A DNA stretch of 48,234 nucleotides from Nioella sp. MMSF_3534 (GTDB taxonomy: Bacteria; Pseudomonadota; Alphaproteobacteria; Rhodobacterales; Rhodobacteraceae): the NCBI RefSeq assembly GCF_030732985.1, contig NZ_JASHJX010000035.1, positions 1 to 48,234 of the forward strand. Direction: 5' to 3'. Both the position numbers and the translations under genes were made by a program. The first letter of the stretch is position 1; each line of letters starts with the position of its first letter. The notes under the pieces are model-generated. The model ran no database searches. It saw only the letters and a program-made list of their open reading frames with translations, and was not told the DNA's origin. Shown here piece after piece: positions 1 through 48,234 of this stretch.

Positions 1-128
1 GGGAAGGGGGGGCGGATCAAGCCCCGAGTTGCTGGATGTGTCGCAAACGGGCCAGCCAGAGCAGTGGCCTGACCATAGCCTTCCCGAAAGCACCCCATCA
101 GACATGACCGGAACAGGAGATTCCTCGA

Positions 129-1436
129 ATGACAGAGCCGACACACAGCCCCGATCTGCTGGTGGTGGGGGGCGGCACCGCCGGGTTTGGCGCAGCGGTT
201 GCCGGGGCGCGGCAGGGGGCGTCTGTGTGCCTGATCGAAGCCGGTGCCAAACTGGGCGGCGTCATGGCCTTTTGCCCCGGTATGCCATGGGGCGGCGGTT
301 TTCCTTGTGACGTGTCGATCGGGGGCCTCTTCGACGAGCTGACGGACAGGCTGGCCGCGATGGACCCGCCCGCCGCCGAAAAGCGCTATTCGACGCTGGA
401 AAACTTCGGGGCGGAGGTGATCTATGACCCTGACATGGCGCAGATCGAGATGTTCGCCATGCTGGAGGAGGCAGGCGTTCATCTGCACCTGAACACGCTG
501 GCCGAGGCCCCGGTGATGGACGGCAACCGGATTGCCGCTGTCCGCGCGATGGACCGGCATGGGCCGCTGACCTTCCGTCCCCGAATGGTGGTCGATGCCT
601 CTGGCGATGGCCATGTCGCGGCACAGGCGGGGGTCCCTTTCGATCTGGGCGACGCCAGCGGCAAGATGATGGGCGTGACGCTGTCCTTCCTGATGGTGAA
701 CGCGCCCTGGGATCAGGTCTTTGCCGAGGGCGACCCCTATTTCACGCGCTTCGCAGAAAAAGGCGTGGCCGAGGGGCGGCTGCACCCGGACCTCGCGCAG
801 CTTTACATGATGAAGGGGTTTCACCCCGGTACGGTCTTCTGCAACTCGGTCATCATCCGCAATGTGGACGGCACCGACCCGGCCTCGGTCGCGCGCGCGA
901 CGCAGGAAGGCCGCCGCCGGGTGGCGCATCTGGTGGCGTTTCTGCGAACCGATGTGCCGGGGTTCGAACGTGCCTGGATGACGGCGCTTGGCCCCACCGT
1001 GGGTGTGCGTGAAACCCGCAAGCTGCATGGGATGCACCGGCTGACGGGGGCAGAGGTCGCGGCAGGCACAAAGTTCCCCGACGGGATCGTGGCCTGTTCC
1101 AACCCGGTCGATGACGTGATGCGCGGGGACGGTGGCGCGATGACCCATGACGCGGCATTGGAGGAGGGGTTCTATACGCTGCCCTTCCGCGCACTGGTGC
1201 CCGAACGGGTGGAAAACCTGATGTTCGCGGGCCGCAACGTGTCCGCCGACCCGGTGGCCTTCGCCTCGATCCGGGGGATGCCGCAATGCATGGCAATGGG
1301 GCAGGCCGTGGGCAACGCTGCGGCGCTGGCGCTGGCGGGCAGCGCCCCGGTTCAGGCGCTGGACCCGGCCCGTGTGGTCGCGGCCATGCAGGCGCAGGGG
1401 CTGCGCGGGCTGGCGGGGCAGGGGCTGCGGGATTAA
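129..1436 (+). CDS. FAD-dependent oxidoreductase (FAD_oxidored family)
   Basis: A 435-residue flavoprotein of unknown substrate. The N-terminus carries a Rossmann dinucleotide-binding motif (LLVVGGGTAGFGAA, residues about 10-23) ending in an acidic residue of the second strand (LIEA), as in FAD-binding oxidoreductases. Near the C-terminus, FAGRNVSADPVAFASIRGMPQCMAMGQA resembles the second FAD contact, with GQAVGNAAALA following, as in the FAD_oxidored (PF12831-like) group. The ATG at 129 has an AGGAG about nine bases upstream, so this start is preferred. The stop overlaps the stop of trmD on the other strand within a TTAA. No signal peptide is visible, so a cytoplasmic location is inferred. 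The substrate cannot be told from sequence. Confidence 0.8.
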   Translation: MTEPTHSPDLLVVGGGTAGFGAAVAGARQGASVCLIEAGAKLGGVMAFCPGMPWGGGFPCDVSIGGLFDELTDRLAAMDPPAAEKRYSTLENFGAEVIYDPDMAQIEMFAMLEEAGVHLHLNTLAEAPVMDGNRIAAVRAMDRHGPLTFRPRMVVDASGDGHVAAQAGVPFDLGDASGKMMGVTLSFLMVNAPWDQVFAEGDPYFTRFAEKGVAEGRLHPDLAQLYMMKGFHPGTVFCNSVIIRNVDGTDPASVARATQEGRRRVAHLVAFLRTDVPGFERAWMTALGPTVGVRETRKLHGMHRLTGAEVAAGTKFPDGIVACSNPVDDVMRGDGGAMTHDAALEEGFYTLPFRALVPERVENLMFAGRNVSADPVAFASIRGMPQCMAMGQAVGNAAALALAGSAPVQALDPARVVAAMQAQGLRGLAGQGLRD

Positions 1437-2245
1437 CCCTGGTTCTTGCGGGCCTGATAGGCGGACCACAGGTCCGGGCGCCGTTCCCGCGTCAGGGCCT
1501 CGGACTGCGCCTTGCGCCACGCTTCGATCTTGCCGTGATGGCCAGAGAGCAGAACCTCGGGGATTTCCCGGCCTTCCCAGATGGCGGGCTTGGTGTATTG
1601 CGGGTGTTCCAAGAGCCCGTCAGAGAAGCTTTCCTCCTCGGTCGAGGCCTGGTTGCCCAGAACATTGGGAATCAGCCGCACGGTGGCGTCGATGACGGTC
1701 TGCGCCGCGATCTCTCCGCCCGTCAGCACGAAATCCCCGATCGAAATCTCTTCCATCCCGAAATGGTCGATGACCCGCTGATCCACCCCTTCAAACCGCC
1801 CGCAAAGCAGGGTCATCCCCTCGGCCTGGGAAAAGCGTTGCGCGTCGGCCTGGGTGAAGGGCTTGCCACGGGGGCTGAGGTACACACGCGGCCAGCGGGC
1901 GGGATCGTTCGGCGTGCCGTTGGAGGCCATCCGCATTGCCCGCCCCAGAACATCGGGCCGCATCACCAGCCCGGCCCCGCCGCCGGCAGGCGTGTCATCG
2001 ACGTTGCGATGCTTGCCCACCCCAAAGATGCGCAGGTCAATCGGCTCCAGCGCCCACAACCCCTGTTGCAGCGCCTTGCCGGTCAGGGATGCGCCCAGAA
2101 CACCCGGAAAGACCTCGGGGAACAGCGTCAGCACCTTGGCCGTCCACGCGCCCTTCAGGCGGGGCGTGGGCGTCATCAGGTCCCGGGGCTTCAGGCTCGC
2201 GCTGATCGACAGGCGGCCATGGGATTTGGAGGGTGCATCGGACAT
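1433..2245 (-). CDS. trmD: tRNA (guanine-N1)-methyltransferase TrmD
   Basis: This SPOUT-class methyltransferase forms m1G37 in tRNAs with G36 next to the anticodon and prevents +1 frameshifting. The core starts with KVLTLFPEVFPGVLG and continues with DDTPAGGGAGLVM and LCGRFEGVDQR, both of which build the knotted SAM-binding site; IGDFVLTGGE follows. The open frame extends far upstream, but the homologous part starts at MSDAPSKSHG, so the ATG at 2245 is chosen (270 residues). The roughly 40-residue N-terminal extension before the core is, from memory, normal for Rhodobacteraceae. It lies downstream of rimM on the same strand but is separated from it by an opposite-strand lipoprotein gene, unlike the usual contiguous rpsP-rimM-trmD order. 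It converges on the FAD oxidoreductase with overlapping stop codons. Confidence 0.95.
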   Translation of the reverse strand: MSDAPSKSHGRLSISASLKPRDLMTPTPRLKGAWTAKVLTLFPEVFPGVLGASLTGKALQQGLWALEPIDLRIFGVGKHRNVDDTPAGGGAGLVMRPDVLGRAMRMASNGTPNDPARWPRVYLSPRGKPFTQADAQRFSQAEGMTLLCGRFEGVDQRVIDHFGMEEISIGDFVLTGGEIAAQTVIDATVRLIPNVLGNQASTEEESFSDGLLEHPQYTKPAIWEGREIPEVLLSGHHGKIEAWRKAQSEALTRERRPDLWSAYQARKNQG

Positions 2246-2294
2246 GGGCCAAGGGGTTACAAGCAAGCGTGGCGCGATACAATAGAGGCTGTTA

Positions 2295-2311
2295 CGGGCA
2301 AGGCTTGCCCG
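2295..2311. other. Perfect hairpin between trmD and the 3D-domain lipoprotein
   Basis: CGGGCAA and TTGCCCG form a 7-bp perfect stem around a GGC loop. It lies in the 147-base divergent intergenic region (2246-2392) that must hold the promoters of trmD and of the lipoprotein gene. There is no adjacent T-run, so it is not an obvious terminator. It could be an operator or an mRNA leader element of trmD. Confidence 0.4.
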
Positions 2312-2392
2312 GCCACGCCCTGAAAAGCTTGATTTTTCGGCCAGAATGCTAGGGTATAGGGCAGTTTTTGAACAAACGGATTTCTGACGGCC

Positions 2393-3133
2393 ATGTTCTC
2401 TCGTCTTCTGCGCCGCCTGCTTGTGTGCGGTTTCGGTCTTGGCGTCGCGGGTTGCGGCGCTCAGCATGCCCCGCCGCCGGACGGCACCCCAATCACGGTC
2501 TGGGCCACGGTCTATCGCCTGGTGGACGGCCGCACGGATGGCGGCGGCATCCCGATCCGCAGCATGGGCGGCAGGGTGATTGGCCCCACAGTCGCGCGAG
2601 CTGACTGGTGTGCGGGGGCACTGGCGGGCAGCCTGCGGGTGGGGGGCGAGGTTTTCAACTTTGCAGGCGTCACCGGATCGCCGCAGGCCAATTGCAGCCA
2701 TGGACCAAGCGAGCGTGTACGCTGGCAACGCTCACCGCACCCCTACGGCACAGGGGCCCGCAGCAACCCGCTTCACCCGTTTCGCACCATCGCCTGCGAT
2801 CTGGGATGGGTTGGCGGGTCCACCCCGTGGGTGAATGGCGGCTACCCGGAATTCGGTCAGCGCATCTATATCCCTGCGGCTGACGGAGTGGAGTTGCCCG
2901 ATGGAACCGTGCATGACGGCATCTTTGTCTGCGAGGATACGGGCGGCGCGGTGACCGGCAACCATATCGACGTGTTTCTTGGCCCCATGTCCGGCCCGAT
3001 GAGCCGGGTCATTGCCCGCAACCCGTTCGATTTCGTCAGCCATGGAGACCACGCCGAGGTGCAGGCCTTCCTTCTGCCGATGGAAACGGACCCGCAGCCG
3101 CAACCCTGCCGAGGCCTGTTCTGTCCGCGATAG
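2393..3133 (+). CDS. 3D-domain lipoprotein, hypothetical
   Basis: A 246-residue predicted lipoprotein. The N-terminus has basic residues, a hydrophobic stretch and a lipobox ending in VAGC (Cys at about residue 21). Later come YGTGARSNPLHPFRTIACDLGW, GQRIYIP, LPDGTVHDGIFVCEDTGG and NHIDVFLG. This is the layout of the 3D domain, named for three conserved Asp residues, as in the C-terminal part of MltA-type transglycosylases. A cell-wall role is therefore plausible, but the MltA catalytic barrel is missing. It lies alone on the plus strand between rimM and trmD, stopping three bases from the end of rimM. The start is the ATG giving the signal peptide; no strong ribosome binding site is seen. 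Confidence 0.75.
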   Translation: MFSRLLRRLLVCGFGLGVAGCGAQHAPPPDGTPITVWATVYRLVDGRTDGGGIPIRSMGGRVIGPTVARADWCAGALAGSLRVGGEVFNFAGVTGSPQANCSHGPSERVRWQRSPHPYGTGARSNPLHPFRTIACDLGWVGGSTPWVNGGYPEFGQRIYIPAADGVELPDGTVHDGIFVCEDTGGAVTGNHIDVFLGPMSGPMSRVIARNPFDFVSHGDHAEVQAFLLPMETDPQPQPCRGLFCPR

Positions 3134-3136
3134 CGA

Positions 3137-3649
3137 TCAGTCTTCGTCGAACAGCCCCTCGGGCGGGTCCACCACGATCCGGCCTGCAGTCAGGTCGACG
3201 GTTGGCACGATGGCCTGTGTGAAGGGCACCAGAACCGTGCCGGACTTGCCCTTCTGGCGGACCTCCAGCAAATCGCCCGCGCCATGGTTCATCACCGCAT
3301 GAACCTGCCCCAGATCGGCCCCGCCGGTATCGACAACGGTCAGGCCGATCAGGTCGGCATGGTAGAATTCATCATCGGGCAGGGCAGGCAGGGCCTCGCG
3401 CGGGGCATAGAGGCGGACGCCCTTCAGTGCGTCGGCCTCTTCCTTGGTCTTTACACCCGACAGGCGCACCGCGAAGCCGCCCTTTACGGGGCGGGTGATG
3501 GTCACCTTGAACTCGCGTGAGCCTTTTTCGTCCGACAGGGGGCCGTAGTCGCCAAGCGCCGAGGGTTCGGCGCAGAAGCTTTTGACCCGTGCTTCTCCCC
3601 GGACTCCGTAGGAACCGGTGATCGCGGCCAAGCAAACTCTGTCAGACAT
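3137..3649 (-). CDS. rimM: 16S rRNA processing protein RimM
   Basis: RimM binds S19 and assists maturation of the 30S head. The N-terminal beta-barrel begins [25 protein letters not shown], where the G-x-x-G-x-x-G-E core is the family signature. The PRC-barrel follows ([24 protein letters not shown] ... [15 protein letters not shown]). The frame is open upstream, but homology starts at this Met, so the ATG at 3649 is used (170 residues, normal length). It overlaps the end of the small membrane-protein gene by eight bases, which suggests translational coupling. Downstream trmD is interrupted by an opposite-strand gene. Confidence 0.95.
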
Positions 3650-3836
3650 GGTGAACCTCCAAGGCGGGAAGATAGGCGTCAACGGGCGGCAATTCCACGT
3701 AAATCGCAACCCAGAACAGGAAGATGAAAGCGGCGGCCACGAGGATCAGGATCACGCCGACGAGTTTCGCAGGGCCATCGCCCATGATCAGCAGGTAAAG
3801 CCCCAGTATCGCGAAGGCGATCGGCAGAAGGATCAT
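3642..3836 (-). CDS. Small two-helix membrane protein, unknown function
   Basis: A 64-residue hydrophobic protein. Two membrane segments are clear: [18 protein letters not shown] and [20 protein letters not shown], followed by a short polar tail. The ATG at 3836 is preferred to the upstream TTG (3842) because a GAGG lies eight bases before the ATG. The gene begins ten bases after the bluB stop and overlaps the rimM start by eight bases, so it is very likely co-transcribed and coupled. I do not recognise the family. Its conservation beside rimM would be the best test of whether it is real. Confidence 0.6.
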
Positions 3837-3846
3837 CGGCAATACC

Positions 3847-4476
3847 TCAGCGGATCAGCAGGTCCAGCGTGCTGTCGCGCTGCTCCCATCCGAGCCGTTC
3901 CAGTTCCGGGGTTTCGCCATCTTCTTCCGGCAGGCCGACGCACAGATAGGCGACAAGCGCCCAATCCTCGGGCACCTCCAAATCGCGCGTCAGTCTTTCG
4001 TCATCCAGGATCGAGACCCACCCGACGCCAAGCCCCCGTGCCCGCGCCGCCAGCCAGAACAGCATCAGCGCCGACACGACGGAATAGCGCAGCATCTCGG
4101 GCATGGTCTGGCGTCCCAGACCCGCGCCCTTTGTGGTCGCTTCGTCAGAGAAGGCGGCCAGCTGAACCGGGGCCTCGCGCATGCCCGACAGTTTCAGCCC
4201 GGCATAGCGTTCGGCTTTGTCGCCGCTGTAGCCCGCCAACGCCTGCGCATTGGCAGCCTCGAAATTCTCGACGGCAAGCGCCCGCTTTTCGGCACTGTCC
4301 ACCCGGACCAGCCGCCACGGTTCCGACAGCCCGACCGAGGGCGCAAGTGAAAAGGCGCCGAGGGCTTCCGCCAACAGCGCCTCGTCCACCGGATCGGGAC
4401 GGAAGCGGCGCACATCGCGCCGCCACCGCATCAGATCCGTCAGATCGTCTTGAAAGCCGCGAGAAAACGCGCGCAT
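3847..4476 (-). CDS. bluB: 5,6-dimethylbenzimidazole synthase BluB
   Basis: BluB uses oxygen to cannibalise reduced FMN and form 5,6-dimethylbenzimidazole, the lower ligand of cobalamin. It has the nitroreductase fold. The FMN-phosphate contact RRDVRRFR is at residues 19-26, APSVGLSEPWRLVRV at 45-59, NFEAANAQAL after that, and GLGVGWVSIL near residue 150. The length of 209 is normal. The distinction from ordinary nitroreductases rests on the RRDVRRFR, SVG-SEPWR and GVGWVSI blocks. It is oddly placed six bases downstream of rpsP in a ribosome/SRP gene run rather than in a cob cluster. The corrinoid-dependent dehalogenase at 20435-23626 is a possible consumer of its product. Confidence 0.9.
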   Translation of the reverse strand: MRAFSRGFQDDLTDLMRWRRDVRRFRPDPVDEALLAEALGAFSLAPSVGLSEPWRLVRVDSAEKRALAVENFEAANAQALAGYSGDKAERYAGLKLSGMREAPVQLAAFSDEATTKGAGLGRQTMPEMLRYSVVSALMLFWLAARARGLGVGWVSILDDERLTRDLEVPEDWALVAYLCVGLPEEDGETPELERLGWEQRDSTLDLLIR

Positions 4477-4481
4477 TCCGA

Positions 4482-4874
4482 TTACTCTTCGGAAGCGGCT
4501 TCTTCTTCGGCCGGGGCAGCAGCAGCTTCGGCAGCTTCAGCGGCCTTGGCGGCTTTCTCTTCTGCGCGCTCCAGGGCTTTCTTGCCGGGGGCACCCTTCT
4601 TCAGGTTGGCACGCTCTTTCTTCTCGACGACGCCAGCGGCTTCGAGGAAGCGGGACACGCGGTCGGTCGGCTGCGCGCCTTCACCCAGCCAGTACTGCAC
4701 GCGCTCCATGTTCATCTGAACGCGGTCTTCGCTGTCCTTGGGCAGCAGCGGGTTGTAGGTGCCGAGCTTCTCGATGTAGCGGCCATCGCGCGGCATGCGG
4801 CTGTCGGATGCCACGATGCGGTAGAAGGGGCGCTTCTTGGAGCCGCCGCGGGCGAGCCGGATTTTCATAGCCAT
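4482..4874 (-). CDS. rpsP: 30S ribosomal protein S16
   Basis: S16 binds the 5' domain of 16S rRNA in the small subunit body. The core [33 protein letters not shown] and [14 protein letters not shown] is textbook. At 130 residues it is longer than the roughly 80 residues of E. coli S16; the extra part is a Lys/Glu/Ala-rich, probably helical tail ([19 protein letters not shown]), common in alphaproteobacteria. The first of two close ATGs is chosen because AGGAG lies at the right distance from it. The chorismate mutase gene ends 39 bases upstream and bluB follows six bases downstream. Confidence 0.96.
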
Positions 4875-4913
4875 TGTGAGTGTCTCCTTTGAATGGCGGT
4901 CGAGGCCGGGGCC

Positions 4914-5210
4914 TCAGGATTGGTGCTGTTTGTGGTGCTGAATCACTTCAGCGATGATGAAGTTCAGGAACTTCTTGGCGAATTCGGGGTCGAGATCGGC
5001 CTCTTTCGCCAGATCCTCCAGCCGCGCGATCTGTTTGGCTTCGCGGGCCGGGTCGGAGGGGGGCAGGTCGTGGGTGGCCTTCAGCCGGCCCACGGCCTGC
5101 GTGTGCTTGAACCGCTCGCCAAGCGTATAGACAAGGATCGCGTCCAGCCGGTCGATGGACTCGCGATGCCCTTTCAGGATCTCGGCGGCGCGGGCGGTGT
5201 CGTCGCTCAT
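4914..5210 (-). CDS. Chorismate mutase (AroQ class)
   Basis: This enzyme converts chorismate to prephenate, the first step toward phenylalanine and tyrosine. It is a 98-residue, all-helical AroQ-type mutase. Recognisable elements are RESIDRLDAILVYTLGERF (first helix with the active-site Arg), the conserved Lys in VGRLKA, the Asp-x-x-Arg-Glu segment DPAREAKQIARL, and the distal EVIQHHKQ with the Gln that contacts the substrate ether oxygen. The start codon overlaps the preceding GNAT stop in an ATGA, so translation is coupled. It sits in an ffh-rpsP transcription unit, an arrangement I believe is usual in Rhodobacteraceae. Confidence 0.9.
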   Translation of the reverse strand: MSDDTARAAEILKGHRESIDRLDAILVYTLGERFKHTQAVGRLKATHDLPPSDPAREAKQIARLEDLAKEADLDPEFAKKFLNFIIAEVIQHHKQHQS

Positions 5211-5791
5211 TGCAGGGTCTCCTCTGCGCAGTGGCGGAATACTTGGATGGCGTTTCCATGGGCCGCTTCGGCGGCGGCATCGCGGGTCGCGCCAAGCCGT
5301 TCGGCCAGCCGAATTGACCGGGTGTTGTCATGGTCGATGGTGCTGACCAGCGTTTTCAGCCCGAGCGTGTCGAAGGCATGGGCACGGGCGGCGCGGGCGG
5401 CCTCCTGCGCGTAGCCGTGGCCTTCCGCTTCGGGCAGGAACAGATAGCCCAGTTCCGGTTCATGGTCGCCCGGTTCGAACCCCAGAAGGACGAAGCCGAT
5501 GGTGTCGCCTGTGTCGCGGGTCTCAACCGTCCAGACGCCATGCCCGCGCAACAGCCAGCAGGCCACCATCTGCGCAAAGTCGAGCCAGAGCGCATCGCGG
5601 TCGGTGTTGTCGTCCACCAGATACTGACCCCGGTCACTTTCACCGATGGCAGCATAAGTCTCGAAATCCTCGATCCGGGGGGCGCGCAGCACCAGCCGTT
5701 CGGTGTCCAGCACCGGCAAGGTGGCCTGCAGCGACGTGGCGAATGCAGCGGCGGGGCCGGTTGCGGGAATCTCGTGCGGGGCGCGGATCAT
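5207..5791 (-). CDS. GNAT-family N-acetyltransferase (RimJ/RimL-like), copy 2
   Basis: A 194-residue acetyltransferase of the Acetyltransf_3 type. LPVLDTERLVLRAPRIEDF opens the fold, ELGYLFLPEAEGHGYAQEAARA forms strand 4 and the acetyl-CoA pyrophosphate loop (in the GHGYAQEA position of R/Q-x-x-G-x-G/A), and STIDHDNTRSIRLAERLGA is the C-terminal arm. The acceptor is unknown; relatives act on ribosomal-protein N-termini or small amines. It overlaps both neighbours by four bases (ATGA). It shares the LxTERLVLRAPR opening and the HDNTRSI/SRNTRSI block with the upstream GNAT, so the two probably arose by tandem duplication. Confidence 0.85.
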   Translation of the reverse strand: MIRAPHEIPATGPAAAFATSLQATLPVLDTERLVLRAPRIEDFETYAAIGESDRGQYLVDDNTDRDALWLDFAQMVACWLLRGHGVWTVETRDTGDTIGFVLLGFEPGDHEPELGYLFLPEAEGHGYAQEAARAARAHAFDTLGLKTLVSTIDHDNTRSIRLAERLGATRDAAAEAAHGNAIQVFRHCAEETLQ

Positions 5792-6339
5792 TGCAGCGCC
5801 TCCGGTGCGGGGTGGCGGAAGACCAGTATGACCTCGCCTTCCTCAGCTTCGGGTGCCTTGGCGTTTGCATCCACTTCGCATCCCATACGTTCCGCAAGGG
5901 CGATGGACCGTGTGTTGCGGCTGTCGATATAGGACACCGCCGTCGGCCAGCCGAGATCTTGATAGGCAAACCGACGCGCCTCTTTCGCGGCTTCAAGGGC
6001 AAAGCCCTTGCCCTCGGCATCAGCATTCCAGACCGTCCAGCCGAGTTCCTGTTCCGGCCAGTCGATCGGATGCCAGGGGCCGGTCATCCCGATAGGTGTC
6101 TCGGGGTCTGATCTGAGCGCGAAGACAAAGCTGCCATAGCCGCGCAGCATCCACATACCCGCCACATGCGCGAAGGCGCGCCATGCCTTTGCGGGATCGG
6201 CGATCATCGGGCCACCGATGAATTCGGCCCGGCTGCTTGCCGTGAAGTCGCACCAATGCTGCACATCCCCCATGCGCGGGGCGCGCAGGACGAGACGCTC
6301 GGTTTCGAGCGTGGGGATATGCGGCAGGGCTGTGGTCAC
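5788..6339 (-). CDS. GNAT-family N-acetyltransferase (RimJ/RimL-like), copy 1
   Basis: A 183-residue acetyltransferase. IPTLETERLVLRAPRMGDV is the first strand and turn, ELGWTVWNADAEGKGFALEAAKEA holds the acetyl-CoA loop, and YIDSRNTRSIALAERMGCEV is the typical Asn-rich C-terminal block. It begins inside the last codons of ffh (ATGA overlap) and ends inside the start of the next GNAT by the same four bases, so the run ffh-GNAT-GNAT-chorismate mutase is a chain of coupled cistrons. The acceptor is not predictable. The link to SRP and ribosomal genes hints at a ribosomal-protein or nascent-chain target, but that is only context. Confidence 0.85.
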   Translation of the reverse strand: MTTALPHIPTLETERLVLRAPRMGDVQHWCDFTASSRAEFIGGPMIADPAKAWRAFAHVAGMWMLRGYGSFVFALRSDPETPIGMTGPWHPIDWPEQELGWTVWNADAEGKGFALEAAKEARRFAYQDLGWPTAVSYIDSRNTRSIALAERMGCEVDANAKAPEAEEGEVILVFRHPAPEALQ

Positions 6340-7853
6340 TTCTTCTTTCCGAAGCCTGACAGGCCGGGGGGCAGCGGGGCACCGCCGAGGCCGGGCATAT
6401 TGCCCGAACCGGGCGCGCCAAGCTGCTTTGCGGCCTGTTCCAGTGCCGCCTGATCCATGCCGCCTGCACCGGGGCCGCCGGGCATTCCGGGCATGCCGCC
6501 GCCCTTGCCAAAGAGCGCGCCGAGACCGCCGCGCATCATTCCCTTTTTGCCCATCTTGCCAAGCTTCTTCATCGCGTCTGACATCTGCCGGTGCATCTTC
6601 AGCAGCTTGTTCAGTTCGGCCACATCCTGCCCGGCCCCTGCCGCGATCCGCTTTTTGCGGCTGGCCTGCAGCAACCCGGGATTGGCACGCTCGCGCTTGG
6701 TCATGGAATTGATCAGAGCGATTTGCCGCTTGATAACCTTGTCGTCGAACCCGGCATCCTCGACCTGCTTGGCCATCTTCTTCATGCCCGGCATCATCGA
6801 CATCATGCCTTCCATGCCGCCCATCTTGAGCATCTGTTCCAGCTGGCCCTTCAGGTCGTTCATGTTGAACATACCCTTCTGGAAGCGCTTCATCATGCGC
6901 TCGGCCTGTTCGGCCTCCAGCGTTTCCTGGGCTTTCTCGACCAGGGCCACGATGTCGCCCATGCCGAGGATGCGGCCGGCGATCCGCTCGGGCTCAAACG
7001 TTTCCAGCGCATCCATCTTTTCGCCGAGACCGACAAAGCGGATGGGCTTGCCGGTGATCGCCCGCATCGAGAGCGCCGCACCACCGCGCCCGTCACCGTC
7101 CATCCGGGTCAGGCAGACGCCGGTCACGCCGATCTTGTCGTCAAATTCCTTCGCGACATTCACCGCGTCCTGACCGGTCAGGCCATCGACCACCAGCAGC
7201 GTTTCGCGGGGGGTCGCGATGTCGCGCACTTCCTGTGCCTGCTGGATCAGTTCTGCGTCGATATGCAGACGACCGGCGGTGTCCAGCATGTAGACGTCAT
7301 AGCCACCTAAGCTGGCCTGCGTCTTGGCGCGCTTGGCGATTTGTTGCGCGGTCTCGCCCTTCACGATCGGCAGGGTGTCCACACCGATCTGCACACCCAG
7401 AATGGCCAGCTGTTCCATAGCCGCCGGGCGGTTGGTATCGAGCGAGGCCATCAGCACCTTCTTGCCTTCACGTTCCTTCAAACGCTTGGCAAGCTTGGCG
7501 GTGGTGGTGGTTTTACCGGACCCCTGAAGGCCCACCATCAGGATCGGGGCGGGCGGATTGTCGATCTTCAGCGCGCCGGGGTCGCCCTCGCCCCTCAGGG
7601 TCTCGATCAGCTCGTCATGGACGATCTTGATGACCTGCTGGCCGGGGGTGACCGACTTGGTGACCGCCGCGCCTGTAGCTTTCTTTTCGACCGATTTGAT
7701 GAAGTTGCGCGCCACCGGCAGCGAAACGTCCGCTTCCAGCAACGCCACCCGCACCTCGCGCATCGCGGTGCGAACGTCATCCTCGGACAGGGCACCCTGC
7801 TTGGTCAGGCGGTCGAAGACACCAGACAGGCGTTCGGACAGATTTTCGAACAT
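6336..7853 (-). CDS. ffh: Signal recognition particle protein Ffh
   Basis: Ffh is the SRP54 GTPase that binds 4.5S RNA and signal sequences and docks with FtsY at the membrane. The helical N domain spans roughly residues 1-90. In the G domain, G1 is GLQGSGKTTTTAKLA (109-122), DTAGR is at 191-195, and TRMDGD at 249-254. The methionine-rich M domain follows (MKRFQKGMFNMNDL, MGGMEGMMSMMPGMKKM) with the RNA-binding SMTKRER block. The tail is Gly/Met/Pro-rich and ends in FGKKK. The total of 505 residues is slightly long because of this tail. It has its own promoter and a structured leader upstream and is the first gene of the minus-strand chain ending near rpsP or rimM. Confidence 0.97.
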   Translation of the reverse strand: MFENLSERLSGVFDRLTKQGALSEDDVRTAMREVRVALLEADVSLPVARNFIKSVEKKATGAAVTKSVTPGQQVIKIVHDELIETLRGEGDPGALKIDNPPAPILMVGLQGSGKTTTTAKLAKRLKEREGKKVLMASLDTNRPAAMEQLAILGVQIGVDTLPIVKGETAQQIAKRAKTQASLGGYDVYMLDTAGRLHIDAELIQQAQEVRDIATPRETLLVVDGLTGQDAVNVAKEFDDKIGVTGVCLTRMDGDGRGGAALSMRAITGKPIRFVGLGEKMDALETFEPERIAGRILGMGDIVALVEKAQETLEAEQAERMMKRFQKGMFNMNDLKGQLEQMLKMGGMEGMMSMMPGMKKMAKQVEDAGFDDKVIKRQIALINSMTKRERANPGLLQASRKKRIAAGAGQDVAELNKLLKMHRQMSDAMKKLGKMGKKGMMRGGLGALFGKGGGMPGMPGGPGAGGMDQAALEQAAKQLGAPGSGNMPGLGGAPLPPGLSGFGKKK

Positions 7854-7921
7854 GGGCGCGGCCCCTTTTCATCTACTTCGGTTGCCATCCCAGATAAGGG
7901 ACAGCGAGGAATGCACCAACA

Positions 7922-7996
7922 CCCCCGTGGGCGAAACTCGCTGACGGGGGGCGATCCTGAAAACAGACTCAGGACCGGAAAGCTGGCACTTCCCGG
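7922..7996 (-). ncRNA. Structured 5' leader of ffh (three stem-loops), candidate cis-regulatory RNA
   Basis: Read on the minus strand, the ffh leader holds three successive hairpins. The first pairs 7975-7982 with 7989-7996 (8 bp with one G-U). The second pairs 7956-7960 with 7969-7973 (CCTGA/TCAGG on the plus strand). The third pairs CCCCCGT (7922-7928) with ACGGGGG (7944-7950), with an inner GCGA/TCGC stem and an internal loop. A promoter-like element lies just upstream at 8009-8037, so the RNA would start near 8002. I recall, without certainty, a structured 'ffh' RNA motif described in alphaproteobacteria; an Rfam search would decide. Confidence 0.5.
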
Positions 7997-8008
7997 ATAT
8001 CAGGCGCC

Positions 8009-8037
8009 CGTTTACGTCGGGGTCAGGGGTGAGTCAA
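8009..8037 (-). promoter_or_regulatory. Putative sigma-70 promoter of ffh
   Basis: On the minus strand TTGACT (8032-8037) and TAAACG (8009-8014) are separated by 17 bases. The -35 overlaps the stop codon of the upstream membrane-protein gene. It precedes the hairpin-rich ffh leader by a few bases. The -10 is imperfect, so the call is moderate. Confidence 0.5.
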
Positions 8038-8534
8038 GCGTCAGCCGCTGCCGCTTCGGTTCCCAGCCAGTCGGTGCAGCGTTCCGCTACTCGTTCCGCG
8101 GCACGTTGGCCCGGCATCAGGAAGCCGATTGCGTAGTGGCCTGACCCCTCGAAAGGGCGGATGACGACCCGGTACACCGTGGATTTCCCGCTTTCCACGC
8201 GAATTTCGCGTTCCTTGACAATGACAGAGTGAACGGCGGACAGCGGCATTGTTTCGGTCTTTCGCCGAAGGGCGAGCTTGCGGGTGTACACCACGTGGTC
8301 GGCTTCACGATCAAAGACCAGACGGTGCCAGCTGTTGCGGGCGAGAAAGGCGATGACCAATACGAAGGCAGCCAGCCCGTAGCCCAGATAGGCCAGCCAG
8401 GGGATCTCGCCCCACAGGTGAAACGGCACAGCAGCGGCCAGGATCAGAAGGGCAATGAATATGTAGATGAGAGAAAGCTCTCCATCCTTCTCGCTGAGCA
8501 CCAGTCGCTGGTTATTCGTCTCCTGTATCTCCAT
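8034..8534 (-). CDS. Two-TM membrane protein with C-terminal soluble domain, unknown
   Basis: A 166-residue protein. After a polar N-terminus there are two membrane segments (LIYIFIALLILAAAVPFHLW and LAYLGYGLAAFVLVIAFLA), then a soluble domain with alternating strand-like segments (HRLVFDREADHVVYTRKLALRR, HSVIVKEREIRVESGKSTVYRVVIRPF) that resembles a small PH-like or DUF-type membrane-associated fold. The start is the ATG with GAGG eight bases upstream. It begins only three bases after the stop of the preceding exported-protein gene, so the two form an operon. No function can be assigned. Confidence 0.65.
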   Translation of the reverse strand: MEIQETNNQRLVLSEKDGELSLIYIFIALLILAAAVPFHLWGEIPWLAYLGYGLAAFVLVIAFLARNSWHRLVFDREADHVVYTRKLALRRKTETMPLSAVHSVIVKEREIRVESGKSTVYRVVIRPFEGSGHYAIGFLMPGQRAAERVAERCTDWLGTEAAAADA

Positions 8535-8537
8535 CCA

Positions 8538-9050
8538 TCAATCCTCGCAGATCGCGTGCAATCGGGTGATGTCACCGCCCAACATGTCCGAGCTGTCGGG
8601 CGCATGCAGCTGGAAGGACCGGCGCAGGGTCAGGCTGTCCCATTCCTCCTGCGTGATCGGGGGGCGTTCATGGGGCCAACTGCCCGGATCGCCATAAAGC
8701 GTGATCGCCATGGGCCCGCGAAAATCCTGCCCGACAAAGGTCAGCCCCTCCACATCGAGCGCATAGAGCCCAACAAGGTCTGCGGCGACGGTGCGGCTGG
8801 TGGTGATCAGGGTCCAGAGCCTGCCGGTGATATGACCATCAAGCCCCATGGTGCCGGTGGCCAGATGCGCCGTTGCCCCGCCCTCCTGCCGGAAGCTGCG
8901 CAGGGTTTCAAACTCGGCGGTTCCATTCAGGTCTGTACCGGGCGGATAGGGGCCGATGCCATGGGTGATATGCACCGAAAATGTCATGGTGCAGGTCAGG
9001 GCCATGGCCGGAAAGGGCAATGCCATCAACAGGATCGCAAGGCGAAACAT
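8538..9050 (-). CDS. Exported protein of unknown function
   Basis: A 170-residue protein with a clear Sec signal peptide (MFRLAILLMALPFPAMA, cleavage probably after AMA). The mature part has two early cysteines, then strand-like segments (AHLATGTMGLDGHITGRLW, GPMAITLYGD) and EEWDSLTLRRSFQLHAP. I do not recognise the family. It is followed three bases later by the two-TM membrane protein and probably works in the same envelope process. Confidence 0.65.
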   Translation of the reverse strand: MFRLAILLMALPFPAMALTCTMTFSVHITHGIGPYPPGTDLNGTAEFETLRSFRQEGGATAHLATGTMGLDGHITGRLWTLITTSRTVAADLVGLYALDVEGLTFVGQDFRGPMAITLYGDPGSWPHERPPITQEEWDSLTLRRSFQLHAPDSSDMLGGDITRLHAICED

Positions 9051-9110
9051 AAGGGCAGGTTAGCACGGGGCGCTGGAAAATGGGAGCTTTCCTGCGCCCC
9101 GTCGGAAACC

Positions 9111-9698
9111 TCAGGCGGCGACGGGCAGAGCGTCGATCTGGCTATGGGCCGCGTTCAAGGTGGCGTCCACGTCCAGCGCCAGCCTGTCGGCGGTGACAAA
9201 GGTCACATCCGTGATGCCGATGAAGCCCAGGACATGACGGATATAGCCGGTGGCAAAGTCGATCTCGGACCCGGCCTCGGTTCCGCCAGAGGCAACGGCG
9301 ACGATGGCGCGCTTGCCGGTCATCAGGCCCTCGGGGCCGGCTTCGGAATAGCGAAAGGTCACGCCTGCGCGGGCCACCAGGTCGACCCATGCTTTCAACG
9401 TGGCAGGGACACCGAAATTGTAGATCGGCAGGCCAATGACCAGCGTGTCGGCGTCTTTCAACTCGGCAATCAGCTCATCCGAAAGCGCGAGAGTTTCACG
9501 CTGCTCGGGGCTGCGGTCCGCCTCGGGTGTGAAATTGGCACCGACCCAGGTCTCGTCGATCAGGGGCAGGCCACGGGCCAGATCGCGGGTGGTGACGGTC
9601 GCCTCGGGGAAGCGGGCGATGATACGGTCGCTCAGGTCGCGGCTGACAGAGCCGTCGCGGCGGGCGGAAGCGTCGATGCGGAGGATGGAATGGGTCAT
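9111..9698 (-). CDS. azoR: FMN-dependent NADH:quinone oxidoreductase / azoreductase AzoR
   Basis: A flavodoxin-fold oxidoreductase that reduces quinones, and azo dyes in vitro, with NADH. The N-terminal ILRIDASARRDGSVSRDLSD is the FMN phosphate-binding S-x-R-x-x-x-S-x-S loop. DTLVIGLPIYNFGVPATLKAWVDLVARAGVTF is the characteristic AzoR block, and AIVAVASGGTEAG the third flavin loop. The length of 195 is normal. It is divergent from a LysR gene across a 219-base intergenic region, a common arrangement when the regulator controls the enzyme. Confidence 0.9.
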   Translation of the reverse strand: MTHSILRIDASARRDGSVSRDLSDRIIARFPEATVTTRDLARGLPLIDETWVGANFTPEADRSPEQRETLALSDELIAELKDADTLVIGLPIYNFGVPATLKAWVDLVARAGVTFRYSEAGPEGLMTGKRAIVAVASGGTEAGSEIDFATGYIRHVLGFIGITDVTFVTADRLALDVDATLNAAHSQIDALPVAA

Positions 9699-9755
9699 GG
9701 GATACTGTCCTTGGATGTCTTGGGTTGCGTCTAGGCTTCGAATTAATCACCCTGT

Positions 9756-9815
9756 GACCGCACAAAACGCAGATATCAAAACAGCCTCTGTGCGATTTTG
9801 TGAAGCGTCGCGGTC
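9756..9815. promoter_or_regulatory. Imperfect inverted repeat between azoR and lysR
   Basis: CACAAAACGCA (9761-9771) faces TGCGATTTTGTG (9791-9802), matching except for one inserted base. GACCG (9756-9760) and CGGTC (9811-9815) extend the symmetry. It lies about midway in the 9699-9917 intergenic region, upstream of both divergent genes, where a LysR-type regulator would bind. Function is inferred from position only. Confidence 0.4.
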
Positions 9816-9917
9816 AAACGCTTTCAAAGCCTCCGCAGCTTTTCCCTTGCTCCGATGAACAGAGTTGGCATGATGACTACGGAAGCGTGAAGTGATGCAC
9901 AGACAGGACAAAAGCCG

Positions 9918-10808
9918 ATGTCATTCATCGATTGGGACGAGATCCGCACGGCGTATCAGGTGGCGCGCATGGGCACGGTCAGCGGTGCCGCCGAGGTGTT
10001 GGGGGTGCATCATGCCACTGTGATCCGCCATATCGACTCGCTGGAAGCGCGGCTTGGGGCGAAACTGTTCCAGCGCCATGCGCGGGGCTACACGCCGACA
10101 GAAGCCGGGCAGGATCTGTTGTCCGTCGGGGGGCGTGCTGACGACCAGTTCACGCAGCTGGCCAGCCGCATCAAGGGACGCGGCAACGAGGTCACGGGCG
10201 AATTGCTGATCACGTCGCTCAACGTCATCGCGCCTTTGATCGTTCCGGCGCTTGGAGAGTTTCAGGAACAGCACCCGGACCTTCAGATCCAGTTCCTCAC
10301 CGACATGCGGCTCTACCGGCTGGAATATGGCGAGGCGCATGTGGCGATCCGGGCCGGAAAGCCGGGCGACAATCAGGACAACATCGTGCAGCCCTATTGC
10401 ACCCTGTCGACGGTGCTATGTGCCACGAAAGACTATCTGGACCGCTTCGGCCCGCTGACCGAAGACAATATCACTCAGCACCGCTTCATCGGTTCGGCGC
10501 AGGAAAACCCCCGCGCGCCCTTCCTGCGTTGGCTGTCCGAGGTGGTGCCCGAGGAGTGCATCCGCTTCCGCTGCAACGATACCGACAGCATGCGGCAGGC
10601 GGTGATGTCGGGCATGGGGATCGGCTTCGTGTCCAGCCTCGATCTGCAAACCGATGACAACCTGGTTGAGATGCTGCCGCCGCTGGAGGAATGGTCGGTC
10701 AAGCTGTGGCTGGTGACCCATATGGATCTGCATCGGACGGCGAAGGTTCAGACGGTGCTGCGGTTCCTCAAGGAAAAAGTCGCCGACTGGCCCGTGGACC
10801 CGGCCTGA
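9918..10808 (+). CDS. LysR-family transcriptional regulator
   Basis: A 296-residue regulator. The winged helix-turn-helix is at residues 5-65 (AYQVARMGTVSGAAEVLGVHHATVIRHIDSLEARLGAKLFQRHARGYTPTEAG). A periplasmic-binding-like effector domain follows, with ITSLNVIAPLIVPALGEFQEQHPDLQIQF and MRQAVMSGMGIGFVSS as typical LysR landmarks. It is divergent from azoR and followed one base later by an EamA transporter, so it may regulate either. No effector can be assigned. Confidence 0.92.
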   Translation: MSFIDWDEIRTAYQVARMGTVSGAAEVLGVHHATVIRHIDSLEARLGAKLFQRHARGYTPTEAGQDLLSVGGRADDQFTQLASRIKGRGNEVTGELLITSLNVIAPLIVPALGEFQEQHPDLQIQFLTDMRLYRLEYGEAHVAIRAGKPGDNQDNIVQPYCTLSTVLCATKDYLDRFGPLTEDNITQHRFIGSAQENPRAPFLRWLSEVVPEECIRFRCNDTDSMRQAVMSGMGIGFVSSLDLQTDDNLVEMLPPLEEWSVKLWLVTHMDLHRTAKVQTVLRFLKEKVADWPVDPA

Positions 10809-10809
10809 C

Positions 10810-11691
10810 ATGACCGGCGGATACCGCGGCCATCTGGCGATGCTGGCCTTTTCGGCGTTGGTGGCCGGGTCATTCTCGCTTGGCTCGATGACGGCCAATC
10901 ATATCGACCCGGCGGCCTTCAACGCGGTGCGCTTCCTGTGCGGGGCTGTGGTTGTGTCGCTGATCGTGCAGGCGCGTGGTGGCTTTCGGCGCACGCATTT
11001 CCATGCCCCGTGGCGCTACCTTGTCCTTGGCGGCCTGTTCGGTGCGTATTTCGTGCTGATGTTCGAGGGGCTGAAAACGGCCCCCCCGGTATCCGCCGCA
11101 GCGGTCTTTACCCTGACACCGATCATGACGGCGGGCTTCGGATTCCTGCTGCTCAGCCAGGTCATGACAGGACGCATGGCCTTGGCGCTGGCCATCGGTG
11201 GGGCTGGCGCGCTGTGGGTGATCTTCCGGGCGGACCTGTCGGCGTTGCTGGCCTTCGAGATCGGGCGCGGCGAGGTGGTCTATTTTATCGGCTGTATCGC
11301 CCACGCGATCTACACGCCTATGGTTCGGATGCTGAACCGGGGCGAGCCCGCGCCGGTTTCAACCTTTGGCACCATGTTGGGCGGCGCCTTCGTGCTGTTC
11401 CTGTGGGGTGGGGGCGAGGTGCTGGCGACCGATTGGGCGGCGCTGCCCGGCATTGTCTGGATCACGCTGGCCTATACGGCGGTCTTTGCCACGGCGGTCA
11501 CCGTGGTGTTGCTGCAATTCGCATCGATGCAACTGCCGGCTTCCAAGGTCATGGCCTATACCTACCTGACACCCACATGGGTGATCGGGTGGGAATACTT
11601 CCTCGGCAATGGGTTGCCCACGGTCTACGTCCTTGGCGGCGTGGCTCTGACGGTGCTGGCACTGCTTCTCCTGCTCAAGAACGACGGCTGA
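10810..11691 (+). CDS. EamA/DMT-superfamily transporter
   Basis: A 293-residue integral membrane protein with about ten hydrophobic segments in two EamA repeats. The first starts LAMLAFSALVAGSFSLGSM and has AFNAVRFLCGAVVVSLIV; the second starts near the middle and ends KVMAYTYLTPTWVIGWEYFLGN followed by a final helix and a polar LLKNDG tail. The substrate could be amino acids or other small metabolites and is not predictable. The ATG follows the LysR stop by one base, so the two genes are coupled; the LysR protein may control this transporter. Confidence 0.88.
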   Translation: MTGGYRGHLAMLAFSALVAGSFSLGSMTANHIDPAAFNAVRFLCGAVVVSLIVQARGGFRRTHFHAPWRYLVLGGLFGAYFVLMFEGLKTAPPVSAAAVFTLTPIMTAGFGFLLLSQVMTGRMALALAIGGAGALWVIFRADLSALLAFEIGRGEVVYFIGCIAHAIYTPMVRMLNRGEPAPVSTFGTMLGGAFVLFLWGGGEVLATDWAALPGIVWITLAYTAVFATAVTVVLLQFASMQLPASKVMAYTYLTPTWVIGWEYFLGNGLPTVYVLGGVALTVLALLLLLKNDG

Positions 11692-11762
11692 GTTTGCGCC
11701 GGATCAAGGTGAAGATCGGTTCGAAGGTATAGTCACGCGGCAAACGAGTGAGGAGAGTATTC

Positions 11763-12251
11763 ATGCCTGCTGCCACGAACCGCGCCGACCTTCTGGCTGT
11801 TGCCGAGAAGGAGTTCAACAAGCTGCAAACCCTGATCTCCGACATCCCCGACGACCTTGCGAACCGGGGCTTCGAGGATGAGTGGAGCATCCGCGACGTC
11901 ATCCTGCACCGGTCGCACTGGATCGGATTGTTCTTTCAGTGGCTGGAGGAGGGTGAAGCGGCCCAGATGCCCGACCATGGGGTGAAGTGGAATCAGCTCA
12001 AACCCTATAATGCCGGGCTGCGGGACAAATACGCAGATGTGTCGTGGCAAGAGGCGAGGGAGCGTCTGGAGGACGGGCACGCGCGCCTGATGGCCTATCT
12101 GAACACGCAGGATGATGCAGCGCTTTACGGCGGGCAGATGCCGGGGGGAACCGGCTGGACCACGGGGCGATATGCCGAAGCGGCGGGGCCGAGCCACTAC
12201 CGGTCTGCGGCCAAGTTCATTCGATCCTGCCTGCGGGCTGCAAAAGCCTAG
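11763..12251 (+). CDS. ClbS/DfsB-family four-helix-bundle protein
   Basis: A 162-residue protein of the DinB-like ClbS/DfsB type: MPAATNRADLLAVAEKEFNKLQTLI, then EWSIRDVILHRSHWIGLFFQWLEEG, WNQLKPYNAGLRDKY, and a C-terminal TTGRYAEAAGPSHYRSAAKFIRSCLR. ClbS of colibactin producers is a cyclopropane hydrolase giving self-protection, but most relatives are uncharacterised. The ATG at 11763 is preferred over an upstream GTG because GGAG lies seven bases before it. It converges on the ArsR gene with overlapping stops in a CTAG. Confidence 0.75.
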   Translation: MPAATNRADLLAVAEKEFNKLQTLISDIPDDLANRGFEDEWSIRDVILHRSHWIGLFFQWLEEGEAAQMPDHGVKWNQLKPYNAGLRDKYADVSWQEARERLEDGHARLMAYLNTQDDAALYGGQMPGGTGWTTGRYAEAAGPSHYRSAAKFIRSCLRAAKA

Positions 12252-12589
12252 TCGGGACTGTCGCCAAGCTCCTGCGCGAGGAAGGCCTCGAACGCATCCA
12301 GATTGACCGGCTCGAACTGCCCGAACCCCTGCATCCAGACCGAGGCCCCCTTAAGGGCGTCGGGTTCCAGCTTGCACCATTTGACCCGACCGCGCTTTTC
12401 CTGACTGATCAGGCCCGCCCCCGCGAGGATCGTCAGGTGCTTGGAAATCGCAGCCAAGGACATCTCGAACGGCTCGGCCACATCGGTCACGGCCATGTCA
12501 TCCTCCAGCAACATTGTCAGGATGCGGCGGCGGGTGGGGTCGGCAAGGGCCGAGAAGACGGTGTCGAGATCGGGTGTCATTGCGCGCAT
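12248..12589 (-). CDS. ArsR-family winged-helix transcriptional regulator
   Basis: A 113-residue repressor-type protein. The ArsR core is DTVFSALADPTRRRILTMLLEDDMAVTDVAEPFEMSLAAISKHLTILAGAGLISQEKRGRVKWCKL, with the recognition helix at SLAAISKHLTIL. There are no clustered cysteines of a metal site, so it is of the SdpR/non-metal type. The ATG at 12589 is chosen because AGGG lies seven bases upstream. A longer frame exists, but its start would fall inside the first palindrome of the operator. The two palindromes just upstream suggest autoregulation. Confidence 0.88.
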   Translation of the reverse strand: MRAMTPDLDTVFSALADPTRRRILTMLLEDDMAVTDVAEPFEMSLAAISKHLTILAGAGLISQEKRGRVKWCKLEPDALKGASVWMQGFGQFEPVNLDAFEAFLAQELGDSPD

Positions 12590-12611
12590 ATCCCTGCCCT
12601 GACGGGCATCG

Positions 12612-12651
12612 TCAACCATTTGGTTTAATATACTGTCAACCGATCGGTTGA
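12612..12651 (-). promoter_or_regulatory. Twin-palindrome operator/promoter of the arsR gene
   Basis: Two 16-base palindromes lie 24 bases apart centre to centre: TCAACCATTTGGTTTA (12612-12627, imperfect) and TCAACCGATCGGTTGA (12636-12651, perfect). Both share TCAACC-N4-GGTT. On the minus strand a TATATT (revcomp at 12627-12632) lies between them as a plausible -10. A dimeric regulator bound at both would block transcription; that it is the ArsR protein itself is inferred. Confidence 0.6.
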
Positions 12652-12763
12652 ATATCGGATTCCTGCAAAGCCGGTTGATCGGGGCAGGGTCGCCATTGTC
12701 GCACTATCAAAATATGCAGACTATTCAATGACATATAGCAAATGAATCTTGGCAAACTTCGCG

Positions 12764-12792
12764 TTGACTCTGTGGGGTGCTCTGCCTAGGTT
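12764..12792 (+). promoter_or_regulatory. Putative sigma-70 promoter of the atp (F0) operon
   Basis: TTGACT (12764-12769) and TAGGTT (12787-12792) are separated by 17 bases, 30 bases before the atpI start. It is the only good promoter match between the ArsR operator and atpI. Confidence 0.55.
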
Positions 12793-12822
12793 CCGCCCGA
12801 ACCTCTGAAGGGGGCGTTTTCC

Positions 12823-13155
12823 ATGTCCGACGGGCCCGATCCCGACCGCTTGCAAGACTTCGAACAGCGGCTGGAACGACTGAAAGCCGGACAGCAGGAT
12901 GCGCGACCCCATACCGAGGAACACTATTCCATGGCGCAACATGCCTGGCGGATGGTGATAGAGCTTGTGGCCGGTCTGGGGATCGGTTTTGCCATGGGCT
13001 ACGGACTTGATGCGCTGTTTGGCAGCGCGCCGTGGTTGATGGTGGTGTTTACATTGCTGGGCTTCGTGGCCGGGGTGAAGACGATGATCCGCTCCGCCCA
13101 CGAGATCCAGAAGGAAAACGAAGCGGCCGCAGCCGCGCGCGATGAGAGGGAATGA
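12823..13155 (+). CDS. atpI: ATP synthase assembly protein AtpI (AtpZ/AtpI family)
   Basis: A small membrane protein that precedes F0 genes and is thought to help c-ring assembly or Mg2+ supply. At 110 residues it has a charged N-terminus (RLQDFEQRLERLKAG), then two membrane helices (MVIELVAGLGIGFAMGYGLD and WLMVVFTLLGFVAGVKTM) and a charged C-terminal tail. The two-helix core with GLGIGFAMGY is typical of the alphaproteobacterial AtpI group. It is the first gene of the F0 operon and lies three bases before atpB. Confidence 0.92.
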   Translation: MSDGPDPDRLQDFEQRLERLKAGQQDARPHTEEHYSMAQHAWRMVIELVAGLGIGFAMGYGLDALFGSAPWLMVVFTLLGFVAGVKTMIRSAHEIQKENEAAAAARDERE

Positions 13156-13158
13156 GAC

Positions 13159-14007
13159 GTGTCCGAAGACGCACAAGAACAGACCCACGGTGAGGAAGCG
13201 GTCGTCGAGCACGGCGCCGAGGCTGCTCACGGAACCGAGGCAGCCCATGGCGCGGATGCGGCACATGGGGCTGAAGGTGGGCTTCAGATCCACCCGATGG
13301 ATCAGTTCATTGTCGAGCCGCTGTTCGGCGACGGCCCGATTTCCTTCTACACCATCACCAATGTGACCCTGTGGATGATGCTGGCCATTGTCGGCGTGTT
13401 CGTCCTGATGGTGCTGGGGTCTCGTGGCCGCGCCATCGTACCCTCGCGCGCTCAGTCCGTTGCGGAACTGACCTACGGCTTCATCCGCAAGATGGTGGAA
13501 GACGTGGCCGGCAAGGACGCCCTGGCCTTCTTCCCCTATATCATGACGCTGTTCCTGTTCATCGTGATGGCCAACTTCCTCGGCCTGATCCCGACCAGCT
13601 TCACCACCACCTCGCATATCGCTGTCACAGCGGTTCTGGCTATGGCGGTGTTCCTGACCGTAACCGTCGTGGGCTTCGTCAAGAACGGTGCCGGGTTCCT
13701 GGGGCTCTTCTGGGTCTCGTCCGCGCCGCTGCCTCTGCGCCCGATCCTGGCGATCATCGAGCTGATCTCTTACTTCGTCCGCCCGGTCAGCCACTCCATT
13801 CGTCTTGCCGGTAACGTCATGGCAGGCCACGCGGTGATCAAGGTGTTCGCGGGCTTTGCTGGTGTCCTCGGCGTCGGGGCCATTGCCCCGGTGGTGGCGA
13901 TTACGGCGGTCTATGGGCTGGAGGTTCTGGTGGCCTTCATCCAGGCATACGTCTTCACGATCCTGACCTGCGTCTACCTGCGCGATGCCCTGCATCCGTC
14001 GCACTGA
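13159..14007 (+). CDS. atpB: F0F1 ATP synthase subunit a
   Basis: Subunit a forms the proton half-channels against the c-ring. The core runs from [14 protein letters not shown] to the C-terminus, with [18 protein letters not shown], the stator-Arg helix [19 protein letters not shown] and the last helix [21 protein letters not shown]. The start is GTG, with AGAGGG eight bases before it. The N-terminal 40 residues are unusual: an imperfect repeat [24 protein letters not shown] rich in His, Ala and Glu. The relatives I remember start only 10-20 residues before HPMDQF. The rest is of normal length. Confidence 0.95.
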
Positions 14008-14063
14008 CCGCACGTCTTAAGAAACACACATATCGAAAACTTCCAATCGTAAGGAGAAATCAC

Positions 14064-14288
14064 ATGGAAGGCGATCTCGCACACATCGGCGCTGGCCTCG
14101 CAGCAATCGGTTCCGGCGCAGCCGCAATCGGTGTGGGTCACGTGGCAGGCAATTTCCTGTCCGGCGCACTGCGCAACCCGTCGGCAGCAGCCGGCCAGAC
14201 CGCAACGCTCTTCATCGGCATCGCATTCGCAGAAGCACTGGGGATCTTCGCATTCCTCGTCGCTCTGCTGCTGATGTTCGCCGTCTAA
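14064..14288 (+). CDS. atpE: F0F1 ATP synthase subunit c
   Basis: The proteolipid of the rotor ring. The 74-residue helical hairpin has the glycine-rich first helix ([21 protein letters not shown]), the polar loop RNP at 37-39, and the proton-carrying Glu57 in AFAEALGIF of helix 2. The loop and carboxylate are of the H+ type; the Gln/Thr ligands of Na+ c-rings are not obvious. A strong GGAG precedes the ATG. A stable hairpin lies directly downstream, as expected for a subunit needed in many copies. Confidence 0.97.
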
Positions 14289-14312
14289 GCCTTTCGCGAA
14301 CCATCCTTACGG

Positions 14313-14345
14313 CCGGACCGTTTGCCATGCGTGCGAGCGGTCCGG
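14313..14345 (+). repeat. Stem-loop between atpE and atpF'
   Basis: CCGGACCG (14313-14320) and CGGTCCGG (14338-14345) form a perfect 8-bp stem with a 17-base loop. It is not followed by a T-run. Its position after atpE fits a 3' stabilising or processing hairpin that raises atpE mRNA over its neighbours; this is inference. Confidence 0.55.
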
Positions 14346-14371
14346 TGTAACCAGGTTCCTCGGAGGACAAG

Positions 14372-14899
14372 ATGGCCGTTGACGCAACAGAGGGCGCTGC
14401 TTCCGCACCCGGAATGCCGCAGCTCGACTTTTCTACTTTCCCGAACCAGATCTTCTGGCTCGTGATCACCATCGTGGTGATCTACCTGATCCTGTCTCGC
14501 GTCGCTCTGCCCCGGATCGGGGCTGTTCTGGCCGAGCGTCAGGGAACCATAACGAATGATATCGCCGCTGCCGAAGACCTGAAGCGTCAGGCCGCCGCCG
14601 CCGAAGAAGCCTATAACAAGGCCCTCGCCGACGCCCGCGCCGAAGCCCAGGCCATCGCAGCCGAAACCCGCGCCGAAATCATGGCCGACCTTGCGGATGC
14701 AACCGCCAAGGCCGATGCCGAGATTTCCGCAAAGGCCGCGGAATCCGCCGCACGGATCGACGAGATCCGCGCCGGTGCACTGGAAGCCGTGGACGCGGTT
14801 GCCCGCGACACCGCAGCCGAGATCGTGGCCACGCTGGCACCGACCGCATCCGACGATGCGTCGATCGCCGCCGCCGTCACCGCACGTGTGAAAGGATAA
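14372..14899 (+). CDS. atpF': F0F1 ATP synthase subunit b'
   Basis: The second peripheral-stalk subunit, found in phototrophs and many alphaproteobacteria. At 175 residues it has an N-terminal polar segment, one membrane helix ([17 protein letters not shown]), the [16 protein letters not shown] turn, then a long Ala/Glu-rich coiled coil. It lacks a cleavable signal. It pairs with the b subunit encoded five bases downstream. GGAGG precedes the ATG. Confidence 0.94.
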
Positions 14900-14904
14900 G
14901 GGAC

Positions 14905-15459
14905 ATGAAACGCCTTGCAGTTCTTTTCGCACTGATCGGCTCGCCCGCTTTCGCGGCGTCGGGTCCGTTCTTCTCGCTGTTCAACACCGACTTCGTGGTG
15001 CTGATCTCGTTCCTCGTGTTCATCGGGGTCCTGGTTTACTTCAAGGTGCCCGGCATCCTGATGGGTCTTCTGGATCAGCGCGCCGAAGGCATCCGCAACG
15101 AGCTGGACGAAGCCCGCGCTCTGCGTGAAGAGGCTCAGACGATCCTCGCCTCTTACGAGCGCAAGCAGCGTGAAGTGGCCGAACAGTCCGAGCGCATCGT
15201 CGCCCAGGCCCGCGAGGAAGCCCAGATTGCAGCCGAGCAGGCAAAGGCCGACCTGAAAGCCTCCATCGCGCGCCGTCTGACCGCTGCCGAGGATCAGATC
15301 GCCTCTGCCGAGGCCGGTGCCGTCCGTGAAGTGCGCGACCGGGCTATCAGCATCGCCGTGGCCGCCGCCGCGGAAGTGATTGCCGCCAAGACCAGCGCCG
15401 CAGATCAGAACAAGCTGATCGACGGTGCTATCGAAGAGGTTTCGGCCCGCCTGCACTAA
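14905..15459 (+). CDS. atpF: F0F1 ATP synthase subunit b
   Basis: Peripheral-stalk subunit linking F0 to F1 through subunit delta. The 184-residue chain begins with a signal-peptide-like segment ([17 protein letters not shown]), followed by the membrane helix ([17 protein letters not shown]), the [16 protein letters not shown] turn and a long charged coiled coil. Signal-like N-termini on b subunits are known in this group. It is the last gene of the operon and is followed by a terminator. The F1 genes are not in the window, as is usual for alphaproteobacteria. Confidence 0.95.
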
Positions 15460-15485
15460 ACGCGCGCCACCGACCGAACAAAAAA

Positions 15486-15516
15486 GCCCCCGGCCTTAGG
15501 TCGGGGGCCTTTCTTT
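15486..15516 (+). terminator. Rho-independent terminator of the atp operon
   Basis: A ten-base-pair stem, GCCCCCGGCC with GGTCGGGGGC (one G-T pair) around a TTA loop, is followed by CTTTCTTT. Preceding A residues give a weak terminator for the other strand too. Confidence 0.9.
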
Positions 15517-15687
15517 GTCCGCTTGGGAGGCACAGCTCTTTGAAGCTGATTTTTTATCCACAAAGTTAGTTGCGCAAACAAGGTTTCGTGTAGGGTACAT
15601 TGGAGTAGCAGGCTTTTAAACCTGCTTCGAACCTAGACTAAGACCGAATGCGCAAGAGCTACATGATTGATGCTGAGGAGTATTACA

Positions 15688-16032
15688 GTGAGTGATGCAA
15701 AGAGAATTGCGGACGAACGACTTGCTAAAGGTGAAATATCTATCTCTGAGCATTCTCAGTTGATCGCTGCAATTGGCTCCGGGCAGGAAACGCCCTCTGC
15801 TTCCAAATCAAGCAATGCGAGCGCTAGCGAAGAAGACCCTTCTGATCCCATCGTTATCAAGCGAAACATTGCAAAAATCCTCATGACGATTGGAGGATTC
15901 GGGTTGTTTGCCACAACTTGGGCAACAGCCGAAACCGGTGGCCTAAACTCCCTTGGTGAGACGATAATGCCGCTTTCTGGCATAGCACTTGGGATAGGCA
16001 TCTTCATGTATCTCGGCAATCGCCGCAGATAG
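15688..16032 (+). CDS. Small membrane protein with SHOCT-like N-terminus, unknown
   Basis: A 114-residue protein. The N-terminal 30 residues (DAKRIADERLAKGEISISEHSQLIAAI) resemble a SHOCT-type short helical hairpin, followed by a Ser-rich linker and two hydrophobic segments (AKILMTIGGFGLFATTWATA and MPLSGIALGIGIFMYLG). The GTG at 15688 is preferred over an upstream TTG/ATG because GAGGAG lies seven bases before it. Codon usage and base composition are clearly AT-richer than the neighbours, with codons such as AAA, ATT and TCT frequent, which suggests recent acquisition. No promoter is obvious, though a hairpin (AGCAGG/CCTGCT) lies upstream near 15610. Confidence 0.6.
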   Translation: MSDAKRIADERLAKGEISISEHSQLIAAIGSGQETPSASKSSNASASEEDPSDPIVIKRNIAKILMTIGGFGLFATTWATAETGGLNSLGETIMPLSGIALGIGIFMYLGNRRR

Positions 16033-16099
16033 AGTCTTCAGAGTAGATTTTGTATTCCGACCGAGTGCTTCGCGATCGCTACTAAGATAAGTAAACCCA

Positions 16100-17119
16100 A
16101 TGACCCTGCCCGACACGATGACCGCGCTTGTCCTGCGCGAAGACGGATATGCCAGCGGCGGCTCTGGTGACATGCCGACCGACCTGGCGCCCTTCGTGGA
16201 GCTGACCACGCTGGCGGTTCCTCAACCCAAAGAGGGACAGGCGCTGATCAAGGTCGCCCGTGCCGCAGTGAACCCCTCTGACCTGATGTTCGTGTCCGGT
16301 CAGTACGGCCAGCCGCGCAAAGCCGGGATGCCCGCCGGGTTCGAAGGCGTGGGCGAAGTCGTGGCGGGCGATACGCCGCTTCTGGGTCAGCGGGTCAGTT
16401 TCTTTGGCTTGGGCTGGGGCACCTGGGCGGAATATGCCATGGCCGACGCGCGCATGATGATCCCTCTGCGCCCGGATCTGCGGGATGAGGACGCGGCGGG
16501 CCTGATCGTCAACCCGATGACCGCGATGGCCATGTTCGACATCGTGCGGGCCGATGGGGCCGGGGCGTTCCTGTTCACCGCCGGTGGATCGCAGCTTGGC
16601 AAGTTCCTGATCGGACTGGCCAAGGATGCGGGCATCGCGGCCATCCCCGTGGTGCGCCGCACCGAGCAGGCCGAGGCGCTGAAGGCCCTTGGCGCTGCGG
16701 ATGTGCTGGTCAGCACCGCCTCCGATTTTGCGGACAGGACCAAGGCGGTCATGGCTGAACATGGGCCCCGCATCCTGCTGGATGCCGTGGCCGATCAGGT
16801 GGCCGCTGACCTGTTCTTCGCCATGCCACGAGGCGCAAGGTGGGTCTGCTATGGCAGGCTGGCCACCACGCCGCCGCGCCTCGACCAGATGGGGCAGTTC
16901 ATCTTCATGGGCAAACGGATCGAGGGATTCTGGCTGTCCAGTTGGATGCGCGAAACGCCCCCCGAGACGGTGGCAGCGATTGTGGGTGAGGTGCAGGCGC
17001 GGTTTGCAAGCGGGGCATGGCACACCGATGTGTCGGAGGTTCTGCCGCTGGCCGAGGCACTGGACCGCTTCCCCAAGGCGCTTGCCGCCAAGGATGCCAA
17101 GGTGCTGATTGCCCCCTGA
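16100..17119 (+). CDS. Zinc-independent MDR (quinone oxidoreductase-like) dehydrogenase
   Basis: A 339-residue medium-chain dehydrogenase/reductase. KEGQALIKVARAAVNPSDLMFVSGQYG is the GroES-like core, MPAGFEGVGEVVA follows, and the Rossmann part has FLFTAGGSQLGKFLIGLAKDAG in place of the usual AxxGxxG nucleotide loop, then ALKALGAADVL. The Cys and His ligands of zinc alcohol dehydrogenases are absent, so it is of the zinc-free QOR/enoyl-reductase type using NAD(P)H. The substrate is unknown. No clear Shine-Dalgarno is seen; a second ATG lies at 16118. Confidence 0.82.
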   Translation: MTLPDTMTALVLREDGYASGGSGDMPTDLAPFVELTTLAVPQPKEGQALIKVARAAVNPSDLMFVSGQYGQPRKAGMPAGFEGVGEVVAGDTPLLGQRVSFFGLGWGTWAEYAMADARMMIPLRPDLRDEDAAGLIVNPMTAMAMFDIVRADGAGAFLFTAGGSQLGKFLIGLAKDAGIAAIPVVRRTEQAEALKALGAADVLVSTASDFADRTKAVMAEHGPRILLDAVADQVAADLFFAMPRGARWVCYGRLATTPPRLDQMGQFIFMGKRIEGFWLSSWMRETPPETVAAIVGEVQARFASGAWHTDVSEVLPLAEALDRFPKALAAKDAKVLIAP

Positions 17120-17163
17120 CCGGGGCGACGGCCCGACCGTCTTGGCCGGGCCATCCATCGGGA

Positions 17164-17739
17164 CTACATCCCGAACATCATCATCTCGCGGAAGTCCATC
17201 TGTTCAAGATGCCGGACCATCACGTCCTCGTCGCCATCCTCGGCCTGCACAAGGATCCGGTTGCCGATCAGCGCCGACAGGTCCCCATCCTGGTTGAGGA
17301 AGCTCTGCCGGTTGATCCGCACGATCGGCCCCATGGCGGCCATCATCTGGGCGTTCCCCAGCATCGCGCCCATAGAGGTGACCATCGGATTGTCCGCCAT
17401 CAGCGTGATCGTAAAGCAAGCCCCCGGCCCGCAATACTCGCCCCGCGCAATGGTGCCACCGCCGATAAAGCCCATGCCCTGGGCCGCATCCTCGTCAATG
17501 GTCATCGTCCAGCCATCGAGCGCCGCAGGCAGGAAGCCCTGCAACCCTTCGGCCACCAGCCCGTTCAGCAGTTGCTGTGCATAGGCCAGTTCCTCCAGTG
17601 CATATTGGATGTCGCCGGCACCATAAGCGTCCATGGCGGATTGCAGCGTGGCCATGACCTCATCCTCGTGCGAGTCCGCGAGGGCGGGCAGGGGGGATAC
17701 GGCCAGTGTTACGGCGGCTGCGATTGCTGTCAGTCGCAT
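17164..17739 (-). CDS. Periplasmic protein of unknown function
   Basis: A 191-residue protein with a Sec signal peptide (MRLTAIAAAVTLAVSPLPALA, cleavage after ALA). The mature part starts DSHEDEVMATLQSAMDAYGAGDIQYALEELAYAQQLLNGL, a TPR-like helical pair, followed by a beta-rich part with a GEYCGPGACF cysteine pair and a methionine-rich C-terminus. A good GGAG precedes the ATG. I do not recognise a characterised relative. It stands as a single gene between two convergent or co-directional neighbours. Confidence 0.65.
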   Translation of the reverse strand: MRLTAIAAAVTLAVSPLPALADSHEDEVMATLQSAMDAYGAGDIQYALEELAYAQQLLNGLVAEGLQGFLPAALDGWTMTIDEDAAQGMGFIGGGTIARGEYCGPGACFTITLMADNPMVTSMGAMLGNAQMMAAMGPIVRINRQSFLNQDGDLSALIGNRILVQAEDGDEDVMVRHLEQMDFREMMMFGM

Positions 17740-17802
17740 GTGAAATCTCCGTGATCAATACAATGCGCGCAGCTTAGCGCGCCGAACCGGATTCACCAAG
17801 TC

Positions 17803-18792
17803 TCAGCCAAACTTCAACTGCCACGTCGGCAGCGGGTCGCCATCTGCGGGGGTCGCTTCATAGACGCCACGGGCAATGGCGCGCGACAGGCACAACGCAG
17901 CTGCATGTCCCAGATGCAGGGCGTCCCAGACCGGGTCAGCAAGCGGCCTTTCCCCCGTTGCAGCGGCAAAGACGAGATCCCCGTCCATCGGCGTGTGGCT
18001 GGGATAGATCGCACGGGCCATGCCGTCATGGGCGGCGGTTGCCATGCGGGTGGCCTGTGCCTGGGTTAGCGCGGCGTCGGTGGCGACGATGGCAATCGTG
18101 GTGGCCTGCCCAGGTCCGCCCTTGTGGCGCGGGGCTTGTCTGGCGTCAAAGCCGGGGGCCATCCCGCGCCCTCCGAATTCTTCTTCCATCTCGTAAGGCG
18201 CGGCCCAGAAATGCCCGCTGTCGCCAACGGTCACCTGACCGAGCGCATTCACCACCACGAGCGCCCCGACCGTATGGCCCGATGGCAGAACGACAGAAGC
18301 CGACCCAAGGCCACCCTTGAGATCGGCAATGATCGCCCCCGTTCCGGCCCCGGCGGTGCCAAGGGCGAATGTCCCCCCGGCAGCCATCGCCGCCTCGGCC
18401 CCGAGCCGTTTGTAGGGGTTATCGCGCCAATCCTTGTCGCCGCCATTGATCAGGTCGAACACGATTGCTCCCGGCACGATCGGCACCAGTTGATCGCCAA
18501 CGGCAAACCCGCGTCCCTGACCCCGCAGCCAATCCGCCGCGCCGGATGCCGCATCCAGCCCGAAGGCCGAGCCGCCCGACAGCACCAGCGCATCGACATC
18601 CTGCACCGTCTTGTCGGGGGCCAGAAGGTCGGTTTCCCGCGTGCCGGGCGCGCCGCCCATCACATGCACGGCGGCGGTAAAGGGCCGGTCTGCCAGCAGT
18701 ACGGTCGCGCCGGTCTTCACCCGGTGATCCTCCGCGTTGCCCACACGCAGGCCGGGCACATCGGTGATCAGGTTCAGGGGGCCAGGGCGCAT
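17803..18792 (-). CDS. P1 family (S58/DmpA-type) peptidase
   Basis: A 329-residue N-terminal-nucleophile hydrolase family related to DmpA aminopeptidase and nylon hydrolase, made as a precursor that cleaves itself. Motifs are LITDVPGLRVGNAEDHRVKTGATVLL, VQDVDALVLSGGSAFGLDAASG, FDLINGGD, and SGHTVGALVVVNALGQV near the expected self-processing site. The exact nucleophile (Ser or Thr) cannot be assigned here. The ATG at 18792 overlaps the SDR stop by one base (TGATG), so translation is coupled; an upstream TTG is less likely. The substrate is unknown and may be beta-peptides, amides or D-amino-acid peptides. Confidence 0.85.
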   Translation of the reverse strand: MRPGPLNLITDVPGLRVGNAEDHRVKTGATVLLADRPFTAAVHVMGGAPGTRETDLLAPDKTVQDVDALVLSGGSAFGLDAASGAADWLRGQGRGFAVGDQLVPIVPGAIVFDLINGGDKDWRDNPYKRLGAEAAMAAGGTFALGTAGAGTGAIIADLKGGLGSASVVLPSGHTVGALVVVNALGQVTVGDSGHFWAAPYEMEEEFGGRGMAPGFDARQAPRHKGGPGQATTIAIVATDAALTQAQATRMATAAHDGMARAIYPSHTPMDGDLVFAAATGERPLADPVWDALHLGHAAALCLSRAIARGVYEATPADGDPLPTWQLKFG

Positions 18793-19535
18793 CAGATGCA
18801 ACGCCCCCCGTCCACTTCCATCGCCACGCCGGTCACCATGCTGGCCTCATCCGAGGCGAAATAGAGCGTCGCGTTGGCGATGTCCTCGGGCGTCGAGAAC
18901 CGGCCGATTGGAATGGTCGAGATGAACTTGGCCCGTATCTCCGGCGTGTCCTCCCCCATGAAGCTTTTCAGAAGCGGCGTTTCGCCTGCGACGGGATTGA
19001 CCGCGTTCACCCGGATGCCGAAGGGGGCCAGTTCCACCGCCATGGCCTTGGTCGCGGTGATCATCCAGCCTTTTGACGCGTTGTACCAGTTGAGGTTCGG
19101 ACGCGGGCTGACCCCGGCGGTGGAGGCGATGTTCACGATGGCCCCGGCGCCCGCATCCTTCATATGCGGCACGATTTCCCGCGCCGTCAGGTAGACCGAT
19201 TTGGCATTCACGGCCAGCACCCGGTCGAATTCCTCTTCCGTCACGGTTTCCAGCGGTTTCGGCAAATGGGTGATGCCGGCATTGTTGACCAGAATGTCGA
19301 TGCGGCCCCAGGCATCCAGCGCGGCGCGCACCATTTCCCTGACGCTCTCGCCGTTGGAGACATCGGTGACTTGCGCGATGCCGCCGATCTCTGCCGCGAC
19401 GGTTTCTGCCGCGTCGCCATTCAGGTCCACGACCATAACCTTCGCGCCCTCCGCCGCGAAACGCCGCGCGATCCCCGCGCCAAAGCCTGATCCCGCGCCG
19501 GTCACGATGGCGGTCTTGCCTTCCAGTCTCATCAC
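18792..19535 (-). CDS. Short-chain dehydrogenase/reductase (FabG-like, glucose 1-dehydrogenase-like)
   Basis: A 247-residue classical SDR. The cofactor loop TGAGSGFGAGIA is at residues 12-23, with Asp at the end of the second strand (VVDL), which favours NAD+. NNAG is at 84-87, and the catalytic triad is Ser138, Tyr151 and Lys155. The C-terminal SMVTGVAMEVDGGRCI is typical. It is coupled to the P1 peptidase gene, which suggests that the two act on related substrates; the reaction is not predictable. Confidence 0.88.
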   Translation of the reverse strand: MMRLEGKTAIVTGAGSGFGAGIARRFAAEGAKVMVVDLNGDAAETVAAEIGGIAQVTDVSNGESVREMVRAALDAWGRIDILVNNAGITHLPKPLETVTEEEFDRVLAVNAKSVYLTAREIVPHMKDAGAGAIVNIASTAGVSPRPNLNWYNASKGWMITATKAMAVELAPFGIRVNAVNPVAGETPLLKSFMGEDTPEIRAKFISTIPIGRFSTPEDIANATLYFASDEASMVTGVAMEVDGGRCI

Positions 19536-19591
19536 TCTCTCTCCGCTGTTTGGTTCGATGTTTCCACGAAACGGACGGGGCGGAAAGGGGC

Positions 19592-20362
19592 TTAGCCCCG
19601 GTTGGCCAGAACCAGTGCGGTCAACTGCGTCGCAGATCCGACACCAAGCTTGCGCCAGGCCCGCTTGCGCAAGGTGCGAACCGAGTTCTCGGACACCCCG
19701 AGCGCCACGGCGGTTCCCGCCACCGAAACCCCGCGTGCGGCGTGGTCGCAGACCTCCGCCTCGCGCGAGCTTAGGGCCGTGAACGGGTCCACAGCCCTGT
19801 CCCGCAGCCCCGAGGCCGTGCTGTCGGACGTCCCGACCAGCCGATGCCTGAGCCCGATCAATTCATGGGCCAGCGGCAGGACCGTGCGCAGCCGGTCCAT
19901 GTCCGTGGCGGTCAACCAGCCCGATCGCTCGCCCCGCAGGTAGAACGACACGAAGCCGCCCCGCCCCATGTGCGAGGCGACCGAAACCCGCTCAATCACC
20001 TTGTCACGGATATAGATCGGTGCGCGGGGGTCGTCGGCGGGCGGGTGCCATCTGTCGATGACCAGCCCGCCCGGCGGGGCGCGGCGGATACGCTCGACGA
20101 AGTCGCGGCGCAGCGTGTCGTGCGAGGTGATGCGCCGCGCGTTCACATTGAACCAATAGTCGCTCATCTGCCCCGACCAGACCGACAGGACCGGCTGCGG
20201 GTTGCTCAGATCTGGCACAAGGAAGGCCCCGAAATTTGCGATCTCGGCCTGGGTGCGGATGTGGGCCAGCAGTGCCGCCCCGAACCCGTCTGTTGGCACA
20301 GTGGCCACAACTGCGGCGACGGGATCGCGGGGCAGGGGGGATGTGATCGGGTTGTCACTCAT
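19592..20362 (-). CDS. LuxR-type regulator divergent from the dehalogenase
   Basis: A 256-residue protein. The C-terminal LuxR helix-turn-helix is DPFTALSSREAEVCDHAARGVSVAGTAVALGVSENSVRTLRKRAWRKLGVGSATQLTALVL (about 195-255). The N-terminal 180 residues form a domain I cannot match with confidence; it lacks the Trp/Tyr/Asp pattern of acyl-homoserine-lactone receptors and has no phospho-acceptor receiver. The start at MSDNPITSPL is chosen because the upstream extension looks non-coding. The start codon lies 72 bases from the start of the reductive dehalogenase on the other strand, so it is the obvious candidate regulator, perhaps sensing the halogenated substrate. Confidence 0.8.
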   Translation of the reverse strand: MSDNPITSPLPRDPVAAVVATVPTDGFGAALLAHIRTQAEIANFGAFLVPDLSNPQPVLSVWSGQMSDYWFNVNARRITSHDTLRRDFVERIRRAPPGGLVIDRWHPPADDPRAPIYIRDKVIERVSVASHMGRGGFVSFYLRGERSGWLTATDMDRLRTVLPLAHELIGLRHRLVGTSDSTASGLRDRAVDPFTALSSREAEVCDHAARGVSVAGTAVALGVSENSVRTLRKRAWRKLGVGSATQLTALVLANRG

Positions 20363-20371
20363 ACGGGTGAC

Positions 20372-20401
20372 AGAATAGGCGGTCCGGCATCGGCTAAGCA
20401 A
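20372..20401 (-). promoter_or_regulatory. Putative promoter of the LuxR-type gene
   Basis: On the minus strand TTGCTT (20396-20401) and TATTCT (20372-20377) are 18 bases apart, just before the LuxR start. It fills most of the 72-base divergent region. No equally good element is seen for the dehalogenase, which suggests that its promoter needs activation. Confidence 0.4.
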
Positions 20402-20434
20402 GAGGTCTCAACTCACGGGACACCGGGGCCGCCA

Positions 20435-23400
20435 ATGACCCGCATCTTCTCTGATCGCAACCGACCCGTCCATCTGGGGCCTTTCCCGCTGGAGCGGTTG
20501 TCGCGCACGGATCGTGCGGATTTATCGGCGGTCCCGGCCATGCGCACGGTGAGTTTCAGGCGCCCCGACGCCCCCGAAAGCATCGTGAACGCAATGCGCG
20601 AATACCAGGCGATGCTGGACGCGATCCGCGACGGGTTGGTGAACCCCGTGACCTCTGACATCCCAGCCGATCCGACGGAGCGGGCCAATCACCTCAAGGC
20701 CTTTGGCTATTTCAACGACGCCGCGATGGTGGGCATCTGCCGCCTGCCGGAAACTGCCCTGCTGGCTGACCCGATCCGCAACCCGGATATCGACCGGCTG
20801 GCCCATGACCTGAAAACCCGGCAGACCAAGACGCTGGCCTCCGGCATCGACATGATCATGGCCGATCTGAAAGACAGTATGGAGGCCCCGCCCACAACGA
20901 TCGAGGGGCACACGCACGCCATCGTCTATCTCTACGAAAACCCGCGCGCGCCGGAGGCGGGCGAGGAGGGCTGCGACTGGCTGGACGACGCGCTGGAGGC
21001 GCGGGCCTGTCTGCGCGCCAACGAAACCGCCAGCGTCATCGCCAATTACCTGCGGCTTTTGGGGTTCGCGGCCAAGTCCCATTCAGGCGCGGCAAGCGAT
21101 GTTGACCGCAACAAGCTGACCGTGGCGGCGGGGCTGGCGCGGGTGGAGGGCGGCCAGCTGCTGGCCCCGTTTGTCGGAGATCGCTTTGGCGTCTCTGTCG
21201 TGACCTGCCAGATGGACCTGACCTGCGACCGGCCCCTCGCGGACACCCCCGGCAGCGGCGGCGCAGCGTGGCGGCTTGGCAAGGGTGTGCAGCGCTCCGC
21301 GCTCAACCGCAACCCGTTCGACAAGCGCCGCTTCGTCGATGGCGGGCACCCGTTCGAGAAACTGAAGCGCGTCGACACGCCCACGACCTATATCGACGAG
21401 GCCCGCGTGGCCCGCGTTCCCAAACGCACCGATATGTTCGCCCGCGCCCAGTTCGGCGATATGGGCAAGGCCTTGCAGGACGGCGCCAAGGGCGGTCACT
21501 ACGTGCGAAAATCCGCCCCCTCGACCGCGCAACGTCGCGCGCTTGGGGCCTTCGTATTGTTGCAGGATGGCGTGCCGAACCCGGATGGTCCCCGCCCGAC
21601 CGACGCCGCGCGCAATGCCGCGAATATCAAGGCGGCCAGCTACTTCCTCGGCGTCGATGCCGTTGGCCTGTCACGCTGTCCGGATTGGGCGTGGTATTCC
21701 CATGACGCGTTAGGCGACCCCATCGACCCGCCCCACGATCAGGCGATCAGCATGATCATCGACCAGGGATACGAGACCATGGAGGGCGCGTCCGGCGATG
21801 ACTGGATATCGGTCGCCCAATCCATGCGCGCCTATCTGCGGTTTTCGCTGCTCGGCGGAGTCATCGCGCAGCAGATCCGCAACCTCGGCTACAAGGCCAA
21901 GGCCCATTCGGTGATGGATGGCGAGGTATTGCAACCGCCCCTTCTGTTGCTGTCTGGACTGGGGGAGGTCAGCCGCATCGGCGAGGTCATCCTCAACCCC
22001 TATCTCGGTCCGCGCCTGAAATCCGGTGTGGTGACGACCGACATGCCGCTGGCCCATGACAAGCCGATTGATTTCGGCCTGCAACGGTTCTGCGAGAGCT
22101 GTAACAAATGCGCCCGCGAATGCCCCTCCGGCGCGATCACCGCCGGGCCGAAGCTGATGTTCAACGGCTACGAGATCTGGAAATCCGACAGCCAGAAATG
22201 CGCGACCTACCGGATCACCACCAAGGGCGGCGCGATGTGCGGGCGCTGCATGAAGACTTGTCCCTGGAACCTGGAGGGGCTGTTTGCGGAAAAACCCTTC
22301 CGGTGGGCAGCGATGAATATGCCCGGGACCGCGCCGCTTCTGGCCCGGCTGGATGATGCCGTGGGCAATGGCGGGCTGAACGACGTCAAGAAATGGTGGT
22401 GGGATATCGAGCTGGAGGAGGACGGGGCCTATCGTCCGTCACAGCATCCTCTCAACCGGCGCGATCTGCAAAAGGGGCTCGACCTGAAATACGAGGACCA
22501 GACGCTGGCAGTCTATCCCGCGCCGCTCGCGCCGCACCCGTGGCCCTACCCGTTCCCGATGGACCGGGAAAAGGGGATCGAGGCCTATCAGGCGATGGTG
22601 ACCGCACAGGAATACAAGCTGCGGCTGCAACAGGGCGAGACGGAGCATCTGCACGAATACACCGTTCCCGGCGACGCGCCCGTGATCCGGGTGGAGGTGA
22701 CGACAGCCGAAAAGATGACGCAGGACGTAACCAGATACGAATTCCGCGCGCTCGACGGTGGCGATCTGCCAGAATGGACGGCGGGCGCGCATCTCGACAT
22801 CGTCGTCGCGCCGGAGTTTCTGCGGCAATACTCCATGTCTGGCGACCCTGCGGACCGGTCGGTCTACCAGATCGGGGTGCTGCGCGAGGATGAGGGGCGG
22901 GGCGGATCGAAGCTGATGCACCGGATCTTCACGCCGGGGCGCAAGATCTTCATCTCGAAACCCATCAACCATTTCGAACTGGATATGGGCGCGACACGGA
23001 CCCTGCTGATGGGCGGCGGGATCGGCATTACCCCGATGATCGCCTTTGCAAATGAGCTGCACCGGCAGGGCCGGGATTTCGTGCTGCACTATTCCTGTTC
23101 GTCGCGGGCCTCTGCCGGGTATCTGAATGATCTGGCGGCGATGCCCTGGGCCGACCGGGTTCACCTGCACTTTTCCGACGAGGGCAGCCGCGCCGATCTG
23201 CATGCGTTGATGGCGGGGTATCGGCCCGGCTGGCATGTCTACACCTGCGGGCCGGATCGCTATATGAGTGCGGTGCTCGAGGCGGCTGAAAAGGCAGGCT
23301 TCCCCGAGGAGGCGCGGCACCTGGAGTATTTCTCGGTGCCCGAGCAGCCGGACTATGAAAACCATCCCTTTGTCCTGCGCCTGAAAGACGGGCGGGAATT

Positions 23401-23626
23401 ACCGGTGGCGGAGGACCAGACGGCGGCCGAGGTCCTGCAGGCGGCGGGCATCCCGGTGGATCTGAAATGCGATGACGGCATCTGCGGGGTCTGCAAATGC
23501 GGGGTCCTATCGGGGGAGGTGGAGCATCGGGATTTCGTGCTGTCCAGGGCGCAGCGGGCGCGGGCGATGATCACCTGTCAGAGCCGGGCGGCTGTGCCGG
23601 GCGGGGTGATCGAGCTGGATCTCTGA
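20435..23626 (+). CDS. Self-sufficient cobalamin-dependent reductive dehalogenase fused to an NAD(P)H ferredoxin reductase
   Basis: A 1063-residue fusion. Residues 370-540 form the corrinoid-binding nitroreductase-like domain (Tyr421 in DWAWYSHD, Lys487 in NLGYKAKAH; these and Arg551 are candidate equivalents of the NpRdhA catalytic Tyr/Lys and substrate Arg, from memory). Two [4Fe-4S] motifs follow: CESCNKCARECP (Cys553, 556, 559, 563), and Cys589 with CGRCMKTCP (Cys602, 605, 609). Residues 50-260 look like a degenerate copy of the corrinoid domain. The C-terminal third is a phthalate-dioxygenase-reductase-like module: flavin motif RQYSMSGDP (798-805), nucleotide loop GGGIGITPM (860-868), CGPDRYM, then a plant-type [2Fe-2S] with Cys1012, 1017, 1020 and 1048. 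There is no Tat signal and no rdhB. This is the BhbA/NpRdhA catabolic type; halogenated phenolic substrates are inferred. The upstream frame is open, but homology starts at this ATG. Confidence 0.93.
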   Translation: MTRIFSDRNRPVHLGPFPLERLSRTDRADLSAVPAMRTVSFRRPDAPESIVNAMREYQAMLDAIRDGLVNPVTSDIPADPTERANHLKAFGYFNDAAMVGICRLPETALLADPIRNPDIDRLAHDLKTRQTKTLASGIDMIMADLKDSMEAPPTTIEGHTHAIVYLYENPRAPEAGEEGCDWLDDALEARACLRANETASVIANYLRLLGFAAKSHSGAASDVDRNKLTVAAGLARVEGGQLLAPFVGDRFGVSVVTCQMDLTCDRPLADTPGSGGAAWRLGKGVQRSALNRNPFDKRRFVDGGHPFEKLKRVDTPTTYIDEARVARVPKRTDMFARAQFGDMGKALQDGAKGGHYVRKSAPSTAQRRALGAFVLLQDGVPNPDGPRPTDAARNAANIKAASYFLGVDAVGLSRCPDWAWYSHDALGDPIDPPHDQAISMIIDQGYETMEGASGDDWISVAQSMRAYLRFSLLGGVIAQQIRNLGYKAKAHSVMDGEVLQPPLLLLSGLGEVSRIGEVILNPYLGPRLKSGVVTTDMPLAHDKPIDFGLQRFCESCNKCARECPSGAITAGPKLMFNGYEIWKSDSQKCATYRITTKGGAMCGRCMKTCPWNLEGLFAEKPFRWAAMNMPGTAPLLARLDDAVGNGGLNDVKKWWWDIELEEDGAYRPSQHPLNRRDLQKGLDLKYEDQTLAVYPAPLAPHPWPYPFPMDREKGIEAYQAMVTAQEYKLRLQQGETEHLHEYTVPGDAPVIRVEVTTAEKMTQDVTRYEFRALDGGDLPEWTAGAHLDIVVAPEFLRQYSMSGDPADRSVYQIGVLREDEGRGGSKLMHRIFTPGRKIFISKPINHFELDMGATRTLLMGGGIGITPMIAFANELHRQGRDFVLHYSCSSRASAGYLNDLAAMPWADRVHLHFSDEGSRADLHALMAGYRPGWHVYTCGPDRYMSAVLEAAEKAGFPEEARHLEYFSVPEQPDYENHPFVLRLKDGRELPVAEDQTAAEVLQAAGIPVDLKCDDGICGVCKCGVLSGEVEHRDFVLSRAQRARAMITCQSRAAVPGGVIELDL

Positions 23627-23644
23627 CGCGGATCGGGGTTTCGC

Positions 23645-23745
23645 CGTGCCTTCGGCACGTCGATCCGCGCGGCCCGTGCCGGGCCGCGACCAACGCTCTT
23701 GCAAGAGCGTTCAGGCGGCTCTGCCCCCGTCGCCTTGCAGGCGAC
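23645..23745. repeat. Array of four perfect hairpins after the dehalogenase gene
   Basis: Four perfect stem-loops follow one another: CGTGCC-TTC-GGCACG (23645-23659), CGCGGCCCG-TGC-CGGGCCGCG (23668-23688), the 20-base palindrome AACGCTCTTGCAAGAGCGTT (23692-23711), and GTCGCCT-TGC-AGGCGAC (23729-23745). A fifth, CCGCCTGC/GCAGGCGG (23783-23790 with 23805-23812), follows the conserved repeat. The stretch 23627-23873 holds no gene. The last hairpin plus the following TATTTTT may act as a terminator. Confidence 0.7.
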
Positions 23746-23751
23746 TCCCCC

Positions 23752-23775
23752 GAGGTATTTTTGCCAAGATGAAAG
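23752..23775 (+). repeat. Rhodobacteraceae-type intergenic repeat, copy A
   Basis: A 24-base element beginning GAGGTATTT and ending CCAAGATGAAAG, preceded directly by a hairpin. A near-identical copy in the opposite orientation is at 28512-28536. I recall this element at gene ends in many Rhodobacteraceae; its function is not known to me. Confidence 0.65.
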
Positions 23776-23873
23776 CAGGAGCCCGCCTGCTTGCGGTTCA
23801 GGGCGCAGGCGGCAGTTGCGCATGAGGACCAGAGCGGGCAGGCTGGTGGAACCCGTTGATTGGAGCCGCGTTC

Positions 23874-25118
23874 ATGCCTGTCCAGATTTCCCGCCGCGCC
23901 GTTTCCCTCGGACTGCCTGCCCTGCTGTTGACCGGATGCGTGACCGGCGGCGCGGGGCTGGTCAGCCGCGATGAATGGCGCAGCGTGCCGAATGCTGACT
24001 TTGACCGATGGTTGGCCGGGTTCCGTGTACGGGCGGTGGAGAACGGGATTTCCGAAGCCACCGTCACCCGCGCCTTTCGCGGCGTGGGCTATGTGCCGCT
24101 GGTGATCGAGCGCGACCGCAACCAGGCGGAGTTCAACCGCACGATGGAGGATTACCTCGCCATCGCCGCCTCGGAGGAGCGGATCAGCATGGGGCGCGCC
24201 AAGCTGCGTCAGCATGACCGTGTGTTGCAGGCGATCGAAGACCGTTTCGGGGTCGAGAAACACGTCATGTGTGCGGTCTGGGGGATGGAGAGCTTTTACG
24301 GCACGCGAGAGGGTGACGCGCCTGTCATCGCGGCTTTGGCGACGCTGACCTTCGACGGGCGGCGCGGGCGGTTCTTTGGCAGCCAGCTGATGTCGGCGCT
24401 CAGGGCGCTTGACCGGGGTGACAGCACCGTGGCGCAGATGCGCGGCTCCTGGGCGGGGGCCATGGGACACACCCAGATCATGCCGGAAGTGCTGGAGGAT
24501 TACGGCGTCGATTTCGACGGCGACGGTCGGCGCGGGTGCTGGGACGATGATCCGACCGATGCGCTGGCGACCACCGCCAATTATCTGGCCCGGCATGGCT
24601 GGCGGCGCGGCCAGCCTTGGGCCGTCGAGGTGCAACTGCCAGAGGGGTTCGACGAGAGCCTCGCCGGGCGGACTCGCACCCGCTCCGTCGCCTCCTGGAT
24701 GAACATGGGGGTGCGCGACATGGATGGGAACCGGGTGCCCGACCATGGCGAGGCGGCGATCCTTTTGCAGATGGGCATCGAAGGCCCTGCGCTGATGATC
24801 TTCCGCAACTTCACCGCGATCCGGCGCTATAACCCGGCCAATAACTACGTCATCGGCATCGGTCACCTGTCCGACCGGCTGGTTGGCGGCCCGCCCATTC
24901 GCGGCAACTACCCGCCCGACGAAAACGGCCTGACCCGTGCGGGCCGGATCGAACTGCAGGAGCGGCTGACCGCCCAAGGCTTTGACACAGGCGGCAGCGA
25001 CGGGGTGATCGGCCCCGCCAGCCGCGCCGCGATCCGCGCCTATGAGCGCGCGCAAGGATTGCCGGAAACCGGCGTTGCCACCGACGAATTGCTGGCCCGC
25101 CTGCGCCAAACCGGCTGA
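23874..25118 (+). CDS. Lytic murein transglycosylase, MltB family, lipoprotein
   Basis: It cleaves peptidoglycan glycan strands to 1,6-anhydromuropeptides in the periplasm. The 414-residue protein begins with a signal and lipobox (ALLLTGC, Cys22). The SLT_2 domain has the catalytic Glu139 in VWGMESFYG, followed by FFGSQLMSALRALDRGD, SWAGAMGHTQIMPEVLEDYGVDFDGDG and ALATTANYLARHGWRRG. A C-terminal peptidoglycan-binding domain (LQERLTAQGFDTGGSDGVIGPASRAAIRAYERAQGL) ends the chain. The ATG at 23874 has GGAG eight bases upstream and gives a clean signal peptide. Confidence 0.92.
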   Translation: MPVQISRRAVSLGLPALLLTGCVTGGAGLVSRDEWRSVPNADFDRWLAGFRVRAVENGISEATVTRAFRGVGYVPLVIERDRNQAEFNRTMEDYLAIAASEERISMGRAKLRQHDRVLQAIEDRFGVEKHVMCAVWGMESFYGTREGDAPVIAALATLTFDGRRGRFFGSQLMSALRALDRGDSTVAQMRGSWAGAMGHTQIMPEVLEDYGVDFDGDGRRGCWDDDPTDALATTANYLARHGWRRGQPWAVEVQLPEGFDESLAGRTRTRSVASWMNMGVRDMDGNRVPDHGEAAILLQMGIEGPALMIFRNFTAIRRYNPANNYVIGIGHLSDRLVGGPPIRGNYPPDENGLTRAGRIELQERLTAQGFDTGGSDGVIGPASRAAIRAYERAQGLPETGVATDELLARLRQTG

Positions 25119-25213
25119 TCGTCGCACACAGGCCGTTGCATGACGCGGGCAGGGCGTGACAAGCCCTGTGCATCCGCAGGACAGTCGCCGCAACATGGCA
25201 AAGGGAACAGCGC

Positions 25214-26401
25214 ATGACCAAGGCTTTCATCGACCATCTTTCGCAAGAGTTGGACGGCCTGCGCGAGGCCGGGCTTTTCAAATCCGAACGAGTCATCACC
25301 ACACCGCAGGCGGGCACGGTCGGCCTCTCTACAGGCCGCGAGGTGATCAACCTCTGCGCCAACAATTACCTCGGCCTGTCCGATCACCCCGATCTGGTGG
25401 CGGCGGGGCGCGATGCGCTCGACCGCTACGGCTACGGCATGTCGTCCGTGCGCTTCATCTGCGGCACGCAGGAGGAACACAAGGAGCTGGAAGCGCGCCT
25501 CTCGCGCTTTCTGGGGCATGAGGATACGATCCTCTATTCCTCCTGCTTCGATGCCAATGCGGGGCTCTTTGAAACGCTGCTTGGCCCCGAGGACGCGATC
25601 ATCTCGGATGCGCTCAACCACGCCTCGATCATCGACGGGGTGCGCCTGTGCAAGGCCAAGCGCCTGCGCTACGCCAATTCCGACATGGCCGATTTGGAGG
25701 CGCAGTTGCAGGCCGCAGACGGCGCACGGTTCAAGATGATCGCGACCGATGGCGTCTTTTCCATGGATGGATACATCGCGAAGCTGCCCGAGATTTGCGA
25801 TCTGGCCGACAAGTATGGCGCGATGGTCATGGTCGATGACAGCCACGCGGTTGGATTCATGGGCGCAGGCGGGCGCGGGACACCGGAACATTGCGGCGTT
25901 GCGGATCGGGTCGACATCCTGACCGGTACGCTCGGCAAGGCGCTTGGCGGGGCCTCCGGCGGCTATACCAGTGGGCGGAAAGAGGTGGTGGAATGGCTGC
26001 GCCAACGCTCCCGCCCCTATCTCTTCTCGAACACGCTCGCGCCGGTCATCGCCGCCACCTCACTCAAGGTGCTCGACATGCTGGAGGCGTCCACGGACCG
26101 TCGCGACCGGCTGATGGAAAACGCCGCCCATTTCCGCGCGCGGATGGGGGCGGCGGGCTTCGACCTTCTGCCCGGCGAACACCCGATCATCCCCGTCATG
26201 CTGCGCGACCCGAAACTGGCGCAGGACATGGCGGCGCGGCTCGATGCCAAGGGCGTCTACGTCGCCCCCTTCAGCTTCCCCGTGGTGCCCAAGGGCCAGG
26301 ATCGCATCCGCACGCAAATGAGCGCCGCCCATAGCCGCGCGGAACTCGACACCGCCATCGACGCCTTCATCGCCGTTGGCCGCGACATGGGGGTGATCTG
26401 A
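25214..26401 (+). CDS. kbl: 2-amino-3-ketobutyrate coenzyme A ligase (glycine C-acetyltransferase)
   Basis: This PLP enzyme splits 2-amino-3-ketobutyrate with CoA into glycine and acetyl-CoA, the second step of threonine degradation. The 395 residues match the alpha-oxoamine synthase family: [52 protein letters not shown], and the PLP-binding Lys242 in [14 protein letters not shown]. It precedes tdh by one base, so the two are co-translated and act in sequence. Confidence 0.96.
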
Positions 26402-26402
26402 C

Positions 26403-27440
26403 ATGCGCAACGACATGAAAGCCCTCGTCAAAGCCAGGCCCGAACCCGGCCTCTGGATGGAACGCGTGCCCGTCCCCGAACCGGGGCCGCAAGACGTGCT
26501 GATCAAGGTGAAGAAATCGGCCATCTGCGGCACCGACGTGCATATCTGGAAATGGGATGAGTTCAGCGCCAAGACCGTGCCCGTTCCCATGGTCGTGGGC
26601 CATGAATTCTGTGGCGAGATCGTCGATATGGGCGCGGCGGCCACGAAATACAAAATCGGCCAGCGTGTCTCGGGCGAGGGGCACATCACCTGCGGCACCT
26701 GCCGCAACTGCCGCGCGGGCCGGGGGCACCTGTGCCGCAACACCAAGGGCGTGGGCGTCCACCGCCCCGGCAGCTTTGCCGAGTATCTCTGCATCCCCGA
26801 ATCGAACGTGGTGCCCATCCCCGACGACATCCCCGACGAAATCGCGGCGATCTTCGATCCCTTCGGCAACGCGATTCACACGGCGCTCAGCTTCGATCTG
26901 GTGGGCGAGGACGTGCTGGTCACCGGCGCGGGCCCCATCGGCATCATGGGCGCGCTCGTGGCGCAAAAGGCGGGCGCGCGAAAGGTGGTGCTGACCGATA
27001 TCGCGCCCTACCGGCTCGACCTTGCCCGGCATCTGGGCGTGCAGCATGTTGTCGATACCTCCTCCACCACCCTGCGCGAGGTGATGGGCCAGATCGGCAT
27101 GACCGAGGGCTTCGACGTGGGCCTTGAAATGTCCGGCGCCGCGGCGGCCATGCGCCAGATGATCCACCGCATGAACAATGGCGGCAAGATCGCCCTTCTG
27201 GGCATCGCCCCAACGGAGTTCGCCGTCGACTGGAACGAGATCATCTTCAAGATGCTGACCGTGAAGGGCATCTACGGGCGCGAGATGTATGAAACCTGGT
27301 ACAAGATGATCGCGCTGGTGCAGTCGGGGCTGGACCTCACGGGGCTGATCACACACCGGATCGGCATCGACGATTTCGAACAGGGCTTCGCCGCGATGCT
27401 CTCTGGTCAGGCCGGAAAGGTTGTGATGGACTGGGGCTGA
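26403..27440 (+). CDS. tdh: L-threonine 3-dehydrogenase
   Basis: This NAD+- and zinc-dependent MDR enzyme oxidises threonine to 2-amino-3-ketobutyrate, the substrate of Kbl. The catalytic zinc ligands are Cys42 (ICGTD), His67 and Glu68 (GHEFCG). The structural zinc cysteines are 97, 100, 103 and 111 ([15 protein letters not shown]). The Rossmann loop is [12 protein letters not shown]. The total of 345 residues is the family length. The ATG at 26403, one base after the kbl stop, is used; a second ATG at 26415 matches the commoner N-terminus ([12 protein letters not shown]) and could be the true start. Confidence 0.96.
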
Positions 27441-27456
27441 CCCAAGGAGGTGCCCC

Positions 27457-28458
27457 ATGACCGAAACGCTGATCACGTCCGAGGTGGATTACGAGGCCGA
27501 GGGCCGCCAGACCGGCTATCTCCGCGTGCCCCATTCCGTCACCCGCAGCGCCTACGGCTTCATTCCGGTCCCGGTCACGGTGCTGAAAAACGGCGAGGGT
27601 CCGACCATGGTGCTGATGGGCGGCACCCATGGCGACGAATATGAAGGCCAGGTCGCCATCGACCGGCTGGCCAAGACCCTGCGGCCGGACCAGATCACCG
27701 GCCGCATCATCTGCCTGCCGATGCTGAACTTCCCCGCCGCCGATGCGGGCCTGCGCTGTTCCCCGGTGGACGAGGGCAACCTCAACCGCGCCTTCCCCGC
27801 CGATCCGCGCGGCACGCCGACCCAGTTGATCGCGCATTATGTCGAAGAGGTGCTGATGCCGCTGGCCGATTATGCCATCGACCTGCATTCGGGCGGCGCG
27901 TCTCTCTTCTATCCGCCGACCTTCATGCGCTGTCCCGGCTGGACCGAGGAAGAATCCGCGACTCTGCGCAAACTCCAGACCGCCTTCGATCTGCCTTACG
28001 CCTGGGTCTTCACCGGCGGTGGCGGCCCGAACAGCACGGCGCGTACCACGATGGGGGCAGCCGCGCGCAAGGGGGTCGTGACCGTGAACGCGGAACTCGG
28101 CGGCGGCGGCGCGGTCACGCCCGAGATCCTGGCGCTGGCCGAGCGCGGGCTGAAACGTGCTCTGCACGCGGTCGGGATGCTGCCGGGATATGAACCGGAC
28201 GCGCCGCGCGGCACGTGAGAGCTGCATATTCAGGGCCTGGTCCATGCCTATGAACGGGGCGTGTTCGAACCCCTGCTGGAAATCGGCGCCGAGGTTGGTG
28301 TCGGGACAGTCCTTGCCACGATTCACCACCCCGACGACCCAAAGCGCGCCCCGACCGGGATCGTCTCGGACTATGATGGAATGATTCTCGCCATGCGCGC
28401 GCTCGGACGGGTGGACCGGGGCGACGCCCTCTTCCAGATCGCGCGGGACGTGGCGTGA
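27457..28458 (+). pseudogene. Succinylglutamate desuccinylase/aspartoacylase-family hydrolase, interrupted by an in-frame TGA
   Basis: A zinc carboxypeptidase-like amide hydrolase related to DoeB and AstE. The zinc motif GGTHGDEYEG (His and Glu), NLNRAFP and the IDLHSGG histidine are present, so the catalytic half is intact. At 28216-28218 a TGA ends the frame after 253 residues, but the same frame continues for 80 codons with clear family sequence (ELHIQGLVHAYERG, FEPLLEIGAEVGVG, SDYDGMILAMRALG) to the TGA at 28456. A single C-to-T change of CGA (Arg) would give this TGA. The downstream part alone could restart at the GTG at 28259. It lies 16 bases after tdh with a strong AAGGAGG. The truncated protein lacks the C-terminal domain; readthrough or a sequencing error are alternatives. 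Confidence 0.8.
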
Positions 28459-28511
28459 CCGGATGGCGCCTGGGATGACTCGTATCTCTCTGGTCAGGCA
28501 CCGAACGCCCC

Positions 28512-28536
28512 CTTTCATCTTGGCCCCAAATACCTC
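28512..28536 (-). repeat. Rhodobacteraceae-type intergenic repeat, copy B (inverted)
   Basis: The reverse complement of copy A with three changes in the middle: on the minus strand it reads GAGGTATTT, GGGG, CCAAGATGAAAG. It too is preceded on its strand by a hairpin, CCTCC-GGC-GGAGG. The two inverted copies bracket the mltB-kbl-tdh-hydrolase block. Confidence 0.65.
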
Positions 28537-28703
28537 CGCCGGAGGCATCCCTCCCGCGCCACTGGACCGCCCGCATCCATCGCGCTCCACCCTCACCACG
28601 CCTCCGTGGCAACGCGGACCGACGAGGCCTCCGGCGTCAGCCGGGGGTTGAGGAGGGCCGCTCCCGGGTCGACGACGAAGTCGGCGAAACCGGCTTTTCA
28701 TAT

Positions 28704-28740
28704 GCACGGGGGGTGTACAGGGGGTGCACGGGGGGTGCAC
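28704..28740. repeat. 11-bp tandem repeat upstream of secE
   Basis: Three units, GCACGGGGGGT, GTACAGGGGGT and GCACGGGGGGT, then a partial GCAC, all G-rich on the plus strand. It lies about 40 bases upstream of the putative secE promoter. The rest of the 383-base gap 28459-28841 holds repeat copy B and no gene I can support. Confidence 0.7.
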
Positions 28741-28776
28741 GCATGGCGACAGGCCATTTTGCCCCGCTTGCCCGCC

Positions 28777-28805
28777 TTGCGCCGCCGGTCCCCCTTGCGT
28801 ATATA
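28777..28805 (+). promoter_or_regulatory. Putative promoter of secE-nusG
   Basis: TTGCGC (28777-28782) and TATATA (28800-28805) are 17 bases apart, 36 bases before the secE ATG. The -10 is very good and the -35 partial. It is the best promoter match in the gap upstream of secE. Confidence 0.55.
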
Positions 28806-28841
28806 CCCCCGGTCAGACGCACTCATCCGGATGAAGATTCC

Positions 28842-29036
28842 ATGGCCACCAACCCGCTTCAGTTCCTGCAACAGACCCGTTCGGAGGTCTCCAAGGTCGT
28901 TTGGCCGACGCGGCGCGAGGTGCTAGTGACCACTCTGATGGTCTTTGCTCTGGCCATTGTCGGTGCGATTTTCTTTTCCTTCGTGGACATCCTGATCCGG
29001 TGGGGTCTGGAACTGATCCTGACGATGGCTGGCTGA
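28842..29036 (+). CDS. secE: Preprotein translocase subunit SecE
   Basis: SecE clamps SecY in the Sec translocon. The 64-residue, single-span form is typical of alphaproteobacteria: an amphipathic N-terminal segment FLQQTRSEVSKVVWPTRREV with the conserved VVWPTRRE, then the membrane helix TTLMVFALAIVGAIFFSFVD. The open frame reaches further upstream, but the family starts at MATNPLQF. It heads the secE-nusG-rpl-rpo cluster. Confidence 0.96.
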   Translation: MATNPLQFLQQTRSEVSKVVWPTRREVLVTTLMVFALAIVGAIFFSFVDILIRWGLELILTMAG

Positions 29037-29112
29037 CCAGAAGAAACCCGGACCGAACCCCTTGATTTTCCGTCACTTGGGGGGTAGGTCACGGCTCACT
29101 TTCCCGGAAATG

Positions 29113-29146
29113 GCGTGCGTCGATTCGTGATGCACGCTGTTTTTTG
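29113..29146 (+). terminator. Possible terminator/attenuator between secE and nusG
   Basis: GCGTGC (29113-29118) pairs with GCACGC (29132-29137), followed by TGTTTTTTG. The loop is 13 bases, so the stem is modest. It lies in the 190-base gap between secE and nusG and could attenuate transcription into nusG. A second small hairpin, GGGTC-TGC-GACCC, lies further down near 29190-29204. Confidence 0.4.
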
Positions 29147-29226
29147 TTCGGCCCGATTTGGGTAAAGCATTGGGAACACTTGGAAATTTTGGGGTCTGCG
29201 ACCCCGGGCTTGAGGAACGGGCAGGT

Positions 29227-29760
29227 ATGGCGAAGCGGTGGTATTCGGTCTCGGTGCTTTCGAATTTCGAAAAGCGCATTGCCGAGCAGATCAGAACTGC
29301 CGTGGAAGAAGGCGGCCTCCAGGACGAGATCGAGGAAGTTCTGGTGCCCGAAGAGGACGTGATCGAGGTGCGCCGCGGCAAGAAAGTCACCGTACCGCGC
29401 CGCTTCATGCCCGGCTATGTGCTGGTGCGCATGGAGATGACCGACCGCGCCTATCACGCCATCAACTCGATCCCGCGCGTCACCGGCTTCCTGGGCCCGC
29501 AAGGCCGCCCGATGCCGATGCGCGACGCCGAGGTGAATGCGATCCTGAACCGGGTCGAAGAGGGCGAGGCGCAGCCGCGCTCGACCATCACCTACGAGAT
29601 CGGTGAGAAGGTCAAGGTCAACGAAGGCCCGTTCGAGGATTTCGATGGCATGGTCGAAGAAGTGGACGACGCCAATCAGCGCCTGAAGGTGACGGTGTCG
29701 ATCTTTGGCCGGGAAACCCCGGTCGAACTGGAATTCACGCAGGTCACCAAGCAGGCCTGA
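29227..29760 (+). CDS. nusG: Transcription termination/antitermination protein NusG
   Basis: NusG bridges RNA polymerase with Rho or S10. The 177-residue protein has the NGN domain (MAKRWYSVSVLSNFEKRIAEQI, RRFMPGYVLVRMEM, TGFLGPQGRPMPM) and a C-terminal KOW domain (GEKVKVNEGPFEDFDGMVEEVD, FGRETPVELEFTQV). The ATG at 29227 matches the family; the upstream extension does not. Confidence 0.97.
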   Translation: MAKRWYSVSVLSNFEKRIAEQIRTAVEEGGLQDEIEEVLVPEEDVIEVRRGKKVTVPRRFMPGYVLVRMEMTDRAYHAINSIPRVTGFLGPQGRPMPMRDAEVNAILNRVEEGEAQPRSTITYEIGEKVKVNEGPFEDFDGMVEEVDDANQRLKVTVSIFGRETPVELEFTQVTKQA

Positions 29761-29885
29761 CGTGATCATTCGTGGGAGGCGAGGGCACGCGTGTCCGGAC
29801 CGCACCACGCTAACCACCGAGGGCGCAACGCGTTGCGTCTTCATAGGGCGGGATGATCCCCGCCGATGATGGAAGGAGAGGCCAA

Positions 29886-30338
29886 ATGGCCAAGAAACTG
29901 ATCGGCAAGATGAAGCTGCAGATCAAGGCGGGGCAAGCCAACCCGTCTCCGCCCGTGGGTCCGGCCCTCGGTCAGCGCGGCATCAACATCATGGAATTCT
30001 GCAAGGCGTTTAACGCCAAGACGCAGGAAATGGAGCCGGGTTCGCCCTGCCCGACCGTGATCAGCTACTACCAGGACAAGTCCTTCACGATGGAGATCAA
30101 GACGCCCCCGGCGTCTTATTACCTCAAGAAGGCCGCCGGCCTGAAGCCCGTCGGCAAGCGCAACCGTCCTCGCGGCGCCGAGAATCCCGGCCGTGAAACG
30201 ATCGCAACCGTGACCGTCAAGCAGGTCCGCGAGATCGCGGAAGCCAAGATGAAGGATCTCAGCGCGAATGACGTCGAAGCCGCGATGAAGATCATCGTCG
30301 GTTCGGCCAATTCGATGGGCATCGAGGTGAAAGGGTAA
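29886..30338 (+). CDS. rplK: 50S ribosomal protein L11
   Basis: L11 forms the GTPase-associated centre with 23S rRNA. The 150-residue chain shows the N-terminal [33 protein letters not shown] with the flexible Pro-rich factor-binding segment, and the rRNA-binding C-terminal [29 protein letters not shown] precedes the ATG. The 125-base leader holds small hairpins (GCAACGCGTTGC palindrome; GGCGGG/CCCGCC) that could be the L1 target, but this is unproven. Confidence 0.97.
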
Positions 30339-30341
30339 ATC

Positions 30342-31040
30342 ATGGCAAAGCTCGGTAAACGTACCCGCGCCGCCCGCGAAGCCTTCGCCGGCAAGGAAGA
30401 TATCACCGTCGAGGACGCCGTTGCGCTGATCAAGGCCAACGCCAACGCCAAGTTCGACGAGTCGGTCGAGATCGCGATGAACCTGGGCGTCGACCCGCGC
30501 CACGCCGACCAGATGGTCCGCGGCACGGTCACCCTGCCCAATGGCACCGGAAAATCCGTCCGCGTCGCCGTCTTCGCCCGTGGCCCCAAGGCAGAAGAAG
30601 CCCTGGCCGCAGGCGCGGATATCGTCGGCGCAGAGGATCTGATGGAAACCGTTCAGAGCGGCACCATCGAGTTCGAACGCTGCATTGCCACCCCGGACAT
30701 GATGCCGATCGTCGGCCGTCTGGGTAAGGTGCTCGGCCCCCGGAACCTGATGCCGAACCCGAAGGTCGGGACCGTGACCATGGATGTTGCCGAAGCCGTG
30801 AAAGCGGCCAAGGGTGGCCAGGTCCAGTTCCGCGCCGAGAAGGCAGGTGTCGTGCATGCCGGTGTGGGCAAGGTGTCGTTCAACGCCGACCAGCTGGCCG
30901 AGAACATCCGTGCCTTCGTGGACGCGGTGTCGAAAGCCAAGCCGACCGGTGCCAAGGGCGCCTACATGAAGCGCGTGTCGCTCAGCTCGACCATGGGCCC
31001 GGGCGTGTCCGTGTCCGTCGACAGCGCGACCGGCAACTGA
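30342..31040 (+). CDS. rplA: 50S ribosomal protein L1
   Basis: L1 forms the mobile stalk at the E site and represses its own operon. The 232 residues include [33 protein letters not shown], the conserved [22 protein letters not shown], and [18 protein letters not shown]. It starts three bases after rplK ends, as in most bacteria. Confidence 0.97.
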
Positions 31041-31311
31041 TCCGGAGGTGGGCAGAACTGCCCACCCTACGAATTTTGCACCGGTTCGCCGGTGTGAATG
31101 GCGGGGCCGCCAAGGTGGCCTCGTCCTGTCCGAGACGGAGGGTTGGGCGAAAGCCTGATAATTCCTTCCTGAGATGGGAAGCGAGACTAGGAATTTCCGA
31201 AGGTTTCCTTCGGGCGATCTGACGGCTCGGGACCCTGACTTGGACCCGAAGAGGTTGGGGAAACCCAGCCAAACTTGAGCCGGGGGGAGACCCCCAAATT
31301 GGAGTGAAACT
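31041..31311 (+). promoter_or_regulatory. rplJ leader, probable L10(L12) autoregulatory RNA
   Basis: This 271-base non-coding stretch is rich in stem-loops: GGTGGGCA/TGCCCACC (31047-31066), CACCGG-TTCG-CCGGTG (31079-31094), CCGAAGG-TTT-CCTTCGG (31197-31213), GGTTGGG/CCCAGCC near 31254-31271, and GGGGG-AGA-CCCCC (31283-31295) just before the ribosome binding site. Bacteria commonly place the L10(L12) repression site here; the specific fold was not checked against a model. The first hairpin could serve as an end for the L11-L1 transcript. Confidence 0.55.
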
Positions 31312-31830
31312 GTGGATAGAGCCCAGAAAGAGAAAGTGGTCGAGGAACTCGGCCAGATCTTCGAAAGCTCTGGCGTCGTCGTAGTGTCCCACTACGAGGG
31401 CCTCACGGTTGCCGAGATGCAGGACCTGCGCGCGCAAATGCGTGAAGCGGGTGGGTCCGTTCGTGTCGCCAAGAACAGGCTCGCCAAGATCGCCCTCGAT
31501 GGGAAGCCGTGCGCAGGCATTGCTGACCTGATGACGGGCATGACCGTGCTCTCCTTCTCCGAGGACCCCGTGGCAGCAGCCAAGGTGGCCGAGGAGTATG
31601 CCAAGAAGAATGACAAGTTCGTCATTCTTGGCGGCGCAATGGGGGACACTGTTCTGGACCGCGCCGGTGTCAAAGCCGTCTCCGACATGCCGTCCCGCGA
31701 GGAGCTTATCGCCTCCATCGTTGGCTGCATCGGGGCACCCGCTTCGAACATCGCCGGGGCCATTGGCGCACCTGCTTCGAACATCGCGAGCATCCTTTCG
31801 ACCATCGAAGAGAAGGCCGAAGCCGCGTAA
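31312..31830 (+). CDS. rplJ: 50S ribosomal protein L10
   Basis: L10 anchors the L7/L12 dimers to the ribosome stalk. The start is GTG, with GGAG seven bases upstream: the N-terminus reads [33 protein letters not shown], followed by [12 protein letters not shown]. The C-terminal helix that binds L12 dimers carries a near-exact repeat ([23 protein letters not shown]), consistent with more than two dimer sites as in alphaproteobacteria. Length 172. Confidence 0.97.
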
Positions 31831-31903
31831 GCAACCTGAGACCCGTCGTAGGGGCGCAATGCTCTCGACGTTGGAACACATACCTAGATACGGAACCTGA
31901 AAA

Positions 31904-32284
31904 ATGGCTGATCTGAAAGCACTTGCTGAAAGCATCGTCAACCTGACCCTGCTGGAAGCCCAAGAACTGAAAACCATCCTCAAGGACGAGTATGGCATCG
32001 AGCCCGCCGCTGGCGGCGCTGTGATGATGGCCGGTCCTGCTGGCGGCGGCGAAGCTGCTGCTGCTGAAGAGCAGACCGAATTTGACGTGATCCTGAAGTC
32101 CGCTGGCGACAAGAAGATCAACGTCATCAAAGAAGTCCGCGGCATCACCGGCCTGGGCCTCAAAGAAGCAAAAGAGCTGGTCGAAGCTGGCGGCAAAGCC
32201 GTCAAGGAGCAGGTCTCCAAAGCCGAAGCCGAAGACATCAAAGCCAAGCTGGAAGCAGCTGGCGCCGAAGTCGAGCTCAAGTAA
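31904..32284 (+). CDS. rplL: 50S ribosomal protein L7/L12
   Basis: The multicopy stalk protein that recruits translation factors. The 126 residues comprise the N-terminal dimerisation helices ([26 protein letters not shown]), an Ala/Gly-rich hinge, and the C-terminal factor-binding domain ([40 protein letters not shown]). It lies 73 bases after rplJ with the high-expression codon bias expected. Confidence 0.98.
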
Positions 32285-32323
32285 TCTGCGCCCGGCCTTT
32301 TGTGTCGGGACGTTGAAAGAAGC

Positions 32324-32354
32324 GGCTGGATCCGGGGATTTCCCGGGTCCAGCC
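32324..32354 (+). repeat. Strong hairpin between rplL and rpoB (attenuator or RNase III site)
   Basis: A 14-bp stem (two G-T pairs) with a three-base loop: GGCTGGATCCGGGG pairs with the segment ending GGGTCCAGCC. It is not followed by a T-run. In E. coli the same interval holds an attenuator and an RNase III site, so a similar role in separating L12 from RNA polymerase levels is inferred. The 253-base gap holds no gene. Confidence 0.65.
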
Positions 32355-32537
32355 AGCCTCGTCTTGGCGAGGGCCCGCATGTGACGGACCTTCCCCAAGA
32401 CGCGGTTCACAGGATCGGGAGCCCGCCGGTGGGACGGCAGGCATGAATTGATCCGAACCCGTCTGGTTTCAGTGCGACGCATGGCCGGTGCCCCGACGGC
32501 CCGTGCGAGCGCGAAGAAACGAAAGGTGTCCGAGAGC

Positions 32538-36674
<4,137 letters not shown>

Positions 36675-36680
36675 CGGAAA

Positions 36681-36723
36681 AAGCGCCTTCGAAGGCGCTT
36701 GGAAAGGCGCTTCGAAGCGCCTT
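36681..36723 (+). repeat. Twin palindromes between rpoB and rpoC
   Basis: Two perfect 20-base palindromes lie three bases apart: AAGCGCCTTCGAAGGCGCTT (36681-36700) and AAGGCGCTTCGAAGCGCCTT (36704-36723), both centred on TTCGAA. The arms are near-copies of each other (AAGCGCCTTC recurs at 36715-36724), so alternative pairings are possible. They fill half of the 92-base rpoB-rpoC gap. A processing or ribosome-spacing role is inferred. Confidence 0.75.
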
Positions 36724-36766
36724 CGCCCCTCTCAACCCGAACGCACAGCCTGAGAAAGGTTAAGAC

Positions 36767-40996
<4,230 letters not shown>

Positions 40997-41021
40997 GCCC
41001 TTCGAGGTTTGACAAGATCAA

Positions 41022-41056
41022 AGCCCCCGCCGGTCCGCCGGTGGGGGTTTTTCTTT
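41022..41056 (+). terminator. Rho-independent terminator after rpoC
   Basis: CCCCCGCCGG pairs with CCGGTGGGGG (one G-T) around TCCG, followed by TTTTTCTTT. It closes the rpl-rpo operon 27 bases after the rpoC stop. Confidence 0.92.
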
Positions 41057-41107
41057 GGCCAGAGCGCCCCTAGGGTGAAGACCAACCTGACCACCTGAGG
41101 CGCCACC

Positions 41108-42271
41108 GTGGCCGAACTGAAGATCGACAACCGCAACGCGCGGCGGCTCTGGCTGCATTCCCAGGGTCTGGGGGAAACGCCGACCGGCCCGCTGGATCTG
41201 GCGGCAATGGTCCGCGCGCTTGGTTTCGTGCAGTTGGATACGATCCAGGTCGTCTCCCGCGCCCATCACCACATTCTCTGGAGCCGCAACCAGAACTACC
41301 GCGAACCGATGCTGGACTGGCTGCTGGCCAGGGATCGCGCGGTGTTCGAGCATTTTACCCATGACGCCAGCGTCCTGCCGATGGAGTTCCTGCCCATGTG
41401 GCGACGGCAGTTCGACCGGATGCGCGCCTATTACGACCGGGCCGGTTGGGTGAAAGGGCTGCCCGATGCTGAGGGTCGGCAGAAGATCAAGGACCGGATC
41501 GCGCGGGAAGGGGCACTCTCCACCCATGCGTTTGACACGAAGATCGAGGGCGAGCGGCAGATGTGGCACCGCCCGCCGCACAAGCTTGCGCTGGATTACA
41601 TGTGGTATGCGGGCGAGTTGGCCACCTGCCACCGTGTCAATTTCACCAAGTTCTATGATCTGGCAGAACGGGTGTTCCCGGCGCATCTGCGCGAGAAGGA
41701 GCTGAGCGAAGGTGATCAGATTACCTGGCTTTGCGATGCCGCGCTCGACCGGATGAGCTTCGGATCTGCGGGCGATGTGAAACGTTTTTGGGATGCGGTC
41801 ACGCTGCCCGAGGCACGGGCCTGGGCGGAGCGGACGCCGCTTGTTCCCGTCTCGGTCCAGGGTGCCGATGGCAGTTGGGCCAGCGCCGTTGCGCCGCCGG
41901 ATATCGAGAGCCGGCTTTTCGGGCTGTCCCCTGCTACCAGCCGCCTGCGTATCCTCAACCCGTTCGATCCGGTGATCCGCGACCGCAACCGGCTGTCGCG
42001 GCTTTTCGGATTCGACTACCGGGTCGAAATGTTCGTGCCCGCCGCGAAGCGGATCTGGGGATACTACGTCTTTCCGATCCTGGAAGGGGAGCGTTTCGTG
42101 GGCCGGATCGAGGTGAAGGCAGACCGCAAGGCCTCTCGCCTCGATGTTCTGAAGCTTTGGCCGGAACCGGGAGTGAAATGGAGGCCCGCGCGGGAAGAGA
42201 AGCTGGAGGCAGAGCTGGCCCGCATGGCCCGGTTCATCGGGGTCGAGAGCGTACATCGCGCGGACCCATGA
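41108..42271 (+). CDS. YcaQ/AlkX-like winged-helix protein (HTH_42), probable DNA glycosylase
   Basis: A 387-residue protein of the HTH_42 family, which includes E. coli YcaQ, a glycosylase that unhooks interstrand crosslinks. It starts IDNRNARRLWLHSQGL; the key block is GFVQLDTIQVVSRAHHHILWSR, where Gln42-Leu-Asp44 matches the Q-x-D catalytic motif I recall for the YcaQ branch (Q-x-Q in AlkZ). RDRNRLSRLFGFDYRVEMFVP and KRIWGYYVFPILEGERFVGRIEVKADRK are the C-terminal signatures. The start is GTG, with GAGG seven bases before it. Confidence 0.82.
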   Translation: MAELKIDNRNARRLWLHSQGLGETPTGPLDLAAMVRALGFVQLDTIQVVSRAHHHILWSRNQNYREPMLDWLLARDRAVFEHFTHDASVLPMEFLPMWRRQFDRMRAYYDRAGWVKGLPDAEGRQKIKDRIAREGALSTHAFDTKIEGERQMWHRPPHKLALDYMWYAGELATCHRVNFTKFYDLAERVFPAHLREKELSEGDQITWLCDAALDRMSFGSAGDVKRFWDAVTLPEARAWAERTPLVPVSVQGADGSWASAVAPPDIESRLFGLSPATSRLRILNPFDPVIRDRNRLSRLFGFDYRVEMFVPAAKRIWGYYVFPILEGERFVGRIEVKADRKASRLDVLKLWPEPGVKWRPAREEKLEAELARMARFIGVESVHRADP

Positions 42272-42343
42272 TTGAGGGATTCCCTCGAACGCTGCTTTGG
42301 CCTAGCATTCGACCCATCGGTTTTTGTGTGACAAGGTGGGTGC

Positions 42344-43204
42344 ATGGCCACGGGTTTCGACAATCAGATCGTGGGTGTGTGCCGCTTCTCCTATCTTGGC
42401 GCAGGCGGGTTCGAGGCGTCGAAGCTGGACGAAGCCGCGCTTATGGACCTGCTCTACGATCCTGCCCGTATGGCCCGCCGATTTGCCTTCTTCGAAAAGC
42501 TTTGCCTGCCCTCGCTTGCGGCCCAGACCGACCAGGGTTTCCGGCTGGTCGTGCTGATCGGCACCTCGATGCCCATGCGGTTTCGCAAGCGCCTGAAGGG
42601 GCTGGCCGAGCGCTATCCATTCCTGCGAATTTGCGCCATCGAACCCAATGGCCCGCTGAACGCCACCCGGCGCGCGTTTCGGCGTGGAACCGAACCGGGG
42701 GCCGATTACATCACGGGTTTTCGGATTGACGATGATGACGCCGTGGCGGTGGACTATATCGAGAGGACCCGCGCCGTGGCCGACCAGTTGATCAGGCTGG
42801 GTTGGGCGGATGAGGATCACCCGGCTGTCATCGCCTTTCATCGGGGAATCTACTGGGATCTCAATGACCGGGAGCAGCCCTTTTATGACTTCCGGGAAAT
42901 CGGTCCGCTCGGGCTGGCCAGTGCCATGATAACCAGGCCCGATGCCCGGTCCAACATGTTTCGCTGGAATCACCGGCGCGTGGCGGCCCATGCGCGGATG
43001 TGGTCGGACCCCACCGACCTGATGTTCGTGCGGACGCTTCATCAGCACAATGATTCTGGCCGGACCATCCCGCCGGGGGCGGAGCCGCTGGCGAAATGGC
43101 AGGGCAAGAAGATCTTGTCTGACCGTTTCGGGCTTGACCCGGAGGAGGTGCTGCCGCTGATGTGGCGGCAGTTTGCTTCCGACAAGGATAATGACGGGGA
43201 ATGA
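42344..43204 (+). CDS. Putative rhamnosyltransferase-family glycosyltransferase
   Basis: A 286-residue protein of the 'putative rhamnosyl transferase' (Rhamno_transf) type. Landmarks are VGVCRFSYLGAGGF, FFEKLCLPSLAAQTDQGFRLVVLIGTSMP, and the acidic GFRIDDDDAVAVDYIE, the likely nucleotide-sugar/metal site. The donor and acceptor are unknown. Its stop overlaps the start of the EamA gene by four bases, and a related but interrupted copy follows that gene. Confidence 0.8.
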   Translation: MATGFDNQIVGVCRFSYLGAGGFEASKLDEAALMDLLYDPARMARRFAFFEKLCLPSLAAQTDQGFRLVVLIGTSMPMRFRKRLKGLAERYPFLRICAIEPNGPLNATRRAFRRGTEPGADYITGFRIDDDDAVAVDYIERTRAVADQLIRLGWADEDHPAVIAFHRGIYWDLNDREQPFYDFREIGPLGLASAMITRPDARSNMFRWNHRRVAAHARMWSDPTDLMFVRTLHQHNDSGRTIPPGAEPLAKWQGKKILSDRFGLDPEEVLPLMWRQFASDKDNDGE

Positions 43205-44082
43205 TCCTCTCTCCCAACCTGAAAGGCGCGCTTCTAATGATGGGAAGCATGGCCGCCTTCACCTTCAACGACGCCTGCATAAAGCTGGTGGCGGAGGATC
43301 TGCCGCTCTTTCAGATCGTGTTTCTGCGCGGCATCCTGACGACGGTGTTCATCGGCGCACTGGCCTATGCGCTCGGGCTGCGCAGCCTGGCCATCCCGCG
43401 TGGGGATTGGGGCAGGGTGGCAGGCCGCACCGGGGCCGAGATCACCTCGATGGTGGCCTTCCTTGTGGCACTGGTGAACATGCCGCTGGCCAATGTGACG
43501 GCGATCCTCGCCGCGCTGCCCCTGACCATCACCCTCGCTGGTGCGCTGTTTCTGGGCGAGCCCGTGGGATGGAAGCGTCTGGCGGCCATTGTCGTGGGCT
43601 TCACCGGCGTCTTGCTGATCGTCAAGCCGGGGGCCGAAGGGTTCAACGTCTACTCCCTCGTTGCGGTTCTGGCGGTCCTGCTGGTCACCGCGCGGGATCT
43701 TGTCACGCGGCGGTTTTCGGACGGGGTGCCGTCGCTGGCCGTGGCGGTGATCACGGCGGGATCGGTCGGGCTGTTCGGCGGGGTTCTGATGCTTTGGCAG
43801 GGATGGGAGCCGGTAACCGTGAGACAAGCCGGTCTGGTCGCCGGTGCAGCCTTCTTCATCATCGGCGGCTATCTCTTTTCGATCATGGTGATGCGGGTGG
43901 GAGAAATCGGTTTCGTGGCACCCTTCCGCTATACGGCATTGGTCTGGGCGCTGCTTTTGGGCTGGTTCGTCTTTGGCGATTGGCCGCGTCCGCTGACCCT
44001 GTTGGGCGCGGCGATCGTGGTGGCAACGGGCATCTTCACGCTCTACCGCGAACGCAAGCTGCGCGAGGCGGCGGATGGCTGA
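43201..44082 (+). CDS. EamA/DMT-superfamily transporter
   Basis: A 293-residue, roughly ten-helix membrane protein. It starts KGALLMMGSMAAFTFNDACIKLVAEDLPLFQIVFLRGI, a typical EamA first repeat with the FLRG motif. The second repeat ends FVAPFRYTALVWALLLGWFVFGDWP and TGIFTLYRERKLREA. Substrate unknown. It is nested between two glycosyltransferase genes with overlaps at both ends (four and eight bases), so the three were one operon. Confidence 0.88.
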   Translation: MILSPNLKGALLMMGSMAAFTFNDACIKLVAEDLPLFQIVFLRGILTTVFIGALAYALGLRSLAIPRGDWGRVAGRTGAEITSMVAFLVALVNMPLANVTAILAALPLTITLAGALFLGEPVGWKRLAAIVVGFTGVLLIVKPGAEGFNVYSLVAVLAVLLVTARDLVTRRFSDGVPSLAVAVITAGSVGLFGGVLMLWQGWEPVTVRQAGLVAGAAFFIIGGYLFSIMVMRVGEIGFVAPFRYTALVWALLLGWFVFGDWPRPLTLLGAAIVVATGIFTLYRERKLREAADG

Positions 44083-44911
44083 CGGTGGGGTGCAGGTTCT
44101 GGGGCTGTGCCGCTTTTCCTATCCCGCCGCATTGGAGGGGTTCTAGACCCGGCATGAGACGATGGAAGACCGCCGCGCCGCGCTCTATGCGCCGGAGCGG
44201 TTGGACACCCGGCTTTTCTGGTTCGAGCATATCCTGTTGCCCGGCATCCGGGCGCAAACCGGGCAGGACTTTACCCTGTTGCTGTTGATGGGCGATGATC
44301 TGCCGGACCCATGGCACAGCCGCCTGCATGCGCTGATCGATCCGCTGCCGCAGATCCGGCCTGTCTATCGCCCGACCGGGCCACACCGGCAGGTCTACCG
44401 AGAACTCCTGCAAGCCGCACGCGACCCCAAGGCGCGGGCGGTGGCGGAATTCCGGCTGGATGACGACGACGCGGTTGCGTTGAACTACGTCACCAATATT
44501 CGCCGCAGCTTTGGTCAGCTCAGGGATATCTGGCGGCCAAGGGGGCGATTGGCGCTGGATCAGGGAAAGGGCGTTGTGGTGGCGGCGACCGGTCCTGATA
44601 TCACGCTGACGCCGGTGCTGGCCCATTGTTGGGCCCCGGCGCTGACCGTCTATCTGCGCCCCGGCGATGACGCCTGCGTCATGGACTTTCCCCATCAGCG
44701 GGTCTGGCAGCGGATGCCGCTTGTGTCGTTCACGGATCAGGTCATGTTCCTGCGTGGCGCACATGCGACGAATGACAGCCCGATCAGCCTGACCGGAACC
44801 CACCCGGCTGAGATTGATCCGGCAGATCTGCCGGACCTTGTCAAACGGCGCTTTGAGGTGGATATTGAGGCCTTCCGGCGAGGTTGGGCCGCGTTGCAGC
44901 GCGGCTTCTGA
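44075..44911 (+). pseudogene. Second rhamnosyltransferase-family gene, interrupted by an in-frame TAG
   Basis: From the ATG at 44075 the frame reads MADGGVQVLGLCRFSYPAAL then EGF and hits TAG at 44144-44146. The same frame continues uninterrupted for 255 more codons: HETMEDRRAALYAPERLD, FWFEHILLPGIRAQTGQDFTLLLLM, AEFRLDDDDAVALNY, to the TGA at 44909. The fragment before the stop matches the VGVCRFSY start of the copy at 42344. A single C-to-T change of CAG (Gln) would give the TAG. Translation could restart at the ATG at 44162, giving 249 residues without the first strand. Readthrough or a sequencing error remain possible. Confidence 0.8.
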
Positions 44912-44940
44912 CCTATGCGTTGCACGGCCCTGTGCGGCTG

Positions 44941-44969
44941 TTGACACCCTATCCGATTCCCCCTATACC
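44941..44969 (+). promoter_or_regulatory. Strong sigma-70 promoter of the str operon
   Basis: A consensus TTGACA (44941-44946) and TATACC (44964-44969) are 17 bases apart, as expected for rpsL-rpsG-fusA. The roughly 200-base leader (44976-45177) has no gene and no clear terminator. Confidence 0.8.
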
Positions 44970-45177
44970 GCGCGCCACCTGACCCCTTCGCGTTCATCGC
45001 GGCGTGGGTCCGGTATACAGATTTGAGTGGTCATGATCCGGGCCGTTTGTTGTGCCCCGATCCTCTGAGAATTCCACCGCTGTGTCCTCCAGGTAGGGAA
45101 GGGGCACATGCGGCCATAGACGTTTTTGTGCAAGCAACTGCGTCTGATGACATGAACGAGCGAAACGGGGAGACCCC

Positions 45178-45549
45178 ATGCCGACGATCCAACAGCTGAT
45201 CCGCAAACCGCGGCAGCCCAAAGTGAAGCGCTCCAAGTCCCAGCACTTGGAATCCTGCCCTCAGAAGCGTGGTGTCTGCACCCGCGTCTACACCACCACC
45301 CCGAAGAAGCCGAACTCGGCCATGCGGAAAGTGGCCAAGGTCCGTCTGACCAATGGCTACGAGGTGATCAGCTACATCCCCGGTGAAAGCCACAACCTTC
45401 AGGAACACTCTGTCGTCCTGATCCGTGGCGGTCGTGTAAAAGACCTTCCCGGCGTCCGTTACCACATCCTCCGCGGCGTGCTCGACACCCAGGGTGTCAA
45501 GGACCGCCGTCAGCGTCGTTCGAAATACGGCGCCAAGCGCCCCAAGTAA
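45178..45549 (+). CDS. rpsL: 30S ribosomal protein S12
   Basis: S12 controls decoding accuracy at the A site. All 123 residues match the family: [58 protein letters not shown], and [14 protein letters not shown]. The Lys residues altered in streptomycin resistance (in TPKKPNSA and in GGRVKDLPG) are wild type. GGGGAGA precedes the ATG. It heads the str operon. Confidence 0.98.
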
Positions 45550-46032
<483 letters not shown>

Positions 46033-46095
46033 GCAATCGCGTCGGGGGAATGATCCCCCGGCGGTTTTCTCTTTTTCGCCAAAGGACCGAAACCA

Positions 46096-48213
46096 ATGGC
46101 TCGCGACTATCCGCTCGACCGTTACCGGAACTTCGGGATCATGGCCCACATTGATGCGGGCAAGACCACCTGTTCCGAGCGTATCCTCTACTACACCGGC
46201 AAATCCCACAACATCGGTGAGGTGCACGATGGTGCAGCCACCATGGACTGGATGGAGCAGGAGCAGGAACGCGGCATCACCATCACCTCGGCTGCGACCA
46301 CCACCTTCTGGGAACGCACCGAAGATGGCACCAATGCCGACACGCCCAAGCACCGGATGAACATCATCGACACTCCCGGCCACGTTGACTTCACCATCGA
46401 AGTGGAACGTTCGCTGGCGGTTCTCGACGGTGCCGTTGCCGTTCTGGACGCCAACGCAGGTGTTGAACCCCAGACCGAAACCGTTTGGCGTCAGGCTGAC
46501 CGCTACAAGGTTCCGCGCATCGTGTTCGTCAACAAGATGGACAAGATCGGCGCAGATTTCTTCAACTGCGTGCGCATGATCGAAGACCGCACCGGCGCGA
46601 CCCCGGCCCCGATCCAGATCCCGATCGGCGCCGAGAACGAGCTGGAAGGCATCGTCGACCTCGTGACCATGAAAGAATGGGTCTGGGCCGGCGAAGACCT
46701 GGGCGCGTCCTGGGAACAGCGCGACATCCGTGACTCGCTCAAGGACACCGCCGAAGAATGGCGTGGCAAGCTCATCGAAAACGCCGTCGAAATGGACGAC
46801 GAAGCGATGATGGAATATCTGGAAGGCAACGAGCCTGACGTTCCGACGCTGCGCAAGCTGATCCGTCAGGGCACCCTGTCGATGTCGTTCATTCCCGTGC
46901 TGTGCGGCTCGGCGTTCAAGAACAAGGGCGTGCAGCCCCTGCTCAACGCCGTGGTGGACTATCTTCCCAGCCCGCTGGACGTGGTCGACTACATGGGCTT
47001 CAAGCCCGGCGACGAAACCGAAACCCGGAACATCCCGCGTCGTGCCGATGACGACATGGCCTTCTCGGCCCTGGCGTTCAAGATCATGAACGACCCGTTC
47101 GTCGGTTCGCTGACCTTCACCCGCATCTACTCCGGTGTGCTCAACAAGGGCGATACCCTTCTGAACTCCACCAAGGGCAAGAAGGAACGCGTTGGCCGGA
47201 TGATGATGATGCACTCGAACAACCGTGAGGAAATCACGGAAGCGTTCGCAGGCGACATTATCGCACTGGCAGGCCTTAAGGACACCACGACCGGTGACAC
47301 GCTCTGCGCCGTCAACGATCCGGTGGTTCTGGAAACCATGACCTTCCCCGATCCGGTGATCGAGATCGCGGTCGAGCCGAAAACCAAGGCCGACCAGGAG
47401 AAGATGTCCCAGGGTCTGGCCCGTCTGGCCGCCGAAGACCCGTCCTTCCGCGTCGAAACCGACCTCGAGTCCGGTCAGACCATCATGAAGGGCATGGGCG
47501 AACTTCACCTCGACATCCTCGTCGACCGCCTGAAGCGGGAATTCAAGGTGGAAGCCAATATCGGTGCGCCGCAGGTGGCCTACCGCGAAACCATCGGCCA
47601 CGAGGTCGAGCATACCTACACCCACAAGAAACAGTCGGGTGGGTCTGGTCAGTTCGCCGAAGTGAAGCTGATCATCTCGCCGACCGAGCCGGGCGAAGGC
47701 TATTCCTTCGAATCCCGCATCGTTGGTGGTGCCGTGCCGAAGGAATACATCCCCGGTGTTGAAAAAGGCATCAAGTCCGTCATGGATAGCGGCCCGCTGG
47801 CTGGCTTCCCCGTGATCGACTTCAAGGTGGCCCTGGTCGACGGTAAGTTCCACGACGTTGACTCCAGCGTTCTGGCCTTCGAAATCGCAGCTCGCATGGG
47901 CATGCGTGAGGGCATGAAGAAAGCCGGGGCAAAGCTCCTGGAACCGATCATGAAGGTCGAGGTCGTGACGCCCGAGGACTACACCGGTGGCATCATCGGC
48001 GACCTCACGTCCCGTCGCGGTCAGGTTCAGGGGCAGGATACCCGTGGCAACGCCATCGCGATCGACGCCTTTGTGCCGCTGGCCAACATGTTCGGCTACA
48101 TCAACACGCTGCGCTCGATGTCCTCGGGCCGTGCGAACTTCACGATGCAGTTCGACCACTACGAGCCGGTTCCGCAGAACATCTCGGAAGAGATCCAGTC
48201 CAAATACGCATAA
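46096..48213 (+). CDS. fusA: Elongation factor G
   Basis: EF-G is the GTPase that drives translocation and, with RRF, ribosome recycling. The 705 residues carry G1 AHIDAGKTT (17-25), switch [16 protein letters not shown], and domain IV with [22 protein letters not shown]. Domain V has [25 protein letters not shown]. The residues of fusidic-acid resistance hotspots look ordinary. The gene is complete and ends 21 bases before the window end; a tuf gene would be expected next. Confidence 0.98.
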
Positions 48214-48234
48214 CGGGATGGCGGGGATGAACCC

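Follow-up and report, generated by a model that had tools for sequence, protein, structure and literature searches.

Respiratory reductive dehalogenases (RdhA) leave the cytoplasm through the Tat pathway and are linked to RdhB. A second class, the self-sufficient catabolic RdhA, is represented by BhbA and JtRdhA. JtRdhA of Jhaorihella thermophila (WP_104007082; J Biol Chem 2023, PMC10463259) has been characterised as a purified enzyme. According to its published description, it carries out NADPH-dependent debromination and deiodination with 1:1 coupling, works in air, turns over 3,5-dibromo-4-hydroxybenzoate fast and handles 3-bromo-4-hydroxyphenylacetate as well as its best substrate. The same source describes the duplicated corrinoid domain of relatives as vestigial, and the insert of fusions of RdhA with a phthalate-dioxygenase-reductase-like module (RdhA-PDOR) as modelled over the active site (PMC10463259). 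BhbA (Comamonas sp. 7D-2 plasmid pBHB, WP_015585978) is a fusion as well. NpRdhA (Nitratireductor pacificus, PDB 4RAS and 6ZXU) is described without a fused reductase (PMC10463259) and as additionally active on chloro-hydroxybenzoates (PMC7565698). Short RdhA of the Ros_A3X954 type from Roseobacter are described as non-respiratory and without a Tat signal, in a marine host (PMC13101508).

A stretch of 48,234 nucleotides from Nioella sp. MMSF_3534 (contig NZ_JASHJX010000035.1, hereafter the window) has been analysed. Its features are listed in Table 1. Taken as a whole, the locus very probably encodes a cytoplasmic, self-sufficient catabolic reductive dehalogenase, with a dedicated LuxR-family regulator that would act at a 20-bp repeat.

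Table 1. Features of the rdhA locus and their positions in the window.
Feature	Position	Strand	Basis
LuxR-type (GerE) regulator, 256 aa, divergent to rdhA	19592..20362	-	Start common to relatives; GerE match
20-bp inverted repeat TGTCACTCATACGGGTGACA, candidate LuxR operator	20353..20372	.	Spans the shared LuxR start codon; 62 bp before the rdhA start
Fused reductive dehalogenase-reductase (RdhA-PDOR)	20435..23626	+	Profiles, PDB matches, alignments
Second copy of the corrinoid-binding domain, presumably vestigial, residues 63-269	20621..21241	+	Profile-profile match
42-residue insertion relative to NpRdhA, residues 105-146	20747..20872	+	Alignment
Catalytic corrinoid domain, about residues 375-552, with Y467, S463, M464 and K529	21557..22090	+	Alignment to NpRdhA and loci
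Two [4Fe-4S] cluster motifs, residues 553-612; R593 in the cluster domain	22091..22270	+	Fer4_16, Fer4_7, invariant cysteines
Phthalate-dioxygenase-reductase-like module: flavin and NAD(P)H domains, then [2Fe-2S] ferredoxin	22682..23623	+	Pfam, PDB

Architecture and relatives of the fused enzyme

The rdhA gene is one intact open frame of 1063 aa plus a stop. Its longest ORF extends upstream to 19844, and the alignment with relatives begins only at 20435. Uninterrupted proteins of 1063-1074 aa are found in the window and in 85 other sequences (80 genome loci, the best 80 of 513, and 5 plasmid loci), which excludes a frameshift artefact as the origin of the fusion; split homologs occur in only two (G099 and G269) of 112 genomes. 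A frameshifted gene pair was therefore rejected.

The reductive dehalogenase model TIGR02486 scores 198.2 bits on the whole protein and 199.8 bits on residues 1-720 (cut-off 160.35), while the Pfam model PF13486 (Dehalogenase) gave no score on the 1063-aa protein at E<=1. The QueG model TIGR00276 reaches 26-27 bits (25.9 on the whole protein) against a cut-off of 200, and the genome has a separate true QueG at another place (C36, 440.5 bits); QueG identity was rejected on both grounds. In the PDB comparison, NpRdhA is the best solved relative of residues 3-741 (552 bits), and residues 744-1057 best match the P450-reductase fusions 6kbh/6laa and phthalate dioxygenase reductase 2pia. In Pfam, Fer4_16 and Fer4_7 exceed their cut-offs and a Fer2 domain lies at residues 986-1052. 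The cluster motifs are CESCNKCARECP (553) and CGRCMKTCP (602), and those of the reductase module are RQYS (797), GGGIGITP (860) and CDDGICGVC (1012). The Tat motif RR.F[LIVMFA] has zero matches in the 1063-aa protein, and the alignment to NpRdhA starts already at residue 3. Residues 63-269 match residues 375-546 of the same protein in a profile-profile comparison (probability 99.1%, E 3.8e-19). These results bear out what the sequence-only reading had proposed for the enzyme: a single-chain fusion of an RdhA, rather than a QueG, with a reductase, in one unbroken gene and without a Tat signal.

Residues Y467/K529/R593, S463, M464 and F335 correspond to Y426/K488/R552, S422, M423 and F291 of NpRdhA in 86/86 sequences; PMC7565698 and PMC10463259 name these residues for NpRdhA and JtRdhA. 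The eight [4Fe-4S] cysteines and the four [2Fe-2S] cysteines are likewise invariant (86/86). The pocket differs from that of NpRdhA at six of the 12 positions checked (F290M, K307A, F310Y, P311V, A419V and N452V), and the substrate preference may therefore differ.

Judged by its sequence, the rdhA product is a member of the already known class of BhbA and JtRdhA. With JtRdhA, as far as the published description goes (PMC10463259), it has in common the single RdhA plus PDOR chain, the lack of a Tat signal, the duplicated corrinoid domain, the insert relative to NpRdhA, the catalytic residues and a marine host. BhbA is 51.0% identical over 1059 aligned positions and shares the fusion and the catalytic residues. 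Its pocket has F, S, S, S and A where the window enzyme has M334, A351, Y356, V460 and V493. The bhbA gene is located on a conjugative plasmid and adjoins ligA and a class III dioxygenase beta gene, whereas rdhA of the window is set among housekeeping genes together with the LuxR-type gene. NpRdhA is 44.2% identical to the dehalogenase part (678 positions), with conserved catalytic residues and cluster ligands, and lacks the 42-residue insert in the alignment. Since it has no reductase domain, it is related to the N-terminal part alone. Hence, of the kinship earlier proposed with BhbA and NpRdhA, the former extends over the full length and the latter is confined to the N-terminal part.

The respiratory enzyme PceA (PDB 4UQU and 8Q4H; 116 and 70 bits) has the corrinoid and two [4Fe-4S] catalytic part in common with the rdhA product. 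Unlike respiratory RdhA, the latter carries a fused reductase, has no Tat motif and is not adjoined by rdhB, its two neighbours being the LuxR-type gene and a lytic transglycosylase gene; assignment as a respiratory RdhA was rejected on the last two points. Elsewhere, the genome of the window (L001) encodes a 404-aa protein with a similar CAICMRVCP motif and no fused reductase. This short RdhA is distinct from the rdhA product, which has the marine host and the lack of a Tat signal in common with the Ros_A3X954 type as described (PMC13101508).

Distribution and links to aromatic catabolism

Relatives including the dehalogenase part were found in 112 of the 295 sampled genomes of the family. 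This count takes in two split genes (G099 and G269) and shortened ones (G102 and G287), and leaves out a match without the reductase (G033) and fragments in G160, G096 and G212. The fused enzyme is thus not rare, and the marine JtRdhA has already been characterised (PMC10463259). One genome (G193) carries a second, partial rdhA copy with two stops. The enzyme tree, a quick search with SH-aLRT support only, included NpRdhA and the short RdhA, which sit on very long branches, making their places unsure.

No conserved catabolic operon was found around rdhA of the window, and its gene order recurs in Nioella loci only. Pfam families were tallied for 43 upstream proteins (41 of 53 listed, with spurious-looking antisense ORFs and near-duplicates dropped, plus the LuxR genes of the window and L074) and 46 downstream proteins (45 of 54 plus the window's own), syntenic Ruegeria copies having been taken out beforehand. 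GerE was the top upstream family (4/43, among 25 of 67 families listed) and FAD_binding_3 the top downstream one (3/46, among 25 of 75 families listed). Neighbouring ORFs were picked by a simple rule of GC-content by codon position, and some may therefore be wrong or missing.

No aromatic catabolism genes were seen beside rdhA in the window, as the earlier reading had noted; this does not extend to the genome, where pobA (683.7 bits), hmgA and hpaD are present outside the locus. The genome also has cobN. Among the 89 family genomes with both genes, pobA lies about 90, 247 and 365 bp from rdhA in three (about 0.09 expected within 2 kb) and within 15 kb in five (about 0.65 expected). In two related MAGs, L038 and L050, which are mutual close kin, pobA is located 9 bp downstream of rdhA on the same strand, and the Nitratireductor OM-1 homolog has pobA and a class III dioxygenase gene nearby. 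Such close linkage is confined to few genomes. A pobA match is present in 89/112 RdhA genomes and 111/183 others (Fisher p 8e-4, ignoring phylogeny and genome size). Many genomes are in contigs, and the linkage counts are therefore lower bounds.

The substrate, which had been left open, is less so now, brominated and iodinated phenols being supported by the characterised relative JtRdhA as described (PMC10463259). By analogy, the enzyme most likely removes ortho bromine or iodine from 4-hydroxybenzoate-like phenols, driven by NADPH, for carbon. Alternatively, its main role could be the detoxification or salvage of halogenated tyrosine-derived compounds of marine algae and sponges (bromotyrosine, bromohydroxyphenylacetate or bromohydroxyphenylpyruvate), with the product passing to homogentisate or homoprotocatechuate instead of 4-hydroxybenzoate. 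This is a real possibility, though the probability assigned to it is well below even. It agrees with the equally good activity of JtRdhA on 3-bromo-4-hydroxyphenylacetate reported in PMC10463259, with hmgA and hpaD in the genome of the window, and with single family genomes in which hmgA lies 640 bp from rdhA, divergently, or hpaD lies 10.7 kb away. Furthermore, pobA gave no match in 23 of the 112 RdhA genomes, and 4-hydroxybenzoate therefore cannot be the sole product route. Against it, hmgA is found within 5 kb of rdhA in 1/72 genomes with both and hpaD in 0/40, compared with 3/89 plus the two operon-like MAG loci for pobA, all small numbers; the hmgA and hpaD linkage, examined for comparison with pobA, covers 80 of the 112 RdhA genomes. 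The distance count omits partial hmgA (G245; second pieces in G020 and G151), sub-cut-off hpaD and second pobA fragments (G139 and G181).

The divergent regulator and the inverted repeat

The longest ORF of the LuxR-type gene extends to 20401. In a 264-aa form of the protein, PF00196 (GerE) matches residues 204-257 with 34.2 bits (cut-off 23.5). Before residue 204, there are zero Pfam matches at E<=1. Comparison with the PDB yields a good match for the HTH only (E 0.36 or worse elsewhere), and NCBIfam gives weak, sub-cut-off matches to the SdiA, EpsA and PA1136 models. Orthologs, searched with up to nine candidates per genome among the matches listed, occur in 9/295 genomes, are divergent to rdhA in 9/9 and are absent elsewhere among those matches, which corresponds to 9/112 RdhA genomes. 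The enzyme tree places the regulator-enzyme pairs in two regions that are set apart from one another. The divergent LuxR-type gene, new here, thus looks private to rdhA, and the case for a private regulator has become stronger than originally claimed. Other relatives have a LysR or MarR gene upstream of rdhA, which may reflect repeated sensor replacement around a fixed enzyme.

The pattern of the repeat was derived from six loci, G000 among them. Across the 295 genomes, it has six exact matches, all in the LuxR-rdhA gap, and the other three pairs show one mismatch. G186 and G044 probably repeat, exactly or nearly so, the genomes of two source loci and G000 is itself a source, which leaves G208, G193 and G200 (exact) and G005, G053 and G009 (one mismatch) as independent occurrences. 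In the other 103 RdhA genomes, the repeat is absent from the contig of rdhA out to a distance of 100 kb. When one mismatch is tolerated, the pattern gives 53 rows in 46 genomes, mostly elsewhere and presumably by chance. No sigma-70-like promoter was found in 19500-24000. A looser TGTCA-N10-TGACA form was observed in L060, 3.2 kb from rdhA, with the LuxR gene absent from the fetched stretch.

It is unlikely that the LuxR gene and the repeat are functionally unlinked to rdhA, the repeat being kept only as the LuxR start and the pairing reflecting shared ancestry. By aligned starts, the repeat does cover the LuxR start codon in 8/9 genomes (in G053 it lies about 77 bp from the LuxR match, off its start), and most pairs come from related genera. 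If the LuxR ORF to 20401 is real, the repeat belongs to the coding sequence, which could account for part of its conservation; the residues VTRM recur in relatives. With the shared start, however, half of the repeat is outside the LuxR frame and yet conserved, while residues further upstream are not, and one pair carries a perfect 10 + 10 palindrome. In Nioella ostreopsis (L003), an inversion has moved the LuxR gene off to a non-adjacent position starting 5.4 kb past the end of rdhA, and the repeat remains intact 62 bp before rdhA, although the repeat may not yet have had time to decay since the inversion. The split of the pairs over two parts of the tree and the 9/9 adjacency among the matches listed also argue for a regulator dedicated to rdhA. 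A narrower proposal, held tentatively and a little short of even confidence, is that some marine Rhodobacterales, a minority, run the debrominase as one half of a two-gene cassette. In it, a LuxR solo would sense a halogenated phenol, not a quorum signal, and act at a private operator of 20 bp, present a single time in the genome of the window.

Proposed mechanism and significance

We infer the cofactors, electron path, substrate class and oxygen tolerance from characterised relatives. Hydride from NADPH would pass to the flavin of the C-terminal module, and single electrons would then reach a base-off corrinoid by way of the [2Fe-2S] cluster and both [4Fe-4S] clusters. Once reduced, the cobalt would take the bromine (or iodine) ortho to the phenolic hydroxyl; Y467 would donate the proton, and K529, R593 and S463 would keep the hydroxyl in place. 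The expected products are halide and the dehalogenated phenol, e.g., 4-hydroxybenzoate from 3-bromo- or 3,5-dibromo-4-hydroxybenzoate, which may feed into ordinary aromatic catabolism, either by PobA and protocatechuate or by parallel routes. The LuxR-family regulator would presumably bind the inverted repeat, and it probably activates rdhA on a halogenated aromatic and represses its own gene, the ligand and the direction of control being putative.

It is very improbable that the fused protein reduces a non-halogenated electrophile, as QueG reduces an epoxide, with dehalogenation as a side activity: a gene widespread in the family and set among housekeeping genes is unexpected for a pollutant enzyme, but natural marine organobromines could explain this distribution, the NpRdhA residues binding the halophenol hydroxyl are invariant here, the QueG score is low beside a true QueG, and JtRdhA is described as fast on 3,5-dibromo-4-hydroxybenzoate (PMC10463259).

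In some relatives rdhA has pobA as a neighbour, which points to brominated 4-hydroxybenzoates as one class of natural substrates. The divergent pair and its candidate operator offer a way to the natural inducer: it would be identified as whatever compound causes the LuxR protein to act on 20353-20372. The spread of the enzyme over the sampled family suggests that it is a common part of marine bromine cycling.

Identity and architecture of the fused dehalogenase

The identity proposed in the sequence-only reading, a reductive dehalogenase joined in frame to a reductase, is real and correct, and the enzyme is of a known kind. Profile scans were run on the whole protein and on both halves separately. 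They give the TIGR02486 reductive dehalogenase model 198–200 bits (cut-off 160), followed C-terminally by a flavin/NAD(P)H/[2Fe-2S] reductase, and the uninterrupted fusion is common to the window and 85 other compared sequences. The epoxyqueuosine reductase (QueG) identity was rejected, as this model reaches 26–27 bits against a cut-off of 200 on the whole protein and the halves; neither a QueG best match nor a frameshift separating two genes was seen. Pfam PF13486 (Dehalogenase) gave no score on the window protein. The best solved-structure match for residues 3–741 is NpRdhA of Nitratireductor pacificus (552 bits), and residues 744–1057 match P450-PDOR fusions and phthalate dioxygenase reductase. 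The absence of a Tat motif also holds, with no twin-arginine motif found by regular expression.

Features of the window and its genome. Positions are on the forward strand of the window unless a locus (L) or contig (C) is named.
Feature	Position	Strand	Remark
SRP54	6336-7853	-	housekeeping gene in window
ATP synthase b	14905-15459	+	housekeeping gene in window
LuxR-type gene	19592-20362	-	divergent to rdhA
20-bp inverted repeat	20353-20372		candidate operator
rdhA, fused reductive dehalogenase-reductase	20435-23626	+	intact frame, 1063 residues
RNA polymerase beta	32448-36674	+	housekeeping gene in window
Short reductive dehalogenase-like protein, 404 aa	L001:979-2190; contig C105 near 83,024-83,806	+	TIGR02486 172.6 bits, above cut-off

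The cysteines of two [4Fe-4S] motifs (553, 556, 559, 563 and 589, 602, 605, 609) and of the [2Fe-2S] motif (1012, 1017, 1020, 1048) are conserved without exception in all 86 sequences. In the alignment, Y467, K529 and R593 correspond to NpRdhA Y426, K488 and R552, and S463, M464 and F335 to S422, M423 and F291, again in 86/86 sequences; functions of the equivalent residues in NpRdhA and in JtRdhA of Jhaorihella thermophila are given in PMC7565698 and PMC10463259. NpRdhA differs from the window at 6 of 12 checked pocket positions, and BhbA of Comamonas sp. 7D-2 differs too at five of those six (M334, A351, Y356, V460 and V493), where the window residues are common to 81–84 of the 86 sequences. 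The corrinoid fold is present a second time in residues 63–269 (hhalign probability 99.1%), and residues 105–146 are an insertion relative to NpRdhA; a duplicated corrinoid fold and an insertion are also reported for JtRdhA in PMC10463259.

Distribution and catabolic context

A scan for relatives, with one genome per species, yielded 513 stretches, the best 80 of which (72–95% identity) were retained. By title, almost all belong to Rhodobacterales, Hyphomicrobiales or unassigned Alphaproteobacteria MAGs, the closest being Nioella sediminis (95%), N. ostreopsis (92%) and N. nitratireducens (90%). The one Flavobacteriales-labelled MAG contig (L080) carries an rdhA nearly identical in the tree to copies from Rhodobacteraceae MAGs (L059, L076), and is probably wrongly binned. 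Among 295 family genomes, 177 match at E ≤ 1e-20, in many cases through the reductase only, and in 112 the match takes in the dehalogenase part. Of 1118 matching plasmid records, eight align over 80% or more of the query, including BhbA of Comamonas sp. 7D-2. In the tree built with BhbA and NpRdhA, the window groups with Nioella, apart from the group of BhbA, Nitratireductor OM-1, Aminobacter and NpRdhA. The relatives, the genome count and the tree together place the enzyme in a described subfamily that is common in the window's family.

Homologs in two family genomes (G269 contig C1, 2006484-2009686; G099 contig C4, 333239-336423) lie in two pieces each, broken near residues 323–396, where the first half gives way to the catalytic one; these are either true split genes or sequencing errors. 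The window's genome carries elsewhere a second, shorter RdhA-like gene, whose CAICMRVCP motif resembles one printed for Ros_A3X954 in PMC13101508. The window rdhA is surrounded by housekeeping genes, and no mobile element was noticed in the scanned part of the window.

According to PMC10463259, JtRdhA, the relative that has been characterised, uses NADPH, coupled 1:1 whether under air or nitrogen, converts brominated and iodinated phenols but not the chloro analogues tried, and enabled growth of E. coli W on 3-bromo-4-hydroxyphenylacetate. Genome context agrees with a phenol product feeding aromatic catabolism. In 3 of the 89 family genomes having both genes, the aromatic catabolism gene pobA and rdhA are separated by about 90, 247 and 365 bp (about 0.09 genomes expected within 2 kb under uniform placement); five of the 89 have the two within 15 kb (0.65 expected). 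For comparison, hmgA lies within 5 kb in 1/72 genomes (640 bp) and hpaD in 0/40, with one within 15 kb. In the former case (G294 contig C6, 325735-330846), the homogentisate dioxygenase gene is divergent to the rdhA homolog, a hint of tyrosine-type halogenated substrates in that lineage. Two Hyphomicrobiales MAGs (L038, L050) have pobA, above the TIGR02360 cut-off, on the same strand 9 bp past the rdhA stop; being close kin, they may reflect a single event. Next to the BhbA gene are ligA and the gene of a class III dioxygenase, an enzyme class also encoded near the Nitratireductor OM-1 homolog, together with pobA. The window's genome has pobA, hmgA, hpaD and cobN on other contigs. As no pobA match was found in 23 of the 112 RdhA genomes, one product route is insufficient.

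The LuxR-type regulator and the inverted repeat

The regulator had been described as private to rdhA, and its distribution bears this out: orthologs (E ≤ 1e-30) occur in 9/295 family genomes and are divergent to rdhA in all nine. Outside the window, six of the named loci retrieved carry the LuxR-type gene, next to rdhA in five of them; the exception is N. ostreopsis (L003). In other lineages, a LysR gene is found upstream of the same enzyme (a cluster of 26 loci, mostly Ruegeria; family identified on L014), or a MarR gene (L089, L090). LuxR genes beside rdh genes have a precedent in marine Desulfoluna, for which PMC7031245 reports regulators of the LuxR and MarR types close to a respiratory rdhA cluster.

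When the LuxR-rdhA gaps of six loci were aligned, a 20-bp inverted repeat stood out as conserved. Exact matches to the pattern TGTCANNCATNNGGGTGACA number six in the 295 genomes and all lie inside LuxR-rdhA gaps; the reversed control pattern has none. The remaining three LuxR-rdhA pairs carry TGTCANNCATNNGGGTGACA with one mismatch, one of them as a perfect 10 + 10 palindrome. The repeat occurs once in the window's own genome, in this gap. It precedes the rdhA match by 56–71 bp in eight genomes and by 125 bp in the ninth, where the match starts at residue 4; the other 103 RdhA genomes have no repeat within 100 kb of rdhA on the same contig.

The window gene order is LuxR, repeat, rdhA, lytic transglycosylase, kbl and tdh, followed by frames near 28890 and 29239 which we take to be SecE and NusG. 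In N. ostreopsis, the segment from the repeat to past tdh is inverted relative to the window, the presumed SecE and NusG frames stand ahead of the repeat on the opposite strand, and 5.4 kb past the rdhA end begins the LuxR gene, which has a new start. The inversion (at about 7,900 and 16,600 of L003) lies between the LuxR gene start and the secE side and has parted regulator from enzyme; a remnant of the former LuxR start persists beside the repeat. That the repeat is a by-product of the LuxR start with no role in rdhA control seems unlikely: the inversion may be recent, and the LuxR reading frame may be longer, but the repeat is kept intact 62 bp before rdhA though the LuxR gene has moved away, which favours a role of the candidate repeat in rdhA control. 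The enzyme itself is of a known kind; what the analysis adds is how frequent it is, the hint at its substrate that neighbouring pobA genes give, and a dedicated regulator together with its candidate operator.
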